Shown: piece by piece, positions 1 through 64,000 of the stretch | Numbering within the stretch: the stretch's first letter is position 1 | Layout of the letters: each line of letters begins with the position of its first letter | NCBI RefSeq assembly: GCF_011440375.1 | Contig: NZ_JAAOIR010000001.1 | Location: 744,001 to 808,000 of the forward strand | Reading direction: 5' to 3' | Length of the DNA: 64,000 bases | Origin: Halorubellus sp. JP-L1 | Lineage (GTDB): Archaea; Halobacteriota; Halobacteria; Halobacteriales; Natrialbaceae | Program-made: the position numbers and the translations under genes | Notes under the pieces: model-generated | Seen by the model: only the letters and a program-made list of their open reading frames with translations | Databases searched by the model: none | What the model was told of the DNA's origin: nothing

Positions 1-3770
<3,770 letters not shown>

Positions 3771-3867
3771 TCATCGAGCGACGACCTGCGACTCGAGTCC
3801 GCGTCCCCGCCCGCCCGATTCGCGATCGCCGCGTCGTACGTTTCACTTTCACCGAGGTAGGGAACGG

Positions 3868-3875
3868 CTTTTAAT
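3868..3875 (+). promoter_or_regulatory. TATA box of top6B-top6A
   Basis: CTTTTAAT lies 28-35 bases before the top6B ATG at 3903, so the transcript should be leaderless or nearly so. It sits in the divergent gyrB/top6B spacer. Confidence 0.6.
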
Positions 3876-3902
3876 CCCCGAGGGGGTAAGGGCAGTCACA
3901 GA

Positions 3903-6353
3903 ATGACCTCGTTCCAGTCGTCACTCGGCGAAGACGAGGGGATGGCCGCGGAGCTCGCGGAGAACCAGCGCGCCATCTCCATCGCCGAGTTCTTCGAGAA
4001 GAACAAGCAGATGCTCGGGTTCAACTCGGGCGCCAGGGCGCTCGTCACGGCCGTCAAGGAGGCCGTCGACAACGCGCTCGACGCGACCGAGGAAGCCGGG
4101 CACCTCCCCGACATCTACGTCGAGATCGAGGAGGCCGGGGACTACTACCGGCTCGTCGTCGAGGACAACGGACCGGGCATCACGCGAGAACAGATCCCGA
4201 AGATATTCGGGAAACTCCTGTACGGGAGCCGGTTCCACGCCCGGGAGCAAGCGCGCGGCCAGCAAGGGATCGGGATCTCTGCCGCCGTCCTGTACTCCCA
4301 GCTCACCTCCGGGAAGCCGGCGAAGGTGACGAGTCGCACGCAGGGCAGCGACACCGCGCAGTACTTCGAGCTCGTCATCGACACGGACACGAACGAGCCC
4401 GAGATCCGCGACGAGGGCACGACGTCCTGGGACCGCCCGCACGGGACGCGCATCGAACTGGAGATGGAGGGGAACATGCGCGCTCGCCAGCAGCTCCACG
4501 ACTACGTGAAGCACACGGCGGTCGTGAACCCGCACGCGAGACTCGAGTTGAAGGAGCCCCGCGAGCACTTCAAGTTCGAGCGCGCGACCGACGAGCTCCC
4601 CGCGGAGACCGAGGAGATCAAACCTCACCCCCACGGGGTCGAGCTCGGGAACGTCCTGAAGATGCTGTCGGCGACGGACTCGCACTCGGTGTCGGGGTTC
4701 CTCCAGAACGAGTTCACGCGCGTCGGGAAGAAGACCGCCGACAAGGTGATCGACGAGTTCCGCGACCGCCACTACGGCCGGGAGATGTCGTGGACGCCGC
4801 CTCGTGCCCACGAGGACGGCGACGTCGCGCGTGCGGTGTCGGGAGCGGTGTCGAACAAGGGCGCGGACGCGACGGCGGCGTTCGCGGACGCGGTCGCGAA
4901 GCGCGTCGACGAGATGGACCGCGTCGCCTACCAACACGTCGAGCGGTTCGTCGCCGAGGAGGCGAACGCGGTCGAGGCCGATCACGGGAAGAACTTCGGG
5001 AAGACCGTGCGCGAGAACGCCGTCGAGGCGGCGTGGCGCGCGATCACGGGGTTCGACCCGGACGAGCCCGATCAGGCCGCGAACGAGCGCCTGATCTCGG
5101 ACGCGTTCGCGCTCGCCGACGAGGCGACGTCGACGCGGAAGGACGACGAGACGATCCGCGCGTTCGCCGAGCGGCTCGCGGCGAAGTTCGTCCCGGAGCC
5201 CGAGGACGCGGACGCGTGGCGCGGTCGATTCACGCGCGACGACGTCCGCGAGTTCGTCGACCGGTCGGCGGACATGACGGAGGACCGCGAGGACGCGACG
5301 TTCGGCGACACGGCGCGCGAGAACGTCACGGACGCGTTCTGGCGCGTGATGCGGACGGTGAGCGACGACCCGCCGCTCGCTCGCGAGCTCGCCGAGGACC
5401 GCGACGCGACCAGCAAGCTGGTTGCGGGGATGCGAGCGACGGACATCATCGCCCCGCCGACGTCGTGTCTCTCCCCGATCTCGGCGGAGCTCGTCGAGGC
5501 CGGGCTGCGAAAGGAGTACGACGCGGAGTTCTACTCGGCGTCGTCGCGGGACGCGGAGGTCCACGCCGGCGACCCGTTCGTCGTCGAGGCCGGGATCGCG
5601 TACGGCGGCGAGATCGAGGCGGAGGGACAGGCGGACCTCTTGCGGTACGCGAACCGCGTACCGCTCGTGTACAAGCGCGGCGGCTGCGCGATCACGGAGA
5701 CCATCAAGGGCATCGGGTGGCGGAACTACAACCTCGACCAGCCCGGCGGCACCGGGGTCCCGACCGGGCCGGCGGTGATCATGGTGCACGTCGCGTCGAC
5801 GAACGTGCCGTTCACGAGCGAGTCGAAGGACGCGGTTGCGAGCGTCGAGGAGATCGAGGACGAGATCGAGCTCGCGGTGCGGGAGGCCGCTCGCGAACTG
5901 AAGTCCTACCTGAACAAGCAGCAGTCGATGCGGAAGCGAAAGCAGAAGCAGAACGTCCTCGGGGAGATCCTCCCCGTCATGGCCCAGAAGGTCTCGGACG
6001 TGACGGGGCGGCCGAACCCGGACATCGGGGACGCCCTGGCGCGCATCATGAACAACGTCCTCGTCGAGCGCGACGTGGTGGCGGACGGTGACGAGCAGAC
6101 GGTGACGGTCGTCGTGGAGAACCACTCGGACCGGAACGAGTCGCCGGACGTGACGGACATCGTGGACAGCGAGCCCCGCGACGTGACCGACGGGGCGACC
6201 GTCGTGGAGATGGACGGCGAGTGGTTCGTGAAGTGGTCGCCGGACGTGCCGGCGGGCGAGGAGGCTCGCCTCACGTATACGGTCGAGACGGACGCGACCC
6301 TGGACCTGTCGGTGTCGGCGGTCGAGGGACCGAAGCTGACGGTGAGTGACTGA
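3903..6353 (+). CDS. top6B: DNA topoisomerase VI subunit B
   Basis: ATPase subunit of type IIB topoisomerase VI, which with Top6A relaxes and decatenates DNA. GHKL motifs are [10 protein letters not shown] (53-62), VEDNGPGI (86-93) and GQQGIGIS (119-126). An H2TH region follows near 250-290, then the transducer domain, and a C-terminal Ig-like domain (about 735-816) as in the Methanosarcina protein. At 816 aa it is longer than many archaeal homologues because of an insertion around residues 300-515. In that insertion a motif FG-x-T-x-R-E-N recurs at 365-380 and 467-482. A long minus-strand frame over the same DNA is a shadow. top6A starts 2 bases after the stop. Confidence 0.97.
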
Positions 6354-6355
6354 CA

Positions 6356-7453
6356 ATGAGTGACGCTACAGATTCGAACGCGATGGCCCGCGAGAAGCTC
6401 GTGGACCTGGCGGCGGAGTTCTACGACCAGTTCGAGCGCGGGGAGATCCCGGAGATGACGCTCCCGACGCGCACGAAGAGCAACATCGTGTTCGACGAGG
6501 ACAAGCACGTCTGGGTGTACGGCGACCGGACGTCGACGCGGTCGGCGAACTCGGTGCGTGGCGCGCGGAAGCTCCTGAAGGCGGCGTACACGATCGAGTT
6601 CCTCGCGCGCCAGCTCGAGGAGGACCGCTCGTCGACGCTGCGTGAACTCTACTACCTGTCGGAGTCCTGGGACAACGAGGAGGCGCAGTTCAACGGGCAG
6701 GACGAGTCGAACAAGCTCGTGGAGGACCTGGAGATCGTGAGCGACGTGAAGCGCGAGGACTTCCACATGCGGCCCGAGGAGTCCGGCGCGACGCTCATCG
6801 GCCCGCTCGAACTCCGCGAGCAGACGCGTCGCGGGGAGCGCGTCATCCACTGCCAGAAGGACGTCGGCGAGGGCGGGTACCAGATCCCGAACAACCCGGA
6901 CACGATCGAGTTCCTCGACCACGACATCGACTTCGTGCTCGCGGTGGAGACCGGTGGGATGCGGGACCGCCTCGTGGAGAACGGGTTCGACACGGAGTAC
7001 AACTGCCTCGTCGTCCACCTGAAGGGCCAGCCGGCGAGAGCGACGCGGCGCATCACGAAGCGACTGCACGACGAACTCGGGCTACCGGTCGTGGTGTTCA
7101 CTGACAGCGACCCGTGGTCGTACCGCATCTTCGGGTCGGTGTCCTACGGCTCCATCAAGTCCGCGCACCTCTCGGAGTACCTGGCGACGCCGGAGGCGGA
7201 GTTCGTCGGCATCCGGCCCGAGGACATCGTCGAGTACGACCTCCCGACGGACCCCCTAAGCGACTCGGACGTGAACGCGCTGGAGAGCGAACTGGACGAC
7301 CCGCGGTTCCAGGACGAGTTCTGGACCGAACAGATCGAACTCCAGCTCGACATCGAGAAGAAAGCCGAGCAGCAGGCGCTCGCCGCCCGCGGCCTGGACT
7401 TCGTGACGGACACCTACCTGCCGTCTCGGCTCGACGACATGGACGTCATCTGA
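6356..7453 (+). CDS. top6A: DNA topoisomerase VI subunit A
   Basis: Spo11-like cleavage subunit of topoisomerase VI, 365 aa. The 5Y-CAP domain holds [10 protein letters not shown]; by alignment with Spo11 the catalytic tyrosine should be Y100. The Toprim domain shows the acidic residue in LAVETGGM and the DxD motif in FTDSDPW. It follows top6B by two bases and must be cotranslated with it. Length and motifs match the archaeal family over the full protein. Confidence 0.97.
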
Positions 7454-7580
7454 AGCCCCCGCGAAGACGCCCCCACCCGCTACTTCGTCTCTCTCAGCAC
7501 GCTCTCTCACCGATCGCGCTCGCCACCGAACCACAGCACGAAAACGGCGACCTCGTGGTCGCCGTATGCTCCGCAGTCAG

Positions 7581-8324
7581 TTAGTCCTCGTCGAGTTCGA
7601 CCGCGACGCCCCGGTCGTCGAGCTCGTCCGCGAATGCCGCGGAGTCGGTTTCGAGCGCGGCGAACGTGTTGTAGTGGATGGGGACGACGAGGTCCGGCGC
7701 CATGGCTTCGGCGAGGTCGGCGGCCTCGTGACGATCCATCGTGAAGCTCCCGCCGATGGGCGGACAGAAGACGTCGACGTCGAGTTCGGCGTGGCCGTCG
7801 AGGACGTCCGTGTCGCCCGGCCAGAACACGGTCGTGTCGTCGAGCGTGAGGAGGAACCCGCAGCCGCGGCCCTCGGGGTGGTATGGGTCGCCGTTCGGCC
7901 GCGTGTGGCCGTCGGGCGTGTTGTACGCAGGGACGGTCCGGACGATGGGTTCGCCGACCGCGAAGTCGGCTTCGGCGTCCACCCAGCGGACGTCGACGTC
8001 GAGGTCGACCGGGCGGTCGTCGACGCGGTCGATGCGGTGCGTGTTCAGGCCGTCGAAGACGACGAGCGTCGCGTCCTCGCCCGCGACGCGCCGGATGCCG
8101 TCTGGGTCGTAGTGGTGGTCGTGCGTGACGCAGACGACGTCGCCGTCCTCGGGGCGGTAGTCGGTCGCTGGCGGGTGCGCGACGCCGGGCGTGTCGGGCG
8201 TCCACTCGCCGGTGAGGACGCCGTAGCGGCCGGGGTCGACGTAGACGACGGCGTCGTCGCTGGCGATGCGGAGCGTCGCGTACCCGAGCCAGTCGAGTTC
8301 GAGGGAGTCGTGCGAGACGGTCAT
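7581..8324 (-). CDS. Metallo-beta-lactamase-fold hydrolase (UlaG-like)
   Basis: A 247-aa cytosolic protein of the metallo-beta-lactamase fold, in the subgroup often annotated as UlaG-like or UPF0173 metal-dependent hydrolase. The metal site is seen as CVTHDHHYDP near residues 65-74, a slightly altered HxHxxDH, with WPGDTDVLDG and the late histidine in VVPIHYNTF as further ligands. The substrate cannot be inferred. It stands alone on the minus strand, convergent with top6A, with an 88-base gap to the next minus-strand gene. Confidence 0.8.
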   Translation of the reverse strand: MTVSHDSLELDWLGYATLRIASDDAVVYVDPGRYGVLTGEWTPDTPGVAHPPATDYRPEDGDVVCVTHDHHYDPDGIRRVAGEDATLVVFDGLNTHRIDRVDDRPVDLDVDVRWVDAEADFAVGEPIVRTVPAYNTPDGHTRPNGDPYHPEGRGCGFLLTLDDTTVFWPGDTDVLDGHAELDVDVFCPPIGGSFTMDRHEAADLAEAMAPDLVVPIHYNTFAALETDSAAFADELDDRGVAVELDED

Positions 8325-8412
8325 GCACGCCAGTAGTCGGGTCGGGAGGATAGACGTGTCGAACGCCGACGCGAGGACGCAGGCGCCAGTCGACCGGTGA
8401 CTCCGCCAGGAC

Positions 8413-8874
8413 TCAGGCGGTCTGGGGTCCTGGCTCCGTCCAGGAGACGCGCGTCGTGGCGTCGAGCACCTCGACGACGTCGGTCAGGTCGACGAACGAC
8501 AGGTCGAACGCTGCGGCGACGACGGCGCCGGCGACGTGCACGTCGGCGGCCGCGGCGGGATCGTCGTACCCGAACGCGACGCCGGCGTGGCCGTCCATCA
8601 CGACTTCCAGGTCGCGTTCGTGCACGAACGCCTCGACGCGCTCGCGGACGTCGTCCGCGACGTCCGCGACGTAGTGGACGCCGTCGACGTACTCGTACCG
8701 TCCCGCCGGCCCGTCGTGGACCACCACCCGAGCGCAGTCGGCGAAGCTGTCGCGATCGAGGTGCCGCGCGAACGCGCGTTCGAGCCTGCGTGCGGCCGTG
8801 CGGTGCGGGCTGCGGTCGGTGTCGACGCGCTCGTCCCCCGGCGAGCGCGAGTCGACGAAATCCCCCGGACTCAT
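8413..8874 (-). CDS. Conserved-looking haloarchaeal protein of unknown function
   Basis: A 153-aa protein that I do not recognise. I start at MSPGDFVDSRS rather than 12 codons upstream, because the acidic, haloarchaea-like composition begins there. No signal peptide or long hydrophobic segment is present. The middle (YEYVDGVHYVADVADDV) and the second half are alternating beta/alpha in character with a small-residue stretch (AAADVHVAGAVVAAAF). It could be a cytosolic sensor or an enzyme accessory. Coding is supported by composition and by the lack of a better frame. Confidence 0.6.
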   Translation of the reverse strand: MSPGDFVDSRSPGDERVDTDRSPHRTAARRLERAFARHLDRDSFADCARVVVHDGPAGRYEYVDGVHYVADVADDVRERVEAFVHERDLEVVMDGHAGVAFGYDDPAAAADVHVAGAVVAAAFDLSFVDLTDVVEVLDATTRVSWTEPGPQTA

Positions 8875-8962
8875 GCGTCTATAGGTATGAACGCCGGCAG
8901 CGGACCACATTATGATTGTGGCCGTGTCCGGTGGTCGCTCACGCCGTGGTACGGTCGTCCCC

Positions 8963-9019
8963 GACGGGTCGTTCAGTCCTCGACGAGTCGTTCAGTCCTC
9001 GACGAGTCGTTCAGTCCTC
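8963..9019. repeat. 19-bp tandem repeat (3 copies) at the 3' end of the ligase gene
   Basis: Unit gacgagtcgttcagtcctc occurs at 8963-8981 (one mismatch), 8982-9000 and 9001-9019. The last copy contains the ligase stop codon and final Val-Glu-Asp codons; the other two lie in the untranslated spacer. The gene end has thus been tandemly duplicated outward. Confidence 0.9.
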
Positions 9020-10993
9020 GACGAGCCGGTCGACGCGAGCCAGGTCGTCCGCGTCCGCGGGCGCTTTGTCCTCGCGGACGGCGACGAACCGCGGGAACCG
9101 GAGCGCGTACCCCGACTCCGAGGTCGGCGACGCCTGGATCTCCTCGTAGCCGACCTCGAAGACGACCGCGGGGTCGAACGTCACCGTCTGGCCGTCCTCG
9201 GTCCGGACGTGCTCGCGGAGGCGCTCGGTGAGCGAGTCGAGTTCCGCGTCCGTGATCCCGGTCGCGACGTTCCCGATCGTCGCGTACCGCGACCCGTCGC
9301 TTGCGTCCGCACGACCGTCCCCGGCGTCCCCACGACCGTCGTCGTCGGGGACGCGCACGCTCACCTCGAACGTCCCGAAGACGTTCGCACGGCGGCCTTC
9401 GCCCCACTCCGCGCCCGTGACGACGACGTCGAGCGTCTCCACGTCGGGCTTGCGCTTCAGCCACTCCTGGCCGCGCTTGCCCGCGGAGTACGTCGAGTCC
9501 GGGTCCTTGAGCATGATGCCCTCGTGGCCCTCATCGAGCACCGCCGCCTCGAACGCGTCGATCTTGTCGGGGTCGTACATCACGGCGTACGTCGCACTCG
9601 CGCCGTCCATCGCGTGCTCCAGACGCCGCCGGCGGTCCTGGAGCGGCGCGTCGAGCAGGTCCGTGCCGTCGTGGTGCAGGCAGTCGAACGCACGCAGTTC
9701 CACGGCGACGTCCTCGCGAGCCGCCGCGACGTCGTGCTTCCGGCGGAACCGCTCGAGCACGCGCTGGAACGGCAGGACGTCGCCGTCGTCGACCGCGATC
9801 ACCTCGCCGTCGAGGATGACGGGTACGTCCACGGTCGCCCGCACGTAGTCGACGATCTCCGGGAGCGCCGCCGTGACGTCCTCCATGTTCCGCGAGAACA
9901 GCCGCGTCTCCCCGCGCGGGTCGTGGTGGACCTGGACGCGCGCGCCGTCGTACTTCGTCTCCACCGCGACGCCGTCCCACGACTTGACGACGTCCATGAC
10001 CGCACCCGCCTGCGCGAGCATCGCCTGCACCGGCCGTCCCACCTCCAGTTCCATCCGTTCCAGGCCCTCTCGGCCCTCCTCGCGCGCGACCTCCGCGACG
10101 CGCCCGCAGTCGTTCGAGACCTGGAGCGCGCGCTCGACCGCCGCCACCGCGTCCGCGGGCGGCCGCTCGACCGCCGCCGGAGTCGAGTCCTCGGCCGCTC
10201 CTCCAGCCTCGTCGGCTCCCTCGTCTTCGCCGGCACCCTCGTCTTCGTCGCCTCCCTCGTCGTCGTCTTCGTCGTCGTCCCCTCCCTCGTCCCCGTCGCC
10301 CGTCGCGGCAGCGTCAGCGAGCGTGAGTTGCTCGACCCCGCCGTCGTCAGCGTCCGCATTTGCGTCGTCGTCTTCGGTCCCAGCGCCGCCGGCCGCTGCC
10401 TCCGTGGCGTCGGGCGCGCTCGGCCAGTCGTCGGCGAGGAACGCGCCGGCGATGGCGTCGCGGACGGTGCCCTCGCCGACGCCGATGCGCATCTCCGCGA
10501 GCACGAGGCGCGCGAGGAATCGTGCTTCGGTCGGGTTCGCGCGGTTGAACAGGCCGAACAGGCGGTCGCGTCGATTGCCCTCGCTTCCGCTGCCCGTGGC
10601 GGCCGCCATCGCCTCGAACTCCGCGCCGACCTCGGCGACGGTGAGGTCCTCGCTGCCGCCCGCGCCGAACGCGCTCAGTCCCTGCTGGCCACCCAACTCC
10701 AGCGAGGCGGCGACCGCGCCGATCTCGCCGACGTCCGCGAGGCGGTCCTCGACGTCGTCAGCGTCGACGTTCGGGTCGGCGGCGCGCGCGAGCGCCTCGT
10801 GACACAGCGACGGCCCGACCGCGAGCGTCCGGTCGTCCCACGCCGGGAACGGACGGCCCTGCACGTATCGTGCGACCGTCGCCAGGTCGTCGTCGGCGTC
10901 CGCGAACAGCTCTGCGACGGCCGCGACGACCGCGAGGTCCGCGTCGGTCTCCTCGATTGCCCGTGCCCGGTCGGCGAACGCGGCGAACTCCAT
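9011..10993 (-). CDS. lig: ATP-dependent DNA ligase
   Basis: Replicative/repair ligase of the archaeal ATP-dependent family, 660 aa. It has an N-terminal DNA-binding domain (1-190), an adenylation domain with the AMP-accepting lysine K347 in ETKYDGARVQ, and a C-terminal OB domain containing LKRKPDVETLD. Between the DNA-binding and adenylation domains (about 195-275) sits a low-complexity, extremely acidic insertion rich in Asp, Glu and Gly. This lengthens the protein beyond the usual 550-600 aa and is probably a disordered linker. The catalytic motifs look intact. A 795-aa plus-strand frame across it is a shadow. Confidence 0.95.
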   Translation of the reverse strand: MEFAAFADRARAIEETDADLAVVAAVAELFADADDDLATVARYVQGRPFPAWDDRTLAVGPSLCHEALARAADPNVDADDVEDRLADVGEIGAVAASLELGGQQGLSAFGAGGSEDLTVAEVGAEFEAMAAATGSGSEGNRRDRLFGLFNRANPTEARFLARLVLAEMRIGVGEGTVRDAIAGAFLADDWPSAPDATEAAAGGAGTEDDDANADADDGGVEQLTLADAAATGDGDEGGDDDEDDDEGGDEDEGAGEDEGADEAGGAAEDSTPAAVERPPADAVAAVERALQVSNDCGRVAEVAREEGREGLERMELEVGRPVQAMLAQAGAVMDVVKSWDGVAVETKYDGARVQVHHDPRGETRLFSRNMEDVTAALPEIVDYVRATVDVPVILDGEVIAVDDGDVLPFQRVLERFRRKHDVAAAREDVAVELRAFDCLHHDGTDLLDAPLQDRRRRLEHAMDGASATYAVMYDPDKIDAFEAAVLDEGHEGIMLKDPDSTYSAGKRGQEWLKRKPDVETLDVVVTGAEWGEGRRANVFGTFEVSVRVPDDDGRGDAGDGRADASDGSRYATIGNVATGITDAELDSLTERLREHVRTEDGQTVTFDPAVVFEVGYEEIQASPTSESGYALRFPRFVAVREDKAPADADDLARVDRLVED

Positions 10994-11117
10994 CGCACCC
11001 CTCTACAAACGGGGGGTCAAAAAGCATCGCGGCTTCGAGTGACCCACTGCGGCGGCACCGGAGCCCCACGACTGGAGCGTGATTGGACTTTTGTCCTCGG
11101 CGCTGCTATCGCCCTGC

Positions 11118-11264
11118 ATGAAGGACGAGGCGGAGATCCGCGAGCAGTACGAGTTCCTCACCGAGCAACTGGAGGACGAGAACATGAACCACGAAGGCGT
11201 CAGGCAGATGTTCACGTACTACAAGCGCGCGATCGGCTGGGTACTGGACGAAGAGCACATGTGA
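11118..11264 (+). CDS. Small haloarchaeal protein, 48 aa
   Basis: A 48-residue acidic protein beginning MKDEAEIREQYEFL. It is predicted mostly helical with heptad-like spacing of hydrophobics (YEFLTEQLEDENM) and a C-terminal TYYKRAIGWVLDEE segment. The upstream in-frame start is less likely because its 13 residues are unlike a haloarchaeal protein. No domain is recognised. The amphipathic helices suggest a small adaptor or regulatory protein, but that is inference. Balanced acidic codon choice supports a real gene. Confidence 0.65.
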   Translation: MKDEAEIREQYEFLTEQLEDENMNHEGVRQMFTYYKRAIGWVLDEEHM

Positions 11265-11297
11265 CCGCTTTCCGAGAGTACGGGCTGTCGCGAGAGT

Positions 11298-11336
11298 GAG
11301 CCGTTGCGGGAGCGAGCCGTTGCGGGAGCGAGCCGT
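11298..11336. repeat. 16-bp tandem repeat in the spacer
   Basis: gagccgttgcgggagc occurs at 11298-11313 and 11314-11329, followed by a partial third copy. It lies between two convergent small genes, just after the 48-aa gene. Confidence 0.8.
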
Positions 11337-11347
11337 CGCCCCGCGAG

Positions 11348-11668
11348 TCAGAACTGGTAGCGGCGGTCGCCGTCGTCGGTCGGGTACGTCGCCCCGCCCG
11401 TCATCTCGTCGTAGGTCATCCCCGAGAGGTACTCGTCGTACGTGACGTCGTAGTTCGCGCGCAGGTGGAAGTCGAGCTTCCCGGTCTCGACGGTCGTCTG
11501 GAAGAGCGCGTGCACGGCGCGTTCCAGGAGCGCGCTCGTTTCGTCGTTGTCGAACGCGGCGGCGAGCATCGCGAGCTCGGTGCGCGCTTCCGCGTCGAGG
11601 TGGAACGTCTCGGTCTCGAGGTCGTCCGCGGTCTCGGCCACGTCGTCGGCGAGGTCGTCGAGCGTCAT
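11348..11668 (-). CDS. Hypothetical protein, 106 aa
   Basis: I do not recognise the family. The protein starts MTLDDLADDVAETADDL and is acidic. A helical first two thirds contains LAMLAAAFDNDETSALLERAVHAL-type amphipathic helices, and it ends in an aromatic tail (TYDEYLSGMTYDEMTGG). The ORF could extend 44 codons upstream, but that extension is arginine-rich and overlaps the divergent mutY leader, so I use the internal ATG. No membrane segment or signal peptide. Confidence 0.65.
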   Translation of the reverse strand: MTLDDLADDVAETADDLETETFHLDAEARTELAMLAAAFDNDETSALLERAVHALFQTTVETGKLDFHLRANYDVTYDEYLSGMTYDEMTGGATYPTDDGDRRYQF

Positions 11669-11832
11669 GCCCCGTAGTGGGTGCGCGGGACGCCTACGCC
11701 TTTCGCCTCGGCGACGGAGTCGCAAGCGTTCGCAGGCGCGAGCGCGTTCGCAGTCCAAGCCGCGATCGCGATCGCCCAGATGGCGCCCCGAGACCGGCAC
11801 GCCCTTGTCCGTCGATTCCCGAATCTGGACCG

Positions 11833-12867
11833 ATGACGGCAGGCAACGGCGGCGACGCCGCTGGCGAACGCGACGCGGAAGCTCCAGGCGACGGCGAACG
11901 CGACGCGGATTCGGGAACGGCGACCGAGGGCGACGCGTGGGCGCTCCCGGACGACGTGGACGCGGTGCGGGCGGCGCTCGTCGAGTGGTACGAGGCCGAC
12001 CACCGCGACTACCCGTGGCGTCGCACCGACGACGCCTACGAGATTCTCGTCTCCGAGGTGATGAGCCAGCAGACCCAGCTCGACCGCGTCGTCGACGCCT
12101 GGGCGGACTTCCTCGACGAGTGGCCGGACGTCGACGCGCTCGCGGCCGCCGACCGCGGCGACGTCGTCGGGTTCTGGACGAGTCACTCCCTGGGGTACAA
12201 CAACCGCGCGAAGTACCTGCACGAGGCCGCCCAGCAGGTAGTTTCCGAGCACGACGGCGAGTTCCCGGCGACGCCCGACGGCCTCCAGGAACTGATGGGC
12301 GTCGGCCCGTACACCGCGAACGCGGTCGCGAGCTTCGCGTTCAATCAGGGAGATGCGGTCGTGGACACGAACGTCAAGCGCGTGCTGTACCGAGCGTTCG
12401 ACGTGCCGGACGACGACGACGCGTTCGAGGCGGCGGCCAGCGAGCTGATGCCCGCGGGCGAGTCCCGGGTGTGGAACAACGCCATCATGGAGCTCGGCGG
12501 CGTGGCGTGCGAGAAGACGCCGAGTTGCGACGAGGCCGGGTGTCCGTGGCGGACGTGGTGTCACGCGTACGAGACCGGGGACTTCACCGCGCCCGACGTC
12601 CCGACCCAGCCGAGCTTCGAGGGGAGTCGCCGCCAGTTCCGCGGGCGCGTCGTGAACGTCCTCGGCGAGCACGGCGAGCTCGCGCTCGACGAACTCGGCC
12701 CACGGATCCGCGTCGACTACGTGCCCGGCGAGGCCGACGGAGATGGGGGAGCCGGCGGAACGTACGGTCGCGACTGGCTCCACGGCCTCCTCGCGGACCT
12801 CGACGACGACGGCCTCGTCGACCTCCGGACGGACGGCGACCAGGTGACCGCGCACCTCGCTCGTTGA
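11833..12867 (+). CDS. mutY: A/G-specific adenine glycosylase (MutY family)
   Basis: Base-excision glycosylase that removes adenine mispaired with 8-oxoguanine, 344 aa. Features in order: an acidic tail (1-35), PWR at 61-63, the catalytic glutamate E75 in SEVMSQQTQ, the helix-hairpin-helix MGVGPYTANAV with catalytic Asp D178 in VDTNVKR, and an iron-sulphur site with cysteines spaced C-x5-C-x4-C-x5-C, slightly different from the usual C-x6-C-x2-C-x5-C. The C-terminal 80 residues look like a winged helix rather than the bacterial NUDIX-like 8-oxoguanine domain. I start at MTAGNGG; the 52 codons before it are Arg/Pro-rich. Confidence 0.93.
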   Translation: MTAGNGGDAAGERDAEAPGDGERDADSGTATEGDAWALPDDVDAVRAALVEWYEADHRDYPWRRTDDAYEILVSEVMSQQTQLDRVVDAWADFLDEWPDVDALAAADRGDVVGFWTSHSLGYNNRAKYLHEAAQQVVSEHDGEFPATPDGLQELMGVGPYTANAVASFAFNQGDAVVDTNVKRVLYRAFDVPDDDDAFEAAASELMPAGESRVWNNAIMELGGVACEKTPSCDEAGCPWRTWCHAYETGDFTAPDVPTQPSFEGSRRQFRGRVVNVLGEHGELALDELGPRIRVDYVPGEADGDGGAGGTYGRDWLHGLLADLDDDGLVDLRTDGDQVTAHLAR

Positions 12868-12942
12868 GCGCCGGTCGACAGCGGGTACGAGACCGCCGTC
12901 GGCGCCGCCAACGATTAGTCCTCGCTCCGTGACGACGGGAAT

Positions 12943-13647
12943 ATGACGTCGCTCGAGGGGCCGAGAGGCACGCCCGTTCAGAGCGAGCACGACCCGGACG
13001 CGACGCTGCTCCCGGAGACGCCACCGGGGTACGCCGACCCCGTCGAGTTCCGGTATCCGCTCGTCGGCCTCGTCGCCCTCGTCGCCGCCCTCACCGTCTT
13101 CTCGCTGGCCCTCTTCGGGTGGCTGCTGTACGTCGCGCAGGGGCCGGACGCGCTCGCGGCCGCGGTCGCCATCGAGGAGACCGCCGATAGCGTGACGTTC
13201 ACGACCGATCTCGGCGTGCTCGCGCTCGCACTCCTCTTCGGCGTCGGTGCCGTCACCGCGCTCCACGAGTTCGTGCACGGGCTCGCGTATCGGTTGCTCG
13301 GTTACGAAGTGTCCTACGGCGTCCTCGTCGGAATGGGCGCGTTCTACGCCGCCGCCTTCCACCAGTTCCAGCGCCGGGACCACAACCTCCTCGTCGGTGC
13401 CGCCCCGCTCGTCGTCATCGACGCCATCCTGGTCGCAGCCCTGTTCGTTCCGAACCCGACGGTGGCGTTCGTCGCGTTCGTCGGCCTCCTGTTCAATACC
13501 ACCGGTGCCGCGGGCGACCTCTACCTCGTCGCGACGCTCCTCCGGATGCCCGGCGACGTCCTCCTCTACGACAGCGACGCGCGGCACAGCTACGTCTTCT
13601 ACCGGGGCGGGGGCGAGGACGAGAACCGGCAGACGCGACGGTCGTGA
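12943..13647 (+). CDS. DUF3267-type membrane protein with HEFVH motif
   Basis: A 234-aa integral membrane protein with about four transmembrane segments (roughly 42-65, 85-110, 150-175, 180-200). HEFVH at the start of the second hydrophobic region resembles the metal motif of the DUF3267 / site-2-protease-like families. The soluble tail (YDSDARHSYVFYRG) is cytosolic or external. A proteolytic role is plausible from HExxH, but many DUF3267 members have no proven activity. It is a stand-alone gene 75 bases after mutY. Confidence 0.75.
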   Translation: MTSLEGPRGTPVQSEHDPDATLLPETPPGYADPVEFRYPLVGLVALVAALTVFSLALFGWLLYVAQGPDALAAAVAIEETADSVTFTTDLGVLALALLFGVGAVTALHEFVHGLAYRLLGYEVSYGVLVGMGAFYAAAFHQFQRRDHNLLVGAAPLVVIDAILVAALFVPNPTVAFVAFVGLLFNTTGAAGDLYLVATLLRMPGDVLLYDSDARHSYVFYRGGGEDENRQTRRS

Positions 13648-13708
13648 CCTGTGACGATTCGAGCGAACTGCCGTAAGGCGTAAGGACCGTCCGCCGAGTG
13701 TGGGTGGT

Positions 13709-14488
13709 ATGGATTCGGGTGAGCGCGACGACCTCGTGGGGACGCTGACCCGGCGACGCGAGATCCTGGGGGCGCTCGACGAACGACCGCGGGACAAGCC
13801 GGCGCTCGTCCGGGAACTCGGCGTCGCCCGGTCGACGGTCGACCGCGCGGTCCGCCAGCTGGAGTCGTGCGGACTCGCCGAGCGCGGTCCCGACGGCATC
13901 GAGCTGACGACGTGCGGCGAGGTGGCGCTCGACGTCTACGGAGCGTTCACGGCGCGACTGGAGGCGCTCTGGGAATGCCACGACGTCGTGTCGCAGTTGC
14001 CGTCGCGCGAGTTCGCGCCGCCCGTGTTCCTGGCGGACGCGGACGTCGTCCGGGCGTCGGTGTCGGCACCGGACCGACCGATCATGGCGTTCGTCGACCT
14101 CGTCGAGGAGGCGACGTACGCCAGGGGGTTCTCGCCGGCGGCGTACGGCGCGTACGTGGACGCGTTCGAGCGCCGCGTCACTGCGGGCGAGTTGACGGCC
14201 GAACTGGCGTTCAGCGACGAGGCGCTCACCGAGTTGACGACGACGCACCGGGACGCCATCGAGCGCGCCGCGAGCACCGGGCGGGTGACCGTGCATCGCG
14301 TCGAGACGCTACCGACGGCGGGCGTGGTCGTCCTCGAACGCGGGGACGCCGGGCCGGTCGTGGCGATGGGCGTCCACGACGGATCGAGTCTGTCCGCGGT
14401 CGTGACGAACGACGCGCCCGACGCCGTCGCGTGGGCGCGGGACTTCGTCGACGAACAGTTCGAGCGCGCGGACCCGATCCCGCTGTAG
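13709..14488 (+). CDS. Winged-helix transcriptional regulator (FilR1-like C-terminal region)
   Basis: A 259-aa DNA-binding protein. The N-terminal winged helix (about 5-75) reads ILGALDERPRDKPALVRELG followed by a recognition helix VARSTVDRAVRQLESCGLAE. The C-terminal two thirds resembles the effector region of haloarchaeal and methanogen FilR1-type regulators. The ATG is preferred over the GTG three codons upstream. No obvious operon partner: the next gene, a flavin reductase, starts 72 bases downstream and could be a target. The effector is unknown. Confidence 0.82.
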   Translation: MDSGERDDLVGTLTRRREILGALDERPRDKPALVRELGVARSTVDRAVRQLESCGLAERGPDGIELTTCGEVALDVYGAFTARLEALWECHDVVSQLPSREFAPPVFLADADVVRASVSAPDRPIMAFVDLVEEATYARGFSPAAYGAYVDAFERRVTAGELTAELAFSDEALTELTTTHRDAIERAASTGRVTVHRVETLPTAGVVVLERGDAGPVVAMGVHDGSSLSAVVTNDAPDAVAWARDFVDEQFERADPIPL

Positions 14489-14560
14489 CCCGACGACAGG
14501 GGGCGTCGACCTCCTCCGGGTGAACGGGGTTTTTTGACGCCGGTCCGCGTCGGGTCGAGT

Positions 14561-15139
14561 ATGCCATCGGACGTGCACGTCGTCGCGCTCTGCGGGAGTC
14601 TCCGCGAGGACAGCCACACGCGGACGGCGCTCGAAACTGCGCTCGCGGCGGCCGAGAACGTGGGTGCGAGCACGGACCTCGTCGACCTCCGCGCGCTCGA
14701 CCTGCCGGTGTTCGACGCGGACGACGACGACGCCGGCGACGCCGACGCGCTCCGCGCGGCGGTCGGGGACGCGGACGCCATCATCCTCGGCTCGCCGATG
14801 TACCACGGGTCGTACTCGTCGCCGCTGAAGACCGCGCTCGACTACTGCGGGTTCGACGAGTTCGAGAACAAGACCGTCGGCCTGCTCGCCGTCGCCGGCG
14901 GCGGGTTCCCCGTCACCGCGCTCGAGCACCTGCGGTCGGTGTGCCGGGCGCTCGACGCGTGGGTGATTCCACATCAGGCCGCGATCCCGAAGGCCTCGCG
15001 GGCGTTCGAGGACGGCGCGTTCGTCGACGACGGCCTGGAGGAGCGCGTGCGAACGCTCGGCCGGCGCGCGGTCCAGTACGCGAACATCGAACCGGACCCG
15101 CACAGCTTCGAGAGCCAGGAGAACGTCGGCGCTCGCTGA
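14561..15139 (+). CDS. NADPH-dependent FMN reductase family protein
   Basis: A 192-aa flavodoxin-like reductase. VALCGSLREDSHTRTAL (5-21) is the FMN phosphate-binding start, and LGSPMYHGSYSSPLKTALDY (about 76-95) is the family signature of NAD(P)H:FMN / azo / quinone reductases. Cytosolic, likely a dimer. The start at ATG 14561 matches the family N-terminus. An AT-rich stretch 26-32 bases upstream (ggggttttttgacg) may be a weak promoter or the end signal of the preceding gene. Confidence 0.88.
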   Translation: MPSDVHVVALCGSLREDSHTRTALETALAAAENVGASTDLVDLRALDLPVFDADDDDAGDADALRAAVGDADAIILGSPMYHGSYSSPLKTALDYCGFDEFENKTVGLLAVAGGGFPVTALEHLRSVCRALDAWVIPHQAAIPKASRAFEDGAFVDDGLEERVRTLGRRAVQYANIEPDPHSFESQENVGAR

Positions 15140-15239
15140 CTGCCCCGGTACTCCGCGGACAGACGCGCCCGCTGACTGCTCCGAGACGCCGCGGAACGGT
15201 GGCGCCAGGTGACTGCTTGCGTATAGCGTCGTGGCTTCG

Positions 15240-16220
15240 CTACCAGCGGTGGTGGACGTGCTCGCGGACGTACTCGTCGTAGACGGCGGCGACGGCGTCG
15301 CGTTCGTCGTCGGTCGGCGCGGGCCGGTCGGCGGCGGCGACGTTCGACTCGACGTGCGCGGGCGTCGTCGTCCCCGGGATGACGGTCGTGACGGCGTCGT
15401 GGTCGAGGATCCAGCGGAGCGTGAACGCCGCGAGGTCGTCGACGCCGGTGCGGGACTGGAGTTCGTCGACGGCGTCGAGGCCGACGTCGAAGGGGACGCC
15501 CGCGAACGTCTCGCCGACGTCGAAGGCCTCGCCGTCGCGGTTGAAGTTTCGGTGGTCGTCCTCCGCGAACTCGTCGTCCGCGGAGAGCGCGCCCGTCAGG
15601 AGGCCGGACGCGTAGGGAACGCGGACGATGACGCCGACGTCGGCGTCGGCGGCGCGGTCGAGGAAGTGCTCGGCGGGGCGCTGCCGGAACGGGTTGAAGA
15701 TTATCTGGACGGTCTCGACCCCATCGTACTCGATCGCCTTCAGGCCCTCTTCGACGCGTTCGACGCTGACGCCGTAGTTCGCGACGCGGTCCTCGTCGAC
15801 GAGCGCCTCCAGCGCGTCGAACGTCTCCGGCTGGTAGTAGACGTCAGTCGGCGGACAGTGCAACTGGACGAGGTCGAGGACGTCGACGTCGAGGTTCTCG
15901 CGCGACCGGTCGACGAACTCGCGGAGGTGCTCGAGGTCGTAGTCCGCGGCGCGATGCGGGTCGAGTCGTCGACCGGCCTTCGTCGCCACGAACGGGTCGG
16001 CGTCGTGCTCGGCGAGCACGTCCGCGATCAGTCGTTCGCTCCGGCCGTCGCCGTAGACGTCCGCGGTGTCGAGGAAGGTTACGCCTTCGTCGAGCGCCGT
16101 GCGGACGACCTCGCGGCCGGTGTCCGCGGGCACGTCGCCCCAGTCGCCGCCGATCTGCCACGTCCCGAGTCCGACCTCCGTCACCGTCTCGCCCGTCGTC
16201 CCGAGCGGTCGTTCGTCCAT
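15240..16220 (-). CDS. Aldo/keto reductase
   Basis: A 326-aa NADPH-dependent TIM-barrel oxidoreductase. The catalytic tetrad is visible: D51 and Y56 (FLDTADVYGDGR), K81 (ATKAGR) and H121 (QLHCPP). NADP-binding residues lie in VIPGTTTPAHVESN near the C-terminus. It belongs to the general stress-protein / YghZ-like branch of the superfamily; the physiological carbonyl substrate is unknown. Convergent with the preceding flavin reductase and on the same strand as rps17e, but 180 bases away and probably independent. Confidence 0.92.
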   Translation of the reverse strand: MDERPLGTTGETVTEVGLGTWQIGGDWGDVPADTGREVVRTALDEGVTFLDTADVYGDGRSERLIADVLAEHDADPFVATKAGRRLDPHRAADYDLEHLREFVDRSRENLDVDVLDLVQLHCPPTDVYYQPETFDALEALVDEDRVANYGVSVERVEEGLKAIEYDGVETVQIIFNPFRQRPAEHFLDRAADADVGVIVRVPYASGLLTGALSADDEFAEDDHRNFNRDGEAFDVGETFAGVPFDVGLDAVDELQSRTGVDDLAAFTLRWILDHDAVTTVIPGTTTPAHVESNVAAADRPAPTDDERDAVAAVYDEYVREHVHHRW

Positions 16221-16400
16221 GATTCAACGGTAGCGGGCACGGGGCCTAAGGATTGGGACAGCGGCAGGGCCTCAGAGTGGAGGGAAGCGTCCCGTCGCCG
16301 AATCCGGCGTGTGTGAACGGTGGAGCCAGCGTACGTGGTCCGCGGACGCAGTGAGAGAGTGCGGCCGCTACGGAGGCGAGTGCGGGAGTCAGGTCCGTCG

Positions 16401-16595
16401 TCAGGCTTCGGCCGCGGCGGTGTTCTTCTTGCGCGTGACGTAGCCGGCGATGCGGTTGCGGACGCCCTTGGACTCGATGTTCGTGAGCTTCTGGACGCTC
16501 TGCTTGTTGGTCTCGAACTCGGTCGTGAACGCCGTCGGGTACTGGTCGAGGAGGATAGTACCCGTCTTCTTGACGTAGTCGGGTTTGATGGCCAT
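16401..16595 (-). CDS. rps17e: 30S ribosomal protein S17e
   Basis: Archaeal/eukaryotic small-subunit ribosomal protein eS17, 64 aa. It starts MAIKPDYVKKTGTILLDQYP, the canonical family start; nine upstream in-frame codons are discarded. NKQSVQKLTNIESKGVRNRI is the conserved RNA-binding helix region. The minus-strand sequence about 25-35 bases upstream contains CCCTTTTTGG, a possible TATA element. It closes the run cofD-DUS-CitG-DUF447-rps17e. Confidence 0.96.
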   Translation of the reverse strand: MAIKPDYVKKTGTILLDQYPTAFTTEFETNKQSVQKLTNIESKGVRNRIAGYVTRKKNTAAAEA

Positions 16596-16676
16596 ACCGA
16601 TTTGTTCCCCGTTCGCCCCCAAAAAGGGTTCGTTCTCCCGCGGGGACTCCAGGTGGCTCGTGTCAGTGCTGACCGA

Positions 16677-17396
16677 TCAGTCCCCGGGGAGGTCTGGCGT
16701 GGGCGTCCAGTCGTCGGCGAGCGCGGCGACCCTGCGGATGGCTTCGTGCTCGCGCGGCCCGCCGCAGGTCGCGGCGACCTGGACGGCGCGGTCGAGTCGT
16801 TCGCGGAGCGCGTCGTCGTCGAACCCGGGGACGCCGATGCGGGAGGCGGCGACGGTCGCGTCGACGACGGCGGCGTGCCCGCGGTTGACGACGGGGACGA
16901 CGCGTCGGCGTTCCTCGGATTCGACGGGGTCGAGCCGCCACGTCTCGACGCGCGTCCCGTCCTCGTCGGTCGCGTCGATCGGCGTCGCCTCGACGCGAAC
17001 CCAGGCGTCCGCGGAGTCGAGGACGGCGTCGTCGGTCTCGTGGATGCCGAGCGCGGCCTCCGCGAAGTCCACGGGGTCGATCGTGAACTGGACGACGCCG
17101 CCACCGCGGGCGTGGAAGTTCCGCCACGTCCGCGTCCGCCCGTACGTGAACGCCGTCACCGCGTCCGACTCGGTCGATTCCGTCGTGCCCCTCTCGCTCG
17201 ACGCGCCATCGTCGGGTTCAGTCGTGCCCCTCTCGCTCGACGCGCCATCGCCGGGGTCGGGTGTGCGAGCGTGCACGCCGAGGGCGGCGTGGTTCCAGCT
17301 GTCGTTCGGGCCGCGCGTCGCGACGACGGTCTCGGTGACGCCGCGGAGGTCCGCGGGCCAGTGGTCGTCGGACGCGCTCGCGCGGTCGTCGCTCAC
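16677..17396 (-). CDS. DUF447 family protein
   Basis: A 239-aa protein of the archaeal/methylotroph DUF447 family, whose members resemble flavin-binding split-barrel proteins (seen here as TETVVATRGPNDSWNHAALG and GRTRTWRNFHARGGGVVQF). The start is a GTG whose last two bases overlap the CitG-like stop (GTGA), giving MSDDRASASDDHW; the longer frame upstream is antisense noise. A 13-residue duplication (DGASSERGTTEP twice) around residues 45-70 corresponds to a 39-bp tandem repeat. The family has been found with tetrahydromethanopterin-type cofactor genes, and its neighbours here fit cofactor metabolism. Confidence 0.8.
   Translation of the reverse strand: MSDDRASASDDHWPADLRGVTETVVATRGPNDSWNHAALGVHARTPDPGDGASSERGTTEPDDGASSERGTTESTESDAVTAFTYGRTRTWRNFHARGGGVVQFTIDPVDFAEAALGIHETDDAVLDSADAWVRVEATPIDATDEDGTRVETWRLDPVESEERRRVVPVVNRGHAAVVDATVAASRIGVPGFDDDALRERLDRAVQVAATCGGPREHEAIRRVAALADDWTPTPDLPGD
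17183..17260. repeat. 39-bp tandem duplication inside the DUF447 gene
   Basis: Two copies of a 39-bp unit beginning gtcgtgcccctctcgctcga, with minor differences in the second. It keeps frame and duplicates 13 residues in a probably disordered loop. Confidence 0.8.
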
Positions 17397-18253
17397 GGCC
17401 TCACCCCGTGGGCTTCGAGCGCGACGAACAGCGCGCCGGCGACGAGGTCCGCGGTCGTCCCCGGGTTGACGCCGCGGTCGACGAGGTCGTCGGCGAACGC
17501 GTCGACCGCGTCCCGGTCGGTCGCGACCGAGACGCCCGCCTCTCGGAGGTCGCTCGCGCGCTCGGTGACCTCGCGCGCGACGGCGTCGCCGTGCTTCTCG
17601 GCGACGAGCGTGTCCGGTTCCTCGGCGAGGAGCGCGAGGAACGCGTCGGCCGCGCGGTCGGCGAGCGGGCCGTCCGCGGCCGCGACGTCGTCGGCGGCGT
17701 CGAACGCGCGCTCGAAGCCGGTCGTCCACGCCGCGGCGACGCCGTCCCGGTCCGCGCTCTCCGCCATGAGGTCCCCGAGCGTGAGGTCGCGGTCGCGGAC
17801 CGCCGGCACCGCCGCGCTCCCGCGGCGGACGTCGAGGTCCGGGGCGTCCGGTGGCGGGTCGCCGACGAACACGTCGACGTGGTCGAACGAGCGATAGAAC
17901 GCCGCGGCGTCTTCGACGGTCGTCGCCGCGACCACCTCGCGAGCGCGCCCCGGGGTGCAGGGACCAGTCGCGGCGGCGCGGACGAGCGGTGCGAGGACGA
18001 GGAGCGCGCCGAACTGCGTGTTCCCGCCGGACTGTTCGCTCATCCCCGCTACCGCTCGCTCGAATCCCTCGCCGACGCCGACGGACGGGTCCGCGAGCGC
18101 GTCCAGACCGGGACGCGCGCCGACTGCGCCCGCGAGAAAGTGCTCGAAGCGCAGGTCGGGGAGGTCGCGCTCTCGGTCGACGTTCCCCGGCTTGGGCGTC
18201 CCCGCGACCTCCAGGAGGAGCGCGAGTTCCGCGTTCGCGGCGGTCGAGTACAC
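17393..18253 (-). CDS. CitG-like triphosphoribosyl-dephospho-CoA synthase family protein
   Basis: A 286-aa protein of the CitG/MdcB superfamily. The signature VAGTPKPGNVDRERD lies near the N-terminus, followed by FEHFLAGAVG. In bacteria CitG transfers a ribose-triphosphate group to dephospho-CoA; no citrate lyase is visible here, so the archaeal protein probably acts on another cofactor. I choose the GTG at 18253 because family members begin about ten residues before AELALLLEV; a GTG 17 codons upstream is possible. Its stop overlaps the DUF447 start. Confidence 0.82.
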   Translation of the reverse strand: MYSTAANAELALLLEVAGTPKPGNVDRERDLPDLRFEHFLAGAVGARPGLDALADPSVGVGEGFERAVAGMSEQSGGNTQFGALLVLAPLVRAAATGPCTPGRAREVVAATTVEDAAAFYRSFDHVDVFVGDPPPDAPDLDVRRGSAAVPAVRDRDLTLGDLMAESADRDGVAAAWTTGFERAFDAADDVAAADGPLADRAADAFLALLAEEPDTLVAEKHGDAVAREVTERASDLREAGVSVATDRDAVDAFADDLVDRGVNPGTTADLVAGALFVALEAHGVRP

Positions 18254-18353
18254 GATAGCGCGTTCGCGGCCGACCGGAAAAAGTCCGCCGGGTAGCGGCC
18301 GCACTGGCCGCCCCGGCGGGTACCGTGCGTTCGGAGCGGTCGAACCTGCCGTG

Positions 18354-19118
18354 TTACGCGTCGACGCGCGCCTCGCGGAGGGCGTCGCGGACGCGGTCGA
18401 GGACGACGGGTTCGGTGCTCGGTCGGCCGACGCTGACCGCGTCCGCGCCGTACGCGAGGTACTCCTGGACGCTCACGGCGTCCCGGACCTCGTTGTTCGC
18501 GACGACGAACAGCTCGGGCGCTGCGGTCGCGACGTCGGCGACGACGGACTCGGAGTCCATCGCGTCGACGTGGAGGACGCTCGCGCCGGCGTCTGCGACC
18601 GCGGCGGCGGTCTCGGCGAGGTCCACGCCGTCGACCTCGGCGCGCACCTTCACGCTCACCGTCGCGTCCGCGGCCGCGGCCGAAGCGACGTACTCGCGGA
18701 GGCGGTCGGTGTCCGCGAGCAGGGTCTCGCCGCAGCCGACCGCCCGCAGCTCGGGCTGGCGACAGTGCGCGTTCACCTCCAGGATGGCGTCGTGGGCGGC
18801 GCAGGCTTCGGCAGCAGCGCGGACCGGTTCGGGCGTCGTCGCGCGGACGTTCACGCCCGCGCGGAGGTCCGCGTCAGCGAGCGCCGCAAGCTGGTCGTCG
18901 ATCCACGAGAGCGGGTCGGCGGGCAGGAACTCCGTCCTGTCGCGCTCGACGAGCGCGCGCGCCGCCTCGCGCGACGGCTCGTCGAGCGCGATGCCGCCGA
19001 GGAACGCCGCACCCGCGTAGTCGGCTCCCCGGTGTGCCCAGGCCGCGTCGGACTCGCCGGAGAGGCTCGCGAGCGCGAGCCGCGGTTCGAACGGTCCAGG
19101 AACGAACGAGTCGGTCAC
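18354..19118 (-). CDS. Archaeal TIM-barrel protein related to tRNA-dihydrouridine synthase (nifR3-like)
   Basis: A 254-aa TIM-barrel protein of the archaeal nifR3-related group (DUS superfamily). Visible features are LEVNAHCRQPEL (cysteine in the DUS-like position), VSVKVRAEVDGVD, and the phosphate-binding end AYGADAVSVGRPS. True DUS enzymes are longer and carry an RNA-binding helical domain, which is absent here. An FMN-dependent enzyme of small-molecule (perhaps pterin or deazaflavin) metabolism is therefore as likely as tRNA modification. The start is GTG. It lies 21 bases after cofD. Confidence 0.8.
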   Translation of the reverse strand: MTDSFVPGPFEPRLALASLSGESDAAWAHRGADYAGAAFLGGIALDEPSREAARALVERDRTEFLPADPLSWIDDQLAALADADLRAGVNVRATTPEPVRAAAEACAAHDAILEVNAHCRQPELRAVGCGETLLADTDRLREYVASAAAADATVSVKVRAEVDGVDLAETAAAVADAGASVLHVDAMDSESVVADVATAAPELFVVANNEVRDAVSVQEYLAYGADAVSVGRPSTEPVVLDRVRDALREARVDA

Positions 19119-19139
19119 GGCGCTGGCTACGCGGTGCGG

Positions 19140-20132
19140 TCACTCAACTGCGTCGATGGCGCGCGTCACCGCCCCCACGACACGCCGGGCGTCCTCGCGG
19201 CCGTCGATGCGGACGTCCGTCCGCTCCGTGTGCACGTCGAACGACGCGTCGTCCTCGTCGTCGACGACGAACGCGTCCGCGAACGGATACGCACTCGACA
19301 GTCCCTGCGTGCTCGGTTCGCCGCCGACCGCGTCCATGAGTTTGGCGACGGGGCCGCTGAACGCCTCGTCGCCGAGGAACGGCGACACCGCGACCACCGT
19401 CGCGTCCTCGAGCGCCGCCCCGATGCCGGGCACGGACAGCATCGGCCCGATGCTCGTCACGGGGTTCGACGGCCCGATGACGACGACGTCGTCGAGCGCG
19501 TCGAGTACGCCCGGTGCGGGTTCGGCGTTCGAGGACCCGCGGAACTCGACGTTCTCCACGGTCGGCTCGCCGTCCCGCCCCACCCAGAACTCCTGGAAGT
19601 GCATCACGCCCTGGGGCGTGTGGATGAGGCTCGCGACCGGGTCGTTCGTCATCGGGAGCAAGTCAAGTTCCAGCCCGAAGCCGGCGGCGAGTTCGTCGGT
19701 TACCTCCGCGAGCGTGTACCCCTGGTCGAGGAGGCTCGTTCGCGTCACGTGCACCGCCCGGTCGCGGTCGCCGATCTCCATGAACTCCGCGACGCCGGAG
19801 AACCGACGCCACCGCGAGAGCGGTCGCCCCTCCGTCTGGCGTTCCTCCGAGAGGAACTGCGGACCCCCCTCGAGTCCCGCGGCCTCGGCCACGTCCATGA
19901 GCGCGTCGTGCGTTCGCGTCGTGTCCCCGCGGATCCCCCACCAACGGTCGCGGTCGAGGACGCCACCGCCCTGGAAAATGAGCGTGTCGAGGTCCGGACA
20001 CACGATCAGTCCGCCGAGTTCGACGTCGTCGCCCGTGTTCGCGACGACCGTCGTCTCGTCCGGCGAGAACGCGCCCGCGGCTCCCTCAAGCAACTTCGGC
20101 GTTCCGGTGCCACCGGAGAGAAACGTCACCAT
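19140..20132 (-). CDS. cofD: 2-phospho-L-lactate transferase (coenzyme F420 biosynthesis)
   Basis: CofD joins the lactyl-phosphate (or PEP-derived) moiety to 7,8-didemethyl-8-hydroxy-5-deazariboflavin to form F420-0, 330 aa. It begins with the family signature [27 protein letters not shown] (about 33-43) and [14 protein letters not shown] (about 222-235) are the substrate-binding regions. It is the first gene of a minus-strand set with the DUS-like, CitG-like and DUF447 genes, 168 bases from a divergent membrane-protein gene. F420 is used by many haloarchaeal enzymes. Confidence 0.95.
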
Positions 20133-20300
20133 GCCAGCCCGTTCCCGGGCGCTCGTCTAAACGGTTCCGGCCCATTCAGTGCGCGAGACCGCGACCGCCT
20201 CCCGCGAGCGGACGACCGCGAACCGCTCCACGCCGGGGGCTCGACGACTGCCAGCGGCAGAGCTTTCATACCAGTTGCGTGCGAAGTGGTAACAGAGACC

Positions 20301-22028
20301 ATGTCAAGTGAAAGTGGTAACGTACTGGTGTCGACGTACGCCGACCGATTCGGGGAACCGTTCACGAGCGACGAGGTGTACGGCTACTGGCTGTTCGTCG
20401 TGGGGGTGGTCGCCGCCATCGTCGGCATGGCGCTGTTCCTCACGTCGATGGGTGACGGCCGAACGGGGACGCGAGGGATCGCGTACCTCCTCGCCGGATC
20501 GGGGCTCGCGGCGGCACTCGCCGGCCTCGTCGTCGGCCAGTCCTTCCACGCGAACGCGAAGCGCCTCGTCTACGTCGGCCTCGTCGTGTGCCTCGCCGCG
20601 ATGGCGTGGTTCACGACCGTCTTCCCCGCCGACTGGGCGCTCGACTCGAGCGGAGCGCAGACCGTCGTCCTCGTCTACACCCTCGGGCTGGCGCTGATCA
20701 CGGTCTCGGGCGCGATCGCACCGATCTCCGTCGGGCAGAGTCGAGCCCGGCTCGCCGTCGAGGAACGGCTCCACGCCGCGCGCGCCGACGACGAGGCCGA
20801 CGCGAACACGATCGCGGCGTTGGAGGAGACCGTCGACGAGAGGGAGAGCCGGATCGAGGAACTCGAAGCGTCGCTCCAGGAGGCACGCGAGCGCGCCGAG
20901 ACCTCCGACGCCAGCGCGACGGAAGCCCGCCGCGAGGCCGAGGCCGCCGAAGCGAGTGCCGCGGACGCACGCAGCGAGGCCGAGACGACCGAGGCGTCGC
21001 TCGCGGAGGTGACCGCGCACGTCGAAGCGTTGGAGGATAGTTCCGCGACGTTCGACGTCTATCGCGACAAGGCCGGGAAGTGGCGCTGGCGGCTCGTCCA
21101 CCAGAACGGGAACATCATCGCGACCTCCGGCGAGTCGTACTCGAACGACCGGAACGCGCGCCGCGGGATGCGAAGCGTCAAGCGGAACTCGCTCGGTGCC
21201 GCCGTCGTCTGGCAGCGCGACGAGGAGGAACCGGAACCCGTCCCGGATCCCGTCGCCGAAGACCCCTCGGCGTCGTTCGAACTCTACCGGGACGCGAACG
21301 ACGAGTACCGCTGGCGGCTCCGGCACGACAACGGCGAGATCATCGCGGCCGCGACGCGCGGGTTCGCCTCGAAGGCCGGCGCACGCGAGAGCGTCGACGC
21401 GGTGAGCGAGTACGTCGCGCCCGCGGACTACCTCGAGTTCGACCCCGCGGGCATCGAGGTGTACGAGGACGTCGTCGGTGAGTACCGCTGGCGACTCGTC
21501 GCCCGTAACGGGAACATCCTCGGCGACTCCGGCGAGGGCTACGCCAGCCGGTCGAACGCGCGCCGCGCCGCCGACCGGTTCCAGGAGGCGACCGGCGACG
21601 CCGAGGTCGATACCGAGAGCGGCGTCCGGTTCGAGACGTCCACCGACGCCGCGGGCGGCCACCGCTGGCGACTCGTCGCCGCGAACGGCGAACCCATCGC
21701 CGACTCCGGCGAGGGCTACAGTTCGCGCTCCGCGCTGACCGACGCCATCGATCGCGTCCGCGACCTCGCCCCGCAGGCCGACCGGCTCACGATCGCCGCG
21801 GCCGTGATCGAGGTCCACGAGGACGGCAGCGGCGAGTTCCGCTGGCGGCTCCGGCACCGCAACGGAACCATCCTCGGCACGTCTGGCGAAGGCTACGCGA
21901 GCCGATCCGGTGCGGTCGACGCGGTCAACGGCGTGAAGCGACACGCCCCGAACGCGCCCGTCGAAGGCGACGCTACTGGCGGCTCCGAGGACGACGCCGC
22001 CGACGAGCCCGAGAGCGACGCCGCCTGA
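20301..22028 (+). CDS. Membrane protein with coiled coil and five HVO_2922/YegP-like (DUF1508) repeats
   Basis: A 575-aa protein with an unusual build. Residues 1-150 hold four transmembrane segments (about 27-48, 58-78, 85-105, 115-138). Residues about 155-250 form an Ala/Glu-rich coiled coil. The rest carries five tandem domains, each with a core like (F/I)-x-V/L-Y-x-D ... RWRL-x-x-x-NG-x-I ... (S)GEGYASR, starting near residues 254, 329, 391, 448 and 514. The domain is that of the HVO_2922/YegP family, usually found in one or two copies in small soluble proteins. A membrane-anchored array suggests a scaffold or stress-related binder; the ligand is unknown. Confidence 0.85.
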   Translation: MSSESGNVLVSTYADRFGEPFTSDEVYGYWLFVVGVVAAIVGMALFLTSMGDGRTGTRGIAYLLAGSGLAAALAGLVVGQSFHANAKRLVYVGLVVCLAAMAWFTTVFPADWALDSSGAQTVVLVYTLGLALITVSGAIAPISVGQSRARLAVEERLHAARADDEADANTIAALEETVDERESRIEELEASLQEARERAETSDASATEARREAEAAEASAADARSEAETTEASLAEVTAHVEALEDSSATFDVYRDKAGKWRWRLVHQNGNIIATSGESYSNDRNARRGMRSVKRNSLGAAVVWQRDEEEPEPVPDPVAEDPSASFELYRDANDEYRWRLRHDNGEIIAAATRGFASKAGARESVDAVSEYVAPADYLEFDPAGIEVYEDVVGEYRWRLVARNGNILGDSGEGYASRSNARRAADRFQEATGDAEVDTESGVRFETSTDAAGGHRWRLVAANGEPIADSGEGYSSRSALTDAIDRVRDLAPQADRLTIAAAVIEVHEDGSGEFRWRLRHRNGTILGTSGEGYASRSGAVDAVNGVKRHAPNAPVEGDATGGSEDDAADEPESDAA

Positions 22029-22046
22029 ACGCCCGCGCGGACCTCT

Positions 22047-23585
22047 TTACTGTCGGCCGTCTTGGAGCCACTCGGCGAAGCTCGAGTCGAGGAGCGTCTT
22101 GCGCTGAGCGTCCACGTACGAGCGCTGCGCGTCGTACACCGCGTCCTCGAACGACGCGCCGTCGTCGACGGTCGCGGCGACGCGCTCGTGCTTCCAGCGC
22201 GCCGGCGTCATCCGCCGCCGCACCCGCGCCTTCAGCGGGTGCGTGTACCGCGCCGCCTCGTCCTCGTCCAACCCACGCATCTGGAGACCTTCCTCCGCGT
22301 ACGCGAGCAGGTCCTCGTACATCCGGCCGGTGTTCCGGACCGTCTGCCCGTCGTTCGTGATCCACACGAGGTCCGCCGCCAGCCCCTCGCGCATCGCGCT
22401 GTAGAAGTTGTCGCGCGCGACCTCCCAGTCGAGGTCCGCGACCGGGTGCTCGAGCTTCGGGAGCGCCTCCATCAGGCCCGCGAACACCGCCTGGAACGCG
22501 ATGGCGTCCCGGACCGTCGGCTGGCCCGCGATCGGGCGGAACTCGATGCGGGCGTTCGCCGACGACCGCGTCGGCCCGCCGAACACGGGCCGCACCCACC
22601 GCCAGTACGTCCCGTGCTTCATGCGGAACGCCGCGAACCGGTCGTCGAACCGGTTCGAGGATTCGACTGGCATCGGCACGAGCGTGTCGTCGGCCGCAAT
22701 TCGGTCGACGGCGGTGTCCACGTCGTCGAAGTCCCGCGGGAACCGGACCTTCCCCGTCGTCCCCGTCTCCGCGTTCAGCACGGTCTCGAACACGCCGATG
22801 CGGTGCTCCATCCACGCGTCCGCGAGCAGCGTCTCCGCGTCGACGCCGTCGTCGTAGAGGTCCGGCGGGAAGAACGGACTGTTCACGCCGACCGCGAGCA
22901 ACGGCCCCGCGATCCGGAGCGCGTACCGGAAGTACGTCGGCAGGTCCTCGGCGTGGGGCACCTGATAGTGCGGCTGGATGCTCGTGATGAGGCTCTCGGG
23001 CATCACGGTGTCCGCGTCGAGGTTCACGTGCGGTGCGTCCAATCGCATCCCCGCGATGGCGTCCGCGGCGTCCCTGTTCGCCATCGCGTGGTACCGCGCG
23101 CTATCGGACATGTTCGTCGCGACCCGCACGCCGCCGTCGTCGACGCTGTCCGTGAGGTACCCGGTCGCGGTCTCGCCCTCGGGCGGGATCGTCCACATCC
23201 CGTCGCTCACGAGCCGCATTCCCTCCGCACTCGCGCAGTCCTGAGCCGTCTGCAGGCGCGCGAGTACCTCCGACTCCTGCGCCCGCAGCCCGTGTGCGTT
23301 GAACGGTTGGGGGCTCGTCGACATCTCCGCGTTGTGCAGACCGAGTTCCTTCTCGAACCCGATGAACTCGAGTAGTCGTCGCGGGACGCGTCGTAACGCC
23401 GTCGTCTCGTCGTCGACGGCGTAGAACTCGTACTCGAACCCGACGATCGCCTGCGGGTTGTCGAACGTCCCGTCGTGCAACTCCGCCTTGATGACCTCGG
23501 CGTCCTCGCGGACCCGGGACTGGAAGGCGTCCTGGTCGACCGCGAGGGCGTCCTCGACTCGCGTCGCGAGGTCCCCGGATGACAT
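22047..23585 (-). CDS. GCS2-type glutamate-cysteine ligase-like protein
   Basis: A 512-aa protein of the carboxylate-amine ligase (GCS2) superfamily. GFEYEFYAVDDE near residue 49 matches the family's G-x-E-x-E nucleotide/metal-binding start, and ANARIEFRPIAGQPTVRDA (about 343-361) the conserved Arg-rich C-terminal site. Haloarchaea use gamma-glutamylcysteine as their main thiol. This could be a paralogue making it or another gamma-glutamyl amide, but the length exceeds the characterised haloarchaeal GshA. Convergent with the repeat protein, 18 bases apart. Confidence 0.72.
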   Translation of the reverse strand: MSSGDLATRVEDALAVDQDAFQSRVREDAEVIKAELHDGTFDNPQAIVGFEYEFYAVDDETTALRRVPRRLLEFIGFEKELGLHNAEMSTSPQPFNAHGLRAQESEVLARLQTAQDCASAEGMRLVSDGMWTIPPEGETATGYLTDSVDDGGVRVATNMSDSARYHAMANRDAADAIAGMRLDAPHVNLDADTVMPESLITSIQPHYQVPHAEDLPTYFRYALRIAGPLLAVGVNSPFFPPDLYDDGVDAETLLADAWMEHRIGVFETVLNAETGTTGKVRFPRDFDDVDTAVDRIAADDTLVPMPVESSNRFDDRFAAFRMKHGTYWRWVRPVFGGPTRSSANARIEFRPIAGQPTVRDAIAFQAVFAGLMEALPKLEHPVADLDWEVARDNFYSAMREGLAADLVWITNDGQTVRNTGRMYEDLLAYAEEGLQMRGLDEDEAARYTHPLKARVRRRMTPARWKHERVAATVDDGASFEDAVYDAQRSYVDAQRKTLLDSSFAEWLQDGRQ

Positions 23586-23670
23586 GCGCGAGTGCAGACG
23601 CTACCGACGTATCAAACCCCCGGTGAAGCACGTCGGGTCGCGGCGACGCCCGCGGGAGGAAGTAGTCGTG

Positions 23671-23748
23671 CAGGCGCCGTCGACGGTCGTCCACGGTCAG
23701 GCGCCGTCGACCGTTCCCGGTCAGGCGCCGTCGACGGTCGTCCCCGGC
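23671..23748. repeat. 24-27-bp tandem repeat duplicating the end of the IPK gene
   Basis: Three copies beginning caggcgccgtcgac at 23671, 23698 and 23722. The copy at 23722 encodes the last residues (Thr-Thr-Val-Asp-Gly-Ala) of isopentenyl phosphate kinase; the other two are downstream copies, each with the stop-codon sequence preserved or nearly so. Confidence 0.85.
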
Positions 23749-24473
23749 CGGTCCCCGTCGAGGAACGCCTCGAGAGCATCTAGCTCGAAGATGCTCGCCG
23801 GCGACCCGAGTTCGAGGAGCGCGCGGACCTTCCCGGCCATCCCGCCGGAGACGTCCGTCGCCTCGCTCCCGCCGAGGACCGCGGCGACGTCCTCGAACGA
23901 CCGTATCTCGGGGACGACGGCGTCGTCGGCGTCCAGCACGCCCGGGACCGTCGAGCAGACGCCGACGCGGTCGGCGTCGAGGGACGCGGCGAGGCTCGTC
24001 ACGATCTCGTCGCCGCTGAGGACGGTCGCGCCCGCGCCAGCATGCGCGACCAGGTCGCCGTGGAGGACGGGCACGAACCCCTCGTCGACGAGCGTGCGGA
24101 CCTGCTCGCTCGGGAGCGAAAGCTCGCCGTCCGCGTCGCGACTCCCGGCCGAGAGCGGGTGGACGGGCACCGCGGGGACGTCCGCGTCCTGGAGCGCGCG
24201 GAGCACGAACTCGTTCAGCGTCGTCATCGCCCCGTGGATGGCGTTGACCGCGCGGACGTCGTCCACGCCCGCGGTCGTACTCGCCCCCCACTCCTCGGCG
24301 TGGGGATGCCCGAACGACCCGCCGCCGTGGACGACGACGAGGTCGTCGTCCGCGCCCCCGTCCGCGAGCGACGCCCCGATCGCCGCCGCCGCCCGCTCCA
24401 GGGACGCGCCGTCGACGGTCTCGTCGCGGTCCTTCTCCGTGACCACGCTCCCGCCGAGCTTCAGGACGATCAT
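23721..24473 (-). CDS. Isopentenyl phosphate kinase
   Basis: Converts isopentenyl phosphate to isopentenyl diphosphate, the last step of the archaeal mevalonate pathway, 250 aa. It is an amino-acid-kinase-fold protein: MIVLKLGGSVVTEK (1-14, phosphate-binding lysine and glycines), VHGGGSFGHPHAEEWG with the catalytic histidine, and VSGGMAGKVRALLEL near the C-terminus. Its ATG overlaps the mevalonate kinase stop by four bases, so the two act in one pathway from one transcript. The gene end was tandemly duplicated downstream. Confidence 0.94.
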   Translation of the reverse strand: MIVLKLGGSVVTEKDRDETVDGASLERAAAAIGASLADGGADDDLVVVHGGGSFGHPHAEEWGASTTAGVDDVRAVNAIHGAMTTLNEFVLRALQDADVPAVPVHPLSAGSRDADGELSLPSEQVRTLVDEGFVPVLHGDLVAHAGAGATVLSGDEIVTSLAASLDADRVGVCSTVPGVLDADDAVVPEIRSFEDVAAVLGGSEATDVSGGMAGKVRALLELGSPASIFELDALEAFLDGDRPGTTVDGA

Positions 24474-25474
24474 TCGTACCGGACCCCCTCGGACGCGAGT
24501 TCGGCGCGGAACACGTCCTCGCACGCCGGCGTCAGTTCGAGTGCGGTCTCGGTCGCGTCGGAGGCGTCGAGCGCGACGACGCACCCGCCGCCGCCCGCGC
24601 CGGTGAGTTTCGCGCCAGCCGCACCCGCCTCGCGGGCCGCCCACACCATCTCGTCGAGCGACCGCGACGACACCCCGAGCGCCTCCAGGAGTCCGTGGTT
24701 GAAGTTCATCAGGCGACCGAGTTCCGAGACGGTCTCCTCGCTCGCGACCGCGTTCGCGTCCTCGATGAGCGTCTCGCCGCGACGGACGACGTCGCCGATC
24801 GCGGCGACGGTGTCGGCCGCGAAGTCGTACTCGTCGCGGAGCGCGCGCACACCGGCGACGAGTTCGCCGGTGTCGCCAGCGCCACCGTCGTAGCCGACGA
24901 CGAACGGCAGGTCCGGCGTGCCGAGGCGGCGGCAGTCGTCGCCCGCGACGCGGACGGCGCCGCCCATCGTCGAGCAGAACGTGTCCGCGCGCGACGCCTC
25001 GCCGTCCTGGACGGCGTGCTCGCTCCGGTACGCGCGCTCGGCGATCTCGCGCTCGTCGAGCTCGCAGTCGAGCGCGCGCGATGCCGCGGCGATGGTCGCG
25101 ACGACGACCGCCGCGGACGACCCCAGGCCCGCGCCGAGCGGGATCGCGCTCTCGACGTGCACGTCGAACCCCACATCGGGGGCGTCCGCGGCGTCGCGCG
25201 CCTGCTCGATGGCAGCGTCGACGTACCCCGTCGCGGCCTCCAGCAGGCGCGTCGGTGCGTCCACGTCAGGTGCCTTCCCACCGGCGCCGTCGTACTCGAC
25301 CGTGAACCCCGAGATGCGGAGGTCCTCGGATTCGACGCGCAACCGGTCGTCGTCGCGGCGCTCGACAGTCACGGTCGCTCGCCGCTCGATGGCGCACGGG
25401 ACCGCCGGTTCGCCGTAGACGACCGCGTGCTCCCCGAAGCAGTAGACCTTCCCGGGCGCACTCGCAGTTACCAT
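24470..25474 (-). CDS. mvk: Mevalonate kinase
   Basis: GHMP-family kinase phosphorylating mevalonate, 334 aa, isoprenoid (archaeal lipid) synthesis. Motifs: SAPGKVYCFGEHAVVYGEPA (5-24), IPLGAGLGSSAAVVVATIAA (the ATP-binding loop, about 113-132), and KLTGAGGGGCVVAL near the C-terminus. The start at ATG 25474 matches the family and sits just after a gap. Together with the overlapping isopentenyl phosphate kinase it forms a two-gene operon, in the position following eno-rps2 often seen in archaea. Confidence 0.96.
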   Translation of the reverse strand: MVTASAPGKVYCFGEHAVVYGEPAVPCAIERRATVTVERRDDDRLRVESEDLRISGFTVEYDGAGGKAPDVDAPTRLLEAATGYVDAAIEQARDAADAPDVGFDVHVESAIPLGAGLGSSAAVVVATIAAASRALDCELDEREIAERAYRSEHAVQDGEASRADTFCSTMGGAVRVAGDDCRRLGTPDLPFVVGYDGGAGDTGELVAGVRALRDEYDFAADTVAAIGDVVRRGETLIEDANAVASEETVSELGRLMNFNHGLLEALGVSSRSLDEMVWAAREAGAAGAKLTGAGGGGCVVALDASDATETALELTPACEDVFRAELASEGVRYE

Positions 25475-25571
25475 ACCCGGGAATTCGCACCCGGGAAAAA
25501 GAGTGTTGTGAGAAGGGCCGCGGTCCCGACCGCAGGGAGGGACCGCGGGGCAGTCGACTGACTCTGCGAGT

Positions 25572-25654
25572 AGCGGTGCGGCTGCGGTCCCGACCATCGG
25601 GAGGCTGCGGGGGTGTCGTCTATCGCGAGCAGCGGTGCGGCTGCGGTCCCGACC
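25572..25654. repeat. Two 24-bp direct copies, 59 bp apart, in the mvk upstream spacer
   Basis: agcggtgcggctgcggtccc plus gacc occurs at 25572-25595 and 25631-25654. A shorter relative (ccgcggtcccgacc) lies near 25518-25531. It fills the spacer between mvk and the PGF-CTERM gene; I see no gene there. Confidence 0.7.
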
Positions 25655-25687
25655 GAAGAAGGTGTGTGGTTCGGTTCGGGTCGCGCG

Positions 25688-26485
25688 TCAGGTCCGCCTC
25701 AGTGCGATTCCGGCGGCGAGTGCGAGCGCCAGGGTGGCGACGGCGAGCCCGAAGCCGGGCGAGCCGCCGGAGCCGTCGCCGGCGTCTACGCCGCCGTTCG
25801 CGGACGTGGTCATGGTGACGTCACCGTTCGCGGACGTGGTCATCGTCCCGTCGGTGGTCGGTGCCGTCGTCGCGGTCGCTTCCGTGGTGGTCGGCGCCGT
25901 CGTCGCGGTCGCTTCCGTCGTGGTCGCTTCCGTGGTATCGTCGACGGCTTCGACGGTGACGGACGCGAACTGGGTGCGCTCGACGTTCGCGAGCGAGGAA
26001 TCCTCGACGGCCGCGTGGAGGGCCATCGAGCGGTCGGCGTCGACCGCGGGCCACTCGACGGTCACGGACACCGTCGCGTTCACGTCGACGGACTTGCCGC
26101 TACCGCTCGGGCTCACGGCGAACGCGACCGTGTCCATCACGCCGTCCTCGTCGGGGCCATCGACGACCTCGGCGCTCGAGGAGATCGCGACCGACGACCC
26201 GTCGGAGCGGTTCGTGACCGTCGCGCCGTTCACGGAGAGGTTCGCGTCGTTCGGGAACTCGACGTAGAACCGATCCGTGCCGCCGTCCTTGCTCACGTCG
26301 TCGACGTGGAACGACGCCGTGTGGTCGACCGTCGTCGACCCCTCGACCGCGTCCGGCGACACCGTGCCGTCGTGGACGTTCTCTGCCGCGTCCTCCGTGA
26401 CTGCGTTCGCCGCAACGGCCGACCCGGCGAACGCCACGCACATCGTCATCGCGACGACGAACATCGTTCTATAGGATTCTCTCAT
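25688..26485 (-). CDS. Secreted PGF-CTERM surface protein
   Basis: A 265-aa exported protein. The signal peptide is MRESYRTMFVVAMTMCVAFA with probable cleavage after AVAANA. A beta-rich ectodomain (35-185) is followed by a Thr-rich spacer with repeats (EATATTAPTT and TMTTSANG, each twice). The C-terminal tail SPGFGLAVATLALALAAG-IALRRT is the PGF-CTERM motif plus membrane helix and arginines recognised by archaeosortase A, which would replace it with a lipid anchor. Thr repeats are likely glycosylated. Function of the ectodomain is unknown. It interrupts the common rps2-mvk adjacency. Confidence 0.85.
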   Translation of the reverse strand: MRESYRTMFVVAMTMCVAFAGSAVAANAVTEDAAENVHDGTVSPDAVEGSTTVDHTASFHVDDVSKDGGTDRFYVEFPNDANLSVNGATVTNRSDGSSVAISSSAEVVDGPDEDGVMDTVAFAVSPSGSGKSVDVNATVSVTVEWPAVDADRSMALHAAVEDSSLANVERTQFASVTVEAVDDTTEATTTEATATTAPTTTEATATTAPTTDGTMTTSANGDVTMTTSANGGVDAGDGSGGSPGFGLAVATLALALAAGIALRRT

Positions 26486-26687
26486 CGTACAACACGGACG
26501 ACGGCCAGTTGGAATCAAATACCGACCTACTACGTTTGGGTGCACCCGCGTCCCCCGGACTCAGCCCAGCCCGACGCCGCCAACTCGTCGCCCGACGACG
26601 GGACCGCGTCGAGGTCGACGACGCCAGCGCTACTCGGGATCGAGTGCCGCGAAAACGACCGAAAGGACGAACGAGCGAAAAACGCGT

Positions 26688-27464
26688 TCAGATACCGGAC
26701 TCGAAGTCGTCGAGCGAGTACGCCGGCTCCGCACCGCGGCGGTCCAGCGTCTCGTTCGCGAGCAACCAGTACACGACCGACAGGGCCTTCCGACCCTTGT
26801 TGTTCGTCGGGACGACGAGGTCGACGTTACTCGTCTGGTTGTTCGAGTCACACATCGCGATGACGGGGATACCGACCGTGATAGCCTCCTTCACCGCTTG
26901 CGCGTCACCGATCGGGTCAGTCACCACGAGCACGTCCGGCTCGATGTAGCCGTCGTACTTCGGGTTCGTGAGCGTCCCCGGAATGAACCGGCCCGTGCGA
27001 GCGCGCGCACCGACGGCCTCCGCGAACTTCTCCGCGGGGAACCGACCGTACTGGCGCGAGCTCGTCACGAGGATCTGCTCGGGCGCGTAGTTCGACAGGA
27101 AGTCCGCAGCCGTCCGAATGCGGCTGTCGGTCTTCGCCACGTCCAGGACGTACAGGCCGTCCGTGCGGACGCGATGGATGAACCGCTCCATGTCCTTCGT
27201 CTTCTGCTGGGTCCCGATGTGGACGCCAGCGCCGAGGTAATCCTCGACGGGAATGAGGAGGTCCGCCTCCTCGTCCCCCATGACGTCGTCGTCGAGCGCG
27301 GGACCAGCATCTGATTCGGCCTCTGCCTCCTCGGCGTCGGCGGTCGATTCCTCGGTCGCGGGCTCGGCGTCGGCCGCTTCGGCCGCCGGACCGGCGCCCT
27401 CCGCGGGCTCCTCGTCGATCTCGTCTTCGGCGGCGTCGAGCCCTTCGTCGTCTTGTGCTGTCAT
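26688..27464 (-). CDS. rps2: 30S ribosomal protein S2
   Basis: Small-subunit protein uS2, 258 aa. The first 65 residues are a low-complexity acidic tail typical of halophile S2. The core starts [20 protein letters not shown] and contains [13 protein letters not shown] and [20 protein letters not shown]. Its ATG overlaps the enolase stop by four bases, so it is the last gene of the rpl18e-rpl13-rps9-rpoN-rpoK-eno-rps2 operon. Confidence 0.97.
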
Positions 27465-28666
27465 AGTGCGTCGTCTGCGATTCGGATGAGTTCGTTCAGC
27501 TTCGCGGTTCGCTCGCCGCCGACCGCGCCCGTCTTGATGAACGGCGCGTCGGTCGCCACGGCGAGGTGTGCGATGGTCGTATCCTCCGTCTCTCCGCTCC
27601 GATGCGAGATGACGGGCGCGTACCCCTCACGGACCGCGAGTTCGACCGCGTCGAACGCGTCCGTGAGCGTCCCGATCTGGTTCGGTTTGACGAGGATACT
27701 GTTCCCAGCCTCGGCGTCGATACCGCGCGACAGGCGCTCCGTGTTCGTCACGAACAGGTCGTCACCGCAGACGAGCGTGCGATCACCCACTCGCTCAGTG
27801 AGCTCCGCGAACGCGTCGAACGCGTCCTCGTCCAGCGGGTCCTCCACGTACACGAGGTCGTACTCGTCGACGAGGCCGGCGACGTACTCGACTTGCTCCG
27901 CCGTCGAGCGCGTCTCGTCGCCGTACACGTACGCGTCCTCGTCCTCGTCGTACAGCTCCGCACCGGCGACGTCGAGCCCGAAACCGACCTCGAACCCGAA
28001 CTCGTCTTCGACCGTACTCGTCGCTTCGTCGACGACCTCGAACGCCGCCGCGTCCTCGATGCTCGGCGCCCACGCGCCCTCGTCGCCCTTCCCGCACGCG
28101 ACGCCGCGCTCGGCGAGCAAGTCGGCGACCTCGGCGTGGACCGCCGCGTTCGCGAACACCGCGTCCTGAACGCTCGGCGCACCCACGGGCGCAGCGAGGA
28201 ACTCCTGGATGTCCGTCGCGTCGGCAGCGTGCTCGCCACCACCGACGACGTTCCCGAGCGGCGTCGGGAACGACGCACCACGGAACGCCCCACCGAGATG
28301 CTGGAACAGCGGCGCACCGAGCACGTCGGCACCCGCCTTCGCCGCCGCCATCGAGATGGCGACCGCGCTGTTCGCACCGATCTCGCCGAAGTCGTCGGTT
28401 CCGTCGGCCGCGTGCAACGCCGCGTCGACGTCGCGCTGATTGCCGGCGTACACCGACCGCTCGAGGCGCGGCACCGCGAGCTCGCGAGCCTTCGCGATCG
28501 CCTCCTGCGGCGGGAGCTCGACGGCCTCGTACTCGCCGGTCGACGCCCCACTCGGGGCCGCCGCCCGACCGAAACCACCGCTCTCCGTCAACACGTCCGC
28601 TTCGACCGTCCCGTTCCCGCGCGAATCGAGCACGCGCCGGAGTCGGACGTCCGTGATGCGCGTCAT
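27461..28666 (-). CDS. eno: Enolase (phosphopyruvate hydratase)
   Basis: Glycolytic/gluconeogenic enzyme interconverting 2-phosphoglycerate and phosphoenolpyruvate, 401 aa. Visible: [11 protein letters not shown] (loop), metal ligands in EDPLDEDA and GDDLFVTN, the catalytic lysine in [11 protein letters not shown], and SHRSGETED. The start codon directly abuts the rpoK stop (TAG then ATG). Its place inside a ribosomal/RNA polymerase operon is conserved in archaea. Confidence 0.97.
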
Positions 28667-28867
28667 CTACTCGTCACCTCGACCCTTGCCCGTCTCCCGA
28701 CGGACCGTGAACGGAAGCACGCCCGCGTCGTACTCCTCGGCCGCGATGAGGATCGGCTCCGTCTGCGCCGTCTCGATCAGCACGGGCGCACCGTACGACA
28801 CCTGGAGCGCTCGCGCACCCAGGATTCGAGCCTTCTCGTACCGGTTGTAGCGTTGTTTCCCGGGCAT
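28667..28867 (-). CDS. rpoK: RNA polymerase subunit K
   Basis: Omega/Rpb6-like subunit (RpoK) that helps assemble and stabilise archaeal RNA polymerase, 66 aa. It begins [20 protein letters not shown], and [20 protein letters not shown] is the conserved Rpb6 core. The ATG shares one base with the rpoN stop (TGATG), and the stop abuts the enolase start. A haloarchaeal tail ([13 protein letters not shown]) follows the core. Confidence 0.95.
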
Positions 28868-29061
28868 CACTGGTAGGGGGAGACGATGTCCACGAGGTCC
28901 TTGTGCGACACGAGCATCCGCCGGCAGCAATACCGGTCGACGCCCAGTTCGTCGAGGACCTTCTCCGGGTCCTCGTCGCCCTCGCGAGACCGCGCCTTGA
29001 ACTCCTCCCAGTGCTCACCCACGACGTTACCGCACGTGAAACACCGGACTGGTACCATCAT
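28867..29061 (-). CDS. rpoN: RNA polymerase subunit N
   Basis: Rpb10-like zinc-binding subunit of archaeal RNA polymerase, 64 aa. The four zinc ligands are clear: CFTCG near the N-terminus and the adjacent pair in YCCRRM. It starts [11 protein letters not shown]; either methionine could be used. It sits between rps9 and rpoK as in other archaea. Confidence 0.96.
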
Positions 29062-29073
29062 GACTCGATCACC

Positions 29074-29469
29074 TTAGCGGTAGGACTTCTGGTAGCGTGC
29101 ACGCGCACCCGGTCCGCCCCACTTCTTGGGTTCGGACTGGCGCACGTCGTTCACGAGCAGCGACCGGTCGAACTCCCGGTACGCGTCCCGGAGCTCCGCG
29201 TCGCCGCTGTGCTGCACGATACCTCGCGCGATCGCGGTGCGGACGGCGTCAGCCTGCCCGGCGAACCCGCCGCCTTGCACGGACACGTCGATGTCGACGT
29301 CGTCGCGCACGCCGTCGACGATGCGGAACGGCTCCAGCATCTTCAGGCGAGCCATCTCCGGCTCCACCAGCTCGACGGGCTTTGCGTTGATTCGGACGCG
29401 ACCCTCTCCCTCGGAGACGGTCGCTCGCGCGATAGCGGTCTTCTTCTTTCCGGACGTGTTCGTTACCAT
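29074..29469 (-). CDS. rps9: 30S ribosomal protein S9
   Basis: Small-subunit protein uS9, 131 aa. It has the start [20 protein letters not shown], central [20 protein letters not shown], and the conserved C-terminal tail ending in [10 protein letters not shown] that reaches the P-site tRNA. The start overlaps the rpl13 stop by seven bases. Confidence 0.97.
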
Positions 29470-29903
29470 GTGACGTTAGCACCCAGTTGCTCTGAGACCT
29501 CCGACAGCTGGAGGAACTTGATGTTCGACAGGCGGTCCAGCGACGTCCCCTCGAGGACGTCGCCTTCGTCGTCGTCGAACGGGTTGCCGACGTAGACGCG
29601 GACGTTCGAGAACGCCTCGCGGCCACGGTCGGACTTGTGCGGGAGCATCCCGCGGATCGACCGCTTGAAGATGCGGTCCGGGCGCTTGATCGTCGCCGGT
29701 CCCTGATCGGAACCGATCGCGGCACGCTGGCGGTACGTCGACATGATGTCGTCCTCGCTGCCGGTGATGACGGCGTCCTCAGCGTTCACGACCGCGATCG
29801 ACTCGCCGTCGAGCGACCGCTCGGCGACCTGCGACGCGACCCGCCCCAGGATGCAGTCGCGGGCGTCGACGACGACGTCCGCGTCGAACTCGGACGTGTT
29901 CAT
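29463..29903 (-). CDS. rpl13: 50S ribosomal protein L13
   Basis: Large-subunit protein uL13, 146 aa, starting [40 protein letters not shown] is the family signature. Upstream in-frame codons are antisense-like. The ATG overlaps the rpl18e stop by four bases and the stop overlaps rps9. Confidence 0.97.
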
Positions 29904-30250
29904 CGGATCACCCGCACGTTGCTGCCTTCGGGGTTCTGTTCGATAGCCTGTTCCAGTTGGAGCGTCTCGCCTACCTGCTCGATCTTCGTCTCGGCGGACG
30001 ACGAGAAGTCGACCGCTGCAACGGTGACCGACTTCTGGAGAGCGCCGCTCCCCAGGACCTTCCCGGGGACGACGACGGTCTCGTCTTCCTGCGCATACCG
30101 CTCGATACGCCCGAGATTGACCTCCGCGTGCGTGCGGCGGGGTTTCTCTAGGCGCTCGGCGACGTCGCTCCAAACGTCGGCGTCATCTGTCCGCGACACC
30201 GACTTCAGCTCGGCGATGAGACTGCTGAGCCTCGGATTCGTCTTACTCAT
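29900..30250 (-). CDS. rpl18e: 50S ribosomal protein L18e
   Basis: Archaeal/eukaryotic large-subunit protein eL18, 116 aa. It begins [20 protein letters not shown] and contains [20 protein letters not shown] and KVLGSGAL, the family core. It is the first protein gene after tRNA-Leu in this operon; the spacer between them is 30 bases. Confidence 0.96.
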
Positions 30251-30280
30251 GACTTTCCTCCTGAATGTGAGAAGAACGGA

Positions 30281-30365
30281 TGCAGGGAGCAGGATTTGAA
30301 CCTGCGGACCTCTACAGGACAGCGCCCTGAACGCTGCGCCGTTGGCCTGACTTGGCTATCCCTGC
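30281..30365 (-). tRNA. tRNA-Leu (anticodon CAG)
   Basis: An 85-nt type II tRNA. Acceptor GCAGGGA pairs with TCCCTGC, discriminator A. The anticodon loop TTCAGGG is closed by AGCG/CGCT and gives CAG (reads CUG). A long variable arm and the T-loop GTTCAAATC are present. CCA is not encoded and no intron is present. It lies between rpoD and rpl18e, the conserved archaeal position. The 175-base spacer to rpoD shows no further gene. Confidence 0.95.
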
Positions 30366-30540
30366 GCGTGCCCTCGTAGGCACCTGCTAGTTCCGTGCCC
30401 CCCTTCAAACCACTTTCGATTACGGCACACGAACGGGCGACGGCGCCGCGTTCGGCGTCGTCACTCCGGGTGCCAGTCGACGCGCGTCGACCGGCGTTTC
30501 GTGCGACCGTCAGGGTGTGATTGGAAGGGGTCATAGTTCC

Positions 30541-31287
30541 TTAGAGCGATACCGCGTCTTCGAGTTCGGCGGCGCGCACGTCGAGCGACTCGACGGCGCG
30601 CGCGAACAGCTCCTCGACGGACATCGAGCCGTCCGTCTCCACGCTGAAGACGAACGCGTTCTCGACGTCCGTCACCTCGACCTCCCGGTCGGGGTATCGG
30701 TTCGTGATGTCGTGGTCGAACTCGGCGGTGTCGACCAGCTCGCCGTCGTCCTCGATGACGCCCCGATAGATCTCGGGATCGGCGTCCTCGAACTCGCCAC
30801 GGTCACCGACGGGCTCGACGCGCTGGAGGTTCCGGTACCCCACGGACACGCCGCCCTGGTGCTTCGCGTGGTCCTTCCCGTCCGAGAGGACGGCGTCCGC
30901 CTCGAGCTCGAGGCGCTGGCCGTCCTTGAGTTCGATTATCGGGACGTTCGCCTCGGCCGGCTGGACCATCTCGTCGGACGACCGGATGTCGCCCGAGTAC
31001 GCGGTCCCCGGACCCGAGACGTCCAGCGAGAGCGTCACGACGTCGTCCTCGTCGAACTCGTTCGGCGGCGTCGACAGCGGAACGAGTCCGAGCCGCAGCG
31101 CGATCTGCTCGTCGAACATCACCGACGAGTTCTCGATGAAGCGCACCTCGTCGATCGCCAGCGTCGGCACGTCCGCGATCATCGCGCGACGGATACCGTT
31201 GGCGAACGCGGGCGTGACGCCCCGTACGAGGAACTTCGCAGCGCGGTCCTCGTGTTCGATGAACTCGACGTCGTATTCCTCGTCCAT
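30541..31287 (-). CDS. rpoD: RNA polymerase subunit D
   Basis: Alpha-like (Rpb3-type) subunit that nucleates RNA polymerase assembly with subunit L, 248 aa. It starts [19 protein letters not shown]. The dimerisation helix region [20 protein letters not shown] and the domain 2/3 insertion follow. No cysteine occurs anywhere, so the iron-sulphur cluster found in domain 3 of some archaeal D subunits is absent. It follows rps11 by five bases. The much longer upstream frame is a shadow of rps11. Confidence 0.96.
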
Positions 31288-31292
31288 GCTTG

Positions 31293-31685
31293 TCAGAATC
31301 CGCCCTTGCCCTTGGGGGCACGGGAACCGTCGTGCGGGATGGGAGTCACGTCCTCGATGCGACCGATCTCGAAGTCCTCGCGAGCGAGCGCGCGAATCGC
31401 GGCCTGCGCACCCGGGCCCGGGGACTTCTGGAGGTTGCCGCCAGGTCCGCGAACGCGGACGTGGAGACCCTCGATGCCGGACGCTCGGATCTCGTCGGCG
31501 AGACTCTCGACCATCTGCATCGCCGCGTACGGCGACGCCTCGTCGCGGTTCTGCTTGACGGCAGTCCCGCCAGAGGACTTCGCGATGGTCTCGGCACCCG
31601 TGAGGTCCGTCACGGTCATCACCGTGTTGTTGTACGATGCGTGCACGTGGGCGATCCCCCACTTGTCGTCTTCCTGTTCTGCCAT
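31293..31685 (-). CDS. rps11: 30S ribosomal protein S11
   Basis: Small-subunit protein uS11, 130 aa, starting [35 protein letters not shown] and [20 protein letters not shown] are family hallmarks, and the C-terminus [16 protein letters not shown] is archaeal. One base separates it from rps4. Confidence 0.97.
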
Positions 31686-31686
31686 G

Positions 31687-32208
31687 TTACTGACCCTCCG
31701 CGCGTTCGGGGTGGAGTTCGTCCGCGAGCTCGCTCGTCTCGTCGAACTCGACGGCGTCCTCCTCGTCGACGGCGACCGTGTACGACGGTCGCGTGACGCG
31801 GGCACCGTCGACCGTGACGTGCCCGTGCACGATGAACTGTCGTGCCTGCTGGGTGGTGTTCGCGAGGCCCTTGCGGTACGCGACCGTCTGCAGGCGGCGT
31901 TCGAGGAGGTCGTTGATCTCGAGACTCAGGATGTCGTCGAGTTCGTCGCCCTCGTCGAGCACGCCGATGCGCTTCAGTCGCGCGAGGAACTCCTGTCCGG
32001 CCTCCTCGGCCGCTTCCGCAGTCTGTGCGGACCCGAGCAGGTCACGTGCTTCCCGGCGGAACGACCGCAGCTGGGACTGCACGCGCCAGAGTTCCTCCTT
32101 GTTCTTCAGGCCGTACGTGTCGAGAAGGCCGTGTTCCTCGGCGATGCGTTCGCCCTGCCACGGGTGGTTCGGCGTCTCGTAGGCTTTGGTGTTCTTTCCG
32201 GTTGCCAT
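31687..32208 (-). CDS. rps4: 30S ribosomal protein S4
   Basis: Small-subunit protein uS4, 173 aa, a primary 16S rRNA binder. It has the archaeal N-terminus [20 protein letters not shown], and an S4 RNA-binding domain around [20 protein letters not shown] and [17 protein letters not shown]. The start ATG overlaps the last base of the rps13 stop region. Confidence 0.97.
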
Positions 32209-32735
32209 TATTCGTCCTCACCCTCGGCTGCGGCCTCTTCCTCGGCCTGTTCTTCGCGAATCTCTTCGACGTTGACGCCGATGGTCCCCTCGGTACGACC
32301 GGTGGACTTCGTCCGCTGGCCGCGGACCTTCTGTCCGCGCTTGTGGCGGACGCCACGGTACGCCTCGATCATCTTGAGGCGGTTGATGTCGTGGCGGCGA
32401 GCCATGTTGAGGTCGTTCCCGACCTCGTGCGTGGTCTCGCCGGAGTAGAAGGCCGTCTGGCGGTTGTTGAGCCAGTCGGGGACTTCCTCGGCGTAGTTCT
32501 CTACGATTTCGACGACGGCGTCGATCTCATCGTCTTCCAGGCGGCCGAAGGTGGCCGTCCGGTCGACGTCAGCCTCGTGGGCGATGATTCTCGCCGTGCG
32601 TCGCCCGATGCCGTTCATCTCGATGAGCGACCGCTCGACGGACTTCGTCCCGTCGAGGTCTGTCTGGCCGATTCGGACGAAGTAACGAAGGTCTTCGTCG
32701 TCCTCGGTGTCGCCCTGTGGTTGTTCTTCGCTCAT
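32208..32735 (-). CDS. rps13: 30S ribosomal protein S13
   Basis: Small-subunit protein uS13, 175 aa. It has an acidic head, then [36 protein letters not shown], and the basic C-terminal [20 protein letters not shown] that contacts rRNA and tRNA. First protein gene after tRNA-Ser in the rps13-rps4-rps11-rpoD operon; an acidic tail of about 20 residues is a halophile feature. Confidence 0.97.
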
Positions 32736-32809
32736 GTGTTGCGTGTATGGAGTGCTGATGCACTCTCGGTTGTGGTTCCACGGCCGGCCTGGTGCGGCAT
32801 GGAATCCGA

Positions 32810-32893
32810 CGTCGTGGCGGGGATTTGAACCCCGGAGGCTTACGCCACAGAGTTAGCAACCCTGCGCCTTGGGCCAGGCTAGGCTACCACGAC
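32810..32893 (-). tRNA. tRNA-Ser (anticodon GCT)
   Basis: An 84-nt type II tRNA. Acceptor GTCGTGG pairs with CCACGAC, discriminator G. The anticodon stem CAGGG/CTCTG encloses TTGCTAA, giving GCT (AGC/AGU codons). A long variable arm and GGTTCAAATCC T-arm are present. No encoded CCA and no intron. It leads the rps13 operon, 74 bases before the rps13 start. Confidence 0.95.
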
Positions 32894-32970
32894 TCGCTGT
32901 CTATCGTCGCCCTGTGCGGACTCGGGGCCGACGCCCCTACATCGATTGCACTCACGGATACTCTGGTCTG

Positions 32971-32980
32971 TTACTTAAGC
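32971..32980 (-). promoter_or_regulatory. TATA box of the tRNA-Ser/rps13 operon
   Basis: GCTTAAGTAA on the minus strand lies about 80 bases upstream of the tRNA-Ser 5' end, predicting a transcript start near 32950. The spacer 32894-33101 holds no other visible gene. Confidence 0.5.
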
Positions 32981-33101
32981 CCCACGGAACGGCGGCCGCC
33001 TGTGCCGGCTTCGCACGCCGTCGCGTGGTCGGCGTTCGGTGCGCGAACCCGAACGACAGAGGAGCGGACTCGGAGGCGAAGACGCCGGACGGATCGGCGA
33101 G

Positions 33102-34241
33102 TCAGTCGGTCGCGACGTCCGCGGGTTCTTCGCCCGCGATCGGTCGGTTGTGGAGGGCCTCGCCCGTCCGGCCGTCGAACAGGTGGATCGAGTCTTCGCT
33201 GATGCGAGCGACCGCCTTGTCGCCTTCCGCGATCCGTCGCATCCCGCTGGTGGTCGCGACGAGCGTCTCGTCGGACCCCTCGAAGTCCAGGTACAGCGTG
33301 TTCTCGTTCCCCATCGGCTCGATGACGTCGACGACGGTCTCGAAGTCGTGCGCGCCCGTGGCGTCCGAGACGAGTTCGACCGCTTCAGGCCTGACGCCGA
33401 GGACGACCTCGCTCGCGTCCCCGATCGACTCGCGAAGGTCGGCGCCGAGCGGGTAACTGAACGCCTCGCTCTCGAGGCGGCCGTCGGTCACGGTCATCTC
33501 GAAGAAGTTCATCGAGGGTTCGCCGACGAACCCCGCGACGAACCGGTTCGCGGGCTCGTGATAGCACTCCAGGGGCGTGGCGATCTGCTGGAGTTCGCCG
33601 TCGTTGAGGATGGCGATCCGGTCGCCCATCGTCATCGCTTCGGTCTGGTCGTGCGTGACGTACATCGTCGTCACGCCGAGGTCCTCCTGGATCCGCTGGA
33701 GTTCCGTCCGCATCTGCGAGCGCAGCTTCGCGTCGAGGTTCGACAGCGGTTCGTCCATCAGGAACACCTCGGGGTCGCGGACGATCGCGCGACCCAGGGC
33801 GACGCGCTGCTGTTGGCCGCCAGATAGTTCGCGCGGCCGTCGGTCGAGGAGGTCCTCGATGCCCATCATCGACGCTGCCTCCTCGACGCGGGACTGGATC
33901 TCCGATTTCGGGAGGTCCGTGGACTCCTCGAGCCCGAACGCCATGTTACCGCGTACGGTCATGTGCGGGTATAGCGCGTACGACTGGAACACCATCGCGA
34001 TGTCCCGATGCTGGGACTTCACGTCGTTCATCACCCGCCCGCCGAGCCGTATCTCGCCGCTTGTCACCGTCTCGAGGCCGGCGACCATCCGGAGCGTCGT
34101 CGACTTCCCGCAGCCGGATGGGCCGACGACGACGAGGAACTCCTCGTCGCCGAGCGTGAGCGATACGTCGTCGACGGCGACGATGTGGTCGTCGCCGTCC
34201 TGGAACACCTTCGTCACCGAGTCGAGTTCGAGTTCTGTCAT
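33102..34241 (-). CDS. Sugar ABC transporter ATP-binding protein (MalK/UgpC type)
   Basis: A 379-aa ATPase that energises the CUT1-type importer encoded upstream. Walker A GPSGCGKSTT, signature LSGGQQQR, Walker B VFLMDEPLSNLD and the switch histidine in YVTHDQTEAM are all intact. The C-terminal third is the MalK-type regulatory OB/TOBE domain (LGVRPEAVELV). It is the last gene of the SBP-permease-permease-ATPase operon, 61 bases after the second permease. The sugar transported is unknown. Confidence 0.95.
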   Translation of the reverse strand: MTELELDSVTKVFQDGDDHIVAVDDVSLTLGDEEFLVVVGPSGCGKSTTLRMVAGLETVTSGEIRLGGRVMNDVKSQHRDIAMVFQSYALYPHMTVRGNMAFGLEESTDLPKSEIQSRVEEAASMMGIEDLLDRRPRELSGGQQQRVALGRAIVRDPEVFLMDEPLSNLDAKLRSQMRTELQRIQEDLGVTTMYVTHDQTEAMTMGDRIAILNDGELQQIATPLECYHEPANRFVAGFVGEPSMNFFEMTVTDGRLESEAFSYPLGADLRESIGDASEVVLGVRPEAVELVSDATGAHDFETVVDVIEPMGNENTLYLDFEGSDETLVATTSGMRRIAEGDKAVARISEDSIHLFDGRTGEALHNRPIAGEEPADVATD

Positions 34242-34302
34242 GGATTCACCGTCCGTGTTCGATCGTCCGTACAGTCGGTCCGCGGCGTCTTCGGTCGTTC
34301 GG

Positions 34303-35346
34303 TCACGTCGCCACCCCCTCGGAGAACTCCTCGCTGAACATGACGTAGACCGCGATCGTCGGGAGTGCGGTCAGTAGCGCGCCGGCCATCTGGAGGCCGA
34401 AGTTCGTCCCCGACAGGTCGACGCCGAGGCCCGCGAGCACGAGCGTCGCGGGTGCGGCCTCGCTCGTCGCCGAGGAGACGAGGATGAGCGCGAACAGGAG
34501 GTCGTTCCAGATCTGCGTGAACTGGTAGATGAGGACGACCGCGAACATCGGCGTCGACAGCGGCAGCACGATCCGCCGGTAGACGCGCCGGAGCGTGGCG
34601 CCGTCGAGGCGCGCGGACTCGATCATCTCCTCGCTCATGTTCTTGTAGTACGACCGGAACAGCACGGTACAGACGGGGATCCCGTACGCGACGTGCGTGA
34701 GCGAGAGCTCGATCAGGTTCGCGTACGACTCGGGGATGCCCGACGACCAGAGGAAGCCGAGCAAGTCGTTGAGGTTGACGACGTTCGTCCAGAACTCCGT
34801 GAGCGGGACGAGCACCGCCTGGTAGGGGATGAACACGCCGGCGACGAACAGCGCCAGGAAGATCGCCTTGTACCGGCGCTTCCAGGTCGCTTGCGTGAGG
34901 CCGTACGCGGCGATGCTCCCGAGGAAGCCGGAGAGGAGCGTCGCCGGGATGGCGTACAGCGCGCTGTTGAGCAGGCCGCGTCCGAGCATGTCGAACGCTG
35001 TCGCCCACTTATCTGTCGTGAAGCCGTCGCCGAGCGGTGGCGCGAACGGGAACGTCTGCGTCACCGCGGTGTTCGTCTTGAACGACGTGACGACGCCGGA
35101 CTCCAGCGGCGTCAGGTAGAACGCCGTCACGAGCAGGAGGACGGCGTAGAGGACGACGCGCGAGGGGTCAACCTGGAAGCGTCCTCCGCGGGCGTCCTCG
35201 GTCACGCCCGGCGCGGGATCGGCGTCCGCGGTCGTCCCGCCGTCCGTGCGCGCGTCGATATCCCCGCCGTCGGCCTGCGCGGCCGTCGTCGCGTCGTCCG
35301 TCTTCGTGGTCTCGCTGGTGTCGTCCGTCGGATCGATCTCTGTCAT
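34303..35346 (-). CDS. Sugar ABC transporter permease (MalG type)
   Basis: A 347-aa inner permease of a CUT1 importer. It has an acidic N-terminal tail (1-55), then six transmembrane segments starting at VVLYAVLLLVTAFYLTPL. The EAA loop that docks on the ATPase reads ESARLDGATLRRVYRRIVLP. The start overlaps the upstream permease stop by four bases, so stoichiometric translation is expected. Longer upstream frames are antisense shadows. Confidence 0.93.
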   Translation of the reverse strand: MTEIDPTDDTSETTKTDDATTAAQADGGDIDARTDGGTTADADPAPGVTEDARGGRFQVDPSRVVLYAVLLLVTAFYLTPLESGVVTSFKTNTAVTQTFPFAPPLGDGFTTDKWATAFDMLGRGLLNSALYAIPATLLSGFLGSIAAYGLTQATWKRRYKAIFLALFVAGVFIPYQAVLVPLTEFWTNVVNLNDLLGFLWSSGIPESYANLIELSLTHVAYGIPVCTVLFRSYYKNMSEEMIESARLDGATLRRVYRRIVLPLSTPMFAVVLIYQFTQIWNDLLFALILVSSATSEAAPATLVLAGLGVDLSGTNFGLQMAGALLTALPTIAVYVMFSEEFSEGVAT

Positions 35347-36365
35347 AGGTTGTCCCTCCGGAACTCGTAGACGAGGTACGGGCCGATGATGCCGAGCGCG
35401 AGCACGAACAGGATGATCGCGATCGCGGCACCGTACGCCCACTCGGTGTTCGAGTAGGCGGTCCGTACCATCAGCGTCGAGAGGATGTCCGTGCCCGTCG
35501 GCGGCCGGTAGCCCGAGACGAGCGAGTAGAGGAAGTCGAACGCCTTCAGCGCGAACACCATCAGGATGACGGCGGCGCTGATCGTCGCACCCTTCAACTG
35601 GGGGATGATGATCCGCCAGTACATCCGGAACGTCGAGGCGCCGTCGGTCTTCGCGGCCTCGTACATCTCGTCGGGGATCGCGCGGAGGCCGGCGAGGTAG
35701 ACGACCATCGCGTACCCCGAGAACTGCCAGATGAGCGCGAACACGACCGCCCAGAGTGCGATCGATTGATTCCCGAGGTAGGAGAACGGGCCGAGTCCGA
35801 ACAGCCCGAAGAACTGGTTCATGATCCCCTCGTTGTAGTTGTACATCCACAGCCAGAACTGGGCGGTGACGACGAACGAGAGGCTCATCGGGAGCAAGTA
35901 GATCGTGCGGAACGCGTTCTCGAACCGGATCCCGCGATCGATGAGGATCGCGAGTACGAGCCCGATCGCGAGCGTGCCGACCGTGAAGCCGACGACGAGG
36001 AGGAACGTGTTCGTCACGGCGTTCCAGACGTTCGGGTCCCCGAACGCTCGCGTGTACATCTCGAAGTCCAGCTGGGAGTAGTCGGCGCCGCCGAACCCGC
36101 TGTAGTCGGTCAGCGAGAGGAAGAAGTTCCAGAGGATGGCGCCGTACACGAACAGCGCCATCAGGAGGAACGGCGGGAGCCAGAACGGCGCGGATTCGAG
36201 GAAGTCGCTCCCGAAGCGTCCCTCGAATCGGTCCTTGATGCGCGTCACGGGGCCGACCGAGCGCCCCTGGTCGCCGCCCGCGGTGACGCCGCCGTCCGTG
36301 CGTGGCTCTCGCTCGTCGTCTGACTCGGTGAGTGCTCGTCGCAACGCGGAAAGAATGTCGGTCAT
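35343..36365 (-). CDS. Sugar ABC transporter permease (MalF/UgpA type)
   Basis: A 340-aa permease with six transmembrane helices after a charged N-terminus of about 55 residues. The EAA motif is EAAKTDGASTFRMYWRIIIP. LTDYSGFGGADY follows the first helix on the outside. It pairs with the MalG-type permease, whose start codon overlaps its stop, and follows the binding-protein gene by 19 bases. Confidence 0.93.
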   Translation of the reverse strand: MTDILSALRRALTESDDEREPRTDGGVTAGGDQGRSVGPVTRIKDRFEGRFGSDFLESAPFWLPPFLLMALFVYGAILWNFFLSLTDYSGFGGADYSQLDFEMYTRAFGDPNVWNAVTNTFLLVVGFTVGTLAIGLVLAILIDRGIRFENAFRTIYLLPMSLSFVVTAQFWLWMYNYNEGIMNQFFGLFGLGPFSYLGNQSIALWAVVFALIWQFSGYAMVVYLAGLRAIPDEMYEAAKTDGASTFRMYWRIIIPQLKGATISAAVILMVFALKAFDFLYSLVSGYRPPTGTDILSTLMVRTAYSNTEWAYGAAIAIILFVLALGIIGPYLVYEFRRDNL

Positions 36366-36384
36366 TTATGGTGTCATCCGGCGA

Positions 36385-37743
36385 CTACACTGCGTCCATG
36401 AACCCGGAGGTCGCACCGTCGACGTCGTACGGTCCCGTGAAGTTCTGCGAGATGACGTCGTTGAGCGACGTCATCGTGCTGGCGGGGACCGCGAGGCCGT
36501 GCTGGAGCGTCGGCGGACGGTGTTCGGCGTTCGCGAATTGCTCGGCCGCCTCCTGCAGGTAGGGACCGAACGCGTCCATGCTGACGTCGGTTCGCGTCGG
36601 GATTGACCCCTTGTACTGGTTGTACGCGATCTGGGCGTCCTCGGAGCCGACGTACGCCATCCAGGTCTTGGAGTTCTCCGGCGAGGGGTTGTCGCTCGGG
36701 TAGAGCATCGAGTCGAAGTGCAGCGTGTACATGTTCCCGGTGCCGGGGAACGGCACGTACCCCCACTCGGAGTCGTACTCGAAGTCCTCCGCGCCGCGGA
36801 ACGCGCCGGCGGCCCAGTTCCCCTGGTGGATGAACGCGGCGTCGCCGTTGACGATGTTCTCCATGGACGTCGTCAGGTTGAGCGAGGACGCGTCGTCCGA
36901 GATGTGGTTCTCGTGGATCTCGGCGACGGTCTCGAACGAGGAGCGAACGGCGCTCTCGGAGCCGTTGCCCTCGATGAAGTCCATGTACGGCTGGTAGCCC
37001 TCCTGACCGAGCATGACCTGCGCCCAGAGCTGCGTGATCGTCCACGTACCGCTCATGGCCTGGGTCATCGGGACCGCGTCCGTCTCGCTGCCGACGGTCT
37101 CGAGTGCGGAGAGCAGCGAGGAGACGTCGGTGAGGCTGTCTGGGTCGACGCCCGCTTCTTCGACGACGGACACGTTGTAGAACAGGCAGTTCAGCTGGTG
37201 GGAGCCCAGCGGGACGGCACGGAACGTGCCTCCCATCTGGTGGAGCGACTCCGCTTCCTCGATGTGGACGTCGGCGAAGTCGTTCTCCTCCCAGACGTCG
37301 CCGACGTCGCCGAGGACGCCCTCGTACTTCTGGAGGTTCGGGCCGGGCCAGTTCGCGAACGCGCTCGGCGGGTTGCCCGCCTGGAGTCGGTTCGCGACGA
37401 CGGTGTCGAGGTTCTGGTTCCCGCCCCCTCCGATGGGTTCGACGTTCATCGGGACGTCCGGGTGCTTCTCCTCGAACGTGGAGACGAGCGCTTCGGCTGC
37501 CCTGGAGCCGTCGCTCCCCGTCCATCCGTGGAGGACGTTGAGCTCGTTTCCAGAGCCACCGTCGCCGCCGTCGCCGCCGTCGCTGTCGGTACCGTCGGTA
37601 CCGTCGCCACCGTCGCCGCCGTCGCCGTCGGTTGCGGTGCCTTCGTCGTTCCCCATGCAGCCGGCGAGCCCGAATGCGCCAGCGACCGATGCCGTCGCAA
37701 CGAACTTACGCCGTGAGACGTCGTCGCGGTCTTGCTGTGTCAT
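36385..37743 (-). CDS. Sugar ABC transporter substrate-binding lipoprotein (Tat-exported)
   Basis: A 452-aa extracellular binding protein. The N-terminus has a twin-arginine signal SRRKFVATASVAGAFGLAGC with a lipobox cysteine at residue 29, so it is folded in the cytosol, exported by Tat and lipid-anchored. A Gly/Asp/Thr linker (30-65) precedes the periplasmic-type fold starting LNVLHGWTGSDGSRAAEAL. It belongs to the family 1 solute-binding proteins of CUT1 importers (glucose, glycerol-phosphate or oligosaccharide types). First gene of the operon, with a clear promoter upstream. Confidence 0.93.
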   Translation of the reverse strand: MTQQDRDDVSRRKFVATASVAGAFGLAGCMGNDEGTATDGDGGDGGDGTDGTDSDGGDGGDGGSGNELNVLHGWTGSDGSRAAEALVSTFEEKHPDVPMNVEPIGGGGNQNLDTVVANRLQAGNPPSAFANWPGPNLQKYEGVLGDVGDVWEENDFADVHIEEAESLHQMGGTFRAVPLGSHQLNCLFYNVSVVEEAGVDPDSLTDVSSLLSALETVGSETDAVPMTQAMSGTWTITQLWAQVMLGQEGYQPYMDFIEGNGSESAVRSSFETVAEIHENHISDDASSLNLTTSMENIVNGDAAFIHQGNWAAGAFRGAEDFEYDSEWGYVPFPGTGNMYTLHFDSMLYPSDNPSPENSKTWMAYVGSEDAQIAYNQYKGSIPTRTDVSMDAFGPYLQEAAEQFANAEHRPPTLQHGLAVPASTMTSLNDVISQNFTGPYDVDGATSGFMDAV

Positions 37744-37770
37744 ATTCTCACACCTCTCAGTATATGTTTA

Positions 37771-37789
37771 CTATGCATAGATTATAAGC
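37771..37789 (-). promoter_or_regulatory. Promoter and candidate operator of the sugar ABC operon
   Basis: The minus strand reads GCTTATAAT (37781-37789, TATA box) immediately followed downstream by the perfect 10-bp palindrome CTATGCATAG (37771-37780). A second CTATGC half lies just upstream of the TATA box. The predicted start is near 37757, 14 bases before the ATG. A repressor bound at the palindrome would occlude the initiation complex. Confidence 0.6.
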
Positions 37790-37989
37790 ATAGGGTGTAC
37801 GTTGTTCCGTAATAGGCTCCTATAACCTCGAGAGGATTCGCCGGACGGAAGCGAAGTCACGGACCATCACACTGCGAGACCGTTCGCCGGTGTGCGCGCC
37901 GTATCGCTCGCCAAGTCGTCGGGACCGAGGGAACGGTCGCGAGTGCGCGACCGGAGGGCATACGTGGGAGGGAGGCGACGGGGGTGACG

Positions 37990-38655
37990 ATGCGCCCCAA
38001 TCGGTTCGGCGTCTTCGAGTATCCGATCGCCGGCAAGGACCGCGAGTGGCCGGTCGTCGTCGGGTGGATACTGGTCATGGTCTCGTTCGTGATCCCGGTC
38101 GCGCCGCTCGTTCCCTACCTCGGGTACCTCGTGCGCGTCCTCGCCGCGAGTTCGCGCGAGGACGCGACGCCACCGATCCGGACCGACCCCGTCGGACTCC
38201 TCACGCAAGGCATCCTGGGGAGCGTGATCGTCGCCACCTACTTGCTCCCGCCGGTCCTCGCGCTCCTCGTCACCGTCTACGGCGCCAGCGAACGCGCTGG
38301 TGCGGTCGACGTCGGCTTCTCCGACTCGCTCGTGCTCTACGCCGGATCGACCGTCGTCCTCGCCGTCTTCCTGCTCGCCGTCTTCCTCGTCCCGATCGCG
38401 CTCGCCCGCTACGCCGACGACGGGTTCCGCGCCGCGTTCGGCGCCCGCGGCATCGCCCCCGTCGCCAGTCACGCCGCGTACTTCGCGCGCTGGATGGCCG
38501 GCACCGTCGCACTCGTACTGACGGCGGCGTTCGCCAACGTCGCCGTCCAGGTCGACCGCGCAGGGCCCGTCATCGCGTCCCTCGTCGTCGCGTACGGCGT
38601 CGTCCTCGCCGCGCACCTCTGGGGCGTCGGCGTCCGCCTCGCCCGCGAACGCTGA
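37990..38655 (+). CDS. DUF4013 membrane protein
   Basis: A 221-aa integral membrane protein resembling the haloarchaeal DUF4013 family. It starts MRPNRFGVFEYPIAGKD, with the family-like early PYLGYLVRVL segment. About five or six hydrophobic segments follow, with the short polar loop RYADDGFRAAFGARGI before the last pair. Function unknown. GTG two codons earlier is an alternative start. Divergent from the sugar ABC operon across 246 bases. Confidence 0.75.
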   Translation: MRPNRFGVFEYPIAGKDREWPVVVGWILVMVSFVIPVAPLVPYLGYLVRVLAASSREDATPPIRTDPVGLLTQGILGSVIVATYLLPPVLALLVTVYGASERAGAVDVGFSDSLVLYAGSTVVLAVFLLAVFLVPIALARYADDGFRAAFGARGIAPVASHAAYFARWMAGTVALVLTAAFANVAVQVDRAGPVIASLVVAYGVVLAAHLWGVGVRLARER

Positions 38656-38705
38656 ACCAGTCAGTCGGTCGACGCCGTCGGGCCCCTCCGATTCCATCGA
38701 CGCGC

Positions 38706-39911
38706 TCAGTTCTCCGCGGTGCGCTCGACGCGGTACGCTTCGTTCCCGAGGACGACCACGTCGTCGATCGCTGCGATCCTCCGTCGTTCGTCGTCGAAGC
38801 GCTCCTCGTAGAGCCGGGTGCCGTCGTCGAGGTCGAACGCGTACGCGTACCCCGCTTCGTCGAGCACCCAGACGGCGTCCCGGACGCGCTCGACGCCGAC
38901 GACCTTGCCGTTCACTCGGTCCTGCCAGCGAGCCTCGCCATCGGTCCGGTTCAGCGAGACGACGTGGCCGGCGTCAGTGCCGAAGACGACGGTTCCCTCG
39001 GCGACGAGCGGCGACGTCTGCGAGCTGACGTCCGCGAGAGGCTCGTGGCTCCACTCCTCGACGAACTCGGGGAGCGTTCGCGCTTCGAACGGGCCCTTCC
39101 CGCCGTAGACGGTGCCGTCGGCGACCGTCGGCTCGGAGAACCCCCAGAAGACGTCGTGTCGCTGGTTCGTCGTCCCGGTGGCGAGGTCGACGTCGAGGAC
39201 GTGGTCGGTGACGGTGACGAACAGGTGGTTCTCGTACGGGAGGAGTCCGCTGACGAACCCGTCGTCGAAGTCGACGTGCCAGTTGACGTCGCCGGTCTCG
39301 CGATCGATCGCGGTGACGCGCGGTCGCTGGTCGTCGCCCGAGCCGCTTCCCTGCGTAGCGACGACGACGACCTCGTCGGTCAGCACGACCGAGCCGACGC
39401 TGTAGTGGTCGCCGTCGGACGGCGCGGCGTGCTCGAAGCGGACGTCCCCGGTGGCGTCGTCGAGCACGATAACGCGGACGCCCTCCGACTCCGTCGATGG
39501 CTCGAGTGCGACCACGGCGATGTCGCCATCTGCGACGACGCTTCCACCGTGCCGCGACTCCGAGAGCTCCGTCTTCTGCCAGCGTCGCCGCCCGTCGACC
39601 GCTCGCTTCTCGACCCCTCCGGAGCGCACGGTGTAGAACGCGTCGTCGGTCTCGGCGAGATGAGAGACGTACTGGTTCGAGAACCGCCACGTCAGTTCGA
39701 GCGAGATCGCATCGCTCGATTCGGTCGGCTCCGCGTCCTCCGTCGAGTCCGTCTCGGTCGTCTCCGCGTCGCCATCGACGGTCTCGGTGCTCGATTCGCG
39801 CTCGGTTCGTGCGGTCGTCGCTCGGGTCGAGGTGCCCGACGCCTGGTCGAGTCGGAGGCAACCGGCGAGCGAGCACAGGCCCACCCCAGCGAGGAGACTG
39901 CGTCGATTCAT
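38706..39911 (-). CDS. PQQ-like beta-propeller lipoprotein
   Basis: A 401-aa exported lipoprotein. The signal MNRRSLLAGVGLCSLAGC carries twin arginines and a lipobox cysteine at residue 18. A Thr/Glu/Asp-rich linker (20-68) precedes a beta-propeller of PQQ-like repeats (for example VTAIDRETGDVNWHVDF and VVSLNRTDGEARWQDRV). Such haloarchaeal proteins are BamB-like scaffolds; no cofactor-binding residues can be asserted. Convergent with the DUF4013 gene, 50 bases apart. Confidence 0.88.
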   Translation of the reverse strand: MNRRSLLAGVGLCSLAGCLRLDQASGTSTRATTARTERESSTETVDGDAETTETDSTEDAEPTESSDAISLELTWRFSNQYVSHLAETDDAFYTVRSGGVEKRAVDGRRRWQKTELSESRHGGSVVADGDIAVVALEPSTESEGVRVIVLDDATGDVRFEHAAPSDGDHYSVGSVVLTDEVVVVATQGSGSGDDQRPRVTAIDRETGDVNWHVDFDDGFVSGLLPYENHLFVTVTDHVLDVDLATGTTNQRHDVFWGFSEPTVADGTVYGGKGPFEARTLPEFVEEWSHEPLADVSSQTSPLVAEGTVVFGTDAGHVVSLNRTDGEARWQDRVNGKVVGVERVRDAVWVLDEAGYAYAFDLDDGTRLYEERFDDERRRIAAIDDVVVLGNEAYRVERTAEN

Positions 39912-39952
39912 GCATCGAGTACCACGCTCCCTCGACTAATCAGTAACTGATT

Positions 39953-39997
39953 CGGCACGATCCATCTCGGCACGATCCATCTCGGCACGATCCATCC
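39953..39997. repeat. 15-bp tandem repeat (3 copies)
   Basis: cggcacgatccatct at 39953-39967 and 39968-39982, with a third copy differing by one base at 39983-39997. It occupies the 119-base spacer between the propeller lipoprotein gene and the PH-domain gene. No gene is seen there. Confidence 0.9.
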
Positions 39998-40030
39998 TGC
40001 CGTCCTCCGGGAACCCCACCGGGCGAGGGA

Positions 40031-41842
40031 TCAGGCGTCCGCGTTCGAGTCCGCGCTCGCGTCCGTGTCGACCGGTCGGCGGTCGCCGCGGAGGTGCGCC
40101 TGCAGTCGGTCGCGGAGGTCGCGCTGGAGGCGGCTGACGTCGTCCGCGTCGAGGTCGTGCGCGGTCGGCGCGGACCGGGCGAGCGTCGCGGAACTGGCGG
40201 TGTCCGCGACGAGCGACGCGAGGTCGCGGCGGCGCTGGAACACGGTCGCCTCGCCGACGATGGTCTGCAGTCGATAGTAGGGGACGACGTGCGTGCGTCG
40301 CCGCCAGAACCCGGTGCGGACGACGACGTGGTCGTCCGTGAGCGCGTACCCGCGGTGCACCCACTTCAGGTGCGCGGCCACGGGAACGACGAGTAGCGCG
40401 ACGGCGGGGACGTACCAGAGCGTGAACCCCGAGAGGAGCGCCGACGCACCGTATGCGATCGCGAGGACGGCGAGGACGACGAGCGCGTACCGGACGGCGT
40501 ACCGCTGGCGGGCGCGCTTGGGCGGCCGTTCCAGGGCGACGTCGTCGTACTCGAAGAGGTCGTGCGCGAGCGTGGTGACGCGAGCGCGAACGGCGACGGG
40601 AACCGCGGCCTGCGTTCCGCCGCCGCCGCCGGACCCGCTCCCGTATCCGGCGGTCTCCACGTCGAGCGCGGCGAACCCGAGCCACCGCATCGGCGCGGTC
40701 TCGCGAACCGTGAGCGTCTGAATCTTGTCCGTGGGGATCGACCCGGAGTACCGCTGGAAGAGCCCGCGCTCGTACACGAGGTCGTTCCCGCGGCGGCCGA
40801 GTTCGAACTCGTAGTACTCGAGCACAGCCCGGACGGCGCTGAGGACGTACCCGGCGACGAGGACGAGCGGGCCGGCGGTCCCGCCGAGGACGACGTACTG
40901 GTCGACCGTCATCGCACTCGGGTCGATGCTCTCGGGGCCGCCGAGGGGTTCGGCCACGGCGAGGAGGACGTTCGTCGCGAGGTCGCCCGCGAGCGGGAAC
41001 CCGACGAGCACGAACAGGAGCGAGCCGAGCTGGAAGTTCGTCGCGGCGAGCACGAGCAAGTCGGTTACGCGCAGCGAGAGCAGCGGCTCGTATGACTCCG
41101 CCGTCCACTCGCCGCGCTCGTCCGACCAGTCCTCGGCGCCCTCTCGGCCGGGAGCCGCGTCCTCGTCCCAGGTGTCCGAATCCCCCTCCCAGGTGTCCGG
41201 GTCCCCATCCCACCGCTCCTCGTCCTTCGCTCGCGTGGCGGCCGCTCCGTCGTCGATAGCGGTCGCGTCGTCGGCGACCGTCGCACCGCTCGCACCCGCG
41301 ACGTCGCCCGCGGCGCTCGCATCGTCGGCGACCGACGCACCTTCGGTCGTCGAGTCGCCGTCTCCGTCGTCGGACGCGCGGAGTCGCGCCCGGCGTTCGC
41401 GGATGCCGCGCTGGAGCGCGTGCGCCTCGTCGAGGCCGACGACCGACAGCGTCGCCTCGGTCCCGCCACCGCCGGCGGTCTCGATGCGGATGACGGCGAC
41501 GTCGAACAGCTGGTGGACGAGGTTCTGCTGGATGTCGACGTTCTGGATGCGGCGGATCGGGATCTCGCGTTCGGTGCGGCCGACGACGCCGGACGCGACG
41601 TCGAACGTGTCCGGCGTGAGTTCGTACGCGAACCGGCGGTAGGAGAGGTAGCCGAACGTCGCTCCAGCGACGAGGCCGGCCGGTGCGAGGACGGCGAAGA
41701 GGTCGCCGCCGCCGACCCCGACGCGGGCCTCGACGAACCCTCCAGCGACGAGCGACAGCACCGCCGGGATGGCGAAGCCGTTCGCGCCGTACGACGCCAC
41801 GCGGAGGACCGCGGACAGCGGATGGAGGCGTTCCATCGTCAT
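40031..41842 (-). CDS. PH-domain membrane protein (YdbT-like)
   Basis: A 603-aa membrane protein with bacterial PH (DUF304) domains, each following a pair of transmembrane helices. The first is seen around YELTPDTFDVASGVVGRTE with IPIRRIQNVDIQQNL. The second is around YEFELGRRGNDLVYERGLFQ with IPTDKIQTLTVRE, and a third around RGYALTDDHVVVRTGFWRR. A long acidic, Ala-rich linker lies near 160-245. It is translated from the same transcript as the YdbS-like gene just upstream; the pair is known widely but its role (possibly membrane homeostasis) is unproven. Confidence 0.88.
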   Translation of the reverse strand: MTMERLHPLSAVLRVASYGANGFAIPAVLSLVAGGFVEARVGVGGGDLFAVLAPAGLVAGATFGYLSYRRFAYELTPDTFDVASGVVGRTEREIPIRRIQNVDIQQNLVHQLFDVAVIRIETAGGGGTEATLSVVGLDEAHALQRGIRERRARLRASDDGDGDSTTEGASVADDASAAGDVAGASGATVADDATAIDDGAAATRAKDEERWDGDPDTWEGDSDTWDEDAAPGREGAEDWSDERGEWTAESYEPLLSLRVTDLLVLAATNFQLGSLLFVLVGFPLAGDLATNVLLAVAEPLGGPESIDPSAMTVDQYVVLGGTAGPLVLVAGYVLSAVRAVLEYYEFELGRRGNDLVYERGLFQRYSGSIPTDKIQTLTVRETAPMRWLGFAALDVETAGYGSGSGGGGGTQAAVPVAVRARVTTLAHDLFEYDDVALERPPKRARQRYAVRYALVVLAVLAIAYGASALLSGFTLWYVPAVALLVVPVAAHLKWVHRGYALTDDHVVVRTGFWRRRTHVVPYYRLQTIVGEATVFQRRRDLASLVADTASSATLARSAPTAHDLDADDVSRLQRDLRDRLQAHLRGDRRPVDTDASADSNADA

Positions 41843-41843
41843 G

Positions 41844-42308
41844 CTAGACGGCGTCGTCGGGTTCCGCGTCCACGGCGAGTTCGCGGAGTTCGTTTCGGAG
41901 CGAGCGCGCGCGGTCGACGGTCAGTCCCGGGACGGTGACGTCCGCGCCGCGCGACCCGGCGGTGTAGACGACGACGCGCGAGATGCCGAGCAGGCGATCC
42001 AGCGGCGTGCGTTGCGTGTCGACGTGCTGGACGCGGACGTACGGTACCGCGGTCTCGACGTGCGTGAACACGCCCCGTTCGAGGTAGAGCGCGTCGGATT
42101 CCAGGTCGAATCGCCAGCGAGCGTACAGCAGGACGGCGTGGACCGCGCCGACGGCGACGACGACGACGAACACGCCGGCGACGACGGCGGTCGCCGGCGA
42201 GACGTCGAGCAGTACCGTCGCGCCGTACGCGATGCCCGCGAGGACGGCGGCGGCGAGGACGGCGCGAACCGTCCACTGGACGCGAACGCGCTCGTGCAGA
42301 GTCTCCAT
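41844..42308 (-). CDS. PH-domain membrane protein (YdbS-like)
   Basis: A 154-aa protein with two N-terminal transmembrane helices (about 14-35 and 40-62) and one PH domain containing FDLESDALYLERGVFTH and AVPYVRVQHVDTQRTPLDRL. It is the small partner of the YdbT-like protein, whose start lies one base beyond this stop. The spacer to fen1 is 108 bases with no visible gene. Confidence 0.88.
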   Translation of the reverse strand: METLHERVRVQWTVRAVLAAAVLAGIAYGATVLLDVSPATAVVAGVFVVVVAVGAVHAVLLYARWRFDLESDALYLERGVFTHVETAVPYVRVQHVDTQRTPLDRLLGISRVVVYTAGSRGADVTVPGLTVDRARSLRNELRELAVDAEPDDAV

Positions 42309-42416
42309 GTTCCCGTCGTCTCGCTCCGGTGACTTGAAAACGCGTGCCTCGGACCCGCCGTCGAACCGACGCCACCGCGGGTTCGAGCGCGAGCCCCCAC
42401 CGCGGGTCTGGGGTCC

Positions 42417-43397
42417 TCAGGTCCAGTCGTCGAGCCCGGTCTGCGTGAGGCCGTCGTCGATGCGTTCGAACCCGCGTGCGACCTCGTCGGCGGGCACCTC
42501 CCACTCGTCGGTGACGTACGCCTTCGCGGCCTCGACGTCGGGCGTGATCGTCGCGTCGAACGCGTAGTCGTCGGTGACGTTCGGGTCGAAGAACAGCTCG
42601 CGGACGAGGTCTGCGTTCTCGACGACGACGTCCTCGGCCTCCATGACTGTCCAGAGGTCGCCGTGCTCGCGGACGGCCGACAGCGCGGTCTTCGGGCCGT
42701 ACCCGCGGACGCCGTCGTTGAAGTCGGTCCCGCAGAGGATGGCGACGTCGACGAGCTGTTCGCGCGTCAGCCCGAGGTCGTCGAGCGTCCGCTGGAGGCT
42801 CATGCGTTCGGGGTTTCCCTTGCTCGTGAGCTGGCGGAGCGTCACGGGCGCGCCGAACAGGAGCGCGTCGTAGTCCTCGGTCCCGACGTAGTCCGCGTCC
42901 CCGCGAGCCGCCATGTGCGCGGCCTGCGCCTCGCCCTCCGCGGGCGCTTCGACCACGGGGACGTCGAGCAGGGAGAGGAGCTCTCGGCTCGTCTCCTGGA
43001 TGACGTCCGTGAGCCGCTGCGTCGCCGAGTCCAGGCGCGCGATCTCCGCGACGTCACCTTCCTCGCGAGCGTCCTCAAGTTGGTCCTCGAGCTCCTCGCG
43101 TGCCTCGCGGCGCTGGGCGATCTCGTCCGCCTTCAGCTCCGACGGGCCGCCGTCGAACACGAACACGGGCGTCAGGTCGTGCTCGAAGAACTTCGGGAGG
43201 CCCTGCACGATCCCGATCAAGTTCGCGACCTCGTCGCCGGCCGCGGTCGTGTACACGGACTCGTTCGTGAACCGCACCGTCGTTGTCAGGTACCGGTACA
43301 GCCAGTTGTGCGCGTCCACCGCCACCACGCCCGGGTCCACGGACTCCCAGGGGACCTCCTCGATGGTCGCGAGGTCGCGCAGGTCTGCATTGCCCAT
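42417..43397 (-). CDS. fen: Flap endonuclease 1
   Basis: Structure-specific nuclease that removes 5' flaps during lagging-strand maturation and repair, 326 aa. It starts MGNADLRDL. Metal ligands are visible in [49 protein letters not shown] and [18 protein letters not shown]. The C-terminus QTGLDDWT resembles a PCNA-interacting (PIP) box. The ORF could start 18 codons earlier but that would include its promoter (TATA about 25 bases upstream of the ATG). Confidence 0.96.
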
Positions 43398-43416
43398 CGT
43401 CAGTGGATTGGTCCCA

Positions 43417-43424
43417 GGCCATAA
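43417..43424 (-). promoter_or_regulatory. TATA box of fen1
   Basis: CTTTATGG on the minus strand about 20-27 bases before the fen1 ATG predicts a leaderless transcript. Confidence 0.5.
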
Positions 43425-43528
43425 AGACGACCCGATCTGGGTGGTGGTCAACCGACCTCAAGTCATAGGACCGTAGTTAAGCCGCCCCATTTCCTAGAAA
43501 TATTATGCAACGAGAGAAAAATACACAA

Positions 43529-43540
43529 TTTTATAAATAT
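43529..43540 (+). promoter_or_regulatory. TATA region of the halocin-like gene
   Basis: The spacer from about 43485 to 43575 is far more AT-rich than the rest of the window. tttataaatatt centred 40 bases before the ATG is the best TATA box, with further A/T runs (taaaacttaaatata) next to it. The predicted start is about 15 bases before the ATG. Confidence 0.55.
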
Positions 43541-43574
43541 TAAAACTTAAATATACTAATAGTTTTTTCAATTG

Positions 43575-44348
43575 ATGTCGAATAAGAAAGATGGCACGGT
43601 GAATGCTTCGCGAAGGTCGCTCTTGAAATCAAGTGCTGCCAGCGCCGGTGTCATCGCGGCAAGTAGCATAGCGGTGAGCGCCGGTTCGAGCGAGGACGTC
43701 GAATCGGCACCCAACCTGGCAGATTACATCCGGGATCATGCTTCCGGCGTCCTATCCCATCTTCAGCGAGAGGATACCCTCGAGGAATTCGACGTCGACG
43801 TACATTCTCTCACTAACGAGGAGTGGGTGGCGGCAAATCGGAAGTCGCTAGACGCGTTCGAAGGCAGACAAGGCGTGGTCGTCACGAAACGATTCTCTGG
43901 GGGAGGATTCGTGACCCCGATTCAGGTAACCTTGACAAATGAAGATCGAAGAGGAGAGCTCGTTGTCGTGCCTGAAAAGGACAACACATACTTCATCGAA
44001 CAACCGCTTAAAGCACAAGCGACCATTCAAGTGCAAGACGGTGTAAAAAAGCATCAGACGGAGTACCGGTTCATCTCGGATGAAGAACAGGTGTCCACGA
44101 TGGTAGAATCCCAGCGCGAGAAGGACGTCCAGACGGAGAGAATCGGAACGCAGGAGGCCCGGATCCAGGGTTGCGTCATAGACATCTGTGCCGCTGGAAT
44201 CACTGGTCCTGACAGCGGAACCTGTGTGACCAAAAGGGTTTACTGCCCGGCCTGTACCGTCACCATTAGGAGTGGCTGTGGAAAGGATTGTAGCTTCAAC
44301 TCTGCTTGCACGCCATGGTGGGACCCCTGTGAGAGGTTCGGCTGCTGA
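43575..44348 (+). CDS. Halocin C8-like microhalocin precursor (Tat signal, Cys-rich C-terminus)
   Basis: A 257-aa secreted precursor. Residues 9-37 form a twin-arginine signal (ASRRSLLKSSAASAGVIAAS). Residues 38-199 are a soluble domain with no cysteine. The last 58 residues carry ten cysteines, at 200, 205, 217, 224, 227, 235, 239, 245, 252 and 257, ending CERFGC. Halocin C8 is made from a similar precursor: Tat signal, an immunity domain, then a C-terminal peptide with ten cysteines ending in a Cys. That suggests residues about 190-257 are the mature peptide and 38-190 an immunity/chaperone domain. Codon use (AGA, AGG, AAA, TTG) and GC content are unlike the neighbours. Exact family membership needs a profile search. 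Confidence 0.75.
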   Translation: MSNKKDGTVNASRRSLLKSSAASAGVIAASSIAVSAGSSEDVESAPNLADYIRDHASGVLSHLQREDTLEEFDVDVHSLTNEEWVAANRKSLDAFEGRQGVVVTKRFSGGGFVTPIQVTLTNEDRRGELVVVPEKDNTYFIEQPLKAQATIQVQDGVKKHQTEYRFISDEEQVSTMVESQREKDVQTERIGTQEARIQGCVIDICAAGITGPDSGTCVTKRVYCPACTVTIRSGCGKDCSFNSACTPWWDPCERFGC

Positions 44349-44360
44349 GAATACCTGTCG

Positions 44361-45668
44361 ATGAATCAGTTCGGAATTCTCAGTGTCTTGGTCCTCGTCG
44401 TGATAGCTGGCTGTACGGGGCCAGTGCAAGATACGGAGCGAGTGACAGTCGAATCCGAAAGGACGACCGAGGGATATTCGGAAGTAGATACTGCCACGAC
44501 AGACGGTGTGGATACGACTACGACCGGGGGAGTGGGTACGGAAACGACGGAGCACGAGCCGGGAGATGATGGACCGCTCGGGGTCAATGAAGGTGAACTA
44601 TTCAGTAACGTCAGAGCGCTCCTGTCGGTGGAGGCCACCAGGCCCTCCATCTTGGTGAGTCGGGAAGAGTCGCTCGGACCAGTGCGTGCGACGCCAGATC
44701 GGTTCGCGCGTGTCCTAGGCGTATCTAACGCGACGCGGGAGCAAGCGTCGCCGACGAGAGGACGAGCGAAACGGAATGGAGTGATCGAAGTTACTGTTAC
44801 GGAGGCATCGAGCCAACGCGACGTTCGAAGTCTGCTCGTTCACGAGTACGTACACTCGATTCAGTTCCAACTCGAGTCGTACGCGGCGGTCAGACGAGTC
44901 GGTGTGGAATCGTCGGCGGGTGCCGGCCAAACAGTTACAGAGGGTGCAGCCGTGTACCTGACCCAGCAGTACGCGGCGCAGTACGAAGGGGTCAGGAATC
45001 AGCAGGCGTCAGCCTGTGCGGCGTACGACGCCGGCGCTCCAGCGACGAAGCTCGACCTCAGTCCGTATTGCGTCGGTGCCCGGTACATCGATGACAGAAT
45101 CGATTCGCCAGAGGAGCTTACGGCTGTCTACGAGAGCCCACCGACGACGACGGAACAGATCCGGCACCGACTCGATCCGGGAACCGAACCCGCGCGTCCC
45201 CTGTCGGTCTCCCCCAGAGCAACCGACGAGTGGACGGTTACGAATGCGGGACTGCCGACTGGATTGCGCCGACAGGGAGAGCTCTGGACGTACGCAGTCC
45301 TGACAGCGTACCTATCCGACGAGCGCGCAGACCGTGCTGCAACCGGCTGGGGTAACGACACGGTCGTGAAATACGGGAACGGTTCCGAGACGAACCGGGT
45401 GTGGGTGACTCGATGGGACGACCCAGGCGAAGCGGACGAGTTCTCGTCCGCGATGCAAGCTCACATCGAGATGGCCGAGACGAACGCGACAACCGACGCC
45501 GCGTTCGAACTCGTCCGCGTCAACGAGACAGTCGTCGCGCTCGGCGCTGGCTCTGAGGCGTTCGTCGGCGATGCGTCCATCGTTATGGGTGAGGGAAGGG
45601 TCGTCGTCAGACCGCCGGACACACGAACGAACTCGACGGCTTCAGTCGTCGCACTTCGGACGCCGTAG
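44361..45668 (+). CDS. Secreted lipoprotein with HEYVH zinc-metalloprotease motif
   Basis: A 435-aa lipoprotein. The signal MNQFGILSVLVLVVIAGC has a lipobox cysteine at residue 18, then a Thr-rich linker to about 75. The zinc motif is H161-E162-Y-V-H165 and a third ligand is probably E194 in TVTEGAAVYL, the gluzincin arrangement (HExxH then E about 29 residues on). It lies 12 bases after the halocin-like gene on the same strand, so the two are almost certainly cotranscribed. A role in cleaving or releasing the peptide is inferred from this. The N-terminal part of the gene shares the lower GC of its partner. No named family is recognised. Confidence 0.8.
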   Translation: MNQFGILSVLVLVVIAGCTGPVQDTERVTVESERTTEGYSEVDTATTDGVDTTTTGGVGTETTEHEPGDDGPLGVNEGELFSNVRALLSVEATRPSILVSREESLGPVRATPDRFARVLGVSNATREQASPTRGRAKRNGVIEVTVTEASSQRDVRSLLVHEYVHSIQFQLESYAAVRRVGVESSAGAGQTVTEGAAVYLTQQYAAQYEGVRNQQASACAAYDAGAPATKLDLSPYCVGARYIDDRIDSPEELTAVYESPPTTTEQIRHRLDPGTEPARPLSVSPRATDEWTVTNAGLPTGLRRQGELWTYAVLTAYLSDERADRAATGWGNDTVVKYGNGSETNRVWVTRWDDPGEADEFSSAMQAHIEMAETNATTDAAFELVRVNETVVALGAGSEAFVGDASIVMGEGRVVVRPPDTRTNSTASVVALRTP

Positions 45669-45674
45669 AGGAAC

Positions 45675-46356
45675 TCATTCGTCGGCATTCAGGATTCCAT
45701 CGACTCGGATGTCGGCGTCGACGAGTGCGTCGCAGACGCGCGGGAGGTCGCAGTCGAGGACGTCGCGGGGGTCGAGGCGCGGGTCGAAGGCCGCGTCCGC
45801 GCTCGTCGCGCGGTCGCGCGGCGAGGTAATCTAGCGCGCACCGGGCCTCGTGGACGAACCAGCTCGCGACGTTCGCGCCGGCGTACGCCGCCTGCTGGCC
45901 GGTTCGCGAGTGCGCGTACACGCCCGACCCGTGGAAGACGGGGTGGACGCCGTCGTCGCTGGACTCGGAATCCTAGGTTTGCACGTTGCCGGGGTACTGG
46001 GTGCGTTCGTCCTGCCCGGGTGGGTCGACGATCAGGACGACGACGCCGTGACGGGCGAGTTCGACGCCGGTCAGCTAGTTCTGGCCGTCGGCCTTCGGGA
46101 ACGGGTGATGGCCGCCGCAGAGGACGACGGCGGGGTGCGGGCCGTCGCCGGCGGGGACGTAGCAGTTCGCGGTGACGTGGTAGTCGGGGAGGACCTCGAG
46201 CACAAGGCGTTCGAACGCTTCGAGGGAGTCGAGGTCGCGGGTCGCCGCTCGCTCGCGCTCGCACGCTTCGCTCGCGTGCGAGAGGAGATACTGGCTGAGT
46301 TGGTCGGCGACGTCGTGGTAGCCGTCGACGGCGTCGTCCAACCTCTCGACGGTCAT
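45675..46356 (-). pseudogene. Degraded esterase/alpha-beta-hydrolase gene
   Basis: Starting from MTVERLDDAVDGYHDVADQL the frame reads as an acetylxylan-esterase or dienelactone-hydrolase-like enzyme (CYVPAGDGPHPAVVLCGGHHP, later VVLIVDPPGQDERTQYPGN and YAGANVASWFVHEARCALDY). It is broken by an in-frame TAG after residue 93 and another about 36 codons on. A frameshift near 45800 moves the plausible C-terminus (ending DIRVDGILNADE) to another frame. The nucleophile region is missing. It converges with the lipoprotein gene, six bases away. No single frame is functional. Confidence 0.75.
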
Positions 46357-46510
46357 CGCCGCACCTCCGTCCCGCCCAGCGCGTCGGCGCGACTACGGTG
46401 TGTCGGGCGGCAGATCGGGGCGTGAGTCGCGTCGTCGGTCACGGTCCGAAGCCCACGGGCGACCGGCAAGAAACTCACGGGTGCACGGGGCTCTGTACCT
46501 CGCCCCGCGA

Positions 46511-46520
46511 GAATTATAAA
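46511..46520 (+). promoter_or_regulatory. TATA box of the SDR gene
   Basis: gaattataaa predicts a transcript start near 46540. This favours the ATG at 46555 over the one at 46528 as the start of the next gene. Confidence 0.5.
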
Positions 46521-46554
46521 CAAGATAATGCGTCGTCCGGCCGTAGAGACCCTC

Positions 46555-47418
46555 ATGGAAGCAGCAACGACGGGCCGAGTGGTCGTCCTCACGGGCGCGA
46601 ACGAGGGCATCGGCCGCGGGATGCTCGCGACGCTCCTCGAGGACGGGTACCGGGTCGCGGCGCTCGACGTCGACACGTCGAACCTCGACGCGTTCGCCGA
46701 CCAGTACGGCCAGCAACTCCGCGTCTACGAGTGCGACGTGACGAGCGACGAGGACGTCGAGTCGAGCGTCGCGGACGTCATGGACGCCTGGGGACGCATC
46801 GACGTGCTCGTGAACAACGCCGCGATATTCGAGTTCGGCCTGGTCCGCGACCGGTCGCTCTCGGACACCCGCGAGGAGTTCGAGGTGAACGTATTCGGGC
46901 CGCTCCGGCTCGTCCACGCCGTCCTCCCGCACATGCGCGAGCGCGGCGAGGGCAAGATCCACTTCGTGAGTTCGGGCGTCGGGCGCGTCGGGAACCCCGG
47001 ACTCACGGGGTACGGGGCGACGAAGGGTGCGCTGGAGGCGTACGCGCGCTCGCTCCGCCTCGAGCTCCAGCTCGAGTCCGTCACGTGCACCGTGATGCAT
47101 CCCGCGCTCGCGCGGACGCGAAGCGCCGTCGAGCTCGGGTACCCCGAATCCACGATGGACGACCCGGCCGACGTCGGGCGGAAGCTCGCGCGGAAGCTGG
47201 AGTCGACGAAGCCGGTCGTCTACGCCGACTGGAAGACGCGCATCGGTCTCGCGGTCGCCGAGCGGTTCCCCGGTCTCGTGAAGCGGGGGACGCGGCGGTT
47301 CCTCGACGCGCCGCCGACTCCGGACGGCGCGACGAGTGGAGCGGGGTCGGAGTCGCGTACGGCCGAAGACGAGTCCGCTACGAGTGCGCTTCATCCCGAC
47401 GACGAGTCGGCGACCTGA
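46555..47418 (+). CDS. Short-chain dehydrogenase/reductase (SDR)
   Basis: A 287-aa Rossmann oxidoreductase. The coenzyme motif is TGANEGIGRG near residue 14, followed by CDVTSDED, VLVNNAAIF, and the catalytic Ser and Tyr-x-x-x-Lys in SSGVGRVGNPGLTGYGATKG. A variable, acidic C-terminal tail of about 40 residues is probably disordered. Acidic residue after strand 2 (ALDVDTSN) hints at NAD(H) preference. Substrate unknown. It precedes the cystathionine enzyme gene by 71 bases on the same strand. Confidence 0.9.
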   Translation: MEAATTGRVVVLTGANEGIGRGMLATLLEDGYRVAALDVDTSNLDAFADQYGQQLRVYECDVTSDEDVESSVADVMDAWGRIDVLVNNAAIFEFGLVRDRSLSDTREEFEVNVFGPLRLVHAVLPHMRERGEGKIHFVSSGVGRVGNPGLTGYGATKGALEAYARSLRLELQLESVTCTVMHPALARTRSAVELGYPESTMDDPADVGRKLARKLESTKPVVYADWKTRIGLAVAERFPGLVKRGTRRFLDAPPTPDGATSGAGSESRTAEDESATSALHPDDESAT

Positions 47419-47489
47419 ACGACGAGCGGGGCGCCGCTGGCGGTTCGGGGAACGCAAGAGGTACCTGCGGGGCGCGCGACGCCTCTCGC

Positions 47490-48656
47490 ATGGACGACGA
47501 CGACGCGTTCCGGTTCGAGACGCGGAGCATCCACGCCGGCCAGGCGCCCGACCCGGAGACGGGCGCGCTGATGACGCCGATCCACGCTAACTCGACGTAC
47601 GAGCAGGACGCGCCCGGCGAGCACCGCGGGTACGAGTACTCCCGCACCGGGAACCCCACGCGTACCGATTTGGAGGCGAACCTCGCCAGTCTGGAGGGCG
47701 GCGAGTACGGCCGCTGTTTCTCCTCGGGGATGGGCTCGATCAATACGGTCCTGAACCTCCTCGAATCCGGTGACCACGTCGTCACGGGCGAGGACGTCTA
47801 CGGGGGCACGCACCGCATCTTCACGCAGGTGTACGAGAAGTACGACGTCGAGTTCAGTTTCGTCGACATGACCGACGTCGACGAGATCGACGCCGCCATG
47901 CAGGAGAACACCGAGTTGCTGTGGCTGGAGACGCCGACGAATCCCCTGATGAGTATCGTGGACGTCGAGGCCGCGAGCGACGTCGCGCACGACTACGACG
48001 CCATCTGCGCGATCGACAACACGTTCGCGACGCCGTACCTCCAGCGGCCGCTCGAGCACGGCGCGGACGTCGTCTCGCACTCGCTGACGAAGTACCTCGG
48101 CGGGCACTCGGACGTCGTCGGCGGCGCGCTCGTCACGGACGACCCCGACCTCGACGAGCAGTTCGGGTTCTACCAGAACTCGGTGGGGGCGACGCCCGGG
48201 CCGTTCGAGTGCTTCCTCGTCCTCCGCGGCACCAAGTCGCTCCCGGTGCGGATGGACCGCCACTGCGAGAACGCGCGCGACCTTGCTTCGTGGCTCGACG
48301 ACCACGACCGCGTCGACACCGTCTACTATCCCGGCCTCGAGAGCCACCCCGGCCACGACGTCGCCGCGCGCCAGATGGACGACTTCGGCGGGATGCTCTC
48401 CTTCGAACTCGACGCCTCGCTGGAGGCGACGAGCGAGTTCGTCTCCTCGACGCAGGTGTTCACGCTCGCCGAGAGCCTCGGCGGCGTCGAGTCCCTGATC
48501 GAACAGCCCGCGCCGATGACTCACGCCGCCATCCCGCGCGAGGAGCGGATCGCGGCCGGCCTCACCGACGGCCTCGTGCGTGCGAGCGTCGGCATCGAGC
48601 ACGTCGAGGACCTCAAGGCCGACCTCCAGCAGGCGATGGAGTACGCGCTCGAGTAG
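47490..48656 (+). CDS. metB: Cystathionine gamma-synthase / gamma-lyase (PLP trans-sulfuration enzyme)
   Basis: A 388-aa PLP enzyme of the Cys/Met-metabolism family. The N-terminus [20 protein letters not shown] and [15 protein letters not shown] are typical. The PLP lysine lies in [19 protein letters not shown], and the C-terminal [19 protein letters not shown] and [13 protein letters not shown] close the active site. Sequence alone does not separate gamma-synthase from gamma-lyase. The long open frame upstream is a shadow across the SDR gene; the true start is ATG 47490. Confidence 0.93.
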
Positions 48657-48770
48657 TCACTGGGAGGCCGATACGTTCACTGCGTCGCGCTCTCTGCGGC
48701 CGCAGTGACGTCGCTGGCGATACCCGTCTTCGCACGTCGAACTTATTTGAGTGCGTATTGATAGGTGGGT

Positions 48771-50828
48771 ATGGCCGATTCGGTGGAGACGACGACCGAC
48801 CTCGTGGACGTCCTCGACGCCGTCCCCGGCGTGCTCGCCGTGCAGACCGGGGAGGAGTTCGCCGCCGTCGCGGACGAACTCGCGGCGGCGGTCGGGACGC
48901 CCGTCGAGGACCTCGCCGGCGCTCGCTGGGAGACGGTCCTCGCGGTCGAGGACCCCGAGGCGCTGGCGCGCGGCGAACGGACGCCCGTCGCCGCCGCACG
49001 CGAGGACGGCTCCTGGACGGGGCCACTGCTCGCTAACGACGGGGAGGACGACGCCGCCCGGACGGTGACGCTGCGGGCGACGGAGGGGAACGACGTCGTC
49101 TGGACGCGCGCCGACCGTCCCGAAGACGTCGCCGACGCCGACGCGGACGAGGAGCGCGGGACGGCAGAGGACGGTCCCGCCGGCTCGCCCGACCTCGCGC
49201 AGCCGGCTCCGGGGGTGGCGTCCGGCGACGCCCCAGCAGACGAACTGGCGCGAGCGAACAACATCATCGGGACCGTCCTCGACGGCGTATACGCGCTCGA
49301 CGGCGACCTCCGCTTTACGTTCGTGAACGAAGCGCTCGCGAGGATGTTCGGGACGACCAAGCAAGAGCTCCTTGGAACGCCCGTGAAGGAGTTGTTCGCG
49401 AACGAGGACGAGATCGCGCTCGCGGACGACATCCGCGAGCGCGTCGTCGAGGGCGACACCAGTACCGGGACCGTTAAGGCCGACGTTCAGACGCCAGCGG
49501 GGCCGCGGACGCTCGAGTCGAACTACCGGCTCTACCCCGAGCCCGACGGCGAGTACCGCGGGAGCGTCGGCGTCATCCGCGACGTAACCGACCGCGAGCA
49601 CCGCGAGCGCGCGCTGGAGCGTCGACGCGACGAACTCGAGACCCTCGACCACATCAACGAACTGCTCCTGGAGACGACGCGAGAGCTCGTTGCGTCCGCG
49701 AATCGCGACGCCGTCGAGCGCCGCGTCTGCGAGCAACTGGCGTCGAGCGACCGCTACGAGTTCGCGTGGGTCGGCGAGCGGTCGATCGACGGCGAACGCA
49801 TCGTCCCGCGGACGTCCGCGGGCGACGACGACGGCTACCTGGACGCGATCACGGTGCCCGCCCACGACAGCGAAACGGATTGCGGCCCCAGTGGGCGAGC
49901 GGTCCGCACGGGAGCGGTCCAGGTCGGGACCGTCGACGACGGCGCGTTCGAGCCGTGGCAGGACGCGGCGGCCGAGCGCGGGTTCGGCTCGGTCGCGGCG
50001 GTCCCGCTCCACTACGACGACACCGTGTACGGCGTCCTCTCGGTGTACGCCGCGGACGCCGACGCGTTCACAGAGCGCGAGCAGGCCGGGTTCGACGTCC
50101 TCGGACGGACCGTCGGGTTCGTCATTCACGCCGTCAAGAGCCAGCAGCTCCTGAACGCGGAGTCAGCGGTGGAACTCGAGTTCCGGCACGACGACCCCGG
50201 ACCCGTGCCCGCCAGGCTCTCGGACGCGCTCGCGTGCACGCTCGAACTCGACGGGTACGTGCCCGCCGGGTCGGAGTGGGTGCTGTACTTCGCGGTCGCG
50301 GACGCGACCCCTGAGGCGGTCGTGGCCGCTGCCGAGGGCGTGGAGCGGGTCGCGGCGGCGTCGGTCGTGAGCGACGCCGCCGACCGGAAGCGCGTGCAAC
50401 TGCGGCTGACCGACTCGTCGTTCTTTGATACGGTGTCGGACGCGGGTGCAGCGGTCACGGGCGAAGTCGCCACGGACGGCGCCGGGTACGTGACCGTCGA
50501 ACTGCCGGCGGGCGCGGACGTCCGGAGCGTCACGGGCCTGATCCGCCGCGAGCACCCGACGCTCGAGCTGGCCGCGCGGCGCGAACGCGACCGGTCGATG
50601 GACGATACGGCGCCAGCGGACGGCCCGTTGAGCGAGTTGACCGACCGCCAGCGGCAGTCGCTCCGGGCGGCGTACCACGCGGGCTACTTCCGGTGGCCGC
50701 GCGAGAGCACCGCCGAGGAGGTTGCCGACTCGCTGGACGTCGCGGCGCCGACGCTCCACGGGCACATCAGGAAGGCCGAACGCGCGGTCTTCGACGCGCT
50801 GTTCGAGTCGAGTCGCACGGAGAACTGA
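48771..50828 (+). CDS. PAS/GAF/HTH_10 sensory regulator (bacterio-opsin activator type)
   Basis: A 685-aa cytosolic regulator. The N-terminal 110 residues are a degenerate receiver/PAS-like domain. A PAS domain (about 158-280) contains GVYALDGDLRFTFVNEALAR. A GAF-like region (about 300-440) is followed by the bat-type middle domain (about 465-610). The C-terminal HTH_10 starts LSELTDRQRQSLRAAYHAGY. Haloarchaea have many such one-component sensors of oxygen, light or redox state. Two in-frame codons precede the ATG; I use the ATG. Target genes are unknown. Confidence 0.9.
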   Translation: MADSVETTTDLVDVLDAVPGVLAVQTGEEFAAVADELAAAVGTPVEDLAGARWETVLAVEDPEALARGERTPVAAAREDGSWTGPLLANDGEDDAARTVTLRATEGNDVVWTRADRPEDVADADADEERGTAEDGPAGSPDLAQPAPGVASGDAPADELARANNIIGTVLDGVYALDGDLRFTFVNEALARMFGTTKQELLGTPVKELFANEDEIALADDIRERVVEGDTSTGTVKADVQTPAGPRTLESNYRLYPEPDGEYRGSVGVIRDVTDREHRERALERRRDELETLDHINELLLETTRELVASANRDAVERRVCEQLASSDRYEFAWVGERSIDGERIVPRTSAGDDDGYLDAITVPAHDSETDCGPSGRAVRTGAVQVGTVDDGAFEPWQDAAAERGFGSVAAVPLHYDDTVYGVLSVYAADADAFTEREQAGFDVLGRTVGFVIHAVKSQQLLNAESAVELEFRHDDPGPVPARLSDALACTLELDGYVPAGSEWVLYFAVADATPEAVVAAAEGVERVAAASVVSDAADRKRVQLRLTDSSFFDTVSDAGAAVTGEVATDGAGYVTVELPAGADVRSVTGLIRREHPTLELAARRERDRSMDDTAPADGPLSELTDRQRQSLRAAYHAGYFRWPRESTAEEVADSLDVAAPTLHGHIRKAERAVFDALFESSRTEN

Positions 50829-51165
50829 CCGCGAGCGCGGTGGCGAGTGGTGGCCGAACGAGCCAGCGGTGGGCGGCGCGGAGGGCGAGTCCGTTGCGTG
50901 GTGGGCATCCCGTGTGTGGTCGCTCCCCCGCGACAGGTCGATGGGGCTGCATCGTAATCGTCCGTGCGCGGGGCGACGCCGTCCCCCAAGTACAGTCCCG
51001 AGCGGCGAGGGGTTATAGTTAGACGCTAGCTACGTAGTGTGCGTGCGTCGCATCTCCGCGACGACGACACCGATCGCGTTCCCTCAGCGAAGGCGCCGAG
51101 TCGGGGACGCGGTCGTTTCGCGACGGGTTCGACATCCTCAACTGACCGCCGGGAGAACGCGACGT

Positions 51166-51618
51166 ATGCCCACGCTGATGGACACGCACATCCGGAACCG
51201 GCACATCGTGAACCCGAACGACGCGAACATCCTGGAGACCGCTCACGGGGGGAACGTGATGATGTGGATGGACGAGGTCGGGGCGATGAGTGCGATGCGA
51301 TTCGCCGGCCATCAGGTCGTGACCGCGCGCATGGACCAGACGAACTTCCGGCGACCGATCCCGCAGGGCGACGCGGCGCTCGTCGAGGCGTACGTGTACG
51401 ACGCGGGCCGGACGAGCGTGAAGGTGCGCGTGAAGGTGTTCCGCGAGAACCTCCGCACCGGCGAGACCGAACTCACGACGGAGAGCTACATGGTGTTCGT
51501 CGCGATCGACGAGGACGGCGATCCCGTCGAGGTCCCGAATCTGACGGTCGAGTCCGACCAGGGCGAGCGCCTGCGGACTGCGGCGCTCGAGGGCGACAAC
51601 GGGAACGCCGAGGACTGA
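51166..51618 (+). CDS. Acyl-CoA thioesterase (hotdog fold)
   Basis: A 150-aa single-hotdog thioesterase of the YciA/ACOT group. NPNDANILETAHGGNVMMWM holds the helix-lining residues and VARMDQ/NFRRPIPQGD the conserved core. It hydrolyses acyl-CoA to free acid and CoA; the chain length preferred is unknown. The start giving MPTLMDTHIRN fits the family. The 337-base spacer before it (50829-51165) holds a possible TATA (ggttatag near 51011) but no convincing gene. Confidence 0.9.
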   Translation: MPTLMDTHIRNRHIVNPNDANILETAHGGNVMMWMDEVGAMSAMRFAGHQVVTARMDQTNFRRPIPQGDAALVEAYVYDAGRTSVKVRVKVFRENLRTGETELTTESYMVFVAIDEDGDPVEVPNLTVESDQGERLRTAALEGDNGNAED

Positions 51619-51676
51619 ATCGCCCGTCGAGAGCCGGGACTGCAGTCGCTCGTCGACTCCGGGCGGGCGAGTCCGG

Positions 51677-52729
51677 TCACGGAAGTCGGATCGTCTCCGT
51701 CCCGGGATCGATCTCGACCTCCCCGCCGATGGGAATCGGGCAGGTCGGGTACGTGTGGCCGAACTCGCAGTCGAAGACGACCGGTGCGTCGGGGTTGTAG
51801 CGCTCGAAGACGCTCGTGATGGCGTCGCGTTGGCGTTCGCGGTAGTCGGCGCGCCACTCCGGCGGGTTGTCCTCGACGTGACTGCGGGCGGCGGCGCGAC
51901 CGACGAGGACGCCGTCGAAGCGCTGGAGGAGGCCGCGTTCGCCGAGCGCGCGGAGGTTCGCCTTCACGTACTCTGGGTCGGGGATGCCCTCTGCGGTCTC
52001 CAGCGCGAGCACGGCGCCGTCGAGGTCGCGCTCGTCGGGGAGGTAGCGGTCGGCGAGGAACTGCTCGACGAGCACCTCGTAGCAGCCGCCCCAGATCCGA
52101 CCGGACACCGCATTCTCGCCGCCGCGCCACGTGCGACCGTCGCTCTCCTCGATGTCGCGGCGCTCCTCGAGCGCGTCGGGGTTCTCCCAGTCGCCGGCCT
52201 CGTCGGTGAAGACGTCCGCTTCCTCCCAGTCGCCGATGGACTCGTCGAAGAGCGCGCGACCGAGGTACTCGACGGTGTAGTCGAACATCTCGCCGTCCAT
52301 CGCGTACTCGAGGAGCGTCGACCCGCCGTAGTACGAGACGACGCCCTGGTTCCAGAGGACGGTGTGGAGGTTCGTGTTGTCCGACCACCCGTAGAACCGC
52401 GTCGGGTTGTCGCGGAGGACCTCGGGGTCGAGGTGCGGGAGGACCGTGATCTGGTCGTGGCCGCCGATGTTCGCGACGACGGCCGATATCTCGGGGTCCC
52501 TGAACGCGTCCATGACGTCCTCGGCGCGCGCCTCGGGGTCGTCGGCGAGGGACTCGGGGTCGGCGGTCGCGGTCGGGTACTCGACGGGCTCGAGGTCGAA
52601 GACGTCTCGCATCCGCTGCAGGCCGAGTTCGTAGACGTGACTGGCGAATTTGGGGTTCGTCGACGCGGGTGCGATCACCGCGACCTTGTCGCCGGGTTCG
52701 ACCGGCGGCGGCGTGACGAAGTCGGGCAT
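51677..52729 (-). CDS. S66-family peptidase (LD-carboxypeptidase / MccF-like)
   Basis: A 350-aa serine peptidase of family S66. The nucleophile Ser is in GWSDNTNLHTVLW, a catalytic Glu is likely in VLALETAEGI, and the His is in GHTYPTCPIPIGG. Bacterial relatives are murein LD-carboxypeptidases and the microcin C7 immunity enzyme MccF, which cleaves an acylated-nucleotide antibiotic. Haloarchaea lack murein, so an MccF-like detoxifying or peptide-recycling role fits better. Start at MPDFVTPPPVEPG. Confidence 0.9.
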   Translation of the reverse strand: MPDFVTPPPVEPGDKVAVIAPASTNPKFASHVYELGLQRMRDVFDLEPVEYPTATADPESLADDPEARAEDVMDAFRDPEISAVVANIGGHDQITVLPHLDPEVLRDNPTRFYGWSDNTNLHTVLWNQGVVSYYGGSTLLEYAMDGEMFDYTVEYLGRALFDESIGDWEEADVFTDEAGDWENPDALEERRDIEESDGRTWRGGENAVSGRIWGGCYEVLVEQFLADRYLPDERDLDGAVLALETAEGIPDPEYVKANLRALGERGLLQRFDGVLVGRAAARSHVEDNPPEWRADYRERQRDAITSVFERYNPDAPVVFDCEFGHTYPTCPIPIGGEVEIDPGTETIRLP

Positions 52730-52796
52730 GTGCGCTCGGTCTCGCCCGCGCAATATAGTCGTGTCCCTGGCTTGTCACTCGGTGACGGTGTGCGAG

Positions 52797-53252
52797 TCAG
52801 TCCTGCTTGTACTCCTTGCGGAACCCGCGGAACTCGCTCCGGTGGGCCTCCTCGTCCGCGAGGATCGTGACGGCGAGGTCCTCGGTGACGGGATCGTCGT
52901 TCTCCTCGGCGGCGTCGACGAGCGCGCGGTACGTCGAGATGGCGTCCTCCTCGGCCTCGAGCACGCCCTCGATGACCTGGATGACGTTCGTCGAGTCCTC
53001 CGGCGGCTGGAGGCTATCCTGTGTCGACTCGAACTCCGCGCTCCCCGGCGGCGCCTCGTCGAGTTGCTTCAGGCGCTCGCCGAGCTGCCGGGAGTGCCCG
53101 AGCTCCTCCTGGACGTCCGTCTGGAGGCTCTCCTTGATCTCCTCGGCGCGCACGCCGTCGAGGACGATCGCGTTCGTCTGATAGTTCATCACGGTCTCGA
53201 TCTCGTCCTGGTACGCCTTCTTGAGGAGTCGAACGACTTCCTGATCTGCCAT
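52797..53252 (-). CDS. Ferritin-like domain protein
   Basis: A 151-aa four-helix-bundle protein. It has metal-ligand-like residues in YQDEIETVMNYQTNAIVL, DVQEELGHSRQLGERL, VLEAEEDAISTYRAL and DEEAHRSEF, the E ... ExxH pattern repeated as in rubrerythrin/ferritin-like proteins. Likely cytosolic, in iron or oxidative-stress handling. A TATA-like GTTAAGAG lies about 25 bases upstream on the minus strand. Confidence 0.88.
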   Translation of the reverse strand: MADQEVVRLLKKAYQDEIETVMNYQTNAIVLDGVRAEEIKESLQTDVQEELGHSRQLGERLKQLDEAPPGSAEFESTQDSLQPPEDSTNVIQVIEGVLEAEEDAISTYRALVDAAEENDDPVTEDLAVTILADEEAHRSEFRGFRKEYKQD

Positions 53253-53560
53253 GCGCGAACGTACGGCCGCCTGCCTCTTAACGGTCGACCAAGCATTGTT
53301 CCGTGCCTCGACGGGGAGGTCACCGGGGACGCTCGGCCGGCCCCGCGAGGTGCGCGCGAACTCGTCGACGGTTCGTTGTCAGAGCGGACGAGTGCAGGAA
53401 AGTACGTCACGATCGTTCGGACGTGGTCTGAAGTCGTACCACACGGTAGCGACCAAGGAGATATAAGGCATATGTATACGCTGCCGTCCGGCGGTTTTCT
53501 CAAGCGCCGTCCATGGACGGGAGCAAGGGTGGGGGCGGCAAGAACTGTCTGGGCGGAACG

Positions 53561-53570
53561 CTTTAATACC
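53561..53570 (+). promoter_or_regulatory. TATA box of leuA
   Basis: ctttaatacc lies 25-34 bases before the ATG at 53595, predicting a transcript start just ahead of it. GGGAGGGAG (53582-53590) precedes the ATG. A second AT element (gatataagg, near 53459) might be an upstream promoter. The 342-base spacer 53253-53594 holds no convincing gene. Confidence 0.55.
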
Positions 53571-53594
53571 ACCTTCCCCCTGGGAGGGAGTACG

Positions 53595-53675
53595 ATGTCA
53601 TCCAACGACACGTCCCGCTCTGACACCAGTCAGGGCGATCGAGTTCTTCAAGGGCACTTTGGACGCTACGACTGA
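53595..53675 (+). other. Short ORF at the leuA 5' end (displaced leuA N-terminus or leader)
   Basis: From the promoter-proximal ATG a 26-residue frame reads MSSNDTSRSDTSQGDRVLQG and stops (TGA) inside leuA. Its Ser/Asp/Thr-rich beginning looks like a normal haloarchaeal N-terminal tail. The leuA frame is +1 relative to it. It has only one leucine codon, which argues against a leucine attenuator peptide and for a 1-base indel or +1 frameshift. Confidence 0.6.
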
Positions 53676-54822
53676 GATCGACGCCGCGCGCGTCTTCGAC
53701 ACGACGCTGCGCGACGGTGAACAGAGTCCGCGGACCTCCTTCAGTTACCAGGACAAGCGCGAGATAGCAGCGGCGCTCGACGAGATGGGCACCCACGTCA
53801 TCGAGGCCGGGTTCCCCGTGAACTCCGACGCGGAGTTCGAGGCCGTCCGCGACATCGCCAACGCGACCACCGCAGAGACCTGTGGGCTGGCGAGAGTCGT
53901 CGACGAGGACGTCGAGGCCGCACTGGACGCCGGCGTGGACATCGTCCACGTGTTCGCGAGCACGAGCGACGTCCAGATCGAGGATTCGATGCATTCGACG
54001 CGCGAGGACGTCAAGCAGCGCTCGATCGAGGCGGTCGAGCGCGTCGCCGAGACCGGCACGAGCGTGATGTTCTCGCCGATGGACGCGACCAGGACCGACG
54101 AGGACTACCTGATCGAGATGATCGAGGCCGTCACCGACGTCGGCGTCGACTGGATCAACATCCCCGACACGTGCGGGGTCGCCACGCCCTCGCGGTTCGG
54201 TGACCTCATCGAGGTCGTCGACGCGCACACGACCGCGCGCATCGACGTGCACACGCACGACGACTTCGGGCTGGCGACCGCGAACGCCATCGCCGGGATC
54301 GAGGCGGGCGCGGACCAGGCGCAGGTGAGCGTGAACTCCATCGGAGAGCGCGCCGGGAACGCCGCCTACGAGGAGTTCGTGATGGCGATCGAGTCCCTGT
54401 ACCAGGTCGACACCGGGATCGACACGACCGGCATCACGAAGCTGTCGAAGCTCGTGGAGGCGAAGTCCGGGATCGACGTCCCCGGGAACAAGCCGGTCGT
54501 CGGCTCGAACGCGTTCAGTCACGAGTCCGGCATCCACGCCGCCGGCGTCATCGAGAACTCGGACACGTTCGAGCCGGGCGTCATGACGCCTCAGATGGTC
54601 GGCGCGACCCGCGAGCTCGTGATGGGCAAGCACACGGGGACGCACAGCGTCCGCGAGCGCTTGCGCGACGCCGGGTTCGACCCGACCGAGGACGAAGTGC
54701 GGGCCGTGACGCGGCGCGTCAAGGACCGCGGTGCGGACGACGAGCGCGTGACGATGCAGGACGTCGAGCGGTTCGCGATCGACGTCGGCGTCGCGCGAGA
54801 GGACGAGGAGGTTCGCGCGTGA
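53659..54822 (+). CDS. leuA: 2-isopropylmalate synthase / citramalate synthase family
   Basis: Condenses acetyl-CoA with a 2-oxo acid at the start of leucine synthesis. RVFDTTLRDGEQSPRTSFSY is the family start, with metal histidines in HTHDDFGLATANA, and HESGIHAAGVIENSDTFEP follows. The 387-aa form lacks the C-terminal feedback domain, so a citramalate synthase role is also possible. The frame is open upstream and codes for EFFKGTLDATTEIDA, which I recall from haloarchaeal LeuA N-termini, but it holds no ATG, GTG or TTG before the TTG at 53659. The ATG at 53595 is in another frame. The start is therefore unresolved: TTG, frameshift or sequencing indel. Confidence 0.85.
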   Translation: MDATTEIDAARVFDTTLRDGEQSPRTSFSYQDKREIAAALDEMGTHVIEAGFPVNSDAEFEAVRDIANATTAETCGLARVVDEDVEAALDAGVDIVHVFASTSDVQIEDSMHSTREDVKQRSIEAVERVAETGTSVMFSPMDATRTDEDYLIEMIEAVTDVGVDWINIPDTCGVATPSRFGDLIEVVDAHTTARIDVHTHDDFGLATANAIAGIEAGADQAQVSVNSIGERAGNAAYEEFVMAIESLYQVDTGIDTTGITKLSKLVEAKSGIDVPGNKPVVGSNAFSHESGIHAAGVIENSDTFEPGVMTPQMVGATRELVMGKHTGTHSVRERLRDAGFDPTEDEVRAVTRRVKDRGADDERVTMQDVERFAIDVGVAREDEEVRA

Positions 54823-54916
54823 ACGCCGCGGTCCGTTCGGCAGCCCCCACCGGCAGCGACCGGTGGGCGACGCCGCCCGCCGCGATCGGCGGTAACGATT
54901 GCAGGCCCCGCAAAGG

Positions 54917-54923
54917 CTTTACG
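54917..54923 (+). promoter_or_regulatory. TATA-like element of the ilvB leader
   Basis: ctttacg, centred about 29 bases before the leader-peptide ATG at 54949, places the ilvB transcript start at or just before that ATG. leuA ends 95 bases earlier, so ilvB can be transcribed separately. Confidence 0.5.
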
Positions 54924-54928
54924 TTCGC

Positions 54929-54943
54929 TCGCTCTGAGAGCGA
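54929..54943. promoter_or_regulatory. 15-bp inverted repeat at the predicted ilvB transcription start
   Basis: TCGCTCT-G-AGAGCGA, perfect 7-bp arms around one base, sits between the TATA-like element and the leader ATG. This is the position of a repressor operator, for example for an Lrp-type regulator. Confidence 0.5.
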
Positions 54944-54948
54944 CGTAC

Positions 54949-55035
54949 ATGCAGTCCACCGTCGCTGTCGCGGGCGAGCGTCTCGCCACGAGCGACGGTG
55001 CTGTCGTCCGGACTATCGGTATTGTAGGGGCGTAA
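54949..55035 (+). CDS. Candidate ilvB leader peptide, 28 aa
   Basis: ATG CAG TCC ... encodes MQSTVAVAGERLATSDGAVV followed by RTIGIVGA and TAA. Eight of 28 residues are Val, Ile or Leu, concentrated at the end (AVV, then IGIV), just before a hairpin. The last three sense codons form the left arm of that hairpin and the stop codon its loop. It sits about 29 bases after a TATA-like box. This is the layout of an amino-acid attenuator peptide, here for the enzyme committing to valine and isoleucine. It is followed by 196 bases before ilvB. Not proven to be translated. Confidence 0.5.
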   Translation: MQSTVAVAGERLATSDGAVVRTIGIVGA

Positions 55036-55045
55036 GCGCCCCTAC
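55024..55045 (+). promoter_or_regulatory. Perfect 9-bp hairpin in the ilvB leader
   Basis: gtaggggcg (55024-55032), loop taag, cgcccctac (55037-55045). The loop contains the leader peptide's TAA stop. No T-run follows, so it is not a bacterial-style terminator by itself. It could be an attenuator, pause or RNA-stability element. Confidence 0.7.
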
Positions 55046-55231
55046 CACCTCTCCTCCTCGACCCCGCGTATCGTTCGACCACCAGCCACGAGTCCGCACG
55101 GCAGCACGACGACAGATGCCCGCAACACACCCGACAGATCAGACGTACCATCGGCCGTATCGTTCGCCAACCACACCACGGAGCCAACCGGCTCGTCGGA
55201 CAGCGACGACGCCCGAACGGAGGTGTCGGCC

Positions 55232-57085
55232 GTGAGCGAGCCGGTGCAGCCCGCCACGGAGACGGGCGCGACCGACGCTGACGCCACCGACGCGGACGCC
55301 GAGCCGACCGAGACGGAACCGCCGGCCGAGGGCGCGGAGACGGCCGAGACCGAACCGTCGTCCGAGGACGCCGACGCGCCGGCACCGGTCCGGACGGGCG
55401 CGCAGTCCGTCGTCCGGTCGCTCGAGAACGCCGGCGTCGAGCACCTGTTCGGCGTCCAGGGCGGCGCCATCATGCCCGTGTACGACGCGGTGTACGACTC
55501 GGAGATGACGCACTACATGATGGCGCACGAGCAGGCGGCGGCGCACGCCGCGGACGCGTACGGGATCGTCTCCGGGACGCCCGGGGTCTGCCTGGCGACG
55601 TCCGGGCCGGGGGCGACGAACCTCGTCACCGGCATCGCGGACGCGAACATGGACTCCGATCCGATGATCGCGCTGACGGGGCAGGTGCCGACGGAGTTCG
55701 TCGGGAACGACGCGTTCCAGGAGACGGACACGACCGGCGTCACCGCACCGATCACGAAGGACAACACGTTCGCGTCGAGCTCGGACCGCGTCGGCGACGA
55801 CGTCGGCGAGGCGTTCGCGCTCGCCGGCAGCGGCCGACCGGGGCCGACGCTCGTCGACCTCCCGAAGGACGTCACGAACGGCGACACCGACCAGGAGCCG
55901 GGGTCGCCTACGCTCCCGGACACGTACCACGTCCAGGAGCGAGCGCCCGCCGAGGACGTCGCGGACGCGGCGCGTACGGTCGAGGAGTCGAACCAGCCGG
56001 TGCTCCTCGTCGGCGGTGGCGTCGTCAAGGGCGAGGCCACCGAGGAGGCGCGCGCGTTCGCAACCGAGTACGAGATTCCGGTCGTGACGACGATGCCGGC
56101 GCTCGGGTCGTTCCCCGAGGACCACGAGCTGAGCCTCGAGATGGGCGGGATGCACGGCACCGGGTACGCGAACATGGCGTTGACCCACACCGACTGCCTG
56201 ATCGCGGTCGGGTGCCGGTTCGACGACCGACTCACGGGCGGCATCGAGACGTTCGCGCCCGACGCCGAGGTCGTCCACGTCGACATCGACCCGGCGGAGA
56301 TCAGCAAGAACATCGAAGCCGATCACCCGCTCGTCGGCGACGCCGCGACCGTCCTCGACCAGCTGGACGCGGCGATGGAGTCCGCGCCGAAGGCGACGAA
56401 GTGGCGCGCGACCTGCAAGCAGTGGCAGTCCGAGTACCCGATGGAGTACGCCGCGCCCGAGGACGAGCCCGTGAAGCCGCAGTTCGTCGTCGAGGCGTAC
56501 GACGCCGCGACCGGCGACGACGCCATCGTGACGACGGGCGTCGGCCAGCACCAGATGTGGGCGGCGCAGTACTGGACGTACACCGAACCTCGCACCTGGG
56601 TCTCCAGTCACGGCCTCGGGACGATGGGGTACGGGCTCCCGGCCGCGATCGGCGCGCGCATCGCAGCGGACGCCGACGGCAACGAGGACGCGGCCGTGAT
56701 CGCGTTCGAGGGCGACGGGTCGTTCCTGATGACGATGCAGGAGCTCGCCGTCGCGGTCCGCGAGAACCTGGACGTCACGGTCGCGGTCCTGAACAACGAG
56801 TACATCGGGATGGTCCGTCAGTGGCAGGACGCGTTCTTCGACGGCCGGCACTCGGCGAGCGACTACGGCTGGTGCCCGGACTTCGCGAAGCTCGCGGAGG
56901 CGTTCGGCGCGAAGGGCATCGCGGTCGAGGCGTACGACGAGGTCGCGGACGCCGTCGAGGAGTCCGTGAACTACGACGGGCCGGCGGTCGTCGACTTCCG
57001 CGTCGACCCGGCGGAGAACGTCTACCCGATGGTTCCCAGCGGCGGGGACAACGGCCAGTTCGCGCTGGCGGAGGACCAGCTATGA
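55232..57085 (+). CDS. ilvB: Acetolactate synthase, catalytic subunit
   Basis: ThDP-dependent acetohydroxyacid synthase large subunit, 617 aa, first common step of valine/isoleucine/leucine synthesis. It has a disordered acidic N-terminus (1-52), then [20 protein letters not shown], the catalytic glutamate in [14 protein letters not shown], and the ThDP motif from [13 protein letters not shown] to LNNEYIGM. Two GTG starts exist. The one at 55232 has GGAGGT seven bases upstream, whereas the one at 55223 overlaps that site, so I use 55232. The stop overlaps the ilvN ATG. Confidence 0.96.
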
Positions 57086-58002
57086 GCGACGACGCGACCG
57101 ACGGACGGGATCCGGCTGGTGGAAGCGACGAGCAGCGAACGACCGGCGAGGCGGACGCGCAGCCCTCGCCCGGCGAGCACGACGCGGCCGTGGCGCCGCG
57201 AGCGCGCTCGGACGCGACCCGCGAGGGACTCGCGGGACCGGAGCCGGAGGACCGACCGCGGCCGCACGGCAAGCGGAACTCGCAGGGGATCCGCATCGAT
57301 CCCGAGGTCGAGGCGGAGCGCGAACCGCGGCGTGCCGTGATCAGCGTGCTCGTCGTGCACGAACCCGGCGTGCTGTCGGAGGTGTCGAGCCTCTTCAGTC
57401 GCCGACAGTTCAACATCGAGAGCCTGACCGTCGGCGCGACCCACGACCCGGACCGTGCGCGGATCACGGTCGTCGTCGAGGAGCCCGACCCGGGCATCGA
57501 CCAGGTCGAGAAGCAACTGCGGAAGCTGATTCCGGTCATCTCGGTGCGCGAGCTGGAGCCGGACGCGGTCCGGCGGGAGCTCGCGATCATCAAGGTCGAC
57601 GCGCGCGCACCGAGCGAGGTCGCGGCGGTCGCGGAGATGTACGACGGTCGGACCGTCGACGCCTCCAGGCAGACGGTGACCGTCGAGGTGACGGGGTCGC
57701 GCCAGAAGATCGAGGGCGCCATCGAGACGCTCTCGCAGTTCGGCGTCCGCGAGATCACGCGGACCGGGACTGCCGCGCAGGCACGCGGTGCGGACGCGAC
57801 CGCTGGCACGCCGCCCGCCGGGACGACCGGTCAGACGGAAGCGGCCGAAGCGGCGACCGACGGCGGCGAACCGACCGACGCAGCGACCGACGGTGGCGAA
57901 CCGACCGACGCAGCGACCGACGGTGGCAAACCGACCGACGCGGCCACCGGCGGCGAGACGAACAGCGAATCGAACGAGACCGCAGATACGCACGACGCAT
58001 GA
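57082..58002 (+). CDS. ilvN: Acetolactate synthase, regulatory subunit
   Basis: Small subunit giving valine feedback control and activation of IlvB. The ACT domain starts [20 protein letters not shown] and includes [20 protein letters not shown]; a second ALS_ss domain follows to about residue 230. At 306 aa it is nearly twice the bacterial length, with an 80-residue acidic/Arg head and a 75-residue tail. The tail holds three near-identical 10-residue units ([10 protein letters not shown]) encoded by a 30-bp tandem repeat. Four-base overlaps join it to ilvB and ilvC. Confidence 0.95.
57860..57949. repeat. 30-bp tandem repeat in the ilvN tail
   Basis: Three in-frame units close to gcgaccgacggtggcgaacc followed by gaccgacgca, spanning about 57860-57949. 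They encode repeated A-T-D-G-G-E/K-P-T-D-A. Confidence 0.85.
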
Positions 58003-59042
58003 CCGACGAATTCACTACCGACGTTTACTACGACGACGACGCAGACGAATCGTACCTCGAATCGAAGACGATCGCGGTCCTGGGCTACGGGAGCCAGGGG
58101 CACGCGCACGCGCTGAACCTCCACGAGAGCGGGTTCGACGTCGTCGTCGGCCTCCGCGAGTCCTCTGACTCGTGGCCGGTCGCCGAGGACGACGGGCTGG
58201 CGGTCGCGACGCCGTACGACGCCGCCGAGCAGGCGGACGTCGTCTCCATCCTCGTCCCGGACACCGTCCAGCCGGCGGTGTATGAGGAGATCGAAGCGGC
58301 GCTCTCCGAGGGCGACACGCTCCAGTTCGCGCACGGGTTCAACATCCACTACAACCAGATCCAGCCGCCGGAGTACGTGGACGTGACGCTCGTCGCGCCG
58401 AAGTCGCCGGGGCACATCGTCCGCCGGAACTACGAGCGCGACGAGGGAACGCCCGGACTGCTCGCAGTCTACCAGGACGCGACCGGCGAGGCCGCCAAGG
58501 AGGGCCTCGCGTACGCGAAGGGGATCGGTTGCACGCGAGCGGGCGTCATCGAGACGACGTTCCAGGAGGAGACGGAGACCGACCTCTTCGGCGAGCAAGC
58601 CGTGCTCTGCGGGGGCGTCACATCGCTCGTCAAGCAGGGGTTCGAGACGATGGTCGACGCCGGCTACAGCCCCGAGATGGCGTACTTCGAGGTACTGAAC
58701 GAACTGAAGCTCATCGTCGACCTCATGTACGAGGACGGGCTCGCCGGCATGTGGCACTCCGTGAGCTACACCGCGGAGTACGGCGGGCTGACGCGCGGCG
58801 ACCGCGTCGTCGACGAGGGCGTCCGCGAGAACATGGAGGAGATCCTCGAGGAGGTCCAGAACGGCGAGTTCGCTCGCGAGTGGATCCTCGAGAACCAGGC
58901 TGGTCGGCCGAGCTTCGAGCAGCGCGTGCAGGCCGAGGAAGAGCACGAGATCGAGCAGGTCGGCGAGGAGCTCCGCGCGCTGTTCTCGTGGAGCGACGAG
59001 GCGGACGAACAGGAGAACGATCCGGCGCCAGCGGACGACTGA
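57999..59042 (+). CDS. ilvC: Ketol-acid reductoisomerase
   Basis: Class I KARI, 347 aa, converting acetolactate to dihydroxy-isovalerate. Dinucleotide motif [20 protein letters not shown] (26-45); the following loop GLRESSDSW has the Arg and Ser residues associated with NADPH use. Metal/substrate residues lie in [20 protein letters not shown] and the knotted C-terminal domain ([20 protein letters not shown]). The ATG overlaps the ilvN stop. An acidic tail of about 15 residues ends the protein. Confidence 0.97.
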
Positions 59043-59063
59043 CCGAGCGGAGAGAGCCCCAAC

Positions 59064-59447
59064 ATGACCCGAAACCGACGAGAGAGAGACGACGAATCGA
59101 CCCAGATGCGCGCAGTCAGCCACACGAATCCCTACACGAACGAGTCCATGGGGTCGGTGTTCGAGCACGGCGTGACGATCGTCGCCGACGGCGGAGAACG
59201 CGGTGCCGCCGACGAGCCGACGGACGAACACGAGCCGGCTGACGAGCACGAGCCGGACGCCACGGACGCGGACGACGAACCGTTCGACGACACCGAAGCG
59301 GACGGCGACGAGCCGTTCGACGAGGACGCCGAGCCCGAGGACGGGACGCCGATGAAGGACGTATCGCACGAAGCGCCCGAGGGCGGGCACGGGAATCGCA
59401 TGTTCGAACGCGTCGGCGACACGGCCGACGTGGTAGACGAAGAATGA
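59064..59447 (+). CDS. Uncharacterised acidic protein in the leucine operon
   Basis: A 127-aa protein of unknown function. Two conserved-looking ends, SHTNPYTNESMGSVFEHGVT (19-38) and MKDVSHEAPEGGHGNRMFER (96-115), flank a 55-residue disordered acidic stretch with EHEPAD-type repeats. Both ends repeat a pattern of V-S-H ... and M-F-E/V-F-E, perhaps an internal duplication. It lies 21 bases after ilvC and its stop overlaps the leuC ATG by four bases, so it is translationally coupled to leuC. A role tied to leuC or iron-sulphur cluster handling is conceivable but unproven. Confidence 0.8.
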   Translation: MTRNRRERDDESTQMRAVSHTNPYTNESMGSVFEHGVTIVADGGERGAADEPTDEHEPADEHEPDATDADDEPFDDTEADGDEPFDEDAEPEDGTPMKDVSHEAPEGGHGNRMFERVGDTADVVDEE

Positions 59448-60880
59448 GCGAGGGGACGCTGTACGACGAGGTGTGGGAGCGCCACCGCGTCGATACGCTC
59501 CCGACCGGGCAGGACCAGCTGTTCGTGGGCCTGCACCTGGTGCACGAGGTGACGAGCCCGCAGGCGTTCGGGATGCTCGAAGAGCGCGACATGGAGGTCG
59601 CGTACCCCGAGTTGACGCACGCGACCGTCGACCACATCGTGCCGACGGCGGACCAGTCGCGGCCGTTCGACGACGACGCCGCGGAGACGATGATGCGCGA
59701 GCTCGAGGCGAACGTCGCGGAGGCGGGCATCGAGTTCTCGCATCCCGACACCGGGAACCAGGGGATCGTGCACGTCGTCGGCCCGGAGCAGGGCCTCACG
59801 CAGCCCGGGAAGACGATCGTCTGCGGGGACTCGCACACGAGCACGCACGGCGCGTTCGGCGCGCTCGCGTTCGGCATCGGCACGAGCCAGATCCGGGACG
59901 TGCTCGCGACGGGCTGCATCGCGATGGAGAAGCAGGACGTCCGCCGCATCGAGGTCACGGGCGACCTCGGCGACGGCGTCGAGGCGAAGGACGTCATCCT
60001 CCAGATCATCCGGAAGCTCGGGACCGACGGCGGCGTCGGGTACGTCTACGAGTACGGCGGGTCCGCGGTCGAAGCGCTCGGCATGGAAGGCCGGATGAGC
60101 ATCTGCAACATGAGCGTCGAAGGCGGCGCTCGCGCCGGGTACGTGAACCCCGACGAGACGACCTACGAGTTCCTCGAGGGCCGCGACCGCGTCCCGGACC
60201 GCGGCGACGGGTTCGAGGAACTCGAGGCGTACTGGAAGTCCATCGCGAGCGACGACGACGCGACGTACGACGACGTCGTCGAGATAGACGGCGACGCGCT
60301 CGCGCCGATGGTGACGTGGGGGACGACGCCCGGCCAGGGCGTCGGCGTCGACGAACCCATCCCCGCGCCCGAGGACCTGCCCGCGGACAAGCAGGACACC
60401 GCACGGAGCGCGCAGGAACACATGGGCGTCGAACCCGGCGACACCATGGACGGCTACCCGGTCGACGTCGCGTTCCTGGGGTCGTGCACGAACGCGCGCC
60501 TGCCGGACCTCCGCAGAGCCGCGAGCGTCGTCCAGGGTCGCGAAGTCGACGAGGACGTTCGCGCGCTCGTCGTCCCCGGCAGCCAGCGCGTCCAGCGCGC
60601 CGCCGAGGAGGCGGGGCTCGCGGACGTCTTCCGCGACGCCGGCTTCGAGTGGCGGAACGCCGGCTGCTCGATGTGCCTCGGCATGAACGAGGACCAACTG
60701 GAGGGCGACGAGGCGTGTGCGTCCTCCTCGAACCGGAACTTCGTCGGGCGCATGGGGAGCAAGGACGGCAAGACCGTCCTCATGAACCCACAGATGGTCG
60801 CCGCGGCCGCCATCCACGGCGAGGTCACTGACGTCCGCGACGTCGAGACCACGCCGGTCGAGGAGGTGACCGAGGCATGA
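59444..60880 (+). CDS. leuC: 3-isopropylmalate dehydratase large subunit
   Basis: Aconitase-family isomerase subunit, 478 aa, carrying the [4Fe-4S] cluster. Motifs: [20 protein letters not shown], the first cluster cysteine in [11 protein letters not shown], and the other two in [35 protein letters not shown] follows as in the family. Joined to the small subunit gene by a four-base overlap. Confidence 0.97.
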
Positions 60881-61596
60881 GTCAGCGCGACGCTGGCGGC
60901 GACGCCGCCGAATCGCGGAACGACGGCCCCGCGGAGATTGTCGAGCACGTCTCCGGTACCGGCGTGCCCGTTCGCGGGAACGACGTCGACACCGACCAGA
61001 TCATCCCCGCGCGCTTCCTGAAGGTCGTGACGTTCGACGGCCTCGGCCAGTTCGCGTTCTTCGACCAGCGGTTCACGGACGACGACGAGGAGAAGGACCA
61101 CCCGATGAACGAGGCCCGGTTCCGGGACGCGAGCGTGATGGTGACGAACAAGAACTTCGGCTGTGGCTCCTCGCGCGAGCACGCCCCGCAAGCGCTGATG
61201 CGGTGGGGGATCGACGCGCTCGTCGGCGAGAGCTTCGCGGAGATCTTCGCGGGGAACTGCCTCGCGCTCGGCATCCCGACGGTGACCGCCGACGAGGCGA
61301 CCGTCGAGGCGCTCCAGGACTGGGTCGACGACCACCCGGACGGCGAGATCGACGTCGACGTCGCCGCGGAGACGGTGACGTACGGCGATGCGACCGTGGA
61401 CGTGACGGTCGACGACGCCCAGCGGAAGGCGCTCGTCGAGGGCGTCTGGGACACGACCGCGCTCATGGCGAGCAACGCGTCCGCGGTCGCGGACACCGCC
61501 GAGAGCCTCCCGTACGTCGACGACGCGGTCGTCGCGAACGCTCGGGAGCGCATCGCGAGTCGAGACGCGACTGCGAACGACGGGGGCGACGCGTGA
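60877..61596 (+). CDS. leuD: 3-isopropylmalate dehydratase small subunit
   Basis: Swivel-domain partner of LeuC, 239 aa, isomerising 2- to 3-isopropylmalate. [16 protein letters not shown] (about 34-49) and [16 protein letters not shown] (about 92-107) are the family signatures. Acidic tails at both ends are halophile additions. Its stop overlaps the GTG start of leuB (GTGA). Confidence 0.96.
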
Positions 61597-62573
61597 GCGA
61601 GGAACGCATCGCGGTCGTTCCCGGCGACGGCATCGGCCAGGAGGTCGTGCCGGTCGCCGTGGACGTCCTCGACGCCGTCGGCGACTTCGAGTTCGTGCAC
61701 GCCGACGCCGGCGACGCGGTGAAGGCGGAGACGGGCGAGGCGCTCCCCGAAGAGACCTTCGAGACGGTGGCGAACGCTGACGCGACCGTCTTCGGCGCCG
61801 CCGGCGACACCGCCGCGGACGTCGTCCTCCCGCTGCGGGAGGCCGTGGACTCGTTCGCGAACGTGCGCCCGGCGCGCGCGCACCCGGGCGCGAACGCGCT
61901 CAAACCCGAGACGGACCTCGTGTTCGTCCGCGAGAACACCGAAGGCGTCTACAGCGGCATCGAGGACGAGATCACCGAGGGCGTGTCGACGCTGACGCGC
62001 GTCGTCACCGACCGCGCCTCGAGGGACATCGCCGAGTTCGGGTTCGACTACGCCGCCGAGAACGGCTACGACGACGTCACCGTCGCGCACAAGGCGAACG
62101 TGATGCGCGAGACCGACGGCCGGTTCCTCGAGAACGTGCGCGCCGTCGCCGACGCACGCGACGCCGAGTTCGACGAGGCGCTCATGGACGCGCTCGCGAT
62201 GCACCTCGTCCAGCGCCCCGAGAACTACGGCGTCGTCATCTGTCCGAACCTCGCCGGCGACGTCCTCTCTGACCTCGCAGCCGGCCTCGTCGGCGGCCTC
62301 GGCCTCCTCCCGAGTGCGAACGTCGGCCACGCGAACGGCCTGTTCGAGCCCGTCCACGGCAGCGCGCCGGACATCGCCGGCGACGGCATCGCGAACCCGA
62401 GCGCGACCGTGCTCTCGGCCGCGATGCTCCTCGAACACCTCGGATACGACCGGGAAGCAGCGAGCGTTAGGGACGCCGTCGAGGGCGTCCTCGCGGACGG
62501 CCCGCGGACGCCCGACCTCGGCGGCGGCGCCAGTACGGAGGCCGTCGCCACGGCGATCCTCGACGAGCTCTAA
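61593..62573 (+). CDS. leuB: 3-isopropylmalate dehydrogenase
   Basis: NAD-dependent beta-decarboxylating dehydrogenase completing leucine synthesis, 326 aa. It starts at [23 protein letters not shown]. Substrate residues lie in [11 protein letters not shown], the catalytic Tyr/Lys region in [15 protein letters not shown] and VAHKANVM, and the cofactor site in [20 protein letters not shown]. It is the last gene of the cluster and is coupled to leuD by a four-base overlap. Confidence 0.95.
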
Positions 62574-62604
62574 CGCCGGTCGCGTTTCGTCGCCGTCGAC
62601 TCCC

Positions 62605-63135
62605 TCAGATCGAGTCTTCGTCAGCGTCGCCGTCGCCGCGCCCGCTCTCCGCGACGCCACCGGCTCCAGCGGCGGCGATCGCGCAGATCTCCTCCCAGCG
62701 CCCCTTCGACTCCAGGTGCGACTGGAGTTCGCGCCCGTACTCGCCGGCGAGTTCGCGCGCGGTCTGGGCGCGCGCATCGTGGTCCGTCCCGCTCGAGCCA
62801 CCGCCGCCAATCCCGAGGGCGCTCTTCACGCCGTCGAAGAGGCCTCCCTTCTGGCCGCCGACGTCGGACTGCCCGCCGCCCGCGCCGCCCAGGGCGTTCA
62901 TCTGCTCCTGAATGTTCTCGAGTTCGGGCATGATCGCCTCGAGGTTCGTCGCCTCCCGGTCGACGACGATGCTCGCCGCCGCCGGATCAGACGGTTCGTC
63001 GATCGTGTACTCGGTCGCACTCATGATGAGACTCCACTCCTGGCTGGAGAACTCCGACGCGCGAACGCGGTCGTTGAACTCCTGGTCGACCGCCATCCGC
63101 TCGGCGACGACGCTGTTGGTCCACTCCTCGGTCAT
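62605..63135 (-). CDS. DUF5799-like haloarchaeal protein
   Basis: A 176-aa protein resembling the haloarchaea-specific DUF5799 family, of unknown function. It starts MTEEWTNSVVAERMAVDQEF. The conserved half is SEFSSQEWSLIMSATEYTID and the LEAIMPELENIQEQMNALGG segment. A Gly-rich middle (GGGQSDVGGQKGGLFDGVK) and an acidic tail follow. Cytosolic, no membrane segment. Convergent with leuB, 31 bases away. Confidence 0.75.
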   Translation of the reverse strand: MTEEWTNSVVAERMAVDQEFNDRVRASEFSSQEWSLIMSATEYTIDEPSDPAAASIVVDREATNLEAIMPELENIQEQMNALGGAGGGQSDVGGQKGGLFDGVKSALGIGGGGSSGTDHDARAQTARELAGEYGRELQSHLESKGRWEEICAIAAAGAGGVAESGRGDGDADEDSI

Positions 63136-63279
63136 GCGTCGAAGTACGCAGACGTCCCGTATCAGGGTTCCGCCCAGAGACTCCGCGAGAACTGAGAGCG
63201 GCAACCGAGAGAACGGATAGCGGCGACCGCGGTCGCGTTCGAACGCGTCGATGCGTGCGTCGACCAGGCGCGAACCGGT

Positions 63280-63672
63280 CTAGAACGCGTCGCCCTCGAG
63301 CGAAACGTCGGCGTAGAGGTCCGTCTTCAGAGCGTCGTGGACCTTGCACAGTTCCTCGGCGCGCGAGACGACGGCGTCGGCCTTGTCGCCGACGTCGCCC
63401 TCGACGGAGACGTCGAAGGAGACGGCGGCGAGCTTGTCGTCCTCGTTCAGGTCGCCCGTCACGTCGATCTCGATGTGGCCGAGTTCGCCGGCCTGGCGCT
63501 GCTCGGCGGCGACGCGCAGCGCCGGCACGAAGCACGCGGAGTACGCCGCGAGCAGGCTCTCGAGTGTGTCCGGGGCGTCCTCGCCCGTCGCGTCGATCGT
63601 CGTCTCGAAGTCGCGGATCTCGTTCGTGGTACTGAACCCTTCCTCGGAGACGGAGTGAACTTCCTTGGACAT
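63280..63672 (-). CDS. OsmC family protein
   Basis: A 130-aa OsmC/Ohr-fold protein. The two redox cysteines of the superfamily are in YSACFVPALRVAA and AEELCKVHDALK. Members reduce organic peroxides or handle related electrophiles. I start at MSKEVHSVSEEGF; 28 upstream in-frame codons overlap the promoter region. Divergent from rpl11 across 168 bases. Confidence 0.88.
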   Translation of the reverse strand: MSKEVHSVSEEGFSTTNEIRDFETTIDATGEDAPDTLESLLAAYSACFVPALRVAAEQRQAGELGHIEIDVTGDLNEDDKLAAVSFDVSVEGDVGDKADAVVSRAEELCKVHDALKTDLYADVSLEGDAF

Positions 63673-63810
63673 GCACGCGCAACTACACTCGGACTCCGGG
63701 TAAGCGTTACCGTTGCGGAACGCTGTCACGCCGCAGGACGGGCCGAGAACTCGCACGCACCACGTTCGGCCGGTGGTGGCGAGCCGACAGGTCGCCGTCG
63801 AAAGGTAACT

Positions 63811-63818
63811 GTTAAAAC
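63811..63818 (+). promoter_or_regulatory. TATA box of rpl11
   Basis: gttaaaac, 23-30 bases before the rpl11 ATG, predicts a leaderless transcript. Confidence 0.5.
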
Positions 63819-63840
63819 TCGTGCGAGACTTCCTGCGAGT

Positions 63841-64000
63841 ATGGCTGGAACCATCGAAGTGCTCGTTCCGGGTGGACAGGCCAACCCTGGCCCGCCGCTC
63901 GGTCCCGAGCTTGGTCCGACACCCGTGGACGTGCAGGCTGTCGTCAGCGAGATCAACGAACAGACGGAGGCCTTCGACGGCACGGAAGTGCCGGTCACCG
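63841..64000 (+). CDS. rpl11: 50S ribosomal protein L11 (5' part)
   Basis: Large-subunit protein uL11 of the GTPase-associated centre. The 53 visible residues start MAGTIEVLVPGGQANPGPPL, with GPELGPTPVDVQAVVSEINE as the family signature. The gene runs off the window end and probably begins an rpl11-rpl1-rpl10-rpl12 operon. Confidence 0.95.
   Translation, partial: MAGTIEVLVPGGQANPGPPLGPELGPTPVDVQAVVSEINEQTEAFDGTEVPVT

Follow-up and report, generated by a model that had tools for sequence, protein, structure and literature searches.

A putative Tat-exported peptide precursor with a ten-cysteine tail represents a diverse haloarchaeal family apparently separate from halocin C8

In silico analysis of the window (the whole analysed stretch of DNA, 64,000 nucleotides) points to a gene for an exported cysteine-rich precursor which, on this evidence, is not a subfamily of halocin C8 and belongs instead to a family of its own, far larger and more varied. 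The reading we favour, with a probability only slightly above one half (about 0.52), is that the gene encodes a pre-pro-peptide: a Tat-exported precursor with a pro-domain, cleaved to a five-disulfide antagonistic peptide and served by a lipoprotein helper. The proposed sequence of events is as follows: (i) the precursor would leave the cell through the Tat pathway; (ii) the conserved cysteine-free middle would act as a pro-region, that is as chaperone, carrier and possibly self-protection; (iii) the C-terminal 58 residues would form five disulfides; (iv) proteolysis in the linker would free the tail as a 6 kDa disulfide-rich peptide; (v) the freed peptide would most likely act against related archaea as an antagonistic effector of the microhalocin type, and (vi) a membrane-anchored HExxH lipoprotein would probably aid maturation or self-protection. 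Antagonistic activity is suggested by the plan of the precursor, the diversity of the family, its copy number and the variable genomic site, and the role of the middle as a pro-region, possibly conferring immunity, by analogy with HalI, the corresponding part of the halocin C8 precursor.

The features of the locus are listed in Table 1. Taken mechanically, the open reading frame begins at an in-frame TTG (43572), and the ATG at 43575 has been used as the gene start. The TATA-like element is located 36-45 nt 5' of this ATG, a placement that fits a leaderless haloarchaeal transcript. The initial annotation had described a Tat signal, a cysteine-free middle, ten cysteines within the last 58 residues in the spacing 4-11-6-2-7-3-5-6-4, and a terminal cysteine, all of which can be read from the sequence. 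The twin arginine corresponds to residues 13-14. The match of the protein to the Pfam model TAT_signal remains under the cut-off (E 0.016), and the arginine pair is invariant across the 84-member family alignment A4; export by the Tat pathway is well supported by these sequence features. The N-terminal part of the middle domain is probably helical, and its C-terminal part carries the family motif VVPEKDNTYFI.

Table 1. Coordinates of the features of the precursor locus (window numbering)
Feature	Coordinates	Strand	Description	Basis
TATA-like element tttataaata	43530..43539	+	putative function	sequence
Precursor coding sequence	43575..44348	+	257 aa plus stop	homologues found by search
Tat signal peptide	43575..43682	+	SRRSLLK; probable cleavage after AVSA36	sequence; family RR
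Cysteine-free middle (putative pro-domain) and linker	43683..44153	+	conserved in the family	middle-profile searches; linker statistics
Candidate linker motif IGTQ	44142-44153	+	residues 190-193	linker statistics
Cysteine-rich tail	44172..44345	+	residues 200-257; presumed mature disulfide-rich peptide	sequence; family even-cysteine rule
Hvo_1808-like lipoprotein	44361..45668	+		NF038145 sub-threshold match; motifs; recurrent adjacency
Variable segment between fen1 and metB	43402..47438			comparison with congener G239

A single-sequence search revealed one distant relative of the window protein (L002, 29% identity); a two-sequence profile found L038, and a three-sequence profile brought in remoter proteins built on the same plan. 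Alignments that included the signal (A1 and A2) yielded many Tat-only matches and were dropped for A3, a profile of seven relatives built on the middle domain alone, with signal and tail left out. Of the 392 genomes searched in the order, 60 contain matches to A3 at E ≤0.01. A single genome may have as many as eight copies, and these mostly carry different tails. Some of the weak matches (E 1e-4 to 1e-2) are uncertain, and the statistics given here rest on 87 precursors extracted from the loci of the stronger ones. The window protein, itself one of the seven profile rows, matches A3 at E 6e-42; it is also linked to the family independently, as a relative of L002 and L038, and it combines the A3 middle with a cysteine-rich tail of even count (ten cysteines), which is how the family is defined here. 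One further candidate relative, L003, proved spurious, being a lipoprotein reading frame that contains a stop.

In the 84 aligned members, only the Tat signal is covered by a Pfam or NCBIfam family, and nothing resembling the middle or the tail was found among solved structures or family models. AlphaFold2 run on single sequences returned low-confidence models (pLDDT 34 and 36, the latter for the downstream lipoprotein). A draw of 266 genomes from the phylum gave no family match outside the order. Scans of genome contigs and viral contigs with short peptide patterns found no relative, as the members have diverged too far for such patterns to work. A tblastn search of a plasmid collection with the window protein likewise found none, and the same search with another member found only two, annotated as Halorussus "hypothetical proteins". 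The family is unnamed and has no Pfam or NCBIfam model; the literature consulted comprised open-access papers, and an earlier description may exist elsewhere.

Nearly all of the 87 precursors possess a Tat signal and a cysteine-rich C-terminus, and the middle is free of cysteine in all but a few. Since A3 was built without the tail, what is seen of the tail was found independently of the search. The retrieval of more than 80 homologues by a middle-only profile, nearly all with a cysteine-rich tail, shows that the window reading frame is not a chance one, and the same follows from purifying selection: in orthologous pairs the dN/dS of the tail is 0.06-0.36 and that of the middle is similar, as expected if both are functional protein. 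Paralogous tails diverge faster than their middles, with 60% identity in the middle vs 26% in the tail for the tandem pair of G123, and 64% vs 31% for L140 and L145. Together, paralogue divergence and orthologue dN/dS indicate that the tails are diversified yet functional peptides.

The tails extend over about 25 to 100 residues (median 51 from the first tail cysteine, 22% cysteine). The mature parts hold 4-22 cysteines in 73 different spacings among the 87 precursors. Of the 87 precursors, 84 have an even count (binomial p 7e-22, a guide only, the sequences being related), as do 71 of the 73 distinct frameworks. Such a rule points strongly to full disulfide pairing outside the cell, and the tails of the family are thus very probably disulfide-bonded. 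A common core motif of the tails, found in 60 of 84 vs 41 of 84 shuffled tails, is a modest excess and is not claimed. The tails of L125 (3824-4489), L165 (3771-4475) and L172 (3766-4458) contain 18-22 cysteines in 68-75 residues, a metallothionein-like density.

These three tails, with their CxC and CxxC runs, are what favours a reading of the tails as metal-binding, metallothionein-like extracellular chelators. We regard this reading as distinctly improbable, because an even cysteine number in 84 of 87 precursors is expected of disulfides and not of metal clusters, the window tail has neither CxC nor histidine and only one CxxC, and Tat export leads to the oxidising outside.

The initial annotation had assigned the protein to halocin C8 (HalC8) as a possible distinct subfamily. 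The plan of the two precursors is indeed the same: in ProC8/HalI (P83716), as in the window precursor, a Tat signal for export and a cysteine-free middle precede a C-terminal domain with ten cysteines that ends in cysteine, and the C-terminal product is known to be cut out of ProC8. It is on this plan, the equal cysteine number and the shared terminal residue that membership of the halocin C8 family would rest. The NCBIfam model of the halocin C8-like domain, TIGR04449 (halocin_C8_dom), has been used as the membership test. Mature HalC8, the control, matches it at E 1e-16, whereas the window protein gives no match up to E 10, and neither does L002 or any of the 84 aligned members. A profile comparison (hhalign) of the two families without the signal gave a probability of 0.8% over 19 columns for the middle domains and of 0.06% for the tails; a first hhalign match of 92.7% was an artefact of the Tat signal and disappeared once the signal had been removed. 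An HMM of HalC8 tails scores at most 2.4 bits on the family tails, compared with at least 57 on its own members. With no sequence relation detectable in middle or tail, the likeness is one of plan only, and the view of the window protein as an ordinary member or subfamily of TIGR04449 is strongly disfavoured by these comparisons.

The two families also differ in where conservation lies. HalC8 tails are hydrophobic and better conserved than the HalC8 middle, whereas in the new family the middle is common and the tails are more polar and fall into 73 frameworks. The window peptide had been noted as less hydrophobic than HalC8, and this is borne out by the GRAVY values of the tails (0.19 vs 0.95). 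On average the family tails are acidic, with a net charge of -5 (0 in the window), and not very hydrophobic, unlike HalC8, which counts against an antagonistic peptide. When 391 genomes of the class were searched with the HalC8 peptide, 31 gave a match, one of the matches being identical to it over 76 residues. The precursor of this match is 283 aa long and its mature part begins at residue 208, in agreement with the description of ProC8 as a protein of 283 aa whose last 76 aa are mature HalC8 (PMC11509114). Genomes G356, G295 and G192 encode two or three different HalC8-type precursors apiece.

The release of the tail is suggested by the linker. Within the 18 residues that precede the first cysteine of the tail, 20 of 87 precursors have the motif [VIA][TS][TIPVAS][QE], with 2.9 expected from shuffles. 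In HalC8 the cut follows SNAAPTPA, and in its orthologues VTPA or VTTQ occupies the corresponding position; a V/P-T-x-[AQ]-like sequence before the cysteine domain is therefore found both in HalC8 and in several members of the new family. This suggests a processing signal common to the two, through which the tail would be released from the precursor. Against cleavage stands the presence of the motif in only about a quarter of the members; the window candidate, IGTQ, is weak and is separated from the first cysteine by six residues.

The protein might instead stay uncut, either at the surface or released whole, with the tail as a domain that is stabilised by disulfides and serves in binding, adhesion or redox reactions, and with paralogues that differ in ligand. 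Such a role would agree with the nearly constant occurrence of middle and tail together and with the majority of members in which a clear cleavage motif is missing. Nevertheless, tails of some 25-100 residues in 73 frameworks on a kept middle fit an exchangeable product better, and the window protein shows neither a membrane anchor nor a motif for attachment to the surface, so that we consider an uncut protein unlikely, while leaving it a real share of the probability.

The second gene of the locus starts 12 bp downstream of the precursor, and the two likely form one operon. Its product carries a lipobox (VIAGC18) and matches the NCBIfam model NF038145 at E 1.7e-24 and 86.9 bits, below the cut-off of 200; judged by sequence, it is a divergent homologue of the Hvo_1808 family, with which it has the lipobox and HExxH in common. 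The zincin motif, HExxH with a downstream glutamate ligand, is intact in the sequence, as HEYVH (44841-44855) followed by EGAAVY (model pLDDT 36), and several metallopeptidase families match weakly near HEYVH. All that has been shown for canonical Hvo_1808 is that it is a lipoprotein associated with the cell (PMC2945643). The canonical type is present in 20 of 20 genomes tested, whereas the type found here is a divergent paralogue linked to cysteine-rich precursors. We know of no function assigned to the Hvo_1808-like family, for which the adjacency offers a candidate role.

Lipoproteins of this kind adjoin family precursors at eight of 83 loci (L006, which is the window, and L119, L142, L153, L134, L137, L171 and L173); at L119 they flank a tandem precursor pair on both sides. 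With about one to seven homologues per genome in twenty genomes, only about 0.2 adjacencies are expected by chance (about 5 copies, 3,700 genes, 166 neighbour slots). Counting L134, L171 and L173 as one lineage leaves six independent adjacencies, for which our own Poisson estimate is near 1e-7. From this recurrence, the lipoprotein is a candidate maturation peptidase or immunity partner. The neighbours at L134 (2653-3816), L171 (4609-5760) and L173 (2511-3740) have degenerate zincin sites: HELNH, HELSD or HELSS, with NGVSxY in place of EGxxxY, so that the second histidine or the glutamate is lost. They are possibly pseudo-enzymes kept beside the precursors, and the role of the lipoprotein may accordingly be binding or protection rather than, or besides, cutting. 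These degenerate sites, together with the 75 loci that have no such neighbour, count against the reading favoured here.

Disulfide-rich scaffolds commonly act as protease inhibitors or signalling peptides, and the peptide could be one of these, with the HExxH lipoprotein as its target or receptor. A zincin-like lipoprotein as a recurrent neighbour, three times with a degenerate active site, would suit such a pairing. It is nonetheless improbable in our view, given that the lipoprotein neighbour is absent at 75 of the 83 loci and that a genome with many differing tails is easier to reconcile with antagonism than with signalling.

The genomic setting bears on the antagonistic pre-pro-peptide as well. 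The precursor gene had been described as differing in base composition from every neighbour. Its GC content is in fact low (54.8%, compared with 68.6% in fen1 upstream and 68-70% further downstream, about 69% in the genes on either side), but so is that of the gene after it (44361-45668), at 61.5%, and the atypical stretch therefore spans two genes. Across the family, 73 of the 87 genes are poorer in GC than the genes next to them (p 2e-11), and the upstream sequence has 46% GC. In G239, the one congener compared, the fen1 protein is 90% identical and the gap between fen1 and metB is about 0.94 kb long, with a methyltransferase-like ORF, vs 4.0 kb in the window. The cassette is thus replaced in G239 and occupies a variable site in the window; its absence there, together with the composition, supports the transfer that had been proposed. 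Nothing convincing was found in a search for repeats at the cassette ends.

On a wider view, we tentatively see in the family, at somewhat less than even odds, a haloarchaeal arsenal in which one Tat-exported pro-domain carries dozens of cysteine frameworks, in AT-rich and at least sometimes variable cassettes, partly with a dedicated membrane-anchored zincin that would serve maturation or self-protection. Such an architecture, with several precursors per genome, would be built like that of animal venom and defensin precursors (e.g. conotoxins), which also combine a conserved signal and pro-region with diverse disulfide-rich C-terminal peptides in paralogue arrays; this is an analogy only, without homology. 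Halocin H4 and HFX_0892 (HapP) of Haloferax mediterranei are secreted precursors switched on by extracellular proteolysis (PMC12893001). They differ in that their activator is a serine protease, the halolysin HlyR4. Neither has, to our knowledge, been described as disulfide-rich. Few archaeal antimicrobial peptides are known to us at the sequence level, HalC8 being the best described. The family, which has at least 87 members in the one order sampled and some 73 disulfide frameworks, would be a large candidate set of archaeal peptide effectors. It could also be used to test whether the bacteriocins of haloarchaea have a pro-domain immunity design in common.

Some minor observations concern the neighbouring genes. 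An ABC transporter adjoins the precursor at 18 loci; this gene class is abundant, hence no link is claimed. A 93-aa ORF on the reverse strand inside the variable segment (46075-46356) has no Pfam match and resembles the beginning of a hydrolase gene that has been truncated or frameshifted. The lipoprotein has HExxH-bearing homologues in G373 and G435 that adjoin another type of Tat precursor, also with ten cysteines (L208, 2483-3145, and L209, 2313-3188, both on the reverse strand). These two precursors, which give no match to TIGR04449, represent a third kind, with a hydrophobic ten-cysteine tail (LLPCGPCLPNLNC...PAPLC).

What the first reader, a model, noticed from the sequence alone, without database searches (positions are those of the whole stretch)
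44361..45668. HEYVH lipoprotein cotranscribed with the halocin-like gene: a candidate dedicated maturation protease
The stop of the precursor gene and the ATG of this lipoprotein are 12 bases apart, and the gene shares the lower GC of its partner. H161-E-x-x-H165 and E194 form a gluzincin-type zinc site. The protease that processes C8-type halocins is, as far as I know, not established, so an outer-surface metalloprotease in the same transcript would be a new element of the system. It could instead be a regulator of release or an unrelated surface protease.
Basis: partly seen in the sequence, partly recalled or inferred. Interest (0 to 1): 0.75.

Follow-up and report, generated by a model that had tools for sequence, protein, structure and literature searches.

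The report
Peptide precursor paired with surface protease
In a salt-loving archaeon, a gene for an exported protein with a cysteine-rich, antibiotic-like tail is followed 12 bases later by a gene for a cell-surface zinc protease; the same pairing recurs in at least four other archaea, so the protease probably acts on that protein, though this is untested.

Summary
Window 44361-45668 encodes a 435-aa lipoprotein (lipobox IAGC18) with H161-E-x-x-H165 and E194, starting 12 bases after a Tat-exported precursor with a 10-Cys tail (43575-44348). It is a distant relative of the haloarchaeal Hvo_1808 family (NF038145, 86.9 bits; cut-off 200). Its zinc site is conserved across that wider family, and its predicted fold matches gluzincin peptidases (best VIA Z 9.8, an M1 peptidase).

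P0001-like genes occur in 197 of 392 Halobacteriales genomes, mostly beside unrelated genes; C8 halocin loci almost never carry one. The precursor is not a C8 halocin by the curated model but a divergent member of a large precursor family without a Pfam or NCBIfam name.

Even so, four further loci have an intact P0001-like gene beside such a precursor on the same strand (gaps 7, 12, 36, 228 nt), against roughly 0.02-0.2 expected, on separate branches of the tree. Genome-level co-occurrence is not enriched (14 of 31 against 197 of 392), so the protease is not a general requirement. Best reading: locally recruited surface metalloproteases acting on the neighbouring precursor, most likely by cutting its linker. 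Cleavage is inferred, not shown.

The parts
43398..43574 (.). AT-rich intergenic region upstream of the two genes; probable promoter region (not mapped)
   Evidence: 39% GC against 69% for the window
43575..44348 (+). P0002: 257-aa Tat-exported precursor (RRSLLK at 13-18); pro-domain about 47-179, predicted disordered linker about 180-211, Cys-rich tail; 10 Cys from C200 to C257
   Evidence: model mcb64a46611d0; no named family in Pfam or NCBIfam beyond weak Tat-signal hits
44361..45668 (+). P0001: 435-aa predicted lipoprotein, distant Hvo_1808-family relative; gluzincin-like domain about 60-277, C-terminal domain about 278-417 (weak PknH/RseB-like match)
44841..44855 (+). HEYVH motif (H161-H165)
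44940..44942 (+). E194, candidate third zinc ligand (TEG motif)
   Evidence: 44 of 45 residues at this column are E; at least 90% in A1

Best explanation
The two genes form one short operon. The first encodes a Tat-exported precursor whose folded pro-domain is joined by a disordered linker to a disulfide-rich peptide tail. The second encodes a surface-anchored gluzincin zinc protease that acts on that precursor outside the membrane, most likely cutting the linker to release the peptide. Similar lipoproteins have been recruited beside such precursors several times; other precursors are presumably processed in trans or by other proteases. Shown by sequence and comparison: gene order and spacing, export signals, intact zinc site, predicted fold, recurrence of the pairing. 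Inferred: co-transcription, proteolytic activity, the precursor as substrate, the cleavage position, and the antimicrobial role of the tail.
For: A 12-nt gap on the same strand in an accessory insertion. HExxH and E194 conserved and the predicted fold matches gluzincins: M1 peptidase Z 9.8, LTA4 hydrolase Z 8.3, M61 Z 8.2, clostridial collagenases about Z 7. Pairing recurs in G353 (L238, precursor then lipoprotein, 7 nt), G008 (L234, two precursors and two lipoproteins, 12 nt), G074 (L197, 228 nt) and G124 (L196, lipoprotein then precursor, 36 nt). Four loci against about 0.02-0.2 expected. Paired lipoproteins are scattered in the tree, with at least 5 changes of the label forced by well-supported branches, so recruitment looks repeated rather than a single inheritance. 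The precursor model has a confident pro-domain, a linker with pLDDT under 50 and a Cys-rich tail, as expected of a substrate cut at the linker. Archaeal precedent for precursor plus extracellular protease: HalH4/HlyR4 and HFX_0892/HlyR4 (PMC12893001).
Against: Most precursors of this family and almost all C8 halocins have no such neighbour. Genome-level co-occurrence is not enriched, 14 of 31 genomes against 197 of 392. The two archaeal precursors with a tested protease are cut by a serine halolysin, and this genome has several S8 subtilase genes. Adjacency does not give the direction of action. No activity was measured for any family member in the one paper found on Hvo_1808. The expected counts rest on rough density estimates.
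Confidence: 0.45

Rival explanations
1. Immunity: the lipoprotein protects the producer by degrading or binding the mature peptide at its own surface.
For: Surface anchoring suits self-protection. Another lipoprotein family, DUF7537, sits 6 nt downstream of one precursor (L265 in G366) and an unclassified lipoprotein 63 nt upstream of another (L111 in G123), so lipoprotein partners need not be proteases.
Against: An intact zinc site is not needed for binding. In halocin C8 immunity is carried by the same gene (title of Sun et al. 2005, cited in PMC12893001); whether that holds here is unknown. Most precursors have no lipoprotein partner.
Confidence: 0.2
2. General surface protease: P0001 is one of many Hvo_1808-like envelope proteases and its place beside the precursor is incidental, both being carried in accessory DNA.
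For: Relatives in 197 of 392 genomes, mostly beside unrelated genes. Hits to the family model at six further places in this genome besides P0001, three over its cut-off. No genome-level co-occurrence.
Against: Four independent adjacent loci against about 0.02-0.2 expected, same strand, two of them with the same order and 7-12 nt gaps.
Confidence: 0.25
3. Processing in trans by a secreted subtilase (halolysin), as for HalH4 and HFX_0892; P0001 does something else to the precursor or the envelope.
For: Halolysin HlyR4 activates two archaeal precursors (PMC12893001). This genome has at least six strong S8 hits.
Against: None of the S8 hits lies near the operon (window is G000:C1:744001-808000; nearest C1 hits are at 411 kb and 1188 kb). 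Does not explain the recurrent pairing with an HExxH lipoprotein.
Confidence: 0.1

Closest known systems
Hvo_1808 family surface protein (NCBIfam NF038145)
   Same: Haloarchaeal, predicted lipobox, matching core region including the HExxH stretch (profile 121-296)
   Different: 86.9 bits against a cut-off of 200; a different subgroup in the tree from a true equivalog (L125, 555 bits); no tested enzymatic function found in the literature searched
Halocin C8 precursors (TIGR04449)
   Same: Tat signal, pro-region and Cys-rich C-terminal tail; a V[ST]xQ-type motif before the first tail Cys in a minority of both groups (chosen after seeing the sequences)
   Different: No TIGR04449 match; no homology detected beyond the Tat signal; family tails are mostly hydrophilic (median GRAVY -0.37 against 0.78), P0002 itself 0.19
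HalH4/HlyR4 and HFX_0892/HlyR4 protease-precursor systems (PMC12893001)
   Same: An exported archaeal precursor activated by an extracellular protease
   Different: There a secreted serine halolysin, which can come from another strain; here a predicted surface zinc protease encoded next to the precursor, untested
Gluzincin peptidases with solved structures (M1, M61, M9 collagenase, LTA4 hydrolase)
   Same: Predicted fold and HExxH plus distal Glu
   Different: Sequence identity 10-15%; Foldseek itself gave no significant match (best E 0.015); catalytic activity untested

Membership tests
Hvo_1808 family (NF038145 equivalog) | Full-length score over the curated cut-off (200 bits) | tested here: not met
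   86.9 bits, best stretch 144-314
Hvo_1808-like wider group | Shared conserved core: HExxH, E194-G195, Y204, P261, H269, G306-E307, G329-W330, W348 | tested here: met
   Alignment A1 of 40 relatives
Gluzincin-type zinc peptidase | HExxH with a distal Glu ligand on a following helix | tested here: met
   H161/E162/H165 and E194 conserved; helices 152-170 and 186-209 in the model
Gluzincin-type zinc peptidase | Peptidase fold | tested here: inconclusive
   VIA Z up to 9.8 with an M1 peptidase and a run of gluzincins below it, but Foldseek E is not significant
Gluzincin-type zinc peptidase | Zinc-dependent proteolytic activity | not testable with these tools
   Needs biochemistry
Haloarchaeal lipoprotein | Signal peptide with lipobox Cys | tested here: met
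   VVIAGC18 in sequence; C18 conserved in at least 90% of A1; lipid modification itself not testable
Halocin C8 (TIGR04449) | Match to the halocin C8 domain model | tested here: not met
   No hit in the own genome at E 0.01 and none for P0002 in the NCBIfam scan
Halocin C8 (TIGR04449) | Tat-exported precursor with Cys-rich C-terminal peptide | tested here: met
   RRSLLK and 10 Cys from C200 on
Halocin C8 (TIGR04449) | Homologous pro-region | tested here: not met
   Profile comparison without the Tat signal: probability 4%
Halocin | Antagonistic activity against archaea | not testable with these tools
   Needs an inhibition assay
P0002-like precursor family (described here) | Shared pro-domain followed by a Cys-rich tail | tested here: met
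   Profile A2 and alignment A3 of 38 sequences, identity to P0002 18-27%

The most novel reading that the evidence does not exclude
A large haloarchaeal family of exported Cys-rich peptide precursors, not named in Pfam or NCBIfam, is matured at the cell surface by zinc-dependent lipoproteases recruited repeatedly from the Hvo_1808-like family: an archaeal counterpart of dedicated bacteriocin maturation proteases.
Probability: 0.35. Interest if true: 0.8.

Novelty: new variant of a known kind. Interest (0 to 1): 0.6.

Why it matters
The protease that matures halocin C8 was still described as unidentified in 2026 (PMC12893001), and the tested archaeal cases use serine halolysins. A recurrent pair of a Tat-exported Cys-rich precursor and a surface zinc protease gives a concrete candidate enzyme, a candidate substrate and a single-residue control (E162). 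It also points to a broad precursor family without a Pfam or NCBIfam name and to a possible role for Hvo_1808-like proteins, for which the one paper found studied only lipobox processing and localisation.

Tried and rejected
Genome-contig scan with P0002 found no relative and the viral-contig scan with A2 found none; A1 was too diverse for the search for related loci. The single-sequence search with P0002 missed most of its family. The G116 hit contains a stop, no intact ORF was found for it, and it was set aside. Pfam matches of P0001 to DSS1/SEM1 and the PDB SEM1 hits are weak and discounted. The G130 neighbour (L231) was not counted as a pair: it is convergent and has no lipobox, and its E194 position is N. 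G123's lipoprotein is not shown to be DUF7537. Some Cys-rich ORFs near P0001-like genes (L123, L285, L301, L307) were judged spurious by eye. The pro-domain fold search gave no convincing match (best Z 5.4). Background rates for adjacency are estimates from hit densities, not from shuffled whole genomes, and the loci examined were the better-scoring hits, so the probabilities are indicative only. The V[ST]xQ junction motif was chosen after viewing the sequences.

Full report
What is there. The window carries a 257-aa Tat-signal protein (P0002, 43575-44348, +) with ten cysteines from C200 to the end, and 12 bases after its stop a 435-aa predicted lipoprotein (P0001, 44361-45668, +) with lipobox IAGC18, H161-E162-Y-V-H165 and E194. 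Their GC is 54.8% and 61.5% against 68.6% for the window. The same-genus genome G285 has about 0.9 kb at this place where the window has about 4 kb, so the genes lie in an accessory insertion. Co-transcription is inferred from spacing and strand.

What the lipoprotein is. NCBIfam matches it only to NF038145 (Hvo_1808 family), at 86.9 bits against a cut-off of 200; Pfam gives only weak hits, two of them to zinc-protease families. A search of 392 Halobacteriales genomes finds matches at E 1e-6 or better in 197. In 40 aligned relatives H161, E162, H165, Y204, P261, H269, G306, E307, G329, W330 and W348 are invariant and E194 nearly so. The model has mean pLDDT 84.8. Foldseek finds nothing significant, but VIA-align ranks gluzincin peptidases highest: M1 Z 9.8, LTA4 hydrolase 8.3, M61 8.2, clostridial collagenases about 7. 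A zinc-protease fold is therefore likely; activity is untested. Hvo_1808 itself was studied for lipobox processing and localisation only, and its anchoring did not depend on the lipobox Cys (PMC2945643).

What the precursor is. TIGR04449 (halocin C8) does not match it. A profile from P0002 and three relatives draws in a large family, and 38 members were aligned: Tat signal, conserved pro-domain, variable tail with many Cys. The precursors of this set that were scanned gave no named family beyond weak Tat-signal and other sub-threshold hits. Without the Tat signal, profile comparison with C8 precursors gives 4% probability. Family tails are mostly hydrophilic (median GRAVY -0.37) while C8 tails are hydrophobic (0.78); P0002 is between at 0.19. 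The P0002 model is of modest confidence (mean pLDDT 66) but shows a confident pro-domain, a linker under 50 and a low-confidence tail. 'Halocin-like' is thus an analogy of architecture, and antimicrobial action is inferred.

Is the pairing real? In 91 loci with 107 distinct P0001-like ORFs, precursor-like ORFs beside the lipoprotein were found in the window, L197 (G074, 228 nt) and L196 (G124, 36 nt, reversed order, HalC8-like hydrophobic tail). Searching from the precursor side added L238 (G353, 7 nt) and L234 (G008, 12 nt; two precursors, two lipoproteins). With rough density estimates, four loci besides the window compare with 0.02-0.2 expected (Poisson 7e-9 to 6e-5); from the precursor side, two loci against 0.13-0.26 expected (0.008-0.03). 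These are indicative, since the loci were the better-scoring ones and densities were estimated. In the tree the paired lipoproteins need 6 changes of the label, at least 5 forced by supported branches, no more clustered than shuffled labels; that count includes the degenerate G130 neighbour, which lacks the lipobox and E194. Repeated recruitment is the natural reading, with ancient pairing and loss not excluded.

Limits of the link. Of the 47 C8 halocin loci, only one has a clear relative within about 6 kb, an Hvo_1808 equivalog about 1.6 kb from the precursor gene, plus one marginal hit. Most precursors of the P0002 family are not beside such a gene. Genomes with precursors carry P0001-like hits no more often than others, 14 of 31 against 197 of 392 (the lists were compiled by hand). 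The enzyme is thus not a general requirement. Alternatives include immunity, an incidental general protease, and processing in trans by subtilases, of which this genome has several. Another lipoprotein family, DUF7537, lies 6 nt from one precursor.

Known context. A 2026 study states that the protease of HalC8 remains unidentified, while HalH4 and HFX_0892 are activated by the serine halolysin HlyR4 (PMC12893001). No paper on this precursor family was found in the searches made.

Verdict.

Noticed in passing
alignment A3; loci L228-L267: A large haloarchaeal family of Tat-exported precursors with a shared pro-domain and variable Cys-rich tails; no named Pfam or NCBIfam family in those scanned. 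G124 alone has several.
   Followed up: partly
L265:3494-5020: Precursor followed after 6 nt by a DUF7537 lipoprotein (42.2 bits, over the Pfam cut-off), a different lipoprotein partner.
   Followed up: partly
L111:9069-12006: G123 precursor preceded by an unclassified lipoprotein (63 nt) and, divergently, a 313-aa protein with no family hit.
   Followed up: partly
L237:2489-7368: A precursor lies between two large proteins of about 670 aa; the first has PQQ-type beta-propeller matches.
   Followed up: no
window 45669-46527: Between the lipoprotein gene and the SDR gene no clear intact gene was found; a 93-aa minus-strand ORF (46075-46356) looks like a fragment of a broken gene.
   Followed up: no
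L115, L118, L163, L166, L171: Several P0001-like genes, often in tandem, lie downstream of a similar small gene of about 220-230 aa (starts like a methyltransferase), a conserved context without a precursor.
   Followed up: no
(precursors of A3 and C8 loci): A V[ST]xQ-type motif occurs just before the first tail Cys in 7 of 39 P0002-like and 9 of 39 C8 precursors, 1 of 289 and 0 of 379 background windows; chosen post hoc.
   Followed up: partly

Follow-up and report, generated by a model that had tools for sequence, protein, structure and literature searches.

A conserved leader ORF and hairpin upstream of haloarchaeal ilvB form a candidate isoleucine/valine-sensing attenuator

The DNA analyzed here, a 64,000-nucleotide stretch of the Halorubellus sp. 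JP-L1 genome (referred to as the window), contains upstream of its ilvBNC-leu genes a leader that probably functions as a cis-acting, ribosome-mediated attenuator sensing isoleucine and valine. As judged by comparison with related sequences, its components are a short leader ORF (uORF1), a marked bias in the codons of that ORF, a hairpin, a G-free tract, and a second upstream ORF (uORF2), all of which are conserved. Attenuation in response to amino acid supply is a textbook mechanism in bacteria. To our knowledge, it has not been established in the Archaea. The sequence-only reading that first drew attention to the region had referred to such control as little documented in that domain. A search of an open-access library of the literature revealed no archaeal case and no archaeal ilvB attenuator.

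The leader region and its operon

The arrangement of the region is provided in Table 1. The genes downstream of the leader, in the order ilvB-ilvN-ilvC-(small ORF)-leuC, constitute an operon for the production of the amino acids that match the leader codons. The gene located 5' of the leader region is of the leuA/citramalate synthase type. Halorubellus salinus is the nearest named relative, with an IlvB that is 92% identical (among the best 80 of 369 haloarchaeal ilvB stretches). Since most relatives begin with MSE or MSD, the start of ilvB is best placed at the GTG at position 55232 (MSEP...), and therefore 186 nt separate the hairpin from the gene, in agreement with the 187 bases estimated in the sequence-only reading. 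A small acidic ORF of 127 amino acids is positioned between ilvC and leuC (window 59064-59447). It shows no match in Pfam or NCBIfam, and its ending resembles that of a small ORF in another haloarchaeal locus, L127, which is described below. Insertions in ilvB1 (HVO_1508) and ilvC of H. volcanii result in Val/Leu/Ile auxotrophy (PMC4300041).

Table 1. Positions of the leader elements and downstream genes within the window
Feature	Position	Strand	Basis or remarks
Palindromic element, partial copy, GCAAnnnTTGC-like, candidate transcription-factor site	54892..54903	+	Upstream of the promoter
BRE/TATA-like promoter element GCAAAGGCTTTACG	54910..54923	+	Read from sequence; CTTTA at 54917-54921, about 30 nt 5' of ATG 54949
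uORF1, leader peptide MQSTVAVAGERLATSDGAVVRTIGIVGA followed by stop, 28 codons	54949..55035	+	ATG 54949, TAA 55033-55035
Control codons ATC GGT ATT GTA (Ile-Gly-Ile-Val)	55015..55026	+	Codon counts across 81 loci
9-bp hairpin	55024..55045	+	Arms GTAGGGGCG (55024-55032) and CGCCCCTAC (55037-55045), 100% complementary; loop TAAG with the stop codon
G-free, C/U-rich stretch (3' arm and tail)	55039..55059	+	Read from sequence
Conserved element CGTATCGTTCGA	55067..55078	+	Alignment; CGCAYCGTTTTC in many relatives
uORF2, 39 residues, TGA overlapping the GTG start of ilvB	55116..55235	+	ORF reading and comparison
Shine-Dalgarno-like GGAGGTG for ilvB, within uORF2	55219..55225	+	Read from sequence
ilvB, acetolactate synthase large subunit	55232..57085	+	TIGR00118, 697 bits, above cut-off
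ilvN, acetolactate synthase small subunit	57085..58002	+	TIGR00119, above cut-off
ilvC, ketol-acid reductoisomerase	57999..59042	+	TIGR00465, above cut-off
leuC, 3-isopropylmalate dehydratase large subunit	59444..60880	+	TIGR00170, above cut-off

Direct inspection of the sequence bears out the initial description of the leader, namely a 28-codon ORF behind a TATA-like element and a perfect 9-bp stem that carries the TAA in its loop. The uORF1 peptide has no family match in either NCBIfam or Pfam. Taken by itself, a perfect 9-bp hairpin is unimpressive in a GC-rich window, because 25 overlapping matches occur within the 64 kb, as compared to 4-12 in ten first-order Markov resamplings. It is set apart from chance by its conservation in all 80 of the named relatives (the best 80 of 369). 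When the region was compared with the 4227 models of Rfam, none exceeded its gathering score, the best being naRNA4 on the opposite strand at 14.1 bits versus the 59.5 needed. A scan of the window for bacterial-type promoters and terminators likewise gave nothing.

Conservation of the leader among haloarchaea

The element, defined as GTAGGGG followed by a short spacer and CCCC, was sought within 500 nt 5' of the IlvB match. Counts over 81 loci refer throughout to the window together with the best 80 of 369 named haloarchaeal ilvB stretches, ranked by similarity; given this ranking, and since 39 of the 81 belong to one CGT-ATT group, they do not represent independent events. The element is present in 80 of the 80 named loci, and in all 81 the GTA is in frame with an open ATG ORF. 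The 80 counterpart peptides end in ...(I)-V-G-A/V and run into the same hairpin. The conservation of ORF and stem in close relatives that was to be expected of a genuine leader is thus observed, and the opposite outcome is excluded. The proposal that the stop codon forms the loop of the hairpin stands for 26 of the 81 loci, the window among them, where the stop lies at +9 relative to the GTA. It does not extend to the others, in which the stop is found at +12, in the loop or 3' arm (46 loci), or at +24, past the hairpin (nine loci), and such an arrangement is accordingly common but not required. The stop codons themselves are TAG in 62 loci, TAA in ten, and TGA in nine.

For the class as a whole, the search was narrowed to the form preceded by ATT or ATC, since the bare pattern, GTAGGGGn{1,10}CCCC, proved unspecific in the genome from which the window derives (13 matches versus 22 for the reversed control). 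Of 391 class genomes, 292 contain the ATT form, ATTGTAGGGG-n-CCCC, versus 13 with the reversed control pattern by our own count, and 106 contain the ATC form, ATCGTAGGGG-n-CCCC. One or the other, usually as a single copy, is found in up to 375 of the 391 genomes, a hand count from two listings that represents an upper bound because chance matches occur, as in G217, where the string is present and the leader is absent. IlvB is encoded directly downstream in 16 of the 20 ATT-form matches that were fetched. Sixteen genomes contain neither string. Ten of these have a diverged leader (G126, G132, G148, G160, G220, G255, G261, G289, G352, and G382), in some cases with a stem restored through compensatory changes and without the Gly, and four have no leader (G142, G286, G337, and G409, with IlvBs that are 54-58% identical), whereas in G264 the IlvB is cut at a contig end and in G380 there is no IlvB match. 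The absence of the leader from G217, G142, and three f11 genomes was counted against the attenuator. Named Haloferax species possess it (L113, L118). Outside of the class, the element was found in none of the 17 ilvB upstream regions examined from the same phylum. This absence, together with its near universality in the haloarchaea, argues that the element is restricted to that group and is old within it.

The fixed position of the promoter provides additional information. A TATA box located ∼25-30 nt 5' of the start codon is the geometry of an archaeal leaderless transcript, and this geometry is observed here with a spacing that is constant in most loci. The distance from the start of the BRE/TATA-like motif to the ATG is 37 nt in 57 of the 81 loci, 38 nt in three, 40 nt in six, and 33-34 nt in seven, with the pattern missed in eight. 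Strings of the TT[AT]T/TTTA/TATA type are found between -130 and -60 from the GTA in 77 of the 81 loci and anywhere between the hairpin and ilvB in 31. The alignment contains no conserved TATA-like element between the hairpin and ilvB, the sole conserved one preceding uORF1. On the basis of this arrangement, uORF1 is probably translated from a leaderless transcript. A palindrome of the GCAACGnTTGC type lies shortly 5' of the BRE/TATA in many haloarchaeal ilvB promoters. It is weak in the alignment and is possibly a transcription-factor site.

Rare control codons are a known hallmark of attenuators. The codon GTA occupies the last position in all 81 leaders, whereas the IlvB genes of these loci use it for 0.3% of their Val codons. 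Within the twelve codons before the GTA, ATT supplies 126 of 157 Ile codons, as compared to 5.5% of those in IlvB, and the Ile codon directly preceding the GTA is ATT in 66 of 80. The IVL content is 0.41 over the eight residues before the GTA, as compared to 0.14 over the remainder of the peptide and 0.18 for IlvB. In all 81 loci the leader ORF therefore carries, as do those of the trpL/ilvL-type attenuators, codons for the amino acids of its operon. Common codons are employed in the same stretch for Leu (2 of 49 AT-ending), Phe, Ser, and Pro. AT-ending codons are also encountered at the Arg CGT before the ATT (the Natrialbaceae-type CGT-ATT group, 39 loci) and at Gly GGT/GGA elsewhere, and thus part of the bias could reflect a slight tendency toward A/T-ending codons close to the stem.

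A hairpin of at least 5 bp was observed in 119 of the 119 leaders folded, and it follows or overlaps the control codons in the manner of a trpL/ilvL-type attenuator. The RNAalifold consensus for 63 complete leaders consists of this hairpin and nothing else. No mutually exclusive antiterminator pairing is conserved in it; individual species may have pairings of their own, such as that of 54957-54966 with 54991-55000 in the window. Base pairs were tabulated from single folds of 105 distinct hairpins; covariation counts on the short-segment alignment were dropped because the 3' arms were not in register after MAFFT. According to these tables, the four G-C pairs are nearly fixed, and the fifth pair is C-G in 81 hairpins, U-G in five, U-A in four, and unpaired in 15. 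The outer pairs formed by the GTA are open in about 30-40 of the 105, and the GTA is retained even without a partner. The spacer between GGGG and CCCC is 5, 6, or 8 nt in the 81 loci.

Natural variants in which the stem has been rebuilt are of particular relevance, given the earlier suggestion to ask whether the Ile/Val codons of the peptide and the paired stem covary. The pairing GGGGC/GCCCC is replaced by GGGCC/GGCCC or CGGGCC/GGCCCG, and the fifth pair changes from C-G to U-A. Three leaders (L171, L223, and L226) have the GGGCC/GGCCC or CGGGCC/GGCCCG stem and the peptide V-R-A, with the Val GTA in frame and the Gly lost, and a fourth (L224) has the stem GTAGGGCC/GGCCCTAC and the peptide V-G-P-A. 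The conserved Gly (GGG) is explained by the stem, for it is lost when the stem bases change. These comparisons show that the hairpin is maintained as a structure and that the Val/Ile codons persist at positions where they are not needed for pairing. One genome, G288, has two ilvB copies. In the second of these (L235), the GTA is changed to ATT, resulting in an Ile-only leader, GIIGIIGIIGAPQ, that ends in G-I-I-G-I-I-G-I-I-G-A-P-Q, and the leader of the other (L221) ends in MVGA. Possibly the two copies differ in amino-acid sensitivity.

Proposed mechanism and rival explanations

The interpretation of the region as a Val/Ile attenuator leader, put forward in the sequence-only reading, is supported by its conservation, by the rare Ile and Val codons, and by the compensatory rebuilding of the stem. 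In the mechanism that we infer, the ribosome would gauge charged Ile- and Val-tRNA ahead of the entry of RNA polymerase into ilvBNC-leu. Transcription would start at or adjoining the ATG of uORF1, and because the transcript begins there the ribosome would load at its extreme 5' end. With Ile and Val plentiful, the ribosome would pass the rare ATT and GTA codons, halt at the stop codon in or beside the hairpin, and depart. The GC-rich hairpin would then fold just behind RNA polymerase on the G-free, C/U-rich stretch, and transcription would end early at the tract, aided by the hairpin or by a factor of the aCPSF1/FttA type. With either amino acid scarce, the ribosome would stall on ATT or GTA with its front edge masking the GGGG arm, the hairpin would not form, and the polymerase would continue into ilvBNC-leu. 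Ribosomes would enter downstream via uORF2, followed by termination-reinitiation at the overlapping ilvB start. An antiterminator would be unnecessary because the stalled ribosome directly covers the hairpin arm.

The usual archaeal terminator is a U-tract. A TTTT lies within 40 nt of the hairpin in only 15 of the 81 loci, and the position of the U-run is occupied by the G-free C/U tract. The 14 nt following the CCCC contain a mean of 0.56 G in the relatives, versus 35% G in the window. The missing U-run and antiterminator weaken the case for termination. The capacity of hairpins for termination in haloarchaea is supported by an H. volcanii reporter, in which 59% of transcripts ended at one hairpin in vivo (PMC7237163).

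The main rival, which we consider unlikely, is a translational version operating via uORF2, whereby stalling on uORF1, or the hairpin formed after release, would set the supply of ribosomes to uORF2 and ilvB with no early end to transcription. A uORF2-type ATG ORF in the frame whose TGA overlaps the ilvB start codon is found in 71 of the 81 loci, with two and two in the other frames; it is Arg-rich and shows no match to a Pfam family. Overlaps of the ATGA type couple translation in H. volcanii (PMC6728339), but those involve pairs of genes, whereas uORF2 is a short ORF rich in Arg. The uORF2 ATG is mostly 65-80 nt 3' of the uORF1 stop, which is far for reinitiation, and in the consensus fold of the 63 leaders neither the start of uORF2 nor that of ilvB is masked or freed by a conserved pairing. 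The scarcity of U-tract terminators, both in the loci and in the scan of the window, would suit translational control, whereas a hairpin and a G-free tract placed right behind the control codons look directed at the polymerase. The conserved CGCAYCG element between the hairpin and uORF2 reaches 97% identity at single columns of the alignment. It has no obvious partner for pairing. A pairing between it and the ilvB start was considered and dropped, many loci having an unfitting CACCG (alignment judged by eye).

Ribosome-mediated transcriptional attenuation, the reading preferred here, would depend on the codons rather than on the peptide. It is very improbable that the leader is an arrest peptide, in which the nascent ...I-V-G-A itself, whatever its codons, would halt the ribosome upon sensing a metabolite. 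Close relatives show almost no variation in the C-terminal I-V-G (Ile in 80 of 81 loci, Val and Gly in 81 each), as such a model would predict, but leaders ending in V-R-A-R, V-R-A-A, V-G-P-A, I-I-G-A-P-Q, and M-V-G-A led to the rejection of I-V-G as the signal. In addition, the Gly disappears with changes in the stem bases that account for its GGG, and the choice of rare codons would have no role. Equally hard to credit is an inverted repeat that a repressor would bind as a DNA operator, or that would be an RNA stability or protein-binding hairpin, with an incidental small ORF: the arms do form a DNA palindrome and another palindromic element lies 5' of the promoter, but the GGGG-CCCC spacer varies, the outer GTA persists in hairpins that lack its partner, the ORF frame is preserved in 81 of 81 loci, and the rare codons fall mainly on Ile and Val.

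As for the origin of the proposed attenuator, we see an even chance that an ancestor of nearly all living haloarchaea evolved it, independently of bacteria, in an antiterminator-free form, with a leaderless uORF and a stalled ribosome that covers a single hairpin which would otherwise trigger early, possibly aCPSF1/FttA-dependent, termination.

Relation to known attenuators and further observations

Leaderless short ORFs rich in the codons of the regulated amino acid reportedly also serve as attenuators in mycobacteria, where poly-cysteine sORFs are said to act on the translation of the downstream gene. They are similar to the haloarchaeal leader in being short and leaderless, and by these accounts differ from it in being bacterial, specific for cysteine, and translational.

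The ilvB-II motif/ilvL attenuator of Corynebacterium, as described in PMC11857589 and PMC10272879, likewise has a leader peptide rich in branched-chain amino acids before ilvB, a GUA control codon, a hairpin downstream, one copy per genome, a distance of ∼150 nt from ilvB, and an ATG ∼1 nt from +1. For ilvBNC of C. glutamicum in particular, the leader ATG is one nucleotide from +1 and GUA is a conserved control codon (PMC11857589). Unlike the haloarchaeal element, with its single conserved hairpin overlapping the control and stop codons, its lack of a U-run, and its uORF2, the Corynebacterium attenuator, in these sources, has terminator, antiterminator, and anti-antiterminator stems and a U-run. 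Given the absence of the antiterminator and U-run and the lack of an Rfam match, the haloarchaeal leader is not a member of the Corynebacterium family. The candidate ilvB leader peptides of Actinobacteria (Seliverstov 2005; PMC1262725) also precede ilvB and were also found by comparison; they are bacterial and have terminators, with no archaeal example in the abstract of that report. As an attenuator, the haloarchaeal leader is a variant with one conserved hairpin, no antiterminator, and no U-tract.

Were the proposed mechanism correct, it would represent, within the domain Archaea, attenuation in response to amino acids through coupled transcription and translation, having arisen independently of that in bacteria. 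The presence of the leader before ilvB in nearly all haloarchaea makes functional transcription-translation coupling in the Archaea testable at one locus, and the system provides natural variants of the stem and the codons, along with what may be a regulated premature terminator lacking a U-run.

Upstream of trpC, no Trp-codon leader was found in 24 of the 25 genomes examined, which argues that this type of leader is not a general haloarchaeal device; the element seems to be confined to ilvB. Several related strings were noted. In L127 (G216, C2:397923-397943), a second complete leader (MRQLDTDSHTAPASGGAVGARLIVGV followed by a stop, and GTAGGGGTCTGACACCCCTAC) precedes a small ORF ending in ...ANRVFERGNEGRR that looks related to the ORF between ilvC and leuC, with no IlvB within the 1 kb fetched downstream. 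Several genomes of one genus (G138, G265, G283, and G325) contain a second conserved string, ATTGTAGGGGTGCATCCCC, which is not beside ilvB where examined (L132). Finally, L145 and L146 (G363:C2) are near-identical short stretches located 150 kb apart (MGCPPHTFTISTIVGASV...). They are not ilvB leaders and probably represent a repeated mobile element.
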